Shown here one piece after another: positions 1-47,389 of a DNA stretch of 47,389 bases. The stretch covers positions 1 to 47,389 of the forward strand of contig JALRLK010000147.1 of NCBI GenBank assembly GCA_023254495.1, in the 5' to 3' direction. Source of the DNA: Marivivens sp. Lineage in GTDB: Bacteria; Pseudomonadota; Alphaproteobacteria; Rhodobacterales; Rhodobacteraceae. Each line of letters begins with the position of its first letter. Within the stretch, counting starts at the first letter, position 1. Position numbers and translations under genes: made by a program. The notes below the pieces were generated by a model. The model saw only the letters and a list, made by a program, of their open reading frames with translations. It was not told the origin of the DNA and ran no database searches.

Positions 1-312
1 ATTGGCGACGAAGAGGATTCACAGCTTGGCGATTTCATCGAAGACAAGAACGCGATCCTGCCGCTGGATTCCGCCATTCAGGAGAACCTGAAGGAAACCA
101 CGACCCGCGTTCTCGCCTCGCTCACCCCCCGCGAAGAGCGCGTGTTGCGGATGCGTTTCGGCATCGGCATGAACACCGACCACACCCTTGAAGAGGTCGG
201 CCAACAGTTCAGCGTGACCCGCGAACGGATCCGCCAGATCGAGGCCAAGGCCTTGAGAAAGCTGAAACACCCGAGCCGCAGCAGGAAGCTGCGGAGTTTC
301 TTGGATCAGTAA
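1..312 (+). CDS. rpoD: RNA polymerase primary sigma factor RpoD, C-terminal fragment
   Basis: The open frame enters from the left edge and ends at TAA. The 103 visible residues are sigma-70 regions 3/4: [16 protein letters not shown], then the region 4.2 helix-turn-helix [23 protein letters not shown], which contacts the -35 element. The ending [11 protein letters not shown] is typical of alphaproteobacterial RpoD rather than of RpoH or stress sigma factors. The primary sigma factor directs RNA polymerase to housekeeping promoters. The N-terminal part lies outside the window. A hairpin terminator follows directly. Confidence 0.95.
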
Positions 313-316
313 GTAT

Positions 317-340
317 AAGGCGCCCTTTGGGGCGCCTTTT
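317..340 (+). terminator. Rho-independent terminator of rpoD
   Basis: AAGGCGCC and GGCGCCTT form a perfect 8-bp stem around a 6-nt loop, followed by a short T run, 4 bases after the rpoD stop. The stem is symmetric and starts with AA opposite TT, so it may also stop transcription coming from the convergent minus-strand gene, whose stop codon touches it. Confidence 0.85.
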
Positions 341-801
341 CATTTGGCGAAAAGCTGGTCGCCAAAGCTGACCAGAACGGCGCCAGCCAAGACCAATACT
401 GTCCCTGAAAACTTGACGGTCGAGATCGATTGCTCTGGAACGCCCAATAGGCCGTAGTGGTTGATAACCGCCCCGATGATGATTTGGCCGGTGACCAGAA
501 GCACAAAGAGCGCCCCTGTCCCGATACGCGGCACCAGATAGGATGATCCGAAAATCATCAGGGCGCTCACAACCCCGGCAATGAAAAGTCAAGCCGGAAC
601 CTCGGCAAGTTTGGCCATTGTCGGAAGTTTGTGACCGGTCACAAAAACCAGAACAACAGACGACAGAAAGGCAATCGCAAAGAACGGAACGTTGCCAAGA
701 ACGGGTGCACCCAGAATGCGTGCCGATTGAGAGATCATGGGAAGATAGATCGAAATCGCGGCGCCCATTCCCAGGGCGAGAAGAAAGTTGAAGATTGTCA
801 T
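340..801 (-). pseudogene. YdcZ/DUF606-type membrane protein, interrupted by in-frame TGA
   Basis: Two ORF-track entries on the minus strand (589..813 and 340..570) are in the same frame, separated only by a TGA at 589-591. Read through, they give about 153 residues with the layout of YdcZ/DUF606 small drug/metabolite transporter-like proteins: hydrophobic helices, then GSSYLVPRIGTG and the NHYGLLGVP motif near the end. The TGA falls where the family normally has tryptophan at the start of the third helix, so a single TGG to TGA change would explain it. ATG at 801 is preferred over GTG at 813 because it gives the usual short N-terminus. Either a recent pseudogene or a sequencing error. Substrate unknown. 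Confidence 0.75.
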
Positions 802-869
802 TTTGGCCCCCACCAGAAAGAACTGTAACGACTCTTGATTGACCGCATGGTTCTGGCAAGAAGTTTGCG

Positions 870-1295
870 ATGTACACCACCTTCACCATTCCCACCTCCG
901 GCCCCGGCCTTTACGAGTTCACCCAAAACGTAGCGCGATGGGTTTCGGGCGACGGCGTGCTGACGCTTTTCGTCCGGCACACCTCTTGTTCGCTCCTCAT
1001 CCAAGAGAATGCCGATCCCGAGGTTCAGAGCGATCTAACTGAGTTTTTCCACAGGCTCGTGCCGCCCTCGACCGACCCCAAGATGGCCTATCTGACCCAT
1101 TCCTACGAGGGCCCCGACGATATCCCGGCCCATATCAAGGCCGCGCTCTTGCCGGTTAGCTTGTCGATTCCTGTTGTTGGCGGGAAGATGGTGCTGGGAA
1201 ATTGGCAAAGAATTTACTTTTTCGAACATCGGACCCGTCCGCACCAGCGCGAGGTTGTGGCGCAAATGATTCACTCGAGCGCCCCCTCCATCTAG
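870..1295 (+). CDS. yjbQ: YjbQ family (UPF0047) protein, secondary thiamine-phosphate synthase-like
   Basis: The 141-residue protein has the length and motifs of the YjbQ/UPF0047 family: VRHTSCSLLIQENADPEV in the first half and the glycine-rich VGGKMVLGNWQRIYFFEHRTRPHQREV near the C-terminus, with conserved His and Glu residues. Family members show weak thiamine-phosphate synthase activity in vitro, but the physiological role is not settled. It is predicted to be cytoplasmic. It stands alone between the divergent broken YdcZ gene and nrdR; 68 bases separate it from the YdcZ start, and that gap must hold promoters for both directions. Confidence 0.88.
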   Translation: MYTTFTIPTSGPGLYEFTQNVARWVSGDGVLTLFVRHTSCSLLIQENADPEVQSDLTEFFHRLVPPSTDPKMAYLTHSYEGPDDIPAHIKAALLPVSLSIPVVGGKMVLGNWQRIYFFEHRTRPHQREVVAQMIHSSAPSI

Positions 1296-1344
1296 GGGTC
1301 GGGAAATCGGGCTACCCAAACTGTGCCGGCCCTCCTATAGTGCC

Positions 1345-1353
1345 TGTGGATAA
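1345..1353 (-). promoter_or_regulatory. Consensus DnaA box upstream of nrdR
   Basis: TGTGGATAA on the plus strand is the exact reverse complement of the DnaA box TTATCCACA. It lies 39 bases upstream of the nrdR start in a 97-bp intergenic stretch. The match is perfect, but it is a single site and a chance hit is not excluded. Confidence 0.45.
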
Positions 1354-1392
1354 CTGGGGACCAACACCCAACAGGCAAAAAGAGGACAGACC

Positions 1393-1860
1393 ATGCGTTG
1401 CCCGTTCTGTGGAAACGTCGATACCCAAGTAAAAGATTCACGCCCCGCCGAGGATCATGTTGCGATCCGGCGCCGACGCTTTTGCCCAGCTTGCGGCGGC
1501 CGCTTCACCACCTACGAGCGGGTGCAGCTGCGCGATCTCGTGGTAATTAAATCGAACGGGCGGCGCGAGGATTTCGATCGGGACAAGCTTGAACGGTCGG
1601 TGCGGATCGCTTTGCAGAAGCGCCCAGTCGAACCCGAGCGCATAGACCAGATGATCTCAGGCATAGTTCGCCGACTCGAAAGCCTTGGTGAGACAGACAT
1701 TCCGTCAAAGACCATAGGCGAGATCGTGATGGAGACTTTGGCTCGGATCGACACTGTCGCCTATGTCCGTTTTGCCAGCGTTTACAAGAACTTCCAGGCT
1801 GCGGGCGACTTCGACAAATTCGTCAATGAGCTGCGCCCGAACCAAAAATCCGACACGTGA
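1393..1860 (+). CDS. nrdR: Transcriptional repressor NrdR
   Basis: 155 residues, the usual size. The N-terminus is a zinc ribbon with CPFC at residues 3-6 and CPAC at 31-34, separated by the basic RRRRF segment. An ATP-cone follows ([20 protein letters not shown] to about residue 140). NrdR senses ATP/dATP and represses ribonucleotide reductase genes by binding NrdR boxes. The stop codon overlaps the GTG start of ribD by 4 bases, so the two are probably translationally coupled. The nrdR-ribD pairing is common in proteobacteria. A DnaA box lies just upstream. The window holds no nrd reductase gene. Confidence 0.96.
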
Positions 1861-2954
1861 GCGCCGGGGCCGACCGCCGTTTCATGGCGCTGGCCCTAAG
1901 CCTTGGCCGGCGCGGGATGGGGCGTGTGTGGCCCAATCCCGCGGTCGGCTGTGTGATCGTCAAAGAGGGCCGGATTGTCGGCCGTGGCTGGACGGCCGAT
2001 GGTGGACGCCCCCATGCCGAGCCGCAGGCGCTGGCTGAGGCGGGCACGGCGGCGCGTGGCGCCACAGCTTATGTCACGCTCGAACCTTGCGCCCATCATG
2101 GACAAACGCCGCCTTGCGCCGAGGCACTGGTGGCCGCTGGGGTGGCGCGGGTTGTGATTGCCGCGTGCGATCCCGATCCGCGTGTGGCGGGGCGGGGCGT
2201 TGAAATTCTGCGCAAGGCGGGGATCGAGGTCGAGACAGGCTTGATGCAGGCCGAAGCCGAGGCGGATTACACCGGGTTCCTCAGGCGTATTACCAAGGGC
2301 CACCCATTTGTCACCCTCAAGATCGCCTCGAGCCTCGACGGCCGCATTGCCACGGCCACCGGCGAGAGCCGCTGGATCACTGGCCCCGAGGCGCGGCGGG
2401 CGGTCCATGCCCTCAGGGCGCGCCACGATGCGGTGATGATCGGCGGCGGCACGGCGCGGGCCGACGATCCGATGCTCGATATCCGCGACCTTGGGATTAC
2501 GCGCCAGCCAGTGCGCGTCGTTGTCAGTCGCCGGCTTGATCTGCCGATCACCGGGAGGCTGGCGCAGACAGCGAAAAGCCAACCGCTCTGGCTTTGTCAC
2601 GGCCCCGAGGCCAAAGCGCGGCGTGCGGAATGGCAGGGGCTCGGGGCAGTATGTCTTCTTTGCGAGGTCTCGGGTGGTCAAGTCTCGCCGGCGTCGGCCG
2701 TAGCTGCGCTGGCCAACAAGGGCCTGACCCGCATTCTGTGCGAGGGCGGTGGGGCGCTGGCGGCGAGCCTTCTTCGCGAGGGGTTGGTGGACGAGCTGAT
2801 CGTCCATTCCGCGGGCCTTGCAATTGGCGCCGAAGGCACCCCTTCGCTTGGGGCGATGGGCATCGACCGGCTTGCGAATGCACCACGGTTTGACCTTGTC
2901 GAGGCAAAACCGCTTGGTGCCGACGTGCAAAGTATCTGGCGGCGCAAGGCCTAG
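1857..2954 (+). CDS. ribD: Bifunctional riboflavin deaminase/reductase RibD
   Basis: 365 residues. The N-terminal deaminase half carries the zinc ligands in RPHAE (His53, Glu55) and [12 protein letters not shown]. The C-terminal half is the reductase ([27 protein letters not shown], later [14 protein letters not shown]). The protein carries out the second and third steps after GTP ring opening, giving 5-amino-6-ribitylamino-uracil phosphate. The start is GTG, inside the end of nrdR (GTGA). ribE, the ribBA-like gene and ribH follow about 1.3 kb downstream on the same strand, but the minus-strand capsule remnant interrupts, so ribD is probably transcribed with nrdR and not with ribE. Confidence 0.95.
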
Positions 2955-2992
2955 CGGCGCAGCCTGAGAATCGCTATAAGATCCTGAATTTC

Positions 2993-4069
2993 CTAGGCTA
3001 TCCGTGTTCTAAGCGGCATCTCCGGCATCTCTCCGCTCTCGAGCCGCTCGAGCGCGACCTCGACCGGACAGGCCATTCCCGTCACGGGGTCGAAATAGCG
3101 CGGATAGGCGATCAGGGCGGCATGGGCGAGCGCCACGATATCAGGCCGTACCTGACGGCGCGGGATCGGGCGGGCGCGATCGTCGGTCAGGCCCCAGCCT
3201 GCATAGAAGGGCTGGCCGAGACAGGTGACGCGCCTGCCGCGCAGGAGCGCCTCGAAGCCGAGGGTCGAGGTGATGGTCCTGACATCGTCGGCCAGATCAA
3301 TGGCGTCGGCGGCGGAGACATCGTCGAGCACGGCATCGGCAAAGGCGAGGGGATCAGAAACAGCCCCCTTGCGTAGCCCCGCCACTACATCGGGATGCGG
3401 TTTGTAGAGGATAACAGCGGCGGGATTTGCGGCCCGAGCCTTGGCGAGAAGGGCTGCGTTGGTGCGAACCTCACCCGCGCCGAGCAGGACCGAGGCATCG
3501 TCCTCGACCTGACCCACCACGAGGATGCGCCGCCCCGCAGGCAGGCCTTGGGGGAGCGCCCCTGCGCCGGTGTTGTATTTGCTGATCCGTTGGCGGGTGA
3601 GCCGCGCGATTAGACGCTCTGCCCTTGTCCGATCGGCCTCGGGCAGGATCTCGCTGGCATTGATGAGGTCTTCAAGATCACTCGGGGCGGTCGGGTCGTA
3701 GTAGATTCCCTTCCGGTCCAGAACGAGGCTCAGGGGCGGGACGAGCCGCGCGCCAAGGCCGCGTGAGCGCAGGAACCCGTCCTCGACCCGCACCGCGCCC
3801 GCCGCCTTCGCCGCCTCATCCATCCGTCCGGCCCAAGCCAGGAGCGGCGGGCCATCGGTTGGCGGGTTATTGCGAAAGGTGATCCCTTTGGCGCCACCGA
3901 ACATCGCCCGCAGGTGCGGGTGCTTCCAGCGGCTCATGCCGATCGCGGTCCAGCCCTGATGATCGTCACGCCAGGCGCGGGCCAACTTTCCTGCGTACCA
4001 GTGAAGGCGATAAAACTTTGATCCTTGGGCCAAAAGGCCCGGTCTCCTGCGTTGAAGCCGACCCGCCAA
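2993..4069 (-). CDS. KpsC-like capsule glycosyltransferase, C-terminal half only
   Basis: From about residue 40 the protein matches one of the two repeats of KpsC, the beta-Kdo transferase that starts the linker of group 2 type capsules: WTAIGMSRWKHPHLRAMFGG, VEDGFLRSRGLGARLVPPLSLVLDRKGIYYD, LYKPHPDV and GQPFYAGWGLTDDR, ending YFDPVTGMACPVEVALERL as KpsC C-termini do. Full KpsC is about twice this length, so only the second repeat is present. The first 30-odd residues of the ORF as tracked (TTG start) are an out-of-frame reading of KpsS codons and are not believable. An ATG at 3937 gives a cleaner start. With one repeat and a chimeric 5' end it is probably non-functional. Confidence 0.65.
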   Translation of the reverse strand: MAGRLQRRRPGLLAQGSKFYRLHWYAGKLARAWRDDHQGWTAIGMSRWKHPHLRAMFGGAKGITFRNNPPTDGPPLLAWAGRMDEAAKAAGAVRVEDGFLRSRGLGARLVPPLSLVLDRKGIYYDPTAPSDLEDLINASEILPEADRTRAERLIARLTRQRISKYNTGAGALPQGLPAGRRILVVGQVEDDASVLLGAGEVRTNAALLAKARAANPAAVILYKPHPDVVAGLRKGAVSDPLAFADAVLDDVSAADAIDLADDVRTITSTLGFEALLRGRRVTCLGQPFYAGWGLTDDRARPIPRRQVRPDIVALAHAALIAYPRYFDPVTGMACPVEVALERLESGEMPEMPLRTRIA

Positions 4070-4170
4070 ACCTTTGCTCCCGCCGCGATCAGCATCCGGC
4101 CCAGCTGCCGGAAAAACGGCCCGTGTGGGCCTTGCAGGAACAGGACGTGGCGGGTGACTGTGCTGCTCAT
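3934..4170 (-). pseudogene. KpsS (LipB-like) capsule protein, N-terminal remnant
   Basis: This 78-residue frame starts with HVLFLQGPHGPFFRQLGRML and continues with KVWRVGFNAGDRAFWP and FIAFTGTQESWP, which is the N-terminus of KpsS, the second Kdo transferase of capsule linker synthesis. After about 60 residues the similarity ends, and the KpsC-like sequence takes over in another frame. The TGA of this frame overlaps the possible ATG at 3937 of the KpsC part (ATGA). The simplest reading is an internal deletion that fused the start of kpsS to the end of kpsC out of frame. Downstream KpsS motifs are missing. Confidence 0.7.
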
Positions 4171-4282
4171 GGCGCTCTTGGTGGTTCAGCGCAGCATATC
4201 AGGGGCTTTGCCCGGAATGCGAGGCTTGTCTTGCTTGCCTGCGGGCGAGGCGCTAGGCAAAGGCAAGGCAGAAGGAGCGAAG

Positions 4283-4879
4283 ATGTTTACCGGCATTGTA
4301 ACCGACATGGGCGAGATCCTCGAGCTTGAGCAGCGGGGCGACCTTCGGGCGCGGATCGGCACGAGCTATGATGTCTCCGGCATCGACATCGGCGCCTCGA
4401 TTGCCTGCAGCGGCGTTTGCCTGACGGTAGTGGCCCTTGGATCAACTCCGAAGAACTGGTTCGACGTCGAGATCAGCGCCGAGACGGTCAATCTGACCAA
4501 TGTGGGCGGCTGGAAGGTCGGACAGCGCATCAACCTCGAGCGGGCGCTCAAGGTGGGCGACGAGCTCGGGGGGCATATCGTTTCCGGCCATGTCGATGGC
4601 GTGGCGGATCTGATCGAAATGCATGACGAAGGCGACAGCACGCGCATGACCTTCCGCGCGCCCGAGCATCTGGCGAAGTTCATCGCGCCCAAGGGGTCGG
4701 TCGCCTTGAACGGTACTTCCCTCACCGTCAACGAGGTGAACGGCGCGACCTTCGGCATCAATGTGATCCCGCACACCAAGGACGTGACCACGTGGGGCGC
4801 GGCCAAGGTGGGTGACAAGATCAACCTCGAGGTCGATACCATGGCGCGCTATGTGGCGCGGCTGCAGGAATGGGCCTAG
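4283..4879 (+). CDS. ribE: Riboflavin synthase, alpha subunit
   Basis: The ORF track starts at 4025, but the conserved N-terminus MFTGIV begins at ATG 4283, preceded by a GGAG. The 198-residue protein has the two-fold lumazine-binding repeat: ACSGVCLTV with FDVEISAETVNLTN in the first half, LNGTSLTVNEV in the second, plus GGHIVSGHVDG. It dismutates two molecules of 6,7-dimethyl-8-ribityllumazine to riboflavin and works with lumazine synthase, encoded 1.8 kb downstream. It overlaps the next gene by 10 bases, which suggests one transcript. Confidence 0.96.
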   Translation: MFTGIVTDMGEILELEQRGDLRARIGTSYDVSGIDIGASIACSGVCLTVVALGSTPKNWFDVEISAETVNLTNVGGWKVGQRINLERALKVGDELGGHIVSGHVDGVADLIEMHDEGDSTRMTFRAPEHLAKFIAPKGSVALNGTSLTVNEVNGATFGINVIPHTKDVTTWGAAKVGDKINLEVDTMARYVARLQEWA

Positions 4880-5433
4880 GGGCGGGCATCGGCCATAACG
4901 GCGGGCCGACGCTGGAAAGCGGCGGCGCGTGGCGGCGCATCGCTTGGAAGAAGGCGCGTGAAGAGCTGCTCCCGACCCTGCCGATCGAGGTCGTCCGCCT
5001 GAGGGTCAACCGTGCCAAAGAGCTTGGCCTTCCTTACAAGACCTATGCCAGTTTTCGCGCGGCGACGGGCCATGACCTTGTTGGATTTCTATTTTCGTCC
5101 AATGCCTTGTGGCTGGAGCGCGGCGCAGAGGGTGCGGCGCGACTTGGCCGGATCGAGGCGATCTCGGCGACCCGTTTGGCGGTCGTCCTGCCGCCCTTGC
5201 GCCCCGAAGCGGTGGCCCGTCTGACCGGCATCGACGCGGCGCACAGAGCGCCCACCCTGTCGATGACATGGCGCGAGACCCGTGAGGCGATCAAGGCCAT
5301 GGCCCGTGCCCAAGGGCATAAGTCAGCCCAGTTCGTTCTGGTGGGCGAGACTGCGCTCGAAGAAGACTGGGCCTATACCGGCCAGACGGCGGGCTTCTTG
5401 GCCGGTGACAGGTTCTTCGAAGCGCGGCCATAG
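4870..5433 (+). CDS. Uncharacterized protein in the riboflavin cluster
   Basis: 187 residues; I do not recognise a characterised family. It starts with GLGAGIGHNGGPTLE, a motif seen at the N-terminus of many short alphaproteobacterial proteins of unknown function. It is followed by a basic helical segment (WRRIAWKKAREELLP) and VNRAKELGLPYKTYASFRAATGHDLVGFLFSSNAL. No signal peptide or membrane helix is evident. The start lies inside the end of ribE in another frame, so it is probably co-translated with riboflavin synthase. The fully open frame and ordinary codon use support a real gene. A role linked to flavin metabolism is only a guess from position. Confidence 0.75.
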   Translation: MGLGAGIGHNGGPTLESGGAWRRIAWKKAREELLPTLPIEVVRLRVNRAKELGLPYKTYASFRAATGHDLVGFLFSSNALWLERGAEGAARLGRIEAISATRLAVVLPPLRPEAVARLTGIDAAHRAPTLSMTWRETREAIKAMARAQGHKSAQFVLVGETALEEDWAYTGQTAGFLAGDRFFEARP

Positions 5434-5571
5434 CCCACGGCGAAAACCGCCGAAACCTGTCGTTTCAGCCCGCGCTCGTTCCACCGCAATGACCCAATGT
5501 CACGGGGCTTTTCCCCTTTAAACGGGGGCCAACTAGGGCTATTTGCCGGACGAAGACTGAAGGGGAATACC

Positions 5572-6699
5572 ATGTCGCTGCCTTTTGAAGAGCCGGGCCC
5601 TGTCGAGAAAGACTGGTCCGATGCGATCAGCCCGATCGAAGAGATCATCAACGATGCCCGCAACGGCCGGATGTTTATCCTTGTCGATCACGAGGATCGC
5701 GAGAACGAAGGCGATCTGGTGATCCCCGCCCAGATGGCAACTCCGGACGCAATCAACTTCATGGCAACCCACGGGCGCGGCCTGATCTGCCTGTCGCTCA
5801 CCAGCACCCGGATTGATCAGCTTGGCCTGCCGCTCATGGCCTCGCAGAACTCCTCGCGTCACGAGACCGCCTTCACCGTTTCCATCGAGGCCCGCGAAGG
5901 CGTCAGCACAGGCATTTCCGCCCATGACCGCGCCCGCACCGTTTCCGTGGCGATCGACGCCTCCAAAAGCGCGACCGATATCGCCACCCCCGGCCACGTC
6001 TTTCCGCTGCGCGCCCGCGATGGCGGCGTGCTCGTCCGCGCGGGCCATACCGAGGCCGCGGTGGATATCAGCCGCCTTGCCGGCCTCAACCCCTCGGGCG
6101 TGATCTGCGAGATCATGAAGGAAGACGGGACAATGGCCCGCCTGCCCGATCTCATCGCCTTCGCCCAGCGGCACAACCTCAAGATCGGCACCATCTCCGA
6201 CTTGATCGCCTATCGCCGCCGCTACGACAATCTCGTGCGGATGACCGAAGCCGACACGATACAAAGCGAATTTGGCGGCGACTGGTCGATGCGGATCTTC
6301 ACCGACGAAATTCAGGGCGCCGAGCATATCGCGCTGACCAAGGGCGATCTGTCGGGCGACGAGCCGGTTCTGGTGCGGATGCACGCGCTTGATCCGATGC
6401 TCGACGTGATCGGCACCGGCCCCGCAGGCCGCACCCGCGAATTTGGCGATGCGATGACCATGATTGCCAAGGAAGGCCGCGGCGCGGTGATCCTGCTGCG
6501 CGATCTGCACATGAAGCTGCACGCCCATGATTTCGCCTCGCCCCAGACCCTCCGCCAATATGGCGTGGGGGCGCAGATCCTGTCGTCGTTGGGCCTGTCG
6601 CGGATTGTGCTTCTGACCAATTCGCCCAAGCCCAAGGTGATCGGCCTTGATGCCTATGGCATTGAAATCGTTGATACCCGCAAGGTTGAGGGGGCATAG
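5572..6699 (+). CDS. ribB: RibBA-like protein: DHBP synthase with degenerate GTP cyclohydrolase II domain
   Basis: 375 residues from ATG 5572, with an AAGGGGA ribosome site; the longer tracked start lacks support. Residues 1-205 are a complete 3,4-dihydroxy-2-butanone 4-phosphate synthase (VDHEDRENEGDLV, FMATHGRGLICLSL, TGISAHDRARTV, GHVFPLRARDGGVLVRAGHTEA), which makes the four-carbon unit of riboflavin from ribulose 5-phosphate. The remainder aligns with GTP cyclohydrolase II, but where RibA has the zinc motif ECLTGD...RCDCG this protein has ALDPMLDVIGTGPAGRTREFG, with no cysteine, and the RQEGR.IGL loop is also gone. GTP cyclohydrolase II activity is therefore unlikely, and a separate ribA would be needed elsewhere. 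It is followed 3 bases later by ribH. Confidence 0.92.
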   Translation: MSLPFEEPGPVEKDWSDAISPIEEIINDARNGRMFILVDHEDRENEGDLVIPAQMATPDAINFMATHGRGLICLSLTSTRIDQLGLPLMASQNSSRHETAFTVSIEAREGVSTGISAHDRARTVSVAIDASKSATDIATPGHVFPLRARDGGVLVRAGHTEAAVDISRLAGLNPSGVICEIMKEDGTMARLPDLIAFAQRHNLKIGTISDLIAYRRRYDNLVRMTEADTIQSEFGGDWSMRIFTDEIQGAEHIALTKGDLSGDEPVLVRMHALDPMLDVIGTGPAGRTREFGDAMTMIAKEGRGAVILLRDLHMKLHAHDFASPQTLRQYGVGAQILSSLGLSRIVLLTNSPKPKVIGLDAYGIEIVDTRKVEGA

Positions 6700-6702
6700 A
6701 AG

Positions 6703-7236
6703 ATGGCTGGAGCTTCGCACTACACCCTGCCGCGCCCCGAGTTTGACAAGCCGGTCAAGCTCCTCATCGTCGTCGCGCCCTATTACAAGGATATCGCCGA
6801 CGAGCTGATCGCCGGCGCCAAGGCCGAGATCGAGGCCGCGGGCGGGACTTGGGATTTGGTCGAGGTTCCGGGGGCGCTTGAAGTGCCCACCGCCATCGGC
6901 ATCGCTGCGCGGATGTCCAACTTTGATGGCTATGTCGCCCTCGGCTGCGTGATCCGCGGCGAGACCACGCATTACGACACCGTTTGTAACGACTCGAGCC
7001 GCGCTTTGACGATGCTCGGCCTGCAGGGCCTGTGCATCGGCAACGGCATTCTGACCGTGGAAAACCACGAACAAGCCGCCGTGCGTGCCGAGCCCAAGGG
7101 GCAAAACAAAGGCGGCGGGGCTGCGGCTGCGGCCTTGCACCTGATCGCGCTCAGCCGTAAGTGGGGCCGCGCCAGCAAAGGTGTTGGCTTTACCGGAGAG
7201 ATCCTCCTCGCACGCGAGGGGCAGACGAACGCATGA
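6703..7236 (+). CDS. ribH: 6,7-dimethyl-8-ribityllumazine synthase
   Basis: 177 residues with the family signatures VVAPYYKDIADELIAGA, VEVPGALEVPTAI, LGCVIRGETTHYDTVCNDSS (catalytic His) and the C-terminal GGGAAAAALHLIALSRKWG. The enzyme condenses the RibB and RibD products into lumazine, the substrate of riboflavin synthase. The usual phenylalanine near the start of beta-1 is replaced by APYYKD, so it may be a pentameric rather than icosahedral form, though that cannot be settled by reading. The stop overlaps the nusB start (ATGA). Confidence 0.95.
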   Translation: MAGASHYTLPRPEFDKPVKLLIVVAPYYKDIADELIAGAKAEIEAAGGTWDLVEVPGALEVPTAIGIAARMSNFDGYVALGCVIRGETTHYDTVCNDSSRALTMLGLQGLCIGNGILTVENHEQAAVRAEPKGQNKGGGAAAAALHLIALSRKWGRASKGVGFTGEILLAREGQTNA

Positions 7237-7700
7237 CCAAATCCAAGACCGAACATCGCAAGATGAAATCCGCCTCGCGGCTCTACGCCGTTCAGGCGCT
7301 TTTTCAGATGGAGGCCTCGGGCCAGACCGTCGATTCCGTCATGCGCGAGTTCGAGACCTTCCGCTTTGGCGCTGTCTATGAGGGCGACGAGATGCAGGAA
7401 GGCGATGTGGATACTTTCCGCGGGTTGATGGAAGGCGCTGTGAACGAGCAGGCCAAGATCGACCAGATGACCGACCGCGCACTTGTCGCCAAATGGCCGA
7501 TAGCGCGGATCGACCCGACCCTGCGGGCGCTGTTCCGCGCGGCTGGGGCCGAGCTTATCGCCAAGGATACGCCGCCCAAGGTGGTGATTACCGAGTTCGT
7601 GCAGGTGGCCGAGGCCTTTTTCGATGGCGGCAAAGAGCCCAAATTCGTCAACGCCGTCCTCGATCACATGGCCCGCGAGGCGCAGCCCGAGGCCTTCTAG
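7233..7700 (+). CDS. nusB: Transcription antitermination factor NusB
   Basis: 155 residues from ATG 7233. Motifs: KSASRLYAVQALFQMEASG at the N-terminus, then IDQMTDRALVAKWPIARIDPTLRALFRAAGAELI and PPKVVITEFVQVAEAFFDGGKEPKFVNAVLDHMA at the C-terminus, all typical of NusB. It binds boxA RNA with NusE (S10) and suppresses termination in rRNA operons. The ribH-nusB order is widely conserved in bacteria and supports the call. The start codon overlaps the ribH stop, so the pair is translationally coupled. Confidence 0.95.
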   Translation: MTKSKTEHRKMKSASRLYAVQALFQMEASGQTVDSVMREFETFRFGAVYEGDEMQEGDVDTFRGLMEGAVNEQAKIDQMTDRALVAKWPIARIDPTLRALFRAAGAELIAKDTPPKVVITEFVQVAEAFFDGGKEPKFVNAVLDHMAREAQPEAF

Positions 7701-7768
7701 CCTGCGGCATTTCGGGCATTGAAGCGCGGCCCGCGCGATCCTAGCTTTGAGGCGAAAGCGAGGATCAA

Positions 7769-8053
7769 ATGCCCAAGCTCATCCGCCTTTACATCGTTAA
7801 CGTCATCACCGGTTTCGACCTTGCCGCGCTGCTTGTTGGGGCAATCCTCTGGCTTGACGTGGCGCATCTTCGGCACCTTGTGACGACAAGCGATCAAGGC
7901 GCTATGGCACTGTTCCTCTTGTGGTTTTTCAACGGGATCGTGTTTGCCGGCGTGCAATTTGCCATCGCCATCATGAACATGGCAGAAGACGACGAGCCGC
8001 GCGGCGGGCTGCGCCTGCCGGTGCTGAAACGGGTTGCCGTTCGGAAAGACTAG
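7769..8053 (+). CDS. Small two-helix membrane protein, unknown function
   Basis: 94 residues. Two hydrophobic stretches, roughly residues 10-30 (VNVITGFDLAALLVGAILWL) and 45-68 (MALFLLWFFNGIVFAGVQFAIAIM), are followed by a charged tail DDEPRGGLRLPVLKRVAVRKD, so it is probably an inner-membrane protein. No known domain is recognised. The start has a GAGG ribosome site and lies 68 bases after nusB. Its end overlaps the convergent VOC gene by 4 bases. Confidence 0.75.
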   Translation: MPKLIRLYIVNVITGFDLAALLVGAILWLDVAHLRHLVTTSDQGAMALFLLWFFNGIVFAGVQFAIAIMNMAEDDEPRGGLRLPVLKRVAVRKD

Positions 8054-8502
8054 GCCAGCGCCGCTTCTTCCTCGGCCGTCAGCCCGCGTGAGGGCACCCA
8101 AGCATAGCCGTTTTCGCAAAGGATCACCGCCTCGCGCAGCCCGTGCGGCTTGTTTGCTGCCGCCTGAAGGATCGTCGTCTCATGGGCGTGGGCCTCGGCA
8201 GCCGCCGCCGCTGTATCTGGGTCGGTTTCGTAGAGCCGAAGCTCGATCCCCGCGCCGCGTGGCCCTGCTTCGGGCAGGAGCGCGGCGAGGGGGTGATTGG
8301 CGAAGGTCGGGTCGGAATGCAGCTGAAAGACCTGCCCGCCATAGCGCAGGATCGCGAAATCGCGGCTGGCCTGATGGGCGGTCATTCCAAAGATGTCGTT
8401 CAGGAAGGCCACCATCCGCGGCACATCCCGCACCAGAAGATTGAGGCCAAGGCCGGAAAGCGAACGCCCGAAATCGGGGGCGGAAATCGTGTCGTAATCC
8501 AT
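8050..8502 (-). CDS. VOC (glyoxalase/bleomycin resistance) family protein
   Basis: 150 residues with the beta-alpha-beta-beta-beta fold pattern of the vicinal oxygen chelate superfamily: GLGLNLLVRDVPRMVAFLNDIFGM, DFAILRYGGQVFQLHSD, a second module GIELRLYETDPDTAAAAAEAHAHETTIL, then REAVILCENGYAWVPSRGL. One family-type metal-ligand position may be the His in QLHSD, but a full ligand set is not obvious, so the enzymatic role is undefined. It is transcribed alone toward the small membrane-protein gene, with a 4-base convergent overlap. Confidence 0.82.
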   Translation of the reverse strand: MDYDTISAPDFGRSLSGLGLNLLVRDVPRMVAFLNDIFGMTAHQASRDFAILRYGGQVFQLHSDPTFANHPLAALLPEAGPRGAGIELRLYETDPDTAAAAAEAHAHETTILQAAANKPHGLREAVILCENGYAWVPSRGLTAEEEAALA

Positions 8503-8936
8503 TTTCCCTCTCGCCGCGGGGGATGAGGTGGCGGGAACCGCGGCAACCGTGGACGTTTTATTCCCGAGGACCTGTGTTTACAGGTGGGCGCCAGATAATC
8601 AGGCCAGGGCCAGAACAGAGCCAGCTCCCTCGGATTTGCTTAAGGCCACTGGAATGCAACGCTTGGCACGAGAGGGGCAGAAACCCGCCATCGCCATAGG
8701 TAGGGCCGCGCTATCTCTGCTGCAAGATGGATTTCTGTCTCAATGGCACGAAAATAATAGAGCATGTGCTCCATAATGGATCAATATTGGCGGCCACCAA
8801 AAATAGAGCTTTAGTTCTAGAATAGGAACAATAGAACTATGCGGCCACATCTGCGGCGCCTCTGTTTCCCCTATCGCTCCAGTCTTTGGCAAAACCGCGG
8901 CCGATTGTGGGGGCTTTGGCGGTACTTTGATCGAGC

Positions 8937-8965
8937 TTGACCGATGTTCACGAAATGTTCATATC
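8937..8965 (+). promoter_or_regulatory. Predicted sigma-70 promoter of mmcB
   Basis: TTGACC (-35) and CATATC (-10) are separated by exactly 17 bases. The expected transcription start, about 7 bases after the -10 element, falls on or next to the ATG at 8972. No Shine-Dalgarno sequence precedes that ATG, so the transcript is probably leaderless. The LexA box lies within the spacer. Confidence 0.6.
8946..8960 (+). promoter_or_regulatory. LexA binding site (SOS box)
   Basis: GTTC-ACGAAAT-GTTC is an exact match to the alphaproteobacterial LexA motif GTTC-N7-GTTC. It sits between the -35 and -10 elements, the ideal place for a repressor, and the downstream gene is a known SOS-type gene in Caulobacter. 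Confidence 0.8.
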
Positions 8966-8971
8966 TGGGCC

Positions 8972-9436
8972 ATGTCCGATGTGCCCGATACCGAAGCCCT
9001 GCGCCCCGGCCAGCTCTTGGCGCGTGGGGTGTGCCGGCATCTTCTGAGCCATGATTTCGTGACGGTGGAAGAATTGGTGCCGACCACTGGCCTGCGTGTC
9101 GACGTGATGGGCCTTGGCCCAAAAGGCGAGATCTGGGTGATCGAGTGCAAATCAAGCCGCGCCGATTTCCAGTCGGACAACAAGTGGCAGGGCTATCTCG
9201 AATGGTGCGACCGCTTCTTCTGGGCGGTGGATGCAGATTTCCCGACCGACCTCCTCCCCGATGCCACGGGCCTAATCATGGCCGATGGCTATGGGGCCGA
9301 AATCCTGCGTATGGGGCCGGAAACGCCACTCGCCGGGGCGCGGCGCAAGGTGATGTTGCAGAAATTCGCCCGCCACGCGGCCCTGCGCCAGCACGCCGCC
9401 CGCGATCCGGCCTTCCGCTTTACTTCCGCTTGGTAA
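8972..9436 (+). CDS. mmcB: MmcB family DNA repair protein
   Basis: 154 residues, with the PD-(D/E)xK-type nuclease core of MmcB (DUF1052): LRVDVMGLGPKGEIWVIECKSSRADFQSDNKWQGYLEWCDRFFWAVD. The aspartate of RVDV and the ECK motif are plausible metal and catalytic residues. MmcB proteins are associated with mitomycin C resistance, and in Caulobacter the gene belongs to the SOS regulon; the biochemical activity is not well defined. The ATG at 8972 is chosen over the upstream tracked start because the promoter and LexA box end just before it. The 3' end overlaps the convergent DUF6324 gene by 17 bases. Confidence 0.88.
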   Translation: MSDVPDTEALRPGQLLARGVCRHLLSHDFVTVEELVPTTGLRVDVMGLGPKGEIWVIECKSSRADFQSDNKWQGYLEWCDRFFWAVDADFPTDLLPDATGLIMADGYGAEILRMGPETPLAGARRKVMLQKFARHAALRQHAARDPAFRFTSAW

Positions 9437-9614
9437 GGCTGCGCGCGGCCTGAGCGGCGGCGCGGATTTCCTCGGCGATTTCCTCGGCTTCCTCGGGGTC
9501 AAAGTCCATCGGGACTTCCAGCCCGCCCGCCTCGATGAAAAGCCGGACCATGCCGCTATCGGTCGGGCCGATCTGAAGATTGGCTTCGATGTCGCGTTCG
9601 GTGTTGATCCCCAT
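9420..9614 (-). CDS. DUF6324-like small protein
   Basis: 64 residues, acidic in the middle: NTERDIEANLQIGPTDSGMVRLFIEAGGLEVPMDFDPEEAEEIAEEIRAAAQAARSL. This pattern resembles the small Rhodobacteraceae family I know as DUF6324; the name is from memory and was not checked. It probably forms a short beta sheet followed by a helix (EEAEEIAEEIRAAAQAA). No function is known. It runs convergent to mmcB and diverges from the GNAT gene, with about 100 bp between the two starts. Confidence 0.75.
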   Translation of the reverse strand: MGINTERDIEANLQIGPTDSGMVRLFIEAGGLEVPMDFDPEEAEEIAEEIRAAAQAARSLTKRK

Positions 9615-9716
9615 GACGGGCCTCCAAGGATTGTGCCTTGCGCCCCTATAGCGCCGGATCGCGGGCAGGGGAACCTTCCTCTTGCGATAGGCGGGCCCGC
9701 ATCGTCAGATAGGTCC

Positions 9717-10202
9717 ATGACCGACAACATCATTCTCCGCGATCTGGAAAGCGGCGATGCCGGCTGGATCATCCAGCAACACGCCGAGCTTTATGCCCGC
9801 GACGAGGGCTTCGACATGAGTTTCGAGGCACTCGTGGCCGAGATCATGGCCGATTTCATCCGCCGCCGCGATCCCGCCCGCGACCGCGCCTTTATCGCGG
9901 CAAAGGGCGACGAACGGCTTGGCTGTATCTTCTGCGTGGGCAAGGACGAACGGACAGCCAAGCTGCGCCTGTTTCTCGTCGTGCCGGAGGCTCGCGGTCA
10001 TGGCCTCGGCCACCGTCTGATCGCCGCTTGCATGGATTGGGCCAAGGCGCAGGGCTATGGCCGGATGGAGCTTTGGACCCATGAAAGCCATGAAGCGGCC
10101 TGTGCGCTTTATGCGGCGCATGGCTGGCATATCGTGCGGTCGGAAGCCGTAAAAAGTTTCGGCGTCCAACTTGTCGAACAAAGCTGGGAAATTGAGTTCT
10201 GA
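9717..10202 (+). CDS. GNAT family N-acetyltransferase
   Basis: 161 residues from ATG 9717; the upstream extension in the track lacks a ribosome site. The C-terminal half is a clear GNAT core: KLRLFLVVPEARGHGLGHRLIAACMDWAKAQGYGRMELWTHESHEAACALYAAHGWHIV, with the acetyl-CoA pyrophosphate loop R-x-x-G-x-G/L as EARGHGLGHRL. The N-terminal part (GWIIQQHAELYARDEGFDMSFEALVAEIMADF) is of the type found in the C-terminal acetyltransferase part of MarR-GNAT fusions, here without the MarR domain. The acceptor substrate is unknown. Confidence 0.88.
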   Translation: MTDNIILRDLESGDAGWIIQQHAELYARDEGFDMSFEALVAEIMADFIRRRDPARDRAFIAAKGDERLGCIFCVGKDERTAKLRLFLVVPEARGHGLGHRLIAACMDWAKAQGYGRMELWTHESHEAACALYAAHGWHIVRSEAVKSFGVQLVEQSWEIEF

Positions 10203-10219
10203 CGCTCTTGCAATAGGGG

Positions 10220-10239
10220 GGCGATGGCGCTACATCGCC
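10220..10239. repeat. Short inverted repeat before tRNA-His
   Basis: GGCGATG-GCGCTA-CATCGCC is a perfect 7-bp stem with a 6-nt loop, 18 bases after the GNAT stop and 7 bases before the tRNA. There is no T run, so it may be a weak terminator, a tRNA promoter operator or a processing structure. Confidence 0.4.
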
Positions 10240-10246
10240 TGCCAGT

Positions 10247-10323
10247 GCCGCCTTAGCTCAGTTGGTTAGAGCGCTGGATTGTGGATCCAGAGGTCCCCTG
10301 TTCAAGCCAGGGAGGCGGTACCA
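10247..10323 (+). tRNA. tRNA-His (GTG anticodon)
   Basis: The cloverleaf is complete: acceptor GCCGCCT/AGGCGGT with a G-U pair at 1-72, D arm GCTC...GAGC, anticodon stem CTGGA-TTGTGGA-TCCAG with anticodon GTG, T arm CCCTG-TTCAAGC-CAGGG, and encoded CCA. The base before G1 is T, not G, and the discriminator is A73. Most bacterial tRNA-His carry G-1 and C73; their absence is a known trait of many alphaproteobacteria, which have a matching divergent HisRS. Confidence 0.96.
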
Positions 10324-10330
10324 TCTCCCC

Positions 10331-10633
10331 CTAGTTGATCTCGATCTCCGCAAGAAGCGGCGCCCATCCCGCGCCGTGCATATCCCTGTCATGCGCTGTG
10401 CCTTGGATTGCTGGGCGGGGCAGGCTGAATTTGACCACGTTCAGATCGGCGATGTCGAAGCGTTTGAGCGTGGCTTCCTCGACCTTGAAAAGCCGCGCCA
10501 CGCGGTCGGTCGAAAGCCCGTTCACGACCCGCGCATAGGCCTCGGGCGAGCCGCAGAAGATATCAACGGTGAGCCAGAAGGGGCCCGCGTTCTTGGAGCG
10601 GACCTTTTCGACGATGGAGCCAAGCTCAGGCAT
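10331..10633 (-). CDS. DUF4387 domain protein, partner of AtuA-like protein
   Basis: 100 residues matching the DUF4387 pattern: IVEKVRSKNAGPFWLTVDIFCGSPEAYARVVNG, DRVARLFKVEEATLKRFDIADLNVVKFSLPRPAIQGT, DRDMHGAGWAPLLAEIEI. DUF4387 proteins are regularly encoded next to AtuA/DUF1446 proteins and in some genomes are fused to them, so the two probably form one enzyme. The ATG overlaps the end of the AtuA-like gene by 8 bases on the same strand. It is the last gene of the tct operon. Activity is not established. Confidence 0.88.
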   Translation of the reverse strand: MPELGSIVEKVRSKNAGPFWLTVDIFCGSPEAYARVVNGLSTDRVARLFKVEEATLKRFDIADLNVVKFSLPRPAIQGTAHDRDMHGAGWAPLLAEIEIN

Positions 10634-11978
10634 CGCGCACCTCGAGGCTGAAGGCGTCCATCGGATTGTCCAACTCTATCACATGGTTGAGGCAGAATTC
10701 ATAGATCGCGCCACGGTCGATCTCGGCGGGCGAGAAGGGGAAGGCGAAGGTCGGCTGCTCTTCCTCGCGGGTCAGCGGGTGATGCAGCAGGAAGGGATTG
10801 AGAAGTTTGCCGATTTCGTTGGCGCGTTGCTGCGTGGCCGCGGTGATGATGCCCATGACACCCGCCTCGGCAGGGGCTTCGCGCCGCGTCTCGAGCGTCC
10901 CGAGGGTGGCTTCGACGCCGATGATCCTTAGCTCGCAGGAATACTCCTCGGGCCCAAGCCCCATGCGATTGGCCACGCGCTGGGCATGGCGGCGAGCGAT
11001 ATCGTCGACCCAAGCGCGGATGTTCTCGACATAGCGGCGGTCGCGCACGGTGGCGAGAAGGAGCGTCTGATAACCCGCCACCCGCGCGCCTTCGAGTTTG
11101 ACGGTATAGCGATCAGACGGAACCCAGACAGAGCCGGTGACGCGCACGCTCGTGTCGTCTAACGCGGTGTATTTGGCGGCGGTCACGTCGAGGTGCCCAC
11201 CCGGTTCATAGAGCATGAACGGGTCGGAATTCTCGTAAAGCATATGCGCCGAAACGGTGTGGGGCGAGCAATGCGCCCCGTCTGCAAGCGGCGTGACGGT
11301 GAAGCCTTCCGCGTCGATATCAATCTGGATCACGCCCGATTGCGGGTTGGTCGCGCAAAGCGCCCCGCATTCTCCGATCTTGGCCGCGTGCCAAGCCGCG
11401 CCCGCGTGATCGCCCCGCATGAGGGGCAGGGCCGCGATGATCGCGGTGTCGGTCGTTCGCCCCGCGATGACGATATCGGCGCCTGTCCTGAGCGCTTCGG
11501 CGATCTGTTCGGCCCCAGCGAGGGCGACGATATGGGTGGTAGATCCGATCAGGTCGGCGCTGATCTCGGGCGCGTGGGGCAGGGGCGTCACCCGGCCTTC
11601 CGTCAGCGCGTCTGTGACCCGCTCCTTCGGCTGTTCAGACTTCAAAACAGCGATCTTGGCCGAAAGCCCAAGCTCGGCCAGCACTTCGACGGTGATCTCA
11701 TAGAGCCACTCAACCGTGCTATCGGCGCCGCAGGTGCCTGCCGTGCCGATCACCAGCGGGCAACCCGCCTCGACCCGCGCGGCGATGAGGCCCTTCCATT
11801 CGGCCTTGGTCCCGGCGCGGGAATATTTCGAGACACCCCGCCCAAGATAAGAGGGCCCACTGTCGGTGGACCCTCCGTCAATCGCGATCAGATCGGGTTT
11901 TGCGGCAACCCCCCGGGCCAAGGCGTCGGCATCATAGCCGAGGCCCAAGGCGCCCGAGGGGATGAGGATGCGGGTCAT
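10626..11978 (-). CDS. AtuA-like (DUF1446) acyclic terpene utilization family protein
   Basis: 450 residues with the DUF1446/AtuA signatures: ALARGVAAKPDLIAIDGGSTDSGPSYLGRG at the N-terminus, PLVIGTAGTCGAD, ADIVIAGRTTDTAIIAALPLMRG, and PFMLYEPGGHLDVTAAKYTALDD. In Pseudomonas, AtuA belongs to the citronellol/geraniol pathway, but this subgroup paired with DUF4387 and tripartite transporters is not known to act on terpenes. The start ATG lies 1 base before the tctA stop codon, so it is co-transcribed with the transporter. The likely job is an early step in breakdown of the imported carboxylate; the reaction is unknown. Confidence 0.87.
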   Translation of the reverse strand: MTRILIPSGALGLGYDADALARGVAAKPDLIAIDGGSTDSGPSYLGRGVSKYSRAGTKAEWKGLIAARVEAGCPLVIGTAGTCGADSTVEWLYEITVEVLAELGLSAKIAVLKSEQPKERVTDALTEGRVTPLPHAPEISADLIGSTTHIVALAGAEQIAEALRTGADIVIAGRTTDTAIIAALPLMRGDHAGAAWHAAKIGECGALCATNPQSGVIQIDIDAEGFTVTPLADGAHCSPHTVSAHMLYENSDPFMLYEPGGHLDVTAAKYTALDDTSVRVTGSVWVPSDRYTVKLEGARVAGYQTLLLATVRDRRYVENIRAWVDDIARRHAQRVANRMGLGPEEYSCELRIIGVEATLGTLETRREAPAEAGVMGIITAATQQRANEIGKLLNPFLLHHPLTREEEQPTFAFPFSPAEIDRGAIYEFCLNHVIELDNPMDAFSLEVRDA

Positions 11979-11979
11979 C

Positions 11980-13485
11980 TCATTCGGTTACCATCTGCGG
12001 CTTGCGCAGATAGCGGCGCAAGAACATCGGCGCGATGAACCCAAGAGCCGCGGCGACCCATAGGCCGATCGAGATCGGGGACGACAGGAGATAGGTCCAT
12101 TCACCGCCCGAAAGGGTCATCGCGTGGCGCAGGTTGTTTTCCATCTGATAGCCCAGAAGGATGCCGAGAATGACCGGCACGGTCGGGATATCCATCTTGC
12201 GGAAGACATAGCCCATGACGCCAAAGCCCACCATCAGGAGAAGATCGAAGTAGCTGCCCGAGAGGGAATAGATGCCGACGAAAGAGATCATCGTCACCCC
12301 CGGCAGCAGGATCGCGGGCGGCACCTGAAGGATGCGCACGAAAACCTTCACCATCGGCACGTTCATTGCCAGCAGGACGAAGTTGGCGATGAGAAGCGCC
12401 GCGATCAGGCCCCAGACGACTTCGGGCCGGTCGGCAAAAAGGGTCGGGCCGGGGGTGATGTTCAGCGTCATCAGAACCGCCAGAAGAACCGCCGTGGTGC
12501 CCGAGCCGGGAACGCCCAGCGTCAGCATCGGCACCAGCGCCCCGCCTGCGGCGGCGTTGTTGCCAGCCTCGGGCGCGGCCACGCCCTTGGCGACACCGGT
12601 CCCGAAACCGCCCTTTTTGCCGGCGAGGGATTTCTCCATCATGTAGGTCATGAATGATCCCAACGAGGCCCCCGCGCCGGGCAGAACGCCCGCGACAAAG
12701 CCCACAGCAGACGAGCGCAGCATGGTCCAGCGGGTCGACCAGATCTCGCGCCACGGCACCGTGACCTTGCCAAGGACGACACCCACGGCGCTGCCTTTGC
12801 CGTGGCTATCGATGAAGAAGAACACCTCCGACACCGCAAAAAGGCCGACAATGGCGACGAGGAAATCAATCCCGTCCGCGAGGTGCAGATTGCCGCCGGT
12901 AAAGCGGGTAAAGCCCGAGTTGTTGTCGATGCCAATGAGCGCGATGCCAAGGCCAATGAACGACGCGAGCGCCGATTTCGCCTGATTGTTCGAGGCCATG
13001 CCGCCAAGGGTTGCGAAGGCGAGGGCGTAGAGGGCGAAGTATTCGGCGGGCCCGAATTTATAAGCGATGCGCGCAAGAAACGGGGCGACGAGGGCAAGGG
13101 CGATGGTCGCAAGGAGCGCGCCCACGAAGGAGGCCACCCCCGAGATCACAAGCGCGTCGCCTGCGCGGCCGTTCTTGGCCATCGGATAGCCGTCGAGCGT
13201 GGTCATCATCGCCGGCTCGTCGCCGGGGATGTTGAGAAGGATCGACGAGATCCGCCCGCCATACATCGCCCCGTAATAGACCGAAGTCAGCAGGACGAGC
13301 GCGGCGGTGGCATCAAGCCCCATGGTGAAGGTGATCGGGATAAGGATCGCCACGCCATTCGAGGGCCCGAGGCCCGGAAGCGCGCCGATGATAGTCCCGA
13401 GAAAGCAGCCGATAACAGCCAGAAAGAGCGTCATGGGCGAAAGCGCGACCTCGAAGCCGAGGGCGAGGTTGGAAAGTATGTCCAT
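11980..13485 (-). CDS. tctA: Tripartite tricarboxylate transporter large membrane subunit TctA
   Basis: 501 residues from the ATG at 13485; the longer tracked start lacks TctA similarity. It has about 12 hydrophobic helices and the TctA signatures GTIIGALPGLGPSNGVAILIPITFTMG near residue 30 and PGAGASLGSFMTYMMEKSL with EAGNNAAAGGALVPMLTLGVPGSGTTAVLL in the second half. With TctB it forms a secondary, ion-driven importer fed by TctC. It begins 10 bases after the tctB stop and is followed at once by the AtuA-like gene. The substrate cannot be read from the sequence; family members take citrate, other carboxylates, and aromatic or glutarate-like acids. Confidence 0.95.
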   Translation of the reverse strand: MDILSNLALGFEVALSPMTLFLAVIGCFLGTIIGALPGLGPSNGVAILIPITFTMGLDATAALVLLTSVYYGAMYGGRISSILLNIPGDEPAMMTTLDGYPMAKNGRAGDALVISGVASFVGALLATIALALVAPFLARIAYKFGPAEYFALYALAFATLGGMASNNQAKSALASFIGLGIALIGIDNNSGFTRFTGGNLHLADGIDFLVAIVGLFAVSEVFFFIDSHGKGSAVGVVLGKVTVPWREIWSTRWTMLRSSAVGFVAGVLPGAGASLGSFMTYMMEKSLAGKKGGFGTGVAKGVAAPEAGNNAAAGGALVPMLTLGVPGSGTTAVLLAVLMTLNITPGPTLFADRPEVVWGLIAALLIANFVLLAMNVPMVKVFVRILQVPPAILLPGVTMISFVGIYSLSGSYFDLLLMVGFGVMGYVFRKMDIPTVPVILGILLGYQMENNLRHAMTLSGGEWTYLLSSPISIGLWVAAALGFIAPMFLRRYLRKPQMVTE

Positions 13486-13495
13486 GGTCAGATCC

Positions 13496-13939
13496 CTAGC
13501 CCATGAGGCTGCGCGGCAGGGCGAAGAGGCCAAGCCCCAGCGCGTATTTGAAAATCACGAATAGGCCCACCGAAAGCCCGATGCCGGTCAGAACCGCGGG
13601 CACAGGGCGCGGCGAAATCTGGTAGCTCAGGATTGCCGCGGCGATTGCGGTCGGGGCGAGAAAGCCAAACGGCTTGAGAGAATAGGCATAGCCGATCAAG
13701 ACGAGTGTGGCGAAGCCGATGGACAGAAGGCTCGGCATTTCGGGCCAATCGGCCTCGGGATCGGGGCGCAGGATCAATCCGGCCGCGCTGACGATCATGC
13801 CGATGGCGACGATGATCGGGAAGGCCTTGGGGCCGAGTTTGTCGAAGAGGTTGCCAGCGGGCAGATTGTAGGCGCTCGTGATGAACACGAGCGCCACAAT
13901 GACCACAACCACACCGAGGATGCGGTCGGACCGGATCAT
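13496..13939 (-). CDS. tctB: Tripartite tricarboxylate transporter small subunit TctB
   Basis: 147 residues with four hydrophobic segments (DRILGVVVVIVALVFITSAYN, KAFPIIVAIGMIVSAAGLIL, IGFATLVLIGYAYSLKPFGFLAPTAIAAAIL, IGLSVGLFVIFKYALGLGLFA), the DUF1468/TctB layout. It is the small partner of TctA in the inner membrane. The start overlaps the tctC stop (ATGA) and it ends 10 bases before tctA, giving the order C-B-A usual for these operons. Confidence 0.93.
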   Translation of the reverse strand: MIRSDRILGVVVVIVALVFITSAYNLPAGNLFDKLGPKAFPIIVAIGMIVSAAGLILRPDPEADWPEMPSLLSIGFATLVLIGYAYSLKPFGFLAPTAIAAAILSYQISPRPVPAVLTGIGLSVGLFVIFKYALGLGLFALPRSLMG

Positions 13940-14898
13940 TGGATGACGCCGATCTCTTTGCTGAGCTCAACCGTGCTGGCCACAACGCCATCGATCCAGC
14001 TCTGGAAATCGCCACCCACCTTGGTGAAGGGCGCAAGGCCGTTGGCGGCCATAGCTTCCTGCCACTCGGCCGAAGCGGCCACGGCGGCAAGCTTTTCGCC
14101 CCAGGCGTTGAAGGCGTCGTCCGAGATGCCCTTGGGCACATAGAGGCCGCGCCAGTTCACGGCGACCACGTCATAGCCCTGCTCGCGGGCGGTCGGTATG
14201 GCGTCAAAGCCCGGCACCCGCTCTTCGGTCAGGACCGCAAGGGCACGCACTTCGCCCGAGTTGATGAAGCCCACGATTTCCGACATGTCGCCGGTCATCG
14301 CCTGGGTGAAGCCACCGATGGTCTGGGTGATCGCATCCGCGCCACCGTCAACGCCGATGTACTTGACGCTGGTGATGTCGGTAAAGCCTGCGGCCTTGAG
14401 AACCTGCAGCGGCTTCATGTGGTCAAAGCCACCGGCAGCCGAACCACCGGCGAAAGCCACCGAACCCGGATCGGCTTTGATCGCCTCGACAAGGTCGGTC
14501 AGCGACTGGAACGGGCTGTCGGCAGCCACGACGATCACGCCCGGATCAGCGCCAATGGCACCGACAAAGCGCACCTGATCGGCGGTCATGCCGCCAAAGG
14601 CGTTCTGGGCAAGGCGTGTGGTCGTGGCCGAGGAGGCGGCAACGATAAGGTCTTCGTCGGTGTTGCGCTCGGTGACGACATAGGAATAGGCGAGGCCGCC
14701 GCCGGCTCCAGCCATGTTGGTGACCTGAACCGGATCGGCGACGAGGCCGAGGTCGAACAGGATCTTGCCGATCTGGCGGCAGGTGAAGTCCCAGCCGCCG
14801 CCGGGATTGGCGGGGGCGATACACTCGGTGGCGAAGGCTGTGCCGGCCGAGAAGGTGAGGGCGGCGCTGGTCAAAAGCACCTTGAGGGTCTTGTTCAT
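13936..14898 (-). CDS. tctC: Tripartite tricarboxylate transporter solute-binding protein TctC
   Basis: 320 residues from ATG 14898, with ribosome site AGGGAGA. A clear signal peptide (MNKTLKVLLTSAALTFSAGTAFA) precedes mature TECIAPANPGGGWDFTCRQIG, the Bug/TctC start, followed by QVTNMAGAGGGLAYSYVV and SDDLVEAIKADPGS-like segments (FQSLTDLVEAIKADPGSVAFAGGSAAGGFDHM). The protein binds the substrate in the periplasm and delivers it to TctAB. It is first in the operon. The upstream 129-bp gap, shared with the divergent regulator gene, holds a tandem repeat likely to be an operator. Confidence 0.95.
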   Translation of the reverse strand: MNKTLKVLLTSAALTFSAGTAFATECIAPANPGGGWDFTCRQIGKILFDLGLVADPVQVTNMAGAGGGLAYSYVVTERNTDEDLIVAASSATTTRLAQNAFGGMTADQVRFVGAIGADPGVIVVAADSPFQSLTDLVEAIKADPGSVAFAGGSAAGGFDHMKPLQVLKAAGFTDITSVKYIGVDGGADAITQTIGGFTQAMTGDMSEIVGFINSGEVRALAVLTEERVPGFDAIPTAREQGYDVVAVNWRGLYVPKGISDDAFNAWGEKLAAVAASAEWQEAMAANGLAPFTKVGGDFQSWIDGVVASTVELSKEIGVIQ

Positions 14899-14979
14899 GA
14901 AAATCTCCCTGTTTGTCGAATGCGGAGGCGCGCCGACCCGTGGCCGACCCGCCTCTTGCAAGCGCGAGTGTTCGCGGAC

Positions 14980-15001
14980 AACCTGACACGAACCTGTCAC
15001 G
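14980..15001 (+). promoter_or_regulatory. Tandem 11-bp repeat, candidate response-regulator operator
   Basis: AACCTGACACG is followed directly by AACCTGTCACG: two head-to-tail 11-bp copies with one mismatch. It also contains the dyad TGACA-N6-TGTCA. Tandem repeats with 11-bp spacing are the usual target of OmpR/PhoB-type dimers. It lies in the gap between tctC and the regulator gene, 27 bases before the regulator start. Confidence 0.6.
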
Positions 15002-15027
15002 ATGCGAAAAATCGAAAAGGGGGGAGC

Positions 15028-15693
15028 GTGCGGTTTCTGCTGGTCGAGGATAATCCCGATCTGGCCCGATCGGTTCAGACGCGCCTGTCGCTCGACGGGC
15101 ATGGCGTCGATTGGGCGGCCTGTCTGGCCGATGCCGAGGATCATCTGGCCACCGCGAGCTATGATCTCATCCTTCTCGACATCATGCTGCCCGATGGCGA
15201 CGGGCGCGACTTTCTGGCCGCCCACCGCCGCGCAAAACGAGACACTCCGGTGATCGTGATGACCGCCCGGTCGGCCGTGTCGGACAGGGTTGCGCTACTG
15301 GATACCGGGGCCGACGACTACATCACAAAACCCTTTGATTTCGCAGAGTTGGAGGCACGGGTGCGGGCCGTTCTGCGACGCAGGATGGGCGCCGCCCAAT
15401 CACTTCGCACCTATGCCGATCTGACCTTCGATCCACTGGCCGCAACGATTACGATCGCCGGAGAGGCGCGTGAATTGCGCAACCGCGAACTGCGGCTTTT
15501 CGAGATCCTCCTCGCCGGACCTGATCGCATCTTTTCCAAAGGCCAGCTTTGCGACCGGCTGTTCTCGGCCGCCGAGGCCGTCAGCGACAACGCAATCGAG
15601 GTCTATGTCGGACGTCTGAGGAAAAAACTCGAGGGGAGCACGGTGCGGATCGAGACCGTTCGTGGTGTCGGCTACAGGCTGACGACGCCATGA
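15028..15693 (+). CDS. TctD-like response regulator (OmpR/PhoB family)
   Basis: 221 residues from GTG 15028, preceded by GGGGAG; the tracked frame opens 1 kb upstream only because it shadows tctC. The receiver domain has acidic residues VEDN, the phospho-acceptor Asp51 (LLDIMLPDGDG), MTAR and TKPF. The C-terminal winged helix (ELRNRELRLFEILLAGPDRIFSKGQLCDRLF, NAIEVYVGRLRKKLEG, IETVRGVGYRL) is OmpR type. It probably activates the divergent tct operon and binds the tandem repeat upstream. The stop overlaps the kinase start. Confidence 0.93.
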   Translation: MRFLLVEDNPDLARSVQTRLSLDGHGVDWAACLADAEDHLATASYDLILLDIMLPDGDGRDFLAAHRRAKRDTPVIVMTARSAVSDRVALLDTGADDYITKPFDFAELEARVRAVLRRRMGAAQSLRTYADLTFDPLAATITIAGEARELRNRELRLFEILLAGPDRIFSKGQLCDRLFSAAEAVSDNAIEVYVGRLRKKLEGSTVRIETVRGVGYRLTTP

Positions 15694-17078
15694 TGCGGCC
15701 CCGATTTTCCTCGCCCGGTTCGATTCGCCAGCGGCTGATCCTGCAGCTTCTTGTATTGGTCGCGGTCCTGTCTTGGTTGCTGTATCTTTCGGTTCGCACA
15801 GTTGCTGGCGCTGCGGTCGAAACGACTCAGGACGCCATCCTCGGCTCTGCCACCATTGCCATCGCAGAAGAGTTGCGTGGCGGCGTCGATGGTGTGGCAA
15901 TCGATATTCCCTACACCGCATTTTCAATGCTTGGTGCGACCGGCGAGGACCGGGTCTTTTATCGGATCCTCGTCGATGGTGCGACAGTGACCGGCTATGA
16001 GGATTTGCCTTTGGCGGATCAGCCGCTCGGAGGCCTTTCGCCCTTTTTCTACACGCGCGAATATCAGTCCGACACCGTTCGCATCGCCGCTGTGGAACGT
16101 TCGGTCATTGTCGGCAGCAGGCCCGTCAGGGTCGAGGTGATCGTGGCACAGACCCGCTCGGCACAGGATGCAATCGTGGCCCAAATGGCAAACCGTGCGG
16201 CGGCACTTGGCCTTGGGTTCTTTGCCATTGCTGCTCTCTTGTCGCTTCTGACGGCGCGCTCGGTTCTCCAGCCGGTCAATAACCTTGCCGAAGCGGTGGG
16301 GCGGAGGGGACCGCAGGATCTTCGCCCTGTCGAGCGGCCGGTGCCGTCCGAACTTGCACCTCTGGTGGCGGCCCTCAATCAATTCATCGCCCGTCTTTCG
16401 GGAGCGCTGATCCGTACCGAAACCTTCATCACGGAGGCGGCGCATCACATTCGAACACCCCTTGCGACGCTGAGGGCACAAGCCGAGATCGCGCTGCGCC
16501 AGTCGCAGGACGAGGCGGCACGGGCCGCGATCCGCGGGATGATCCGGTCGGTCGACGATTCCGCCCGCTCTGTAGGGCAGCTTCTCGACCATGCGGCGGT
16601 GGTCTATCGCACCGACCAGCGCACCGACGAAGAGATCGATCTTGCCGCGCTGACGCGCGATATGGTTGCTGTTTTCGGCCCAGCCGCCGAGCTGCGCGAC
16701 ATCGGGTTTGAACTAGAGATTCCAGATAAACCGGTCAAGATGACGGCAGACCGCCTGCTGCTTGAGAGTGCAATCCGCAACCTGCTCGACAATGCTGTCA
16801 AATACTCGGCGCTCGAAGGTCTGATTTCTGTGTCGCTCGCGGTTGAGGGCGATCAGGCCCGTCTCGCCGTTTGCGACTGGGGTCGCGGCCTTTCGGGCGC
16901 CAAGAGTGCGACGCTGACCGGCAGATTCAGGCGGGGCGAGAATGTTGCCGATGTGATTGGGTCCGGTCTTGGTCTGACCATTGTACGCGAGGTCGCCGCC
17001 GCCCACGGTGGGGATTTCAGATTGACGGAACGCGAAGGAGGCGGCGCTTGCGCAAACTTATCCTTGCCCTTGGGTTGA
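15690..17078 (+). CDS. TctE-like sensor histidine kinase
   Basis: 462 residues starting with two ATGs in a row; the first overlaps the regulator stop. Order of parts: TM1 (about 17-40), a periplasmic sensor region to about 170 (ending in RVEVIVAQTRSAQDAIVAQM), TM2 (LGLGFFAIAALLSLLTA), a short HAMP-like linker, HisKA with EAAHHIRTPLATL (phospho-His near 250), and an ATPase domain with N box AIRNLLDNAVKYS, CDWGRGLSG and GSGLGLTIV. The N-terminal sensor of the TctE type is known from tricarboxylate regulators. The 3' end overlaps the binding-protein gene by 31 bases. Confidence 0.92.
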   Translation: MMRPRFSSPGSIRQRLILQLLVLVAVLSWLLYLSVRTVAGAAVETTQDAILGSATIAIAEELRGGVDGVAIDIPYTAFSMLGATGEDRVFYRILVDGATVTGYEDLPLADQPLGGLSPFFYTREYQSDTVRIAAVERSVIVGSRPVRVEVIVAQTRSAQDAIVAQMANRAAALGLGFFAIAALLSLLTARSVLQPVNNLAEAVGRRGPQDLRPVERPVPSELAPLVAALNQFIARLSGALIRTETFITEAAHHIRTPLATLRAQAEIALRQSQDEAARAAIRGMIRSVDDSARSVGQLLDHAAVVYRTDQRTDEEIDLAALTRDMVAVFGPAAELRDIGFELEIPDKPVKMTADRLLLESAIRNLLDNAVKYSALEGLISVSLAVEGDQARLAVCDWGRGLSGAKSATLTGRFRRGENVADVIGSGLGLTIVREVAAAHGGDFRLTEREGGGACANLSLPLG

Positions 17079-18076
17079 TCCTTTCGGCCGCGGGCGCCAA
17101 GGCTTTTGACATCGAAGAAGAACGTTTTTTCGGATCTGGACAGGAAATATCGGTCGTCAGCATCCTTTCGACGACGGATATCGATATCTTCGAGCCTCTG
17201 GTTGTGGCTTTTCAGGCAGCCAATCCGGGGATTGCCGTTCAGTACACCGTCGCAAGCACAACCGAAGTCTATCGTGCGGTTTCGGGCCGAGAGCGGGGTT
17301 CTGATCTGGTCATTTCCTCTGCCATGGACCTTCAGATGAAGCTCGCCAACGATGGCTATGCCCGCGAGCACCGGTCGATCGAGACGGATGCTCTGCCAGC
17401 ATGGGCGCGGTGGCGGGATCAGCTCTTTGCCTTCGCGCAGGAGCCGGTGGTTTTGATCCTCTCTCGCCCGGCCTTTGATGGCCTTCGTCTGCCACAGACC
17501 AGGGCGGATCTGATCGACCTCTTGCGGGCCAACCCGGAGCGCTTCGAAGGGCGCATAGGCACCTACGATCCCAACCGGTCGGGCGCGGGCTATCTCTTCG
17601 CCACTCAGGATGCACGGCAGTCGGACACGTTTTGGCGGCTTTCGGAAGTGATGGGCGGCCTGTCGCCGCGCCTCTACGACGGATCGGGCGCGATGATCGC
17701 GGATGTTCAGGCGGGGCGCCTTGTCTTGGCCTATAATGTCCTTGGCTCCTATGCTGCGGCACAGCTGGCCGGTGATCCGAATGCCGCGTTGATCGAGCTT
17801 GAGGATTTCACCAATGTGCTGTTGCGTACCGCGCTGATCCCGCGCGACGCGGAGCGCCCTGAATTGGGCGCGGCCTTTCTCGATTTTCTTTTGTCTGCCG
17901 AAGGGCAGACCTTGATCGACGAAAAGGCCGGCCTGCCGCGGATCGATGCGGCCACCTTGGCATCGGCGGGGCATCGGCGGCCGATCAGGCTTGATCCGGG
18001 GCTATTGGTGTTTGTCGATCCGTTGAAACGGCAGCGATTCCTGAGCGAATGGACTGCTGCCGTGGTGCGCCGCTAG
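17048..18076 (+). CDS. Periplasmic solute-binding protein linked to the two-component system
   Basis: 342 residues from TTG 17048, chosen because AAGGAGG ends 6 bases before it and MRKLILALGLILSAAGAKA then forms a signal peptide. The body is a Fbp/PgtC-like type 2 periplasmic binding protein: ISVVSILSTTDIDIFEPLVVAFQAANPGIAVQYTVASTTEVYRAV, GSDLVISSAMDLQMKLANDGYA, later FLDFLLSAEGQTLIDEKAGLPR. There is no permease or ATPase gene nearby, so it probably does not feed an ABC importer. As with PgtC in the Salmonella phosphoglycerate regulon, it may present ligand to the sensor kinase whose gene it overlaps. Confidence 0.85.
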   Translation: MRKLILALGLILSAAGAKAFDIEEERFFGSGQEISVVSILSTTDIDIFEPLVVAFQAANPGIAVQYTVASTTEVYRAVSGRERGSDLVISSAMDLQMKLANDGYAREHRSIETDALPAWARWRDQLFAFAQEPVVLILSRPAFDGLRLPQTRADLIDLLRANPERFEGRIGTYDPNRSGAGYLFATQDARQSDTFWRLSEVMGGLSPRLYDGSGAMIADVQAGRLVLAYNVLGSYAAAQLAGDPNAALIELEDFTNVLLRTALIPRDAERPELGAAFLDFLLSAEGQTLIDEKAGLPRIDAATLASAGHRRPIRLDPGLLVFVDPLKRQRFLSEWTAAVVRR

Positions 18077-18077
18077 G

Positions 18078-18374
18078 CTACTCGATCGCCACTTCCTGCC
18101 GCAGAGCGCTTGTCGTGCGGTCGTAGATCAGGATGCGGTTATCGGAGGTGACGACCGCGAACCAGTCGGTGCCTTGGGTAAAGGCGGTGGCCGTGACGCC
18201 CTCGGGCAGGGAGATCCGATCGGGAAGCGGCAGGGGATCGGCATTGAGGCGGATGACAAGGGCGGCGATAAGCACTAGGAAACCCGCAATCATCACAACC
18301 CCGAGCGCCGTGACGAGGCGCTTGAGAAAGATCAGTTGCGGCGGCAGGCTGCCGTTGTCGGAAGAGGTTTCCAT
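18078..18374 (-). CDS. DUF6476-like single-pass membrane protein
   Basis: 98 residues: a short N-terminal cytoplasmic segment, PPQLIFLKRLVTALGVVMIAGFLVLIAALVIRL as one membrane helix (about 13-43), and a small periplasmic domain (LPEGVTATAFTQGTDWFAVVTSDNRILIYDRTTSALRQEVAI). This fits a small Rhodobacteraceae family next to rluD that I know as DUF6476; the name was not checked. Its ATG abuts the rluD ATG head to head (CATATG), so its promoter must lie inside rluD. It also ends 1 base after the binding-protein gene, convergently. Function unknown. Confidence 0.75.
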   Translation of the reverse strand: METSSDNGSLPPQLIFLKRLVTALGVVMIAGFLVLIAALVIRLNADPLPLPDRISLPEGVTATAFTQGTDWFAVVTSDNRILIYDRTTSALRQEVAIE

Positions 18375-19415
18375 ATGGCCGTGTCCGTTGTCTCGTTCCG
18401 GATCGAAGAGGATCCGCCTGCCCGCCTTGATAAGGCGCTTTCGCGCGATGTGCCAGACGAGGCGGCGCTGTCGCGGTCTCGCTTAGGCAAGCTGATCGAG
18501 GAGGGGGCGGTTGCGGTCAATGGTGCGACGATTACCAACCCGCGGTTTCGGACCAGTGAGGGCGACGAGATCGAGATCCGCGTTGAAGAGGCGGACGAGA
18601 GCCATATCGGCGCCGAAGAGATCCCTCTCGAGGTGCTTTACGAGGATGACGATCTGATCGTCGTCAACAAGCCTGCGGGCATGGTTGTCCATCCCGCGCC
18701 CGGATCGTCGGGGGGGACACTCGTGAATGCGATGATCCACCATTGCGGCGAGACGCTTTCGGGCGTGGGCGGCGAGAAGCGGCCGGGGATTGTGCACCGG
18801 ATCGACAAGGAGACGAGCGGGCTTCTCGTGGCCGCCAAGAGCGATCGGGCGCATCACGGGCTTGCTGCTCAATTCGAGAAGCACACCGTCGAGCGGCATT
18901 ATCTGGCGATCTGCTATGGCGTGCCGGATCAAAACGACCCGCGTCTGCACGGCGTGAAGGGGACGAGTTTCGAGCCGGGCAATATCCTGAAGATCCAGAC
19001 CCATCTGGGGCGTCACAAGACCGACAGGCAGAAACAGGCGGTGAGCTTTCACGGCGGGCGGCACGCGGTGACGCGGGCGCGGATCGTGCAGGCGCTGGGC
19101 GAACCGCCGGTGGCGGCGCTGATCGAATGTTGGCTGGAGACAGGGCGCACGCACCAGATCCGCGTGCATATGGCCCATGTCGGCCACGCGCTGATCGGCG
19201 ACCCGGTTTATGGCGGGCGGCGCAAGCTGAATGCCAAGGCTGTAGGGGAGGTCGCGCAGGAAGCCGCGCTCGCGTTTTCGCGGCAGGCGCTGCATGCTGC
19301 GACCTTGGGGTTTGTACATCCGGTCACGGCCGAGGAACTGCGCTTTGCAGCACCTTTGCCGCAGGACATGGCCGATCTTCTGGTGGCGCTGGGGGGTGAG
19401 GTTCCGGAGGTTTAG
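18375..19415 (+). CDS. rluD: 23S rRNA pseudouridine synthase, RluA/RluD family
   Basis: 346 residues from ATG 18375, with ribosome site GAAGAGG inside the neighbouring gene. The N-terminal S4 RNA-binding domain (PPARLDKALSRDVPDEAALSRSRLGKLIEEGAVAVNG) is followed by the synthase domain with catalytic Asp in HRIDKETSGLLV, and by VERHYLAICYG and TGRTHQIRVHMAHVGHALIGDPVYGG. RluD makes pseudouridines in helix 69 of 23S rRNA; RluC-type specificity cannot be fully excluded, but the S4 domain and neighbours favour RluD. The rluD-rpoH order is common in Rhodobacterales. Confidence 0.92.
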   Translation: MAVSVVSFRIEEDPPARLDKALSRDVPDEAALSRSRLGKLIEEGAVAVNGATITNPRFRTSEGDEIEIRVEEADESHIGAEEIPLEVLYEDDDLIVVNKPAGMVVHPAPGSSGGTLVNAMIHHCGETLSGVGGEKRPGIVHRIDKETSGLLVAAKSDRAHHGLAAQFEKHTVERHYLAICYGVPDQNDPRLHGVKGTSFEPGNILKIQTHLGRHKTDRQKQAVSFHGGRHAVTRARIVQALGEPPVAALIECWLETGRTHQIRVHMAHVGHALIGDPVYGGRRKLNAKAVGEVAQEAALAFSRQALHAATLGFVHPVTAEELRFAAPLPQDMADLLVALGGEVPEV

Positions 19416-19472
19416 GGGCTCTGCCCTTCTGGTCTGCGGCCATTCACCCCGGAGTATTTTCGGCCAAAAGAA
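19415..19472 (+). repeat. Intergenic repeat element, copy A
   Basis: Begins GGGGCTCTGCCC at the rluD stop and ends CCCCGGAGTATTTTCGGCCAAAAGAA. Copy B, at 28902-28958, shares both ends and has a different middle. Copy A follows rluD; copy B follows the carD terminator. Both lie in non-coding DNA between genes. Confidence 0.75.
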
Positions 19473-19573
19473 GCCTGAAACAATTTTCGCAATTTTGCGA
19501 GGCCGGGGGTTCGGCCCTCGCTTTTGGGGCCGACCGGGTTCATATTTTAGCAAGGATTTTGCAATAGCGCCCT

Positions 19574-19601
19574 TTGAATCGGATCACAGTGCGCCTAGAT
19601 C
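19574..19601 (+). promoter_or_regulatory. Possible rpoH promoter
   Basis: TTGAAT and TAGATC are separated by 16 bases, 33 bases before the rpoH start. TTGAA resembles the -35 of RpoH-type promoters in Rhodobacter, which would fit autoregulation, but the match is loose. The leader also contains AAGAGTATAAACATTGGGAGTGTTCG with the ribosome site GGGAG. Confidence 0.35.
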
Positions 19602-19633
19602 GATGTTAAGAGTATAAACATTGGGAGTGTTCG

Positions 19634-20536
19634 ATGAGTTCCTATGCCAATCTTCCGGCCCCGTCGCCGGAACAAGGGCTGAACCGGTATCTGCAGGAGA
19701 TTCGCAAGTTTCCGATGCTGGAGCCGGAAGAGGAATACATGCTGGCCAAGCGCTGGGTCGACCATGAGGACAGTGGGGCCGCGCATCGTCTGGTGACGAG
19801 CCATCTGCGGCTCGCGGCGAAGATCGCCATGGGCTATCGCGGCTATGGTTTGCCGCAGGCCGAGGTGATTTCCGAGGCGAATGTGGGCCTGATGCAGGCG
19901 GTGAAGCGGTTTGATCCCGAGAAGGGCTTTCGGCTTGCGACCTACGCCATGTGGTGGATCCGCGCCTCGATCCAGGAGTATATCCTGCGGTCGTGGAGCC
20001 TTGTGAAGCTGGGCACCACCAGCGCGCAGAAGAAGCTGTTCTTCAATCTGCGGAAAGCCAAGGCGCGGATTGGGGCGCTGGAGGAGGGTGATCTTCTGCC
20101 CGAGAACGTGGCGCAGATCGCCCATGATCTTGGCGTGACCGAGGATGAGGTTGTTTCGATGAACCGGCGCCTTTCCGGGGGCGACGCTTCGCTCAACGCG
20201 ATGGTGGGCGGCGGTGGCGACAGCGATAGTGTCACCCAGTGGCAGGACTGGCTCGAGGATGAGGATGCCGATCAGGCGGGCGCTTATGAGGCACGCAACG
20301 AGCTTGAATCGCGGCGCGAGCTTTTGGTCGAGGCGATGAAGGTGCTCAACGAGCGGGAACGTGATATCCTGATCCAGCGCCGCCTTCAGGACGAGACCAT
20401 CACGCTCGAGGACTTGTCGTCCCAATATGACGTGAGCCGTGAGCGGATCCGCCAGATCGAGGTGCGGGCTTTTGATAAGCTGCAGCAGCGTATGCAGGAG
20501 CTTGCCAAGGAAAAGGGAATGCTGGCGACCGTCTAA
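19634..20536 (+). CDS. rpoH: Heat-shock sigma factor RpoH (sigma-32)
   Basis: 300 residues. It has region 2 (LVTSHLRLAAKIAMGYRGYGLPQAEVISEANVGLMQAVKRFDPEKGFRLATYAMWWIRASIQEYILRSWSLVK), the RpoH box-type segment QKKLFFNLRKAKAR, and region 4 ([47 protein letters not shown]). The RpoH box marks it as sigma-32 rather than RpoD. Rhodobacterales usually carry two RpoH proteins; the neighbourhood with rluD suggests the main heat-shock form (RpoHI), but this is an inference. It lies 218 bases downstream of rluD with its own leader. Confidence 0.95.
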   Translation: MSSYANLPAPSPEQGLNRYLQEIRKFPMLEPEEEYMLAKRWVDHEDSGAAHRLVTSHLRLAAKIAMGYRGYGLPQAEVISEANVGLMQAVKRFDPEKGFRLATYAMWWIRASIQEYILRSWSLVKLGTTSAQKKLFFNLRKAKARIGALEEGDLLPENVAQIAHDLGVTEDEVVSMNRRLSGGDASLNAMVGGGGDSDSVTQWQDWLEDEDADQAGAYEARNELESRRELLVEAMKVLNERERDILIQRRLQDETITLEDLSSQYDVSRERIRQIEVRAFDKLQQRMQELAKEKGMLATV

Positions 20537-20608
20537 GCGCCGCCAGCGGACGCCTATTTGAATTTTGAGTGTCTGTTCCGTCAGGCCTATTGAAAATTGA
20601 GGGACAAA

Positions 20609-20917
20609 ATGCCGATACCTGATCCGAACGGAACCGAACCGGTTACCATTGATGAGAGCGGGCTGCCGGTTGTGGAGAAGAATATACTGTCGCGGCTTGT
20701 CTCGATGATCCTGATCGGGATCTTGCTGGGCCTGTCGGATACGGTGTTTGCTCTGCTCGTGGTCGTGCAATTCGTCATCATGCTGTTCAACAGTGGGCGG
20801 CCCAATCCGCGGCTGGCCGAATTTGGCACGGCGCTGGCGCTGTGGATTGCCAAGGCGGTGCGCTATCAGACTGGCGCGAGCCAGACCCGCCCCTGGCCCT
20901 GGACGGATCTCGACTGA
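20609..20917 (+). CDS. DUF4389 membrane protein
   Basis: 102 residues from ATG 20609, with GAGGGA upstream; the TTG 12 bases earlier is less likely. After a polar start, the segment KNILSRLVSMILIGILLGLSDTVFALLVVVQFVIMLFNSGRPNPRLAEFGTALALWIAKAVRYQTG is the DUF4389 pattern, with two hydrophobic helices and the RPNxRLAEFG motif. It is predicted to sit in the inner membrane; no function is known. The next gene starts 3 bases later, so they are probably one transcript. Confidence 0.82.
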   Translation: MPIPDPNGTEPVTIDESGLPVVEKNILSRLVSMILIGILLGLSDTVFALLVVVQFVIMLFNSGRPNPRLAEFGTALALWIAKAVRYQTGASQTRPWPWTDLD

Positions 20918-20920
20918 TCC

Positions 20921-21190
20921 ATGGCGGGCGGTTGGGCGCAGGACGGGGCGGTGAACGAGCAAATCGAAGCCTCGATCGCCGATGAGCTTGCTCGCATGAA
21001 GGCCCGCAAAGGTCCGACCGGCGAGAGCCTGAGCCACTGCGCCGAATGCGAGGAAGAGATCCCTCAGGCGCGGCGCGAGGCGATCCCGGGTGTCAAGCTG
21101 TGCATTGATTGCCAGAAAGAGCGCGATGGCCGCCCTCAAAGCCGCGGCGGGATCAACCGGCGCGGCTCAAAGGACAGCCAGCTGAAATAG
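20921..21190 (+). CDS. TraR/DksA family zinc-finger protein
   Basis: 89 residues. The centre carries the four-cysteine zinc finger HCAECEEEIPQARREAIPGVKLCIDCQKE, as in small YbiI/TraR-like members of the DksA superfamily. The long coiled coil of DksA is missing; only a short helix (NEQIEASIADELARMKARK) precedes the finger. Such proteins may bind the secondary channel of RNA polymerase, but this is not shown for the short group. It follows DUF4389 by 3 bases and runs convergent to pepF with a 4-base gap. Confidence 0.85.
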   Translation: MAGGWAQDGAVNEQIEASIADELARMKARKGPTGESLSHCAECEEEIPQARREAIPGVKLCIDCQKERDGRPQSRGGINRRGSKDSQLK

Positions 21191-21194
21191 CCGC

Positions 21195-23012
21195 TCAGGC
21201 TTCGAGCGCCTCAAGCTCGTCGATCAGACCCTCGATCATCGACAGGCCCTTGTCCCAGAAGGCGGGGTCCGAGGCATCGAGGCCGAAGGGCGCGAGCAGG
21301 TCTTTGTGGTGCTTCGATCCACCCGCGCGGAGCATCTCGAAGTATTTCTCCTGGAACGAGGCATCGCCCTCTTCATAGACGGCATAGAGCGCGTTCACGA
21401 GGCCATCGCCGAAGGCATAGGCATAGACGTAGAAGGGCGAATGCACGAAGTGGGGGATATAGGCCCAATAGGTCTTGTAGCCCTCGAAGAACTCAAAGGC
21501 ATCGCCCAGAGACTCGGCCTGAACCGACATCCAGAGCGCGTTGATATCGTCGGGCGTCAGCTCGCCCTCGCGGCGGGCGGCGTGGAGCTTGCATTCGAAA
21601 TCATAGAAGGCGATCTGGCGGACGACCGTGTTGATCATGTCCTCGACCTTGCCGGCGAGGAGAACCCTGCGCTCCATCTTGTCTTTCGCGCCTGCAAGGA
21701 GCTTGCGGAAGGTCAGCATCTCGCCAAAGACCGAAGCGGTTTCGGCCAGCGTTAGCGGCGTCGAGGACAAAAGCTCGCCCTGACCGGCCGCCAAGACCTG
21801 ATGCACGCCGTGGCCCAATTCGTGCGCCAGCGTCATCACATCGCGCGGTTTGCCGAGGTAGTTGAGCATCACATAGGGATGGACTGTGGTGACAGTCGGG
21901 TGGGCAAAGGCGCCGGGGGCCTTGCCGGGCTTCACGCCCGCGTCGATCCAGCCCTTGTCGAAGAAGGGCTCGGTAAGTTTGGCAAGCTCGGGATCGAAGG
22001 CGGCATAGGCGTCGGTCACGATCTGGCGCGCCTCGTCCCAGGCAACGATCCGGTCGTTCTCCATCGGCAGGGGCGCGTTGCGGTCCCAGACCTGAAGTTT
22101 GTCGAGGCCGAGCCATTTGGCCTTGAGCCGATAATAGCGCTGCGACAGGCGCGGATAGGCGGCTACGACCGCGTTGCGCAGCGCCTCGACCACCTCGGGT
22201 TCGACATGGTTCGACAGGTGCCGCGCGGTCTGGGCGGTGGGGAAGCCGCGCCAGCGATCTTCGATTTCCTTTTCCTTGGCGAGCGTGTTGTGGACGCGGG
22301 CGAAGATCTTTAGGTTTTCCTTGAAGATGCGGGCAAGCTCGTGCGCGGCGGCCTCGCGCTTGTCGCGTTTCTGCTCGGTCAGCTGGTTCAGGAGCGTCTC
22401 GATCCCGACCTTCTCGCCCTCGAGATCAAATTCGAGGCCGGCGAGGGTCTCGTCGAAGAGCTTGTTCCAGGCCGAGGCGCCGACGGTCGATTGATCGTGC
22501 AGGAATTTCTCAAGCTCGTCAGAGAGTTGATAGGGCTTCATGGCCCGCATCCTGTCCATCACGGGGCGATAGCGGGCGAGATCGGCATTGGCGGCATAGA
22601 GCGCTTCGAGGTGGGCATCGTCGAGCCGGTTGAACTCGAGGCTCCAGAATACCAGCGGCGTCGTGAAGGTCGTGATCTTGTCCTGACAGTCGGACATGAA
22701 CTTGGCCCGCGAGGCGTTGGTGGTTTCCTGATAGTAGCGCAGGCCCGCGAAGGACATGACGCGCCCGACGGCCACGTCGATCGCCTCATAGCGCTTGACC
22801 GCTTCCAAAAGGCCAGCGGCATCTAGCCCCGCCATCTTGCCCTCATAGGACGCGGCGAAGTCGGCGCAGGCGGTCTCGAGCCAATCCATATCCTTTTGCA
22901 GCTCGGCCGCTTTCTCGCCGGTGTAAAGGTCGTCGAGGTTCCATTCGGGCAGCGGCCCGAGCGAATTTCCACCGGCTGCGTTGGCGTCGAAAACCGGGCT
23001 GCGATCTTTCAT
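21195..23012 (-). CDS. pepF: M3 family oligoendopeptidase F
   Basis: 605 residues from ATG 23012. The zinc motif HELGHGVH, with a downstream Glu in LAETASVFGEML, places it in peptidase family M3B (PepF). The N-terminus (LGPLPEWNLDDLYTG) and C-terminus (FGLDASDPAFWDKGLSMIEGLIDELEAL) are also standard. It cleaves peptides of moderate length in the cytoplasm. An alternative ATG at 23048 has a better-spaced AAGG and would put a run of seven C within the coding sequence; with the chosen start, that run lies between a distant GAAAGG and the ATG. It lies 74 bases downstream of the lysophospholipase gene. Confidence 0.93.
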   Translation of the reverse strand: MKDRSPVFDANAAGGNSLGPLPEWNLDDLYTGEKAAELQKDMDWLETACADFAASYEGKMAGLDAAGLLEAVKRYEAIDVAVGRVMSFAGLRYYQETTNASRAKFMSDCQDKITTFTTPLVFWSLEFNRLDDAHLEALYAANADLARYRPVMDRMRAMKPYQLSDELEKFLHDQSTVGASAWNKLFDETLAGLEFDLEGEKVGIETLLNQLTEQKRDKREAAAHELARIFKENLKIFARVHNTLAKEKEIEDRWRGFPTAQTARHLSNHVEPEVVEALRNAVVAAYPRLSQRYYRLKAKWLGLDKLQVWDRNAPLPMENDRIVAWDEARQIVTDAYAAFDPELAKLTEPFFDKGWIDAGVKPGKAPGAFAHPTVTTVHPYVMLNYLGKPRDVMTLAHELGHGVHQVLAAGQGELLSSTPLTLAETASVFGEMLTFRKLLAGAKDKMERRVLLAGKVEDMINTVVRQIAFYDFECKLHAARREGELTPDDINALWMSVQAESLGDAFEFFEGYKTYWAYIPHFVHSPFYVYAYAFGDGLVNALYAVYEEGDASFQEKYFEMLRAGGSKHHKDLLAPFGLDASDPAFWDKGLSMIEGLIDELEALEA

Positions 23013-23086
23013 TGGGGGGGAACCTTTCAACAATGTTTGCAGGAACATAATCGTGCCTTGCAATGAGGAAAAGGCCGGAAGGCGCT

Positions 23087-24028
23087 TTAGACGTTGGCAG
23101 AAAAGAGTGCAAGCGACCTTTGCAGCACCATCTCGCGGATATGGGGCTGCTCGATCAGCAATTCGTGGCGGCCTTTCGGCACAAGAACCAGCTCGCCATT
23201 GGGCCAGCTGGACATTCGAGATTTAATCCGCTCTGGATCAACGATGCGCTCGTCGCTGCCCAGAAAGGCAATTGCTGGGAGATCGGGCGAAGGGAGGTGA
23301 TCTATCGCTTCGTTTTCGCGATCAGCCTCAAGAAACCAGCCAATGCTTGGCCCGCCGAGGGTCAATTCGGGGTGCGCGTCGTGCTGTAGGCGCATATAGG
23401 CAAACATTTCGCGGTCGCTCGTAAGGTCGTTGCCGGAGAAATGGCTGCGAGCGACAAAAGTTACCCGTGACTGGGTCGGGGCAATGGATTCGTGACGGCC
23501 CAGCAGGGTCGAAATCTTGGCCGCGAAGGGTGCCATGATCGCCGAAGATCGCGACATCTGGATGCGCCACATCGGCGCCGAGAAGGCGACGGCGTTAAAG
23601 GGTGCGGCGACGATGACCGTCCGAAGGCCGATACAGCCCCCCATAGAATGCGAGAGCAAAAACCACGGCTTTGGCAGGTTTCGGCTGCGTGCATAGGCGA
23701 TCAACGCCACGACATCGAGCTGATAGTCGGAGAAGTGGCGAATATGCCCGACCGCCTGGTCTTTGCAGACGCGCTGGGCAAGGCCCTGGCCCCGCCAGTC
23801 GACCACCAAAGCGGAAAATCCAGCTTTGCGCAGTTCGTAGACCGTTCGCCCGTATTTCTCGATATATTCGGTTCGCCCCGGAAAGACGAAGATCGTGCCA
23901 CGATCTCCGCCAGTGGCCCAATGGGCCGCCCGGATCTTGACGCCGTCGGCGGCAACGCACCAGTTGGCTTTGCCGCCCTCGGGCGCTTCGGCGACGTCCT
24001 CAAAGAGTGGCGCCGCCTCATAGGTCAT
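23087..24028 (-). CDS. Alpha/beta hydrolase, lysophospholipase (PldB-like)
   Basis: 313 residues with the alpha/beta hydrolase order: GTIFVFPGRTEYIEKYGRTVYEL, VVDWRGQGLAQR, nucleophile elbow SHSMGG (GxSxG variant with Ser), an Asp in DERIVDPERIKSRM and His in KGRHELLIE near the end. The family call PldB/monoglyceride lipase fits. No signal peptide, so it is cytoplasmic. Its ATG overlaps the stop of the SCP2 gene (ATGA), linking a lipid-binding domain protein with a lipid hydrolase in one transcript, with pepF downstream. Confidence 0.88.
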   Translation of the reverse strand: MTYEAAPLFEDVAEAPEGGKANWCVAADGVKIRAAHWATGGDRGTIFVFPGRTEYIEKYGRTVYELRKAGFSALVVDWRGQGLAQRVCKDQAVGHIRHFSDYQLDVVALIAYARSRNLPKPWFLLSHSMGGCIGLRTVIVAAPFNAVAFSAPMWRIQMSRSSAIMAPFAAKISTLLGRHESIAPTQSRVTFVARSHFSGNDLTSDREMFAYMRLQHDAHPELTLGGPSIGWFLEADRENEAIDHLPSPDLPAIAFLGSDERIVDPERIKSRMSSWPNGELVLVPKGRHELLIEQPHIREMVLQRSLALFSANV

Positions 24029-24315
24029 GCAAGGACGCCTGCCAGCTTCATCGCCATGCCCATATCACCCTCGACGCGCAATTTGCCCATCATAAAGGCC
24101 GCGGTGGCGTTTTGCTCGCCCTCAAGAATCGCCCGGAAGGTATCGACCGAGGCGCTGAGGGTCACGTCGGTATCATCATCACTGATATGGGCGCCCGAAC
24201 CGTCGATCACGATCGCGCCTTCACCTTCGATATCGAATTTTGCCGAGCCGTCGAAGCCTGCGCCTCCAAGGCGTTCGTTCAGGGCTTTTACGGCTTCGTC
24301 TAGGGTCGCGCTCAT
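24025..24315 (-). CDS. SCP2 sterol-binding domain protein
   Basis: 96 residues from ATG 24315, preceded by AAAGGA; the extra tracked N-terminus is unlikely. It is almost entirely one SCP2 domain: AVKALNERLGGAGFDGSAKFDIEGEGAIVIDGSGAHISDDDTDVTLSASVDTFRAILEGEQNATAAFMMGKLRVEGDMGMAMKLAGVL. SCP2 domains bind lipids or acyl-CoA in a hydrophobic tunnel. First in an operon with the lysophospholipase. The promoter region is shared with the divergent helicase gene. Confidence 0.92.
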   Translation of the reverse strand: MSATLDEAVKALNERLGGAGFDGSAKFDIEGEGAIVIDGSGAHISDDDTDVTLSASVDTFRAILEGEQNATAAFMMGKLRVEGDMGMAMKLAGVLA

Positions 24316-24568
24316 TGGGTATCCTTTCAATGGGAAACGGGGCCGGCACCCGGCGCCACGAGGTTGCACCCCAAATATGGCTAAACCGTATCATCGATTC
24401 AAATTTGCCGTGGCGGAAACTGTGCGGATTATTGGAAATTTCCGACATTCTTCGGCGTTTGAAGGCATTTCCCCGGAAAAGAGGTCGCGGTCCTTGACCT
24501 TTCCGCCTCGTCCCTAAATGACTTCCAGAGGCCAATGCGCCGCTGCCACCTTCAACCTTGGGCCACAA

Positions 24569-27304
24569 ATGCTCACGCCTTCCCGGATAATTGCCGTTCT
24601 GGGGCCGACCAATACCGGCAAGACCCATTACGCCATCGAGCGGATGCTCGCGCACCGGACCGGGATCATCGGCCTGCCGCTGCGGCTTTTGGCGCGCGAG
24701 GTCTATGACCGGATCGTAGCGCTGCGCGGGCCGTCTGTTGTCGCGCTGGTGACGGGCGAAGAGCGGATCGTGCCGGATCGGGTCCAGTATTGGGTCTGCA
24801 CGGTCGAGGCGATGGCGCAGGGGATGGGCTGTGATTTTCTTGCGGTCGACGAGATCCAGCTTTGCGCCGATCCCGAGCGCGGCCATGTTTTCACTGATCG
24901 CCTTTTGCACGCCCGTGGCCTGCACGAGACCCTTTTCATGGGCTCGGAAACCATGCGCAGCGCGATTTCGGCGCTGGTGCCGGGGGTGCAATTCCTGCAT
25001 CGCGAGCGATTTTCGACTTTGACCTACTCAGGTTCGAAAAAGATAAGCCGGATGCCCGGAAGAACCGCAATTGTCGGATTTTCTGTTGAAAATGTCTATG
25101 CGATCGCCGAACTGCTACGCCGCACCAAGGGCGGCGCTGCGGTGGTTATGGGCGCCCTAAGCCCCCGAACGCGCAACGCGCAGGTCGCCATGTATCAAAA
25201 CGGCGATGTGGATTTCCTCGTCGCCACAGATGCCATCGGTATGGGCCTCAATCTCGACGTCACGCACGTGGCCTTTTCCTCCCTGACCAAGTTCGACGGC
25301 CACCGGATGCGCCCGCTTGCACCTGACGAGCTGGCCCAGATTGCCGGCCGCGCAGGGCGGCACATGAGCCACGGCACCTTTGGCGTAACCGGCGAGGCGC
25401 CCGAGCTTGATGCGGACGTGATCGAAGCCATCGAGAACCACCGATTCACCCCCGTCAAAAAGCTCCAGTGGCGCAATTCGGCGCTGCAATTCGGCTCGAT
25501 CGGGCGGCTCTTGCAAAGCCTCGAGGCCAAAACCGACAACGGCTGGCTCACCCGCGTGCGCGAATCCGACGATCTTGCCGCGCTTCGCACGCTGGCCGCC
25601 GATGCCGAGGTCGCCGCCCGCGCCAGCGATGGAAAATCGGTCGAACTTCTATGGGATGTCTGCCGGATTCCCGATTTCCGCGGCATCAGCCGGGGCGAAC
25701 ACGCGGCGCTTCTGCGGGAAATCTACAATTTCCTGCATCAATATGGCCACGTTCCGCAGGATTGGTTTGCCAGACAGGTCCGCAGGATTGACAGGACAGA
25801 TGGCGACATTGACACCCTCTCCAAGCGTCTGGCCTGTGTGCGGACGTGGACCTATGTGGCCCAGCGGCGTGGCTGGCTGGCCGACGAAAGCCATTGGCGC
25901 GAGGAAACCCGCGCTGTAGAAGACCGACTGTCAGACGCGCTTCATGCCGCGCTGACCCAAAGATTTGTGGACCGGCGGACGAGTGTTCTCCTTCGCCGGC
26001 TCAAGCAGAAGGAGGGCCTTGTGGCCGACGTGAACGACAAGGGTGAAGTGACGGTTGACGGCGAGTTCGTCGGTCGTCTTGAAGGGTTCCGCTTCCGGAT
26101 GGACAAGGCCGGAAGCCCCGACGAGGCCAAAACCCTCCGGCAGGCAAGCGCTCAGGCCCTTGCGCCCCATTTCCATCTGCGCGCCGACCGCTTCTATAAC
26201 GCGCCCGATACCGAGATCGATTTCACCGAACAGGGCGGCCTGATGTGGGGCACCGAGGCGGTGGGCAAGTTGACCGCCGGTGCGGACGCGCTCAAGCCCG
26301 TTGCCGTCGCTTTCGTTGATGACGAGGCAGGCGAGGATGTGGCGCAGAAGGTCCAGCGCCGCTTGCAGCATTTCATTGACCGCAAGGTCGCGGCCCTATT
26401 CGAGCCGATGATCGCCATGCAGCGCGACGAGGCGCTGAGCGGCATGGCCAAGGGCTTTGCCTTCCGTCTGGGCGAAGGCTTTGGCATCGTCCCGCGCGGC
26501 GAGGTGGCCGAGGATGTGAAGGCGCTCGATCAGGAGGCCCGCGGTGCGCTGCGCAAGCATGGCATCCGCTTTGGTCAGTTCACCATTTTCATGCCGCTTC
26601 TCCTCAAGCCAGCGCCGACCCGTCTACGCCTAGTTTTGTGGAGCCTTGCCAAAGGCTTGGCCGAATTTCCCGAGGCGCCGCCGCCGGGCCTTGTGACCGT
26701 GCCGACCGTCGAGGGCCTCGTGCCGGGCACCTATGCGATGGCGGGCTATCGCGCCGCCGGCGCGCGGTCGATCCGTATTGATATGCTCGAGCGCCTCGCC
26801 GATATGCTGCGCGACAAAGACAGCAAGGGCGGCTTTGAAGCCAATCCCGATATGCTCTCGATCACCGGCATGACACTCGACCAGTTCGCCGACCTGATGC
26901 AGGGCCTTGGCTACAAGGCCGAGCGTGGCGAGCGGCCCAAGGCCAAGCCGGTTGTCGAGGCGCCTGCTGAAGGCGCTGAACCCGTGGAAGCCGCACCCGA
27001 GGCCGCGCCCGAGGCGGACGCCGCGCCCGAGGTCGAGGTGTTCTACACCTTCACTTGGGGTGGCCGTGCCGCACGGCCCGAACGCCCCGCCCGTCCGCCG
27101 CGTGAGAAGCGCCGCGAGGGTGGCAAGCCTGCCGAGGGTGGCGAGCGCGCGCGCGGCAAAGGCGGCAAGAAGGATCGCCACAAGGGCAAGAAGCCCGAAG
27201 GCGGACAAAAGCCCAAGGCCTTTGAGGCGCGGCCGCAGCGCGAGAAGAAGATCGACCCCGACAATCCCTTCGCCGCCGCGCTGGCCGGCTTCAAGACGAA
27301 GTGA
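24569..27304 (+). CDS. Suv3-like DEAD/DEAH-box RNA helicase
   Basis: 911 residues from ATG 24569; an ATG 51 bases upstream is also open, and neither has a strong ribosome site, so the start is uncertain. Helicase motifs: Walker A GPTNTGKTH, DEIQ (motif II), MGSET, and in domain 2 VATDAIGMGLNLDVTHV and QIAGRAGR. This matches mitochondrial Suv3 and its alphaproteobacterial relatives. A long C-terminal region follows, ending in an Ala/Pro/Glu stretch and a very basic tail (RPPREKRREGGKPAEGGERARGKGGKK) that probably binds RNA. The last base overlaps the S4 gene start (GTGA). RNA decay or ribosome maturation is a likely role. Confidence 0.92.
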   Translation: MLTPSRIIAVLGPTNTGKTHYAIERMLAHRTGIIGLPLRLLAREVYDRIVALRGPSVVALVTGEERIVPDRVQYWVCTVEAMAQGMGCDFLAVDEIQLCADPERGHVFTDRLLHARGLHETLFMGSETMRSAISALVPGVQFLHRERFSTLTYSGSKKISRMPGRTAIVGFSVENVYAIAELLRRTKGGAAVVMGALSPRTRNAQVAMYQNGDVDFLVATDAIGMGLNLDVTHVAFSSLTKFDGHRMRPLAPDELAQIAGRAGRHMSHGTFGVTGEAPELDADVIEAIENHRFTPVKKLQWRNSALQFGSIGRLLQSLEAKTDNGWLTRVRESDDLAALRTLAADAEVAARASDGKSVELLWDVCRIPDFRGISRGEHAALLREIYNFLHQYGHVPQDWFARQVRRIDRTDGDIDTLSKRLACVRTWTYVAQRRGWLADESHWREETRAVEDRLSDALHAALTQRFVDRRTSVLLRRLKQKEGLVADVNDKGEVTVDGEFVGRLEGFRFRMDKAGSPDEAKTLRQASAQALAPHFHLRADRFYNAPDTEIDFTEQGGLMWGTEAVGKLTAGADALKPVAVAFVDDEAGEDVAQKVQRRLQHFIDRKVAALFEPMIAMQRDEALSGMAKGFAFRLGEGFGIVPRGEVAEDVKALDQEARGALRKHGIRFGQFTIFMPLLLKPAPTRLRLVLWSLAKGLAEFPEAPPPGLVTVPTVEGLVPGTYAMAGYRAAGARSIRIDMLERLADMLRDKDSKGGFEANPDMLSITGMTLDQFADLMQGLGYKAERGERPKAKPVVEAPAEGAEPVEAAPEAAPEADAAPEVEVFYTFTWGGRAARPERPARPPREKRREGGKPAEGGERARGKGGKKDRHKGKKPEGGQKPKAFEARPQREKKIDPDNPFAAALAGFKTK

Positions 27305-27693
27305 CCGACGCGGCCCGGCCAAGCATCCGCATTGACAAATGGCTCTGGCATGCGCGTTTCTTCAAAACGCGCACGCTGGCGGCCTCGGTCGTCGCGGCGG
27401 GCAAGGTTCGGGTTGACGGCACACCCGTCAGCAAGACCTCGCGGGCGGTGAGCCCCGACATGGTCCTGACCTTCGTCAAAGAGGGCGAAGCGAAAGTGGT
27501 CAGGATCCTCGCTTGTGGAGAGAGGCGCGGGCCTGCGCCCGAGGCGCAAAGCCTCTATGAGGATCTCTCGCCCGAGCCAGAGCCGCGGCCTATGACAAAT
27601 CCCGGATACGAGGGGAAGGGGCGGCCAAACCGCAAGGATCGGGAAAACGCCGCGGCATTTGATCCCGCCCGGCACCCTTTCGATCTTGAATGA
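27301..27693 (+). CDS. S4 domain RNA-binding protein (HslR/Hsp15-like)
   Basis: 130 residues from GTG 27301, overlapping the helicase stop. The N-terminal S4 domain (IRIDKWLWHARFFKTRTLAASVVAAGKVRVDGTPVSKTSRAVSPDMVLTF) is followed by a short beta segment and a polar tail. This is the Hsp15 arrangement; Hsp15 in E. coli rescues stalled 50S subunits that still carry peptidyl-tRNA. The tail GYEGKGRPNRKDRENAAAFDPARHPFDLE differs from E. coli. Coupling with the helicase suggests a shared role on RNA or ribosomes. Confidence 0.9.
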   Translation: MTDAARPSIRIDKWLWHARFFKTRTLAASVVAAGKVRVDGTPVSKTSRAVSPDMVLTFVKEGEAKVVRILACGERRGPAPEAQSLYEDLSPEPEPRPMTNPGYEGKGRPNRKDRENAAAFDPARHPFDLE

Positions 27694-27745
27694 GGGCCGC
27701 TCTTGGCCTAGCTAGTCGCGCGACAGCCGAATTGGACCCGATCCC

Positions 27746-28081
27746 ATGACCTATATCGTCAACGACGCCTGCATCGCCTGCAAATACACCGACTGTGTCG
27801 AGGTATGCCCGGTGGATTGTTTCTACGAAGGCGAGAACATGCTGGTGATCCATCCCGACGAATGCATCGATTGCGGCGTTTGCGAGCCCGAGTGCCCCGC
27901 CGACGCGATCCGCCCCGATACCGAGCCGGACATGGAGAAATGGGTCGAGTTCAACCGCAAATACGCGGAAATGTGGCCTGTGATCATCACCCGCAAAGAT
28001 CCGCTTCCCAATGCCGAAGAGATGGACGGCAAGCCGGGCAAGATTGATCTCTTCTCGGAAAAGCCCGGGCAGGGCGGCTGA
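27746..28081 (+). CDS. fdxA: 7Fe ferredoxin FdxA
   Basis: 111 residues. Cysteines in [20 protein letters not shown] and [12 protein letters not shown] fit one [3Fe-4S] and one [4Fe-4S] cluster, as in the Azotobacter-type 7Fe ferredoxin. The rest ([41 protein letters not shown]) is the usual FdxA C-terminal extension. It carries electrons at low potential; the partner is unknown. It lies between the S4 gene and carD in a conserved alphaproteobacterial order. A 258-bp gap follows before carD. Confidence 0.96.
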
Positions 28082-28214
28082 GATCGCTCTGGTTGCCATC
28101 GGTGATTCGGGCTTCCTCGGGGCTCGTGACTATCGAAGAAGCCCAATGTTCACAGAGGTTTTCGCGCTTGCAGCGAAGCCGAGGCTGGCGCTTTCAAGAT
28201 ATTGAATTTTGTGG

Positions 28215-28220
28215 TATACT
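28215..28220 (+). promoter_or_regulatory. Possible -10 element of the carD promoter
   Basis: TATACT is a good -10 match inside an AT-richer patch (AAGATATTGAATTTTGTGGTATACT). A -35 element at the right distance is weak (TTTCAA). If used, the carD leader is about 115 nt and contains the inverted repeat ACCCGAC...GTCGGGT. Confidence 0.35.
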
Positions 28221-28315
28221 CCTCGTGATGTTGCCGAAAAACTGACCTGAATTTCCTGACGTCCAGACCCGACGGAGACAAGCGATCGTCCCCGCCGGTC
28301 CTTTTGTCGGGTGGC

Positions 28316-28333
28316 TTCAGGCGCCCTGAAAGG
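28316..28333 (+). promoter_or_regulatory. Hairpin overlapping the carD ribosome binding site
   Basis: TTCAGG-CGC-CCTGAA forms a 6-bp stem whose right arm runs into the Shine-Dalgarno GAAAGGA, 6 bases before the carD ATG. It could partly mask the ribosome site. Confidence 0.4.
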
Positions 28334-28339
28334 AATGAA

Positions 28340-28846
28340 ATGACCAAGAAGAGAGCCGAGTTCAGCCCTAACGAGTTTGTCGTCTATCCCGCGCATGGGG
28401 TCGGCAAGATCGTGTCGATCGAGAAGCAGGAAGTTGCGGGCTTTGAGCTGGAGTTGTTTGTGATCTCATTCGAGAAAGACAAGATGACCCTCCGCGTGCC
28501 GACCAACAAGGCGCTCGAGATCGGGATGCGTGGTCTTTCCTCGCCCGATGTTGTGGCCCATGCGATGAAGACTCTGAAAGGCAAGGCCAAGGTCAAAAAG
28601 GCCATGTGGTCGCGTCGGGCGCAGGAATATGAGCAGAAGATCAACTCTGGCGATCTGATTGCGATTGCCGAGGTGGTGCGCGATCTTCACCGCGCCGACG
28701 ATCAGCGCGAGCAGAGCTATTCGGAGCGTCAGCTCTATGAAGCCGCGCTCGAGCGCCTGACCCGCGAGATCGCGGCTGTGGCTGGCAATGACGAGATGGC
28801 GGCGGCGAAAGAGATCGACTCGGTCCTCATGGGCCGCGCGGCCTGA
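28340..28846 (+). CDS. carD: CarD family transcriptional regulator
   Basis: 168 residues from ATG 28340, with GAAAGGA upstream. The N-terminal CarD/TRCF RNA-polymerase-interaction domain (FSPNEFVVYPAHGVGKIVSIEKQEVAGFELELFVISFEKDKMTLRVPTNKALEIGMR) is followed by the helical DNA-binding part (MKTLKGKAKVKKAMWSRRAQEYEQKINSGDLIAIAEVVRDLHRADDQREQSYSERQLYEAALERLTREIA). CarD stabilises open promoter complexes; in Rhodobacter it activates many promoters with poor -10 elements. Single gene with its own leader and a strong terminator. Confidence 0.96.
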   Translation: MTKKRAEFSPNEFVVYPAHGVGKIVSIEKQEVAGFELELFVISFEKDKMTLRVPTNKALEIGMRGLSSPDVVAHAMKTLKGKAKVKKAMWSRRAQEYEQKINSGDLIAIAEVVRDLHRADDQREQSYSERQLYEAALERLTREIAAVAGNDEMAAAKEIDSVLMGRAA

Positions 28847-28853
28847 TCAGGTT

Positions 28854-28867
28854 GTTTAACGTTAAAC
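28854..28867. repeat. 14-bp perfect palindrome at the carD 3' end
   Basis: GTTTAACGTTAAAC reads the same on both strands and starts 7 bases after the carD stop. Its right part overlaps the left arm of the terminator stem by 4 bases. Confidence 0.6.
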
Positions 28868-28901
28868 GAAAAGCCGCGCCTTCGGGCGCGGCTTTTCGTT
28901 T
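28864..28901 (+). terminator. Rho-independent terminator of carD
   Basis: AAACGAAAAGCCGCGCC and its exact complement GGCGCGGCTTTTCGTTT form a 17-bp stem closed by a TTCG tetraloop. The TTTTCGTTT arm supplies the T-rich end. The mirrored A-rich left arm makes it bidirectional, so it can also stop purD transcription from the right. Confidence 0.95.
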
Positions 28902-28958
28902 GGGGCTCTGCCCCCGCGCCCGATGGGCGCTCCCCCGGAGTATTTCAGGCCAAAAGAA
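28902..28958 (+). repeat. Intergenic repeat element, copy B
   Basis: GGGGCTCTGCCC ... CCCCGGAGTATTTCAGGCCAAAAGAA, beginning directly after the carD terminator and ending at the stop codon of purD. It shares both conserved ends with copy A at 19415-19472; the middle differs. Confidence 0.75.
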
Positions 28959-30221
28959 TTAGAGGGCGCGCCAGCCGATGTCGCGGCGGCAGAAGCCTAC
29001 AGGCCAGTCGATCTGATCGACGAGGGCGTAGGCGCGGTCGCGGGCCTCTTTCAGGGTCTTGCCGCGGGCGGTGACGTTGAGGACACGGCCACCGGTGGCG
29101 AGGATTGCGCCATTCTGGGCGCTGGTGCCGGCGTGGAAGACGATCTGGGATGAGGTTTCTTCGATTCCGTCCAGGCCCTTGATTTCGCTGCCTTTCCGAT
29201 AGGCGCCGGGATAGCCATTGGCGGCCATGACGACGGTGATGGCGTGGTCGTCGGCCCAGTGGGGCGCGGTTTCGGCGAGGCGGCCTTCGGCGCAGGCTTG
29301 CATGAGGTCGAGCGCCTGGGCGCCGAGGCGCATCATGAGGACCTGGCATTCGGGATCGCCGAAGCGGACGTTGTATTCGACGAGGCGCGGGGCGCCGTCT
29401 TTGATCATCAGGCCAACATAGAGAACGCCCTGATAGGGCATTCCACGGCGGGCCATCTCGGCCATGGTGGGGCGGACGATTTCATCTAGGGCGCGCTTCT
29501 CGACGTCGGCGTTGAGCACGGGGGCGGGGGAATAGGCGCCCATGCCGCCGGTGTTGGGGCCGGTGTCGCCATCGCCGACACGCTTGTGATCCTGCGCGGT
29601 GCCGATCGGGACAACTGTTTCGCCATCGACGAGGACGAAGAGCGAGCCCTCTTCGCCCTCCATGAATTCTTCGATCACCACCTCGGCGCCCGCGGCGCCG
29701 AATTCGCCGCCGAACATATCGTCGATGGCGTCGAGGGCTTCGTCTTCGGTGATGGCGACGATGACGCCTTTGCCCGCGGCGAGGCCATCGGCCTTGACGA
29801 CGATGGGCGCGCCTTGGGCTTTGATATAGGCTTTGGCGCCTTCGGCCTCGGTGAAGCGGGCATAGGCGGCGGTTGGGGCTTTGGCGGCGTCGCAGATCGC
29901 TTTTGTGAAAGATTTCGAGGCTTCGAGGCGCGCGGCGGCGGCGGAAGGTCCGAAAACTGAAAGTCCGGCATCGCGCAAACGGTCGGCTACGCCGGCCGCG
30001 AGGGGCGCTTCGGGGCCGACGATGACGAAATCGACCGCGTTTTCCTCGGCGAAAACCGCCACCGCATCGCCGTCGAGAATGTCGATATCCGCGCATTCGG
30101 CGATGGCGGCAATCCCGGCGTTGCCGGGGGCGACGATCAGCCTGTCGCATTTGGGATTTTGCTTCACGGCCCAGGCGATGGCGTGTTCCCGCCCGCCGCT
30201 TCCCAGGATTAGGATATTCAT
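28959..30221 (-). CDS. purD: Phosphoribosylamine-glycine ligase (GARS)
   Basis: 420 residues from the ATG at 30221; the tracked 842-residue frame continues upstream only as a shadow of xseA. Motifs: MNILILGSGGREHAIAW, VDFVIVGPEAPLAAGVADRL, the ATP-grasp segment APIVVKADGLAAGKGVIVA, EEFMEGEEGSLFVLVDG, GGMGAYSPAPVL and YNVRFGDPECQVLM. It makes glycinamide ribonucleotide in purine synthesis. It is divergent from xseA with about 70 bp between the starts. Confidence 0.96.
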   Translation of the reverse strand: MNILILGSGGREHAIAWAVKQNPKCDRLIVAPGNAGIAAIAECADIDILDGDAVAVFAEENAVDFVIVGPEAPLAAGVADRLRDAGLSVFGPSAAAARLEASKSFTKAICDAAKAPTAAYARFTEAEGAKAYIKAQGAPIVVKADGLAAGKGVIVAITEDEALDAIDDMFGGEFGAAGAEVVIEEFMEGEEGSLFVLVDGETVVPIGTAQDHKRVGDGDTGPNTGGMGAYSPAPVLNADVEKRALDEIVRPTMAEMARRGMPYQGVLYVGLMIKDGAPRLVEYNVRFGDPECQVLMMRLGAQALDLMQACAEGRLAETAPHWADDHAITVVMAANGYPGAYRKGSEIKGLDGIEETSSQIVFHAGTSAQNGAILATGGRVLNVTARGKTLKEARDRAYALVDQIDWPVGFCRRDIGWRAL

Positions 30222-30290
30222 CGCGTCCCCCGCTTGGCCTCTGCTTGGCGGCGTTCTAAGGTCAGGGGGCAAGGATAACAAGGGTGCGAA

Positions 30291-31721
30291 ATGGACCTCT
30301 TCGACGAGCGGCCGGAACCGGCGGGCAATGCGCCCGAACTTTCGGTCTCCGAGATCAGCGGCGCGATCAAGAAGGCGCTGGAGGGCGAGTTTGGTCATGT
30401 GCGGGTGCGCGGCGAAGTGGGCCGGGTGGTTCTGGCGCGGACGGGGCACCTTTATTTCGATCTGAAGGATGATCGCAGCGTTCTGGCGGCGGTGAGCTGG
30501 AAGGGGCAGGCCTCGCGGCTGAGCTATATGCCCGAAGAGGGGATGGAGGTGATCGCCACGGGCAAGATCACCACCTATGGGCCGCAATCGAAGTATCAGC
30601 TGAACGTCGAGGATGTGGCGCCGGCGGGTGCGGGTGCACTCATGGCGATGCTGGAAAAGCGCAAGGCGGCCTTGGCGGCCGAGGGGCTTTTTGCGCCGGA
30701 GCGGAAGAAACCGATCCCCTATCTTCCTGAAATCATTGGGGTTGTGACATCGCCCTCTGGCGCAGTGATCCGCGATATCCTGCACCGGTTGCGGGATCGG
30801 TTTCCGCGCAAGGTTTTGGTTTGGCCGGTGGCGGTACAGGGGCAGGCCTGTGCGCCCGAGGTGGCGCGGGCCATCGAAGGGTTCAACCGGCTGACACCGG
30901 GCGGGGCTTTGCCGCGGCCCGATCTCATCATCGTCGCCCGTGGCGGCGGCTCGATCGAAGACCTCTGGGGCTTTAACGAAGAGGTCGTGGTTCGGGCGGC
31001 GGCGGCCTCGCAGATCCCGCTTATCTCGGCTGTGGGGCACGAGACCGATAGGACGCTGATCGACTATGCCTCGGACTATCGCGCACCCACGCCGACGGCG
31101 GCGGCCGAGCGGGCGGTGCCTGTCAGGGCGGAACTCTTGGCTCAGATCGAGGGGCAGGGGGCACGGCTCACGCATGGGGCGGCCCAGACTGTGGCGCTGC
31201 GCCGTCAGCGCCTGAACGATCTGGCGCGGGCCTTGCCGCGGCAGGAAGACCTGCTCGCCACGCCGCGCCAGCAGCTTGATCATCTGGCCGAACGGCTGCC
31301 TGCCGCTCTTCGGGCGGCGACTGGCTCCAAACGTCTCAAGCTCAGCGAAGTTTCCGGAAGCCTGCGCCCCGGCCTTCTGCGGCGGATGATCGACAGCGAA
31401 CGTCGCCATCTGGCCGAGCGTGCGGCGCGGCTTCGGCCGCGAGAGCTGAAGATGCTGGTCGCACGAGGGCAGGAGCGGCTTGACCACGGCTTGCGCCGTC
31501 TGTCCGATCTGGCGACCCGCCGGGAAAGCGAACGGGCGGCGCGCCTGCGGTCGCTTGATCAGCTTTTGCAGACACTTGGATATGAGGCGACCCTGAAGCG
31601 CGGCTATGCTGTGGTCTGGGGCGATGGCCGTGTCGTGACGACAAAGGACGAGGCCGCAGCTGCGAAAGCGCTTGAAATCCAGTTTGCCGATGGGCGGATC
31701 GGCGCAAAATCAACGGGTTAG
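30291..31721 (+). CDS. xseA: Exodeoxyribonuclease VII large subunit
   Basis: 476 residues. The N-terminal OB-fold (LSVSEISGAIKKALEGEFGHVRVRGEVGRVVLARTGHLYFDLKDDRSVLAAVSWKG) is followed by the catalytic domain (IGVVTSPSGAVIRDILHRLRDRFP, DLIIVARGGGSIEDLWGFNEEVVVRA, ISAVGHETDRTLIDYASDYRAPTPTAAAE), a long helical region, and the C-terminal LKRGYAVVWGDGRVV. With XseB it degrades single-stranded DNA to short acid-soluble pieces. xseB is not in the window. The 3' end overlaps the convergent alkB-like gene by 12 bases. Confidence 0.96.
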   Translation: MDLFDERPEPAGNAPELSVSEISGAIKKALEGEFGHVRVRGEVGRVVLARTGHLYFDLKDDRSVLAAVSWKGQASRLSYMPEEGMEVIATGKITTYGPQSKYQLNVEDVAPAGAGALMAMLEKRKAALAAEGLFAPERKKPIPYLPEIIGVVTSPSGAVIRDILHRLRDRFPRKVLVWPVAVQGQACAPEVARAIEGFNRLTPGGALPRPDLIIVARGGGSIEDLWGFNEEVVVRAAAASQIPLISAVGHETDRTLIDYASDYRAPTPTAAAERAVPVRAELLAQIEGQGARLTHGAAQTVALRRQRLNDLARALPRQEDLLATPRQQLDHLAERLPAALRAATGSKRLKLSEVSGSLRPGLLRRMIDSERRHLAERAARLRPRELKMLVARGQERLDHGLRRLSDLATRRESERAARLRSLDQLLQTLGYEATLKRGYAVVWGDGRVVTTKDEAAAAKALEIQFADGRIGAKSTG

Positions 31722-32717
31722 GGCGGCAAGGCGCGGATCCATCACGCGCCGCCACAGGCGCGGCATCAGGGCCAGCGTGGCCATGACCGGCAGGGAATAG
31801 GGCAGGCGCGGGGCGCTGGTCAGCTCAAGTGTCGGATAGGGCTTTTGCGGGTTCAGGTGGTGGTCGGAATGGCGCGGCGCGTTGAGCATCAGGCCCGAGG
31901 TGAACCATTGCGGGCTGTGCCAGCTGTGCTGTGGCCCCACAGGTTCGGGCTTGCCATCCTCCTCTATGCCACGGGCGAGGCCATAGTGCTGGACATAGTC
32001 CGACATCAAGAGCTGCACCGTCGCATAGGCCGACAGGGCGAAAAAGGCGGCAAGGGCGGCAGGTCCGCCATAGGCCAGCGCACCAAGAACAAGCGCCAAT
32101 GTTGCGACCAGATCGCCAAAATAGGGGTGCCGCCAAAACCCGACGCCCCGGCGGGCGCGACGTTCGCTTTCGGCGCGAAAGCCCTTGCGGAAGGAACCGA
32201 TCCAAGCTCGAGGGGCGAAACGATAGAAGCTCTCACCTGCCCGCGCCGTGTTGGGATCGGCAGGCGTTGCCACGGCCACATGATGAAACAGAAGATGCGC
32301 CGAGCCGTGGTGGCCGAAAAGGTGGCTGTGATAGACAAGCCGGCCAAGCCGCCGCAGGCTTCGGTTCGAGCGGTGCACAAGCTCGTGGGCATTGGAATTG
32401 CCAACCTGCCCCAGAAACATCCCCGCCGAGAGAAACAGAGCGGCCTTCTCTGCCCATCCCAATGCGCTGCTTGAAAGCCCTGCAACGGCCGAGGCCAAGA
32501 CGATGAAATGCCCGATCGCGAGCACAACAGAAAGCGCATCGGCGGCTGGAAACTCCTCGCCGATCGCAGAGGGCGAAACACGGGCGACGAGCGCATCAAG
32601 GCCGGCGGCAAGGGCGGTCATGTAGGCGAGGGCCGCAAACGCCCATATTCCGCCCGTGACGGATGCCATCAGGAGGAGGGGTAGGGGCGCGAGTGTGGCG
32701 AAGGTGAAGAGAAACAT
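31710..32717 (-). CDS. AlkB-type alkane 1-monooxygenase (di-iron membrane hydroxylase)
   Basis: 335 residues with several membrane helices and the histidine boxes of integral-membrane di-iron hydroxylases: NAHELVHR, HLFGHHGSAHLLFHH and LNAPRHSDHHLN, plus YVQHYGLAR, the alkane hydroxylase NYxxHYGL-like segment. It probably hydroxylates a hydrophobic chain at a terminal carbon, using rubredoxin electrons; no rubredoxin gene is near. The alkane specificity is inferred from the family. The start is divergent from the broken lysoplasmalogenase gene, 63 bp away. Confidence 0.88.
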   Translation of the reverse strand: MFLFTFATLAPLPLLLMASVTGGIWAFAALAYMTALAAGLDALVARVSPSAIGEEFPAADALSVVLAIGHFIVLASAVAGLSSSALGWAEKAALFLSAGMFLGQVGNSNAHELVHRSNRSLRRLGRLVYHSHLFGHHGSAHLLFHHVAVATPADPNTARAGESFYRFAPRAWIGSFRKGFRAESERRARRGVGFWRHPYFGDLVATLALVLGALAYGGPAALAAFFALSAYATVQLLMSDYVQHYGLARGIEEDGKPEPVGPQHSWHSPQWFTSGLMLNAPRHSDHHLNPQKPYPTLELTSAPRLPYSLPVMATLALMPRLWRRVMDPRLAALTR

Positions 32718-32780
32718 ACGCTCTTGCCTGTCTTGGTCTTGGCTGTCTTGTTATCCCTGAAACGTAGTGAGGGGAAAGAT

Positions 32781-33419
32781 ATGTCTCAAATCGTGCCGCT
32801 CCTCGCTTCGGCCACGCTTGCCTTGGTTTATCTTCTGTTTCTTACCGATGCGGCGCCGTCTACGCTTCGCTCTGTGGTCAAGACCGGCGCTGTGGCCCTT
32901 CTTGCGATTTCGGCGCTGCCGGTCCCGCTTCTCGCTCTCGCGCTCGGTCTCAGTGTGCTGGGGGATTTGGCGCTGTCTCGGGATGGAGATCGCGCGTTTC
33001 TGGCGGGAGTTGCTGCTTTTGCGCTGGCACATCTTGTCTATGTGGCGGTGTTTCTGGGCCTTGGGGGCGCTCCTGCCTTGGCTGTGAAATGGCAGATCGG
33101 CGCAGGTTTCGGAGTCGCCACGGTCTCTTTAGTTATGGCCCGCCTTCTCTGGCCCAGAAGCGGGCCGCTCCGTTGGCCGGTCCTTGGCTAAGTGGGCATC
33201 ATCGCCGCGATGGCGATCAGTTCCCTTTTTGTGCCCGAGCCCTATGCCCGCCCAGTTATCGCCGCTGCCTTCCTTTTCGCGTTGTCCGACAGCCTGATCG
33301 CGACCGAGCGCTTCTTGATCAAAGCAACCCCGGCGCCGCGCTGGCTACCGCCTGCGATCTGGCTGACCTACTGGCTGGCCCAGTTCTTCTTTTGCATCGG
33401 AATTGCCCGAATCCTCTAG
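32781..33419 (+). pseudogene. YhhN-type lysoplasmalogenase, interrupted by in-frame TAA
   Basis: The tracked ORFs 32724..33191 and 33192..33419 are in one frame, split by TAA at 33189-33191. Joined, they make about 212 residues of a YhhN (TMEM86-like) protein: LSVLGDLALSRDGDRAFLAGVAAFALAHLVYVAVFL in the first part and FLFALSDSLIATERF with IWLTYWLAQFFFCIGI in the second. The position normally holds Tyr in VLAYVAxI-type sequences, so one TAC/TAT to TAA change explains it. The start ATG 32781 has GGGGAAAG. The second half has no ribosome site of its own. Either a pseudogene or a sequencing error. Confidence 0.8.
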
Positions 33420-33491
33420 GCGATGTCGGTCTTTCAAATTCCGGCTGATGGCATTAGGTGGGAGGTAACAACGCCTGAGAGGCCTTTCAGA

Positions 33492-34691
33492 ATGTCGTTC
33501 TTCAAGAAGCTCAAAGATCGGATGTTCAAGTCGTCGTCCAAGATCGACGAGGGGCTTGAGGCGATTGTCGGGGAGGGGAAAGACGAGGAGTCGGTGGTCG
33601 AGCTTCCCGAGCCTAATCCCGAATCCTTGCCCGAGATTGCTCCCGAGCCGATCCCGGAGATTGCGCCGGATATCGAACCAGAGGCTGAACCGGAATCGCA
33701 GCCGGAAATTCCCGCCGAGCCAGAGCTTGTGCCAGAGCCCGCGCCGCAGGAGATACCGGTTATGGTCGCTGCGGCGGCACCGGCAGCCGAACCCGCGCCT
33801 GCGAAGGCCAAACCGGGGTTCTTCGGCCGCCTAGTTGGCCGCACCGCCCCCGCCGCGCCGCGCCGGACGCTCGACGACGAGATGCTAGAGCAGCTCGAGG
33901 AGCTGTTGATCACCGCCGATATGGGCGTTGATACGGCCCTGCGCGTCACGGCCAATATGGCCGAGGGGCGGCTGGGCAAGAAGCTCTCGGTCGACGAAAT
34001 CAAGGGCCTTCTGGCTTCCGAGGTCACGCGGATCATGGAGCCGGTCGCGCGGCCCCTGCCGCTTTACCCCTCGAAGCCTCAGGTCGTGCTTGTGGTCGGC
34101 GTCAACGGCTCCGGCAAGACGACGACGATTGGCAAGCTCGCCAGCCAGTTCCGCGCCTCGGGCAAGAAGGTTGTGATCGCCGCGGGCGATACCTTCCGCG
34201 CCGCGGCGGTCGAGCAGCTTCAGGTCTGGGGTGATCGCGCGGGCGTTCCCGTCCTCACGGCGCCGGAGGGCTCAGATCCCGCCAGCCTTGCTTTTGATGC
34301 GATGGAGCGCGCCGCCAAGGATGGGGCCGATCTTCTGATGATCGACACCGCGGGCCGGTTGCAGAACCGGCAGGATCTGATGGAAGAGCTTTCAAAGATC
34401 GTCCGCGTGATCCGCAAGAAAGATCCCTCGGCCCCGCACAACACGCTTCTGGTGCTCGATGCGACCACCGGCCAGAACGCGCTGAGCCAAGTCGAGACCT
34501 TCCAGAAGCTGGCCGATGTCTCGGGCCTCGTGATGACCAAACTCGACGGCACTGCTAAGGGCGGTGTGCTTGTCGCTCTGGCCGACAAGTTCGGCCTGCC
34601 GATCCATGCGATCGGCGTCGGCGAGCAGATCGACGATCTTGCCCCCTTCGACCCCGAAGATTTCGCCCGCGCCCTCGTCGGCCTTGCCTAG
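33492..34691 (+). CDS. ftsY: Signal recognition particle receptor FtsY
   Basis: 399 residues from ATG 33492 (MSFFKKLKDRMFK, a membrane-binding start), with GAGAGG upstream. An acidic, proline-rich N-terminal domain (about 30-100, with PEIAPEPIPEIAPDIEPEAEPE) precedes the NG domain: GVNGSGKTTTIGKLA (G1), AGDTFRAAAVEQL (insert), MIDTAGRLQNRQDLMEEL (G3), TKLDGTAKGGVLVALA and GVGEQIDDLAPFDPEDFARAL. It docks ribosome-SRP complexes at the inner membrane. It is followed 12 bases later by the EamA transporter, so they are probably co-transcribed. Confidence 0.96.
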   Translation: MSFFKKLKDRMFKSSSKIDEGLEAIVGEGKDEESVVELPEPNPESLPEIAPEPIPEIAPDIEPEAEPESQPEIPAEPELVPEPAPQEIPVMVAAAAPAAEPAPAKAKPGFFGRLVGRTAPAAPRRTLDDEMLEQLEELLITADMGVDTALRVTANMAEGRLGKKLSVDEIKGLLASEVTRIMEPVARPLPLYPSKPQVVLVVGVNGSGKTTTIGKLASQFRASGKKVVIAAGDTFRAAAVEQLQVWGDRAGVPVLTAPEGSDPASLAFDAMERAAKDGADLLMIDTAGRLQNRQDLMEELSKIVRVIRKKDPSAPHNTLLVLDATTGQNALSQVETFQKLADVSGLVMTKLDGTAKGGVLVALADKFGLPIHAIGVGEQIDDLAPFDPEDFARALVGLA

Positions 34692-34703
34692 GGTTGGCTG
34701 CGG

Positions 34704-35606
34704 GTGGGGGAATGGCTTGTCTCCATCGCCGGAACGCCCGAGGGCGCGCGGCTAGCGACGCTTCTCGCGCTTCTTTCGGCCGTCTGCCACGCGGCCTTTG
34801 GCGCGTTGCAGAAGGGGCGGCATGATCCCTTCCTGATCCGTGGCGCCATCGACGCTTGGCTCGTGGTGATCACGCTTCCGGTCGCCCTATTCCTCGTCCC
34901 GTGGCCCACGCCGCAGACCTTTCTGATCCTCGCGGGCGCAGTTGTGATCCATTTCACCTACAAGTCGACCGTGGCCTTCGCCTATCAGCGGGCGGCCTAT
35001 ACGGTCGTCTATCCGGTGATCCGTGGCACCGGCCCTTTGGTGACGGTTTTTGGCGCGGCTTTGATCTTTCAGGAGCATTTCACGGCGACCCAATGGGTGG
35101 GCGTCGCTTGTCTTTCTGGCGCTATGCTCTTGCTGGCGCTGAGAAATCTCGGCGAGGAAACGATTGATCGGCGGGGCTTGGCGATGGGCCTCGTCTGGGC
35201 GCTTCTAGGTGGCCTCCTTGTTGCGGTCTATACGGTCTACGACGCCTACGGCATCCGCCAGTCGGCCAATCCCTTCACCTTTCTCGCGTGGTTCTTCGTG
35301 ATCACCGCCCTCGATTTCCCGATCCTCGCCGCCTATCGCTATCACCGCTATGGCAGCGACGGGCCAGTGCGCGATCTTGTCTGGAAGGGCCTTGCCGGTG
35401 CGCTCATCGCTTGGGTCAGCTTCGGCGGCGTGATGATGGCGACGCGGCTCGACAAAGTGGGCGAGGCCGCGGTCCTGCGCGAGACATCGCCCGTTTTCGC
35501 CGCGCTCATCGGCTGGTTCATCATGGGCGAGCGTGTGGGGCCGAGAAGGCTTGTCTTGATGGCGCTGATCGCCTTAGGTGCGATCATCGTCGAAACCGGA
35601 GGTTAG
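34704..35606 (+). CDS. EamA/DMT family transporter
   Basis: 300 residues with ten predicted membrane helices in two EamA repeats: LLALLSAVCHAAFGALQKG, YTVVYPVIRGTGPLVTVFGAALIFQEHFTATQWVGVACLSGAMLLL, and in the second half WALLGGLLVAVYTVYDAYGIRQS, GEAAVLRETSPVFAALIGWFIMGERVGPRRLVLMALIALGAIIVE. Substrate unknown. The start is GTG 34704, close behind ftsY; the ispZ start follows its stop by 1 base. This ftsY-DMT-ispZ order is seen in many Rhodobacteraceae. Confidence 0.9.
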   Translation: MGEWLVSIAGTPEGARLATLLALLSAVCHAAFGALQKGRHDPFLIRGAIDAWLVVITLPVALFLVPWPTPQTFLILAGAVVIHFTYKSTVAFAYQRAAYTVVYPVIRGTGPLVTVFGAALIFQEHFTATQWVGVACLSGAMLLLALRNLGEETIDRRGLAMGLVWALLGGLLVAVYTVYDAYGIRQSANPFTFLAWFFVITALDFPILAAYRYHRYGSDGPVRDLVWKGLAGALIAWVSFGGVMMATRLDKVGEAAVLRETSPVFAALIGWFIMGERVGPRRLVLMALIALGAIIVETGG

Positions 35607-35607
35607 T

Positions 35608-36237
35608 ATGAGCGAGAAGAAGATCAGCCCGGGCCTGAAATCGGCCCTCGATCTTGGCCCAGTGGTCCTGTTCTTTCTGGCCTTCTTCTTCCTGAAGGCC
35701 GACAGCTACACCATTAGCGGGCGCGAATACGGCAAGTTCATCGTCGTCACCGCGATGTTCATCCCCGTCCTTTTCGCCTCGATCGGCGCGCTCTGGTATC
35801 TGACGGGCAAGCTCAGCCGGATGCAGATCCTGACGATGGTTCTGGTTCTCGTTTTTGGCGGTCTTTCGGTTTGGCTCAACGACGAGCGGTTCTTCAAGAT
35901 GAAGCCTACGGTGATCTATCTGTTCTTTGCCGTGATGCTGGTGATCGGGCTCATGCGCGGCCAGTCCTATCTGGCCTATGTGATGGAAGACCTGATGCCG
36001 CTCGAGGAAAAGGGCTGGATGATCCTCACCCGCCGTTTTGCCATGTTCTTCGCCTTCCTCGCCCTTGCCAACGAATACGTCTGGCGTAATTTCGAAACGG
36101 GTTCGTGGGTGACGTTCAAGACCTTCGGCCTGCCGATCCTGCTGTTCGTTTTCCTGATCGGGCAGTCGGGGCTTCTCGTTAATTACGACCCGCGCCATCG
36201 CAAGGACGAGGAAGACGAGAAGAAGGGTGATAGCTAG
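35608..36237 (+). CDS. ispZ: Septation protein IspZ/YciB family inner-membrane protein
   Basis: 209 residues from ATG 35608. It has several membrane helices and the YciB pattern: LDLGPVVLFFLAFFF, IPVLFASIGALWYLTGKLSRMQILTMVLVLVFGGLSVWLNDERFFKMKPTVIYLFFAVMLVIG, LMPLEEKGWMILTRRFAMFFAFLALANEYVWRNFETGSWVTFKTFGLPILLFVF. The C-terminus is charged (RHRKDEEDEKKGDS). YciB proteins influence cell envelope and septum formation; the mechanism is not known. The stop overlaps that of the convergent GST gene by 3 bases. Confidence 0.93.
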   Translation: MSEKKISPGLKSALDLGPVVLFFLAFFFLKADSYTISGREYGKFIVVTAMFIPVLFASIGALWYLTGKLSRMQILTMVLVLVFGGLSVWLNDERFFKMKPTVIYLFFAVMLVIGLMRGQSYLAYVMEDLMPLEEKGWMILTRRFAMFFAFLALANEYVWRNFETGSWVTFKTFGLPILLFVFLIGQSGLLVNYDPRHRKDEEDEKKGDS

Positions 36238-36956
36238 GGAACCTTGTGGGTCCCGCTCACGCCCATCAACTCTTCACGATGCGCGATCTCGTCGGGATCC
36301 TCGCCGCGCCGATGCGCCTCGATAAGCCGCCCCTTGCGGACGGCGGGGCGGTGGCCGACCTCGACCAGCCAGCGGCGCATATTGGGCTTGTCGTGCATTG
36401 TCTGCCCCTGCCGCATCCACTGTGAGGCCCAGGGCCAGATGCACATATCCGCGATGGAATAGAAATCGCCCGCGACATAGCGGGTGCGAGCCAGTTGCTC
36501 GTCGAGCACCTTGTAGAGGCGTGAGACTTCTTTGGTGAACCGCTCGTTTGGGTATTCGTGGACAACGGGCGGGTTCTTACGGCCAAGCGCCCGCAGGAAA
36601 TGATGGGTCTGTCCGGCGATCGGGCCAAGCCCGCTCATCTGCCACATCACCCACATATCGACCGCGACACGATCGCGCTCGGTCGGTCCATAGAATTGGC
36701 CCGTTTTGCGGGCGAGGTATTGCAGGATCGCGCCGCTTTCAAAGACGGCAATGGGCGCGCCATCCGGCCCGTCGGGGTCAACGATCATCGGGATCTTGGC
36801 ATTGGGGGCCAGTGCCAGAAACTCGGGGTTGTTCTGTTCGCCGTTGTCGATATCAACCAGCTTGATGGTGTAGGGCAGACCCATTTCCTCGAGTGCGATC
36901 GAGACCTTCCAGCCGTTTGGCGTGGCCCAGTAATAGAGATCAATCGGCGCGGGCAT
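36234..36956 (-). CDS. Nu-class glutathione S-transferase (YfcG/YghU-like)
   Basis: 240 residues from the ATG at 36956; the tracked 748-residue frame is a shadow of metZ beyond that. The thioredoxin-like N-terminal domain LYYWATPNGWKVSIALEEMGLPYTIKLVDIDNGEQNNPEFLALAPNAKIPMIVD has the T-P-N-G motif of YfcG-type enzymes, and FESGAILQYLARKTGQFYG follows. The helical domain has RYVAGDFYSIADMCIWPWASQWMRQGQ. Such enzymes often act as glutathione-dependent disulfide-bond reductases. The 37-kb intergenic segment next to it holds the metZ promoter on the other strand. Confidence 0.9.
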   Translation of the reverse strand: MPAPIDLYYWATPNGWKVSIALEEMGLPYTIKLVDIDNGEQNNPEFLALAPNAKIPMIVDPDGPDGAPIAVFESGAILQYLARKTGQFYGPTERDRVAVDMWVMWQMSGLGPIAGQTHHFLRALGRKNPPVVHEYPNERFTKEVSRLYKVLDEQLARTRYVAGDFYSIADMCIWPWASQWMRQGQTMHDKPNMRRWLVEVGHRPAVRKGRLIEAHRRGEDPDEIAHREELMGVSGTHKVP

Positions 36957-37042
36957 CTTCTGGTCTCCTCGATCGGCTTTTTGCAGCATGGCGCATCGTC
37001 CGCAAATCGCAAGAGCGGCCGCCCCACGATCCGGTGATCTTC

Positions 37043-37071
37043 TTGACCTTGGGCCAGTGCAGGAGTATGCC
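37043..37071 (+). promoter_or_regulatory. Predicted metZ promoter
   Basis: TTGACC and TATGCC are separated by exactly 17 bases. The expected start of transcription, about 7 bases after the -10, falls at or just before base 37078, where the first stem of the SAM-II riboswitch begins. Confidence 0.6.
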
Positions 37072-37077
37072 CCAAGC

Positions 37078-37130
37078 CGTGGCGATTTGAACCGGATTGC
37101 GGGCCACGTTAAACATTCCGCTAAATAGGA
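37078..37130 (+). promoter_or_regulatory. SAM-II riboswitch (metA motif)
   Basis: CGTGGC and GCCACG form the 6-bp P1 stem, enclosing GATTTGAACCGGATTGCGG. It is followed by the conserved GTTAAAC and CCGCTAAATAGG, which make the pseudoknot that binds S-adenosylmethionine. This matches the SAM-II aptamer found before methionine genes in alphaproteobacteria. An intrinsic terminator follows 12 bases later, so control is probably by transcription attenuation when SAM is high. Confidence 0.92.
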
Positions 37131-37142
37131 AACGGGCTTTGG

Positions 37143-37174
37143 CCCCGATACCTTGTCCGGTGTCGGGGTTTTTT
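37143..37174 (+). terminator. Intrinsic terminator in the metZ leader
   Basis: CCCCGATACC and GGTGTCGGGG form a 10-bp stem with one mismatch (wobble) around a 6-nt loop, followed by six T. It lies between the riboswitch and the metZ start, so it is the likely expression platform. Confidence 0.88.
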
Positions 37175-37193
37175 GTTGGCCGGAGGGGTCGAA

Positions 37194-38372
37194 ATGGACA
37201 AGTGGAAGAAGCGCACCCGCGCCGTGCACGCGGGCATCCGCCGGAGCCAGTATAATGAGGTAAGCGAAGCGATCTTCCTGACCCAAGGCTTTGTCTATGA
37301 CAGCGCCGAACAGGCCGAGGCCCGCTTTGTCAAAGCTGGCGAGGACGAGTTCATCTATGCCCGCTACGGCAACCCGACCGTGGCTATGTTTGAAGACCGG
37401 ATCGCGAGCCTCGAGGGGGTCGAGGCCGGTTTCGCCACCGCCTCGGGCATGGCCGCCGTCAACGGTGCGCTGATGGCGCTTTTGAAGGCGGGCGATCACA
37501 TCGTCTCGTCGCGGGCTCTTTTCGGTTCCTGCCTCTACATCCTCGAGGATGTGCTGGGCCGCTTTGGCGTGGAAATCACCCTTGTCGATGGCCGCGATCT
37601 GGAGGCTTGGAAAGCCGCCATTCGCCCCGATACCAAGCTCGTCTTTTGCGAATCCGTGTCGAACCCGACGCTTGAAGTGATCGACCTCAAGGCCGTGGCC
37701 GATATCGCCCATGCGAACGGCGCGCTTCTGGTGGTCGACAACGTTTTTGCGACCCCGATCTTTTCCTATGCCGCAGAGGCGGGGGCCGATCTCATCGTCT
37801 ATTCCTCGACCAAGCATATCGACGGACAGGGGCGCTGTCTGGGTGGTGTGATCCTCGGCAAACGCGAGATCGTGCGCGGGCCGGTCGAGACCTATCTCAA
37901 GCACACCGGCGGCGCGATGAGCCCGTTCAACGCTTGGGTCATGCTCAAGTCGCTCGACACGATGGACCTTCGAGTTCGCGCCCAGTCGGCCACCGCGCAG
38001 ACCCTTGCCGAAGGGATCGAAGGCCATGCGGCGGTCGGCCGCGTGCTCTATCCGGGGCTGAAGAGCCACCCCCAGCACAAGCTGGCAATGGATCAGGCCG
38101 GCAACGGCGGCACGGTCATGGCGATCGACCTCAAGGGCGGCAAGGAAGCGGCGTTCCGCTTCCTCAACGCATTGGAAATCTTCACCATTTCCAACAACTT
38201 CGCCGACAGCAAATCTATTGTAACCCATCCGGCGACCACAACCCATCAACGCCTGCCCCAGCCCCAGAAAGACCTTCTCGGTATCACGCCGGGCCTCATC
38301 CGTCTGTCCTGCGGCCTCGAAGATCCGGCTGATCTTCTGGCCGATGTTCTGCAGGCTTTGGCGCAGGTTTGA
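37194..38372 (+). CDS. metZ: O-succinylhomoserine sulfhydrylase MetZ
   Basis: 392 residues from ATG 37194, with ribosome site GGAGGGG. Cys/Met metabolism PLP enzyme: RTRAVHAGIRRSQYNEVSEAIFLTQGFVYDSAEQAEARF, YARYGNPTVAMFEDRIASLEG, SSRALFGSCLYILEDVLGRFGVE and the PLP lysine in VYSSTKHIDGQGRCLGG, then ITPGLIRLSCGLEDPADLLADV. It makes homocysteine from O-succinylhomoserine and sulfide. The SAM-II riboswitch directly upstream is strong support for methionine biosynthesis rather than cystathionine chemistry. Confidence 0.95.
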   Translation: MDKWKKRTRAVHAGIRRSQYNEVSEAIFLTQGFVYDSAEQAEARFVKAGEDEFIYARYGNPTVAMFEDRIASLEGVEAGFATASGMAAVNGALMALLKAGDHIVSSRALFGSCLYILEDVLGRFGVEITLVDGRDLEAWKAAIRPDTKLVFCESVSNPTLEVIDLKAVADIAHANGALLVVDNVFATPIFSYAAEAGADLIVYSSTKHIDGQGRCLGGVILGKREIVRGPVETYLKHTGGAMSPFNAWVMLKSLDTMDLRVRAQSATAQTLAEGIEGHAAVGRVLYPGLKSHPQHKLAMDQAGNGGTVMAIDLKGGKEAAFRFLNALEIFTISNNFADSKSIVTHPATTTHQRLPQPQKDLLGITPGLIRLSCGLEDPADLLADVLQALAQV

Positions 38373-38472
38373 TCCAATCGTCGGTTTTGGGCGTATTAAT
38401 CTCTGAAATTTGGTAAACTGGCCGAACGCGACCATATACCAAGCCTGACAGGACTTGCCCGTGGGGGGATCC

Positions 38473-39573
<1,101 letters not shown>

Positions 39574-39621
39574 CCGCCCTCGGGCTTGACACTCTGACCC
39601 GCGCAAGCCAACCCTCCGGTC

Positions 39622-41070
39622 ATGCTGGATTTGCGCCCTGTCGGATATGTTATCGGCCTTCTGGTCGCCGTCATTGGCGTTGCCATGGTCGGGCCATTGC
39701 TGTTCGACCTTTATGAAGGCGATCCCGAGTGGAAGACCTTCCTGCAATCGAGCGTGATTACCACAACGATTGGCGCCATCGTCGCCTTGGCCTGCGCCAA
39801 CGGGGTGAGCGCGGGCCTCAATGTCCGCCTGTCGTTTCTGCTGACCACGCTCGTCTGGATCGCGCTGCCCGCTTTCGGGGCGCTCCCCTTCATTTTCGGC
39901 GAAACCGATCTCTCGATCGTCGATGCGATGTTCGAGGCCGTGTCGGGCATGACCACCACGGGCGCGACAGCGATCGCGGGGCTCGAGACCCATTCCTATG
40001 GCATCCTGCTGTGGCGGGGCATCCTGCAATGGCTGGGCGGCCTCGGGATCGTGATCGTGGCGATGATCTTCCTGCCGGTGATGAAGGTGGGCGGGATGCA
40101 GTTCTTTCAGTCGGAAGGTTTCGATACTTTCGGCAAGGCGCTGCCAAGGGCGATGGATATCGCCAAGGGGCTTTTGAGCATCTACATCACGCTTACGGTG
40201 ATTTGTGCCTTGGCCTATGTGCTTTCCGGCATGAACCTTCAGGATTCGATCGTTCATGCCTTCACGACGATCGCCACGGGCGGATATTCGACGACCGATG
40301 CCTCATTCGCCGCGTTCCCCGGCGCGCCGCAATATGTCGCCGTTGCTTTCATGATCTTTGCCGGCATTCCGTTCGTCCGCTTTATTCAGCTGGTCCGCGG
40401 CGATGCCCGGCCCATCTTCCGCGATATGCAGGTGCGGGCCTATGTTGTCTGGTCGAGCTATGCGGTCATGTTGGTCGTTCTCTACCGCATCATAGAAGAA
40501 GGGACGTTTTCGGAAGAGCTGTTCCGCTCGAGCCTCTTCAACGTTGTCTCGGTCTTTTCCGGGACCGGCTACGGCGATGGGGATGTGCAATCTTGGGGGC
40601 CATTCCCTTTCGCGGTGCTGTTCTGTGTCGGCACGATCGGGGCCTGTTCGGGATCGACCGGCTGCGCGATCAAGGTCTTCCGGTTCCAGATCATGCTTCG
40701 GGCGCTCTTTGGCCAGATCAAACGGATGTATAGCCCGAGCCGGGTCGTGTCGGTCAAATTCGAGGGGCGCACCGTGACGGATGAGGTCATGGCGTCGATC
40801 ATGCTTCTCTTCACCGGCTTTATCCTCAGCTTCGGGATCATCGCCGTTCTTATGGGCATGACCGGGATCAGCTTTATGGCGGCAATCACCGGCGCCTGGA
40901 CCGCGGTATTCAATATCGGCCCTGTCTTTGGCTCGGAAGTTGGCCTTTCCGGAGCCGTCAATACATTCCCCGATTCCGCCAAGTGGCTGATGATCTTCGG
41001 GATGCTTCTGGGGCGTCTCGAGATCGTGGCGGTATTCGTTCTCTTCCTTCCTCGTTTCTGGAGATCCTAG
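39622..41070 (+). CDS. trkH: TrkH family potassium uptake protein
   Basis: 482 residues with the four-fold pore repeat of Trk/Ktr channels: SGMTTTGATAIAG (first filter), HAFTTIATGGYSTTDASF (second), FNVVSVFSGTGYGDGD (third) and FNIGPVFGSEVG (fourth), and QWLGGLGIVIVAMIFLPVMKVGGMQFF after the first. It moves potassium through the inner membrane, driven by NAD-binding TrkA subunits; trkA is not in the window. The next gene starts at the base after its stop, so the two are probably co-transcribed. Confidence 0.94.
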   Translation: MLDLRPVGYVIGLLVAVIGVAMVGPLLFDLYEGDPEWKTFLQSSVITTTIGAIVALACANGVSAGLNVRLSFLLTTLVWIALPAFGALPFIFGETDLSIVDAMFEAVSGMTTTGATAIAGLETHSYGILLWRGILQWLGGLGIVIVAMIFLPVMKVGGMQFFQSEGFDTFGKALPRAMDIAKGLLSIYITLTVICALAYVLSGMNLQDSIVHAFTTIATGGYSTTDASFAAFPGAPQYVAVAFMIFAGIPFVRFIQLVRGDARPIFRDMQVRAYVVWSSYAVMLVVLYRIIEEGTFSEELFRSSLFNVVSVFSGTGYGDGDVQSWGPFPFAVLFCVGTIGACSGSTGCAIKVFRFQIMLRALFGQIKRMYSPSRVVSVKFEGRTVTDEVMASIMLLFTGFILSFGIIAVLMGMTGISFMAAITGAWTAVFNIGPVFGSEVGLSGAVNTFPDSAKWLMIFGMLLGRLEIVAVFVLFLPRFWRS

Positions 41071-42684
41071 ATGTCTGAACCGACTTCCGGCCGCCCGTTG
41101 GGCGCGCAGCTGTCTCATATGCTCAGGGCGCGCGGGGTTGATGTGATCTTTGGTATTCCAGGGGTGCATAACCAAGAGATGTATCGCGGCATTGAAGAGG
41201 CCGGGATCACCCATGTCCTGACGCGGCACGAACAGGGTGCGGGCTTCATGGCCGATGGCTATGCGAGGGCCACGGGGCGGCCTGGCATCTGCTACATCAT
41301 CACCGGTCCGGGCCTATGCAACATCATGACCCCGCTCGGTCAGGCCTATTCGGATAGCATCTCGGTTCTGGCGATCTCGTCTTGCCTGCCGCAAGGCGGG
41401 ACAGACGACGGGCGCCTGCACGAGATGCTCGATCAACGTGGGGCAGGAGCGGCGGTTTGCGATTGGTCGCACGAGGCGGAAAGCCCCGAGGATGCCTATG
41501 CCCGCATCGATCAGGCTCTGGCGGAGTTTCGCGACCGCAGGCCGCGCCCCAAGCATTTGCAAGTGCCGATTCCGATGCTGGAAGGCGCGGCGCCCGAATT
41601 TCCGGCCGAGCCGGTCCAGCAGCCCGCGCCGCCGCTTGCGCCCTATGCGGGCCAGATAGACGAGGCGGCGAAACTGCTCGCCGCGGCCCGGCGTCCGTTG
41701 GTGATCGTTGGTGGAGGCGCGCGCTCGGCAGCGCCGGCGGCACGCGCATTGGCCGCCGACCTAAAAGCCGCAAGCCTCGCCAGCTATGCTGGCAGAGGTG
41801 TCATCGATCCAGACGATCCGCTCCATCTTGGTTCGGTCCTGGCCCGCCCCGACAGCGCCGAGATGATCGCATCGTCCGACTGCGTTCTGGTTGTCGGCTC
41901 GGTTCTGGCTGAGGTTGATATCTGGCGCGATAACCCCGGCTTTTGTGAGGGGGCCAAGGTGATACGGATTGACATCGATCCTTCGGTCCTTGCCCGCGAT
42001 CCGCGTGTCGATCTGGCGATCCGCGCCGATGCTGGGCTCGCGCTCGAGGCTCTGAGCGCCGCCCTCTCAGGCGCCGCGATCCAATCGACATGGACGGCCC
42101 TCGAGGCCGAAGCCGCCCGCCGCCGCTGGCGCGCGCAGGTCGAGGCCGAGCGCCCCGGCATCCTGCCCGTGGCCGACGTGATGCGCGAGGTATTGCCCGA
42201 GGACGCGCTGATCTATTCCGACATGACCCAATTCGCCTATGCCACGAAAGAGATCTATCCGCTCAAACACCCCGGTCTCTGGCATCATCCCTACGGCTTT
42301 GGCACCCTCGGCTATGCCCTTCCCGCCGCCATCGGCGGCAAGATCGGCGTGGGGGATCGGGCGGTGATCGCCATCGCCGGTGACTATGGATTTCAATACA
42401 CGATTCAGGAGCTAGGCGTCGCGGTCGAGCTGGGCCTCAGCCTGCCGATCCTTCTGTGGGACAACGGCAAGCTGGGCGAGATCGAAGCCAGCATGGTCCG
42501 CGCCCAAATCGCGCCGAATGCGGTGATCCAGCGCAACCCCGATTTCATCAAGCTGGCCGAGGCCTATGGCGCGGCCTCGGCCCAGCCCTCGAGCCTTGCC
42601 GAATTCAGACGCGATCTGGCCGCCGCCCTCAAGGAAGAAGGCCCGACCATCATCCGTGTGACCTCGGACGTGGCCCTTAGCTAG
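41071..42684 (+). CDS. Thiamine diphosphate-dependent enzyme, acetolactate synthase/AruI-like
   Basis: 537 residues with the three-domain ThDP enzyme layout. Residues 1-170 bind pyrimidine (VDVIFGIPGVHNQEMYRGIEEAGITHVLTRHEQGAGFMADGYARATGRPG with catalytic Glu); the middle domain begins near 195; the C-terminal domain has AGDYGFQYTIQELGVAVELGLSLPILLWDNGKLGEI, the GDx..N diphosphate site. The substrate is unsettled: this subgroup is often called 5-guanidino-2-oxopentanoate decarboxylase (AruI), but no other arginine transamination gene is near. The 3' end overlaps the convergent gene by 4 bases. It abuts trkH with no gap. Confidence 0.82.
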   Translation: MSEPTSGRPLGAQLSHMLRARGVDVIFGIPGVHNQEMYRGIEEAGITHVLTRHEQGAGFMADGYARATGRPGICYIITGPGLCNIMTPLGQAYSDSISVLAISSCLPQGGTDDGRLHEMLDQRGAGAAVCDWSHEAESPEDAYARIDQALAEFRDRRPRPKHLQVPIPMLEGAAPEFPAEPVQQPAPPLAPYAGQIDEAAKLLAAARRPLVIVGGGARSAAPAARALAADLKAASLASYAGRGVIDPDDPLHLGSVLARPDSAEMIASSDCVLVVGSVLAEVDIWRDNPGFCEGAKVIRIDIDPSVLARDPRVDLAIRADAGLALEALSAALSGAAIQSTWTALEAEAARRRWRAQVEAERPGILPVADVMREVLPEDALIYSDMTQFAYATKEIYPLKHPGLWHHPYGFGTLGYALPAAIGGKIGVGDRAVIAIAGDYGFQYTIQELGVAVELGLSLPILLWDNGKLGEIEASMVRAQIAPNAVIQRNPDFIKLAEAYGAASAQPSSLAEFRRDLAAALKEEGPTIIRVTSDVALS

Positions 42685-44375
42685 TTCCAGCAGCCGACGA
42701 GAACGGTGATATCCGCCGCCGCGCGGGTCAGCTCTTCGGCGCTTAAGTTGCCGCTCAGAGCCGTTGTTCCTGCGCGTATTCCGGCGGCGGAAAGGGCCGG
42801 CAAGAGGGCATCGGTATCAAGCGCGAAGTTGACGCCTTCGGGAAACTGCGGGCCGCCGCTTTGCCGAGGCAAAAGCATCCCTAGCACCGCGCCGCCCGCG
42901 TCAAGAACCGGCCCGCCCGCGTCGCCCGCCTGAACGGCGATCTCGAGGCGCTTGACCGTCTCCTCGCCATTCAGCCCGCGCAGATCGGACAGGGCGCCGA
43001 GGCTCAACGTCGGCATCGACAGAACACCGCCATAGGAATAGCCGGCAACGGCAATCTCGGATCCGAGCTTGGGAACGGCCGTCTGGAAGCGGGCCGAGGC
43101 AATCGGTGCCTGCGGCACGGTGGGCGTCAGGATTGCGAAACCGAGCCCCCCATCGCTATGGGCAAGCCGCACCGGCACCTCGCCCTCAATCGTCAACGCA
43201 CCGCAATTTTCGGCCACGGTCGAAGTGGTCAGCACCGCGCCGGAGGTGTCGATGTAGAATCCGGAGGCCGTGGATTTCGGGCGGCGGATCTCGATGCCCG
43301 AAACCAGATCGGGCGACTGGCTCTCGTCAAGCGCCACCATCTCGGGATCAAGCACGCCGGGGGTCGGGGTGAACGAGGCACGCATCTCGGTCCAAAGGCG
43401 GCTGCGGCGCTCTTCGTCGCCCGACGGCCACACAAGGGCGATGCCTTTGATGGCGTCGCCCTCTAGCCGTGCATAGACAGAGGTATGGACCACATCGCTC
43501 CGTCCCTCGATTTCAAAAGAGCCGCCCCGGATACGGCGCGAACCGTCACGAGGAATGATCGTCAGCGTCTGGAGAACGTCATAAAGGCTCTGGAGGCGCC
43601 ATTCATCGCCCGGCTGGCTGATCAAAAGCACCTGAGCGGCAAAATCACCTGCGGTACCGTATTTCGCAAAAGGCGGCTCGTAGCCGTCAAAAGCAACGAG
43701 ACCCATGGGGATCTTGACCGAAATGCCAGCGGAGGCATTGGCGACCGTCTCGAGCCCCAGTCCCTCAAAAACCGCATTGTATTCCGCCAAAAGCGCTGCT
43801 CGTTGGTCCGTTGTCAAAACACCGGTCGCCTCATGGCCCCGTGCGATCTGCCAGGCCTCCATCGCGGCCCGCGATCCACGGCCAAAAGCCCCGTCGATAC
43901 CCGAGTTATAGAAACCGGCCCAGCGTAGAGCGATCTGCAGCGCTTCCTTTTCGCGTTGGTTCAAAAGGGCCTCGGAGGCAATCGCCTGCTGAACGGTCTC
44001 GTCGGCCGGGCCGGCCGCCTCTGCCAGTGCGGTGGGCGCCGCGGCCACAACAGGCGCGGCGGCGGGCCAGATACGAGCCTGATAGTTGCCGCCGTCCGAG
44101 ACAAAGGCATCGCCCGGCACCGCGCCGCTGTTGAGAAGCCGGGAAAGCACTGTCTCGGCCTCGCCCCGTCCATAGGGGCCCAAGGCGATGGCAAACCAGC
44201 CGGAGGCAAGAGCATACCCTTCAACATTGGCAAGGCTACCGGAATAGGCCGCAGCGAGCTCGACGGCTTCGGAAGAGGTGGGTCGGGCGGCAATCTGGAC
44301 CCACGCCTGATCCTGTGCGGCAACGGACAAAGGGACAAAAAAAAGGGCTAGAACAAAAAGAAATCGTCTCATCAT
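42681..44375 (-). CDS. Secreted trypsin-fold protein with peptidoglycan-binding domain, probable pseudoprotease
   Basis: 564 residues from ATG 44375 (a second ATG follows). Signal peptide MMRRFLFVLALFFVPLSVAAQ, then a SPOR-like segment (WVQIAARPTSSEAVELAAAYSGSL...FAIALGPYGRGEAETVLSRL), a PG_binding_1 domain (LNQREKEALQIALRWAGFYNSGIDGAFGRGSRAAMEAWQ, about 175-235), a beta-rich middle, and a C-terminal trypsin fold (SGFYIDTSGAVLTTSTVAENC ... GDAGGPVLDAGGAVLGML). Where active enzymes have TxAHV, DxALL and GDSGGP, this protein has TTSTV, GFAIL and GDAGGP. His, Asp and Ser all appear replaced, so hydrolysis is unlikely. Confidence 0.82.
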   Translation of the reverse strand: MMRRFLFVLALFFVPLSVAAQDQAWVQIAARPTSSEAVELAAAYSGSLANVEGYALASGWFAIALGPYGRGEAETVLSRLLNSGAVPGDAFVSDGGNYQARIWPAAAPVVAAAPTALAEAAGPADETVQQAIASEALLNQREKEALQIALRWAGFYNSGIDGAFGRGSRAAMEAWQIARGHEATGVLTTDQRAALLAEYNAVFEGLGLETVANASAGISVKIPMGLVAFDGYEPPFAKYGTAGDFAAQVLLISQPGDEWRLQSLYDVLQTLTIIPRDGSRRIRGGSFEIEGRSDVVHTSVYARLEGDAIKGIALVWPSGDEERRSRLWTEMRASFTPTPGVLDPEMVALDESQSPDLVSGIEIRRPKSTASGFYIDTSGAVLTTSTVAENCGALTIEGEVPVRLAHSDGGLGFAILTPTVPQAPIASARFQTAVPKLGSEIAVAGYSYGGVLSMPTLSLGALSDLRGLNGEETVKRLEIAVQAGDAGGPVLDAGGAVLGMLLPRQSGGPQFPEGVNFALDTDALLPALSAAGIRAGTTALSGNLSAEELTRAAADITVLVGCWN

Positions 44376-44499
44376 GGGTATTTGGCTCGGGTCACTGATT
44401 TTGGCCCTTTCGGGCATTGGCGGGCAACCTAGCAGGAAGAACGCGCTCTGCAGCATGAAAATATGCCAATTGCGGCGAATTCTGATGGCTTTGGGCTGA

Positions 44500-44528
44500 T
44501 TGACCCTCACGGTCGCTCAGCCTATTGA
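44500..44528 (+). promoter_or_regulatory. Predicted glyQ promoter
   Basis: TTGACC and TATTGA are separated by 17 bases, 27 bases before the glyQ ATG. The ribosome site is weak (GAGCGAGCG). It serves the glyQ-DUF6446-glyS operon. Confidence 0.55.
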
Positions 44529-44555
44529 GGCAGCCAAACCAGAGCGAGCGCGATC

Positions 44556-45473
44556 ATGGCCGAAAAACCCCGTTCCTTTCAGGAAATCATCCTGCGGCTT
44601 CAGGCCTATTGGGCCTCGAAGGGCTGCGCGGTCCTCCAGCCCTACGACATGGAAGTCGGCGCCGGGACGTTCCATCCGGCCACGACCCTGCGCAGCCTTG
44701 GCAACAAGTCCTGGGCCGCGGCCTATGTCCAGCCCTCGCGCCGCCCGACCGATGGGCGCTATGGCGAAAACCCCAACCGCCTTCAGCACTATTACCAGTA
44801 TCAGGTGCTGATCAAACCGAGCCCGCCTGATCTTCAGGATCTCTATCTCGGCTCGCTCGCCGCGATCGGCATTGACGCCAGCCTGCACGATATCCGCTTT
44901 GTCGAGGACGACTGGGAAAGCCCGACGCTGGGCGCCTGGGGCCTTGGCTGGGAGGTCTGGTGCGATGGTATGGAGGTCTCGCAGTTTACCTATTTCCAGC
45001 AGGTCGGCGGGCATGACTGCAAGCCGGTCTCGGGCGAATTGACCTATGGGCTCGAGCGCCTTGCCATGTATGTCCTTGGCATCGACCACGTCATGGATAT
45101 GCCCTTCAACGATCCGCAATCGCCTATACCGTTGAAATACAGGGATATCTTCCGCCAGACCGAGGAAGAATACAGCCGGCACAACTTCGACGGCGCCACG
45201 ACCGAGATGCTCCTGCGCCATTTCGAGGATGCCGAGGCCGAATGCGGCCGCCTTCTCGAGATGCCCGCCGACGATCCCAAAACCGGCAAGCGGATCATCC
45301 TCGCGCATCCCGCCTATGACCAGTGCATCAAGGCCTCGCACCTCTTCAATCTGCTCGACGCGCGCGGCGTGATCTCTGTCACCGAACGCCAAGCCTATAT
45401 CGGCCGCGTTCGCACGCTCGCCAAGAAATGCGCCGATGCCTTCGTGATGACGGACGCGGGGGCCTCGGTATGA
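44556..45473 (+). CDS. glyQ: Glycyl-tRNA synthetase alpha subunit
   Basis: 305 residues. Family signatures: [114 protein letters not shown] and the later [15 protein letters not shown]. It is the catalytic class II subunit of the alpha2beta2 GlyRS of most proteobacteria. The stop overlaps the next gene's ATG (ATGA). Confidence 0.97.
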
Positions 45474-46000
45474 CCGGCAAGATCCTCGCCCTGTTCCTAG
45501 TCCTCGTTGCCGCGATAGCTGGCGGTTCGCTCTATTATCTTCAGGTCTATGCCTATTACGACGAGGTGACCGAGGAACAAGCGGGCGGTGTGATGCTTGT
45601 CGCCAATGCAATCGGCAAACCGGTCAAGATCGTCTACGACGATTTTCAGGCAATCGATTCCGACAGCTCGCCCCTGCGTTTCCGCGCCTGTTTTTCTGTG
45701 AAGAACAGCATCGGAATGCTGACCGAGAATTTCCGCGTCTATGGCAACCCCGTCCCGAACATGGCGCCGGGCTGGTTCGACTGTTTCGATGCCAAGGCGG
45801 TGGGCGCGGCCCTCGAAGAGGGCACCGCTGTTGCCTTCTTGGGCGAGGAGAACGTCCGCTACGGCTTTGACCGCGTCGTGGCTGTTTTGCCCGATGGTCG
45901 CGGCTTTGCATGGCACCAGATCAACCACTGCGGCGAGGTCGTCTTTGACGGCAACCCCGCGCCCGAAGGCTGCCCGCCTGTCCCGGAAGGACTGCAATAA
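45470..46000 (+). CDS. DUF6446-like membrane-anchored protein between glyQ and glyS
   Basis: 176 residues from ATG 45470. One N-terminal membrane helix ([25 protein letters not shown]) is followed by a soluble, probably periplasmic domain: [110 protein letters not shown]. Three or four cysteines could form disulfides. The name DUF6446 is from memory and was not checked. It is locked between the two GlyRS subunits with overlaps at both ends. Function unknown. Confidence 0.8.
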
Positions 46001-47389
46001 TGCCCAATCTTCTGATTGAACTTTTCTCCGAAGAAATCCCCGCCCGGATGCAGGCGCGGGCGGCGGAGGATCTCAAGGCCCTCGTGACCAACGGGCTTGT
46101 CGAGGCCGGGCTGACCTATTCGGGTGCGGCCGCCTTTGCCACGCCGCGCCGTCTGTCGCTGTCGGTCGAGGGGCTCTCGGGTGCGAGCAAGGCTGTGCGC
46201 GAAGAGCGCAGAGGGCCGGCGACCACCGCGCCGGATCAGGCGGTCGAGGGCTTTCTGCGTTCGACGGGCCTCACCCGCGACCAGCTTGAAGTGCGCGAGG
46301 CAGGCAAGGGCCAAGCCTATTTCGCGGTGATCGAGAAACCGGGCCGTGCGGCGGCCGAGATCATATCCGAAGTGCTCGAACAGACGATCCGCAATTTCCC
46401 ATGGCCCAAATCCATGCGCTGGGGCGCGGGCAGCTTGCGCTGGGTGCGCCCCTTGCATTCGATCATCTGCCTTCTTACCGACGAAGCGGGGGCCACAGTC
46501 GTTCCGCTCGAGATCGACGGGATTACGGCGGGCAACACGACCCGTGGGCATCGGTTCCTTTCCAAAGGGGATATCAAGGTCTCGGGGTTCGAGGACTATG
46601 AGGCCAAGCTCAAGAAGGCTCATGTGATCCTCCGCGCCGATGAGCGCGCCGAGACGATCTGGCATGACGCCACAAATCAGGCTTTTGCCTCTGGCCTCGA
46701 AGTCGTTGAGGACAAAGGGCTTTTGGCCGAGGTCGCGGGCCTTGTCGAATGGCCGGTGGTGCTTTCGGGCAAGATCGGCGAGGCTTTCCTCGGCCTGCCG
46801 CCCGAGGTACTCCAGACCTCGATGAAGGAACACCAGAAGTTCTTCTCCGTCCGCAATCCCCGCTCGGGCCGGATCGAGGGCTTTGTCACCGTCGCCAATA
46901 CCGAAACCGCCGATCACGGCGCGACGATCCTGAAGGGCAACCAGAAGGTCCTTTCGGCGCGCCTGTCGGATGCGCGGTTCTTCTATGAGAACGATCTGCG
47001 CGTGGCCAAGGCGGGCATGGGCGAGTGGCTCGACGGCCTAGCCAATGTGACCTTCCATAACAAGCTCGGCTCGCAGCGCGACCGGATCAACCGTATCGCA
47101 GCCCTCGCCCGCGAGATTGCGCCCAAGGTTGGCGCCGATGCGGCACAGGCGAAAGAGGCGGCGCGGATTGCCAAGGCCGATCTGCGCTCGGCCATGGTCG
47201 GCGAATTCCCTGAGCTTCAGGGCGTCATGGGCCGCTACTATGCGCTGACCGCGGGCCGCGCGCCCGAGGTGGCCGACGCCGCCCGCGATCACTATTCGCC
47301 CTTGGGCCCGTCCGACGACGTGCCGACCGCGCCCGTCTCGGTCGCCGTGGCGCTCGCGGACAAGCTGGATACGCTCACCGGCTTCTGGG
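46000..47389 (+). CDS. glyS: Glycyl-tRNA synthetase beta subunit, N-terminal part
   Basis: 463 residues are visible; the frame runs off the right end. It begins [26 protein letters not shown] and contains SMRWGAGSLRWVRPLHSIICLL, GNTTRGHRFLS, VEWPVVLSGKIGEAFLGLPPEVLQTSMKEHQKFFSVRN, and FFYENDLRVAKAGMGEWLDGLANVTFHNKLGSQRDRINRIAALA, all typical of GlyS. The beta subunit binds tRNA-Gly and is required for charging by GlyQ. The ATG overlaps the stop of the preceding gene by 1 base (TAATG). Confidence 0.96.
   Translation, partial: MPNLLIELFSEEIPARMQARAAEDLKALVTNGLVEAGLTYSGAAAFATPRRLSLSVEGLSGASKAVREERRGPATTAPDQAVEGFLRSTGLTRDQLEVREAGKGQAYFAVIEKPGRAAAEIISEVLEQTIRNFPWPKSMRWGAGSLRWVRPLHSIICLLTDEAGATVVPLEIDGITAGNTTRGHRFLSKGDIKVSGFEDYEAKLKKAHVILRADERAETIWHDATNQAFASGLEVVEDKGLLAEVAGLVEWPVVLSGKIGEAFLGLPPEVLQTSMKEHQKFFSVRNPRSGRIEGFVTVANTETADHGATILKGNQKVLSARLSDARFFYENDLRVAKAGMGEWLDGLANVTFHNKLGSQRDRINRIAALAREIAPKVGADAAQAKEAARIAKADLRSAMVGEFPELQGVMGRYYALTAGRAPEVADAARDHYSPLGPSDDVPTAPVSVAVALADKLDTLTGFW

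Follow-up and report, generated by a model that had tools for sequence, protein, structure and literature searches.

A putative LexA operator inside the mmcB promoter of a Marivivens genome, with a predicted leaderless start conserved in Rhodobacteraceae

The window (the whole analysed stretch of 47,389 nt) is contig 51 of a MAG that belongs to the Marivivens group (Rhodobacteraceae), measures 2.39 Mb, and is 84% complete. Its mmcB gene is coded on the plus strand at 8972-9436, and the product of 154 aa is an MmcB-like PD-(D/E)XK family protein, recognized by the profile PF06319 with 153.7 bits against a gathering cut-off of 22 (E=3.8e-45). A DUF6324 gene on the minus strand (9420-9614) is convergent with mmcB and overlaps its 3' end; a DUF6324 match adjoins mmcB in 98 of 110 loci of relatives. 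In the intergenic region before mmcB, a probable 6S RNA gene is located at 8531-8686 on the minus strand. This candidate reached 42.6 bits with RF00013 in a search of 472 bases (gathering score 46.4, E=2.3e-7), and in 26 of 80 relatives its end segment is conserved at varying distances of up to 700 nt before mmcB. A SAM_alpha riboswitch (RF00521) was identified above the gathering score at 37069-37145.

Upstream of mmcB and on the same strand, the -35 element TTGACC (8937-8942) is separated by a 17-nt spacer from the -10 element CATATC (8960-8965). Within the spacer lies the putative LexA operator GTTCACGAAATGTTC at 8946-8960, an exact GTTC-N7-GTTC that overlaps the first base of the -10 element. 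The ATG of mmcB (8972-8974) stands 6 nt past the -10 element, and its A at 8972 is the predicted transcription +1. No Shine-Dalgarno (SD) sequence precedes the gene, and the anti-SD energy of the 17-nt stretch whose end lies 3 nt ahead of the ATG is -0.9 kcal/mol, calculated, like the other pairing energies given here, with an assumed anti-SD sequence. The initial annotation had placed an exact box in the spacer of a TTGACC-N17-CATATC promoter lacking an SD, and all these elements were found there. A consensus promoter scan of the window revealed no site at 8937-8965, because the -10 element is without the final T, which is retained by 84% of relatives (consensus CAtatT, with the A in 99%). 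The mmcB promoter of the window may be weak or of slightly different register.

The bare GTTC-N7-GTTC motif is not significant in the window, with three occurrences against 1.2 expected and as many in 16 of 100 shuffles, nor is it enriched genome-wide, with 63 occurrences against 92 for the backward control; its count was therefore dropped as evidence. The arrangement as a whole is significant because it is conserved in relatives: the strict pattern TTG-N5-TGTTC-N6-TGTTCA-N9..12-ATG has exactly one site per genome in 60 of 200 Rhodobacteraceae genomes and none as backward control, and all 30 matches that were fetched belong to mmcB. A promoter profile computed from relatives gave a score of 38.2 to the mmcB site and 2.1 to the next best site in the window, the mmcB site being itself one of the 122 sequences that trained the profile.

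The arrangement, whose search in relatives had been proposed with the annotation, is common to two sets of mmcB upstream regions, one from 80 close orthologs and one from 30 orthologs spread over different genera. In the genus-spread set, the box is present with at most one mismatch in 28 of 30, and the ATG lies 11 or 12 nt behind it in 26 of those 28. Pooling gave 122 distinct Rhodobacteraceae promoters, in which the ATG follows the box after 11 nt in 88 cases and after 12 nt in 30 (118 of 122; sd 0.63 nt). The ATG used was the first one in frame with a minimum gap of 8 nt to the box, a lower limit that does not force the values 11-12. By comparison, the sd is 9.5 nt for the distance from the ATG to the conserved PGQLLARG motif. 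This indicates that the start codon is tied to the promoter and not to the protein domain. The box is flanked by the TTG of the -35 element, at the same box distance in 106 of the 122, and by a -10 element xAxxxT with the second-position A in 121 and the sixth-position T in 103. The -35 element and the -10 bases A and T fall outside the box and are conserved in their own right. Before the -35 element, the information content does not rise above background; it is high at CTTG (8936-8939 in the window), at the box, and at the -10 A and T, and low between the -10 element and the ATG. The predicted LexA operator inside the promoter is strongly supported by this conservation and by boxes of this type at the lexA and recA genes of relatives.

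The lexA gene was not found in the 84%-complete MAG, and this absence is probably due to incompleteness, since three of four other genomes of the same genus have lexA. In a Rhodobacteraceae sample, lexA is present in 39 of 41 genomes and has GTTC-N7-GTTC boxes of its own; three lexA loci of the same genus have GTTCTACTCGTGTTC about 72 nt upstream. The recA gene of the MAG has an exact GTTC-N7-GTTC box close upstream. The recA and lexA promoters served as controls for the mmcB layout. Unlike at mmcB, their boxes are mostly 35-130 nt before the start (two of them more than 225 nt) and nearly always on the other strand. The regions before recA and lexA starts resemble normal leaders, with SD-like pairing in 28 of 31 lexA genes, the corresponding count for recA being biased because the recA start was chosen by its SD.

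In mmcB orthologs, SD 4-mers in proper place were identified in 0 of 122. The mean anti-SD energy is -0.36, weaker than in shuffled sequences (-1.32), compared with -7.67 for lexA of Rhodobacteraceae, and the first 40 nt of the predicted message are less structured than shuffled. The -10 element ends 6-7 nt before the ATG, matching the normal start distance of RNA polymerase, and in about 87% a pyrimidine stands directly before the ATG, as at typical starts.

A looser pattern was matched also by recA- or lexA-divergent sites, a dnaE2, the upstream region of prfC, and chance sites, and it led to a second gene of the same layout, a PA0069-family radical SAM gene (NF033668, E=1.8e-149). Its orthologs in Rhodobacteraceae were gathered by protein profile, giving 29 loci; in 25 of these the ATG lies 11-13 nt behind a box, and an SD was found in 0 of 26. 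Relative to the box, the -35 TTG is mostly at minus 8 in the PA0069 gene and minus 9 in mmcB, the -10 bases A and T are at +16 and +20 instead of +15 and +19, and the ATG usually follows the box after a gap of 12 instead of 11. All three elements are thus one base further downstream in the PA0069 gene. As the -35 element, the -10 element, and the ATG slide together against the box, the ATG appears to be tied to the -10 element, that is to the predicted transcription start, and not to the box. This register shift is the best computational evidence for the ATG as transcript start and for its spacing not being a by-product of the operator. Together with the fixed distance between -10 element and ATG, the lack of an SD, and the pyrimidine before the A, it gives strong comparative support to the leaderless start suggested in the initial annotation, with the transcript start itself a prediction. 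With the same LexA box and a leaderless-looking promoter like that of mmcB, the PA0069-family radical SAM gene is a candidate SOS gene.

The MAG's own PA0069 gene (contig C58:20663-21521) has an exact LexA box with the ATG only 6 nt behind it and no clear -35 element. It lacks about 84 profile positions in the middle and is perhaps decaying or misassembled. Outside the mmcB and PA0069 set, two similar small proteins (TEKQxAYAR...PSSKQVxFAERIAR) are coded closely behind a LexA-like box; neither has an NCBIfam match, and one of them also has no Pfam match.

In a class-wide sample, most alphaproteobacterial mmcB genes outside Rhodobacteraceae are without the layout. The exceptions are family f11, where three of three have it with a gap of 12, and family f4, where two of three have it with a gap of 9-10. 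Since these two families share it, the layout may be older than Rhodobacteraceae or may have arisen more than once. The strict pattern, searched in 241 genomes of the class, matched all four Rhodobacteraceae members and few others.

From these sequence comparisons, the mmcB promoter is very probably promoter and SOS operator in one, repressed through occlusion by LexA, released upon damage, and giving a leaderless transcript from 8972. LexA bound at 8946-8960 would cover the spacer together with the upstream edge of the -10 element and would block RNA polymerase. After DNA damage, RecA would trigger self-cleavage of LexA, and the promoter would fire. Transcription would start at 8972, the A of the ATG, to give an mRNA without leader, which would be translated from its 5'-terminal AUG by 70S-type initiation.

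It is unlikely that the message is instead leadered, transcribed from a promoter farther upstream, with the LexA box acting as a roadblock in the 5' UTR and with SD-less translation of the kind common in alphaproteobacteria. The -10 element at 8960 is imperfect, and 75% of Caulobacter start sites are without SD, so a missing SD alone is no proof of leaderlessness (PMC4117421). A 5' UTR roadblock does not fit, however, with -35 and -10 elements kept at fixed spacing outside the box, with nothing else conserved just upstream, or with the PA0069 gene, where the ATG follows the -10 element and not the box. Very improbable is a wrong start codon, with translation from an upstream TTG or from a later in-frame codon, which would put the promoter within the gene or well ahead of it. 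The window does contain an in-frame ORF that opens with the TTG at 8927, but in 17 orthologs a stop closes this frame less than 35 nt before the ATG, which makes a longer protein impossible in those, and the distance between ATG and promoter is constant while the N-terminal part of the protein differs by many codons. Least probable is an unconstrained likeness that merely reflects recent common descent of the region: all compared mmcB genes are orthologs and mostly of one family, but flanking bases are at background while the elements are near-invariant across different genera, and the unrelated PA0069 gene has the same layout.

For the promoter with overlapping operator and leaderless start, the initial annotation had also proposed that the repair protein can be made early under stress. 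This part is unsupported: normally growing Caulobacter translates its leaderless mRNAs no less well than its leadered ones (PMC4117421), and the timing of its SOS response is governed by the intrinsic strength of the promoter rather than by properties of the box or its distance to the gene (PMC12700426). Tightness seems a more plausible gain than earliness, and this is a guess, in which SD-less read-through transcripts would be poorly translated and the nuclease-like MmcB would stay off; against it, SD-less leadered messages are also well translated in Caulobacter (PMC4117421). More tentatively, and with some doubt, mmcB and the PA0069-family radical SAM gene could form a class of Rhodobacteraceae SOS genes whose start codon is locked into one unit with the LexA-controlled promoter, with translation as well as transcription dependent on the release of LexA. 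Read-through from upstream would then be poorly translated, because the message would have no ribosome site besides the 5' AUG, and a DNA-cutting enzyme would be kept off in undamaged cells.

If confirmed, the layout would be a family-wide and easily testable case in which damage control and leaderless translation are combined within one unit of 40 bases. The poorly characterised PA0069-family radical SAM gene would gain a candidate role in repair through the same control, and the layout would offer a clean natural set in which to ask why leaderless messages are retained by bacteria.

LexA operators overlapping the -35/-10 region are a general type of SOS promoter, and the mmcB promoter would resemble them in repression by occlusion of RNA polymerase. 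It differs in its direct-repeat alphaproteobacterial box, which provides the first base of the -10 element and is followed by the ATG at the predicted +1. Leaderless messages in a context of DNA damage or of a repressor are represented by Deinococcus deserti, from which leaderless mRNAs have reportedly been described (a title cited in PMC8072749), and by the leaderless message of lambda cI; regulators and operators are different there. The Caulobacter crescentus SOS regulon is similar in including mmcB, in the GTTCN7GTTC type of box, and in control by LexA (PMC9578287, PMC12700426), and for Caulobacter mmcB both SOS control and a role against mitomycin C are already known (PMC9578287). In contrast to the layout described here, no report of a transcript start or of a conserved leaderless layout was found for that regulon in open-access literature, which also yielded no paper that maps the start of the mmcB transcript. 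A fixed LexA box with leaderless layout, family-wide at two genes, seems to be undescribed so far in the same literature. Leaderless mRNAs are common in alphaproteobacteria, with 375 in Caulobacter (PMC4117421) and 171 in Sinorhizobium (PMC3616915), and mmcB is similar to them in having its ATG at the predicted first transcribed base and no SD, but its layout is tied to a putative damage-controlled operator and is family-wide at two genes.
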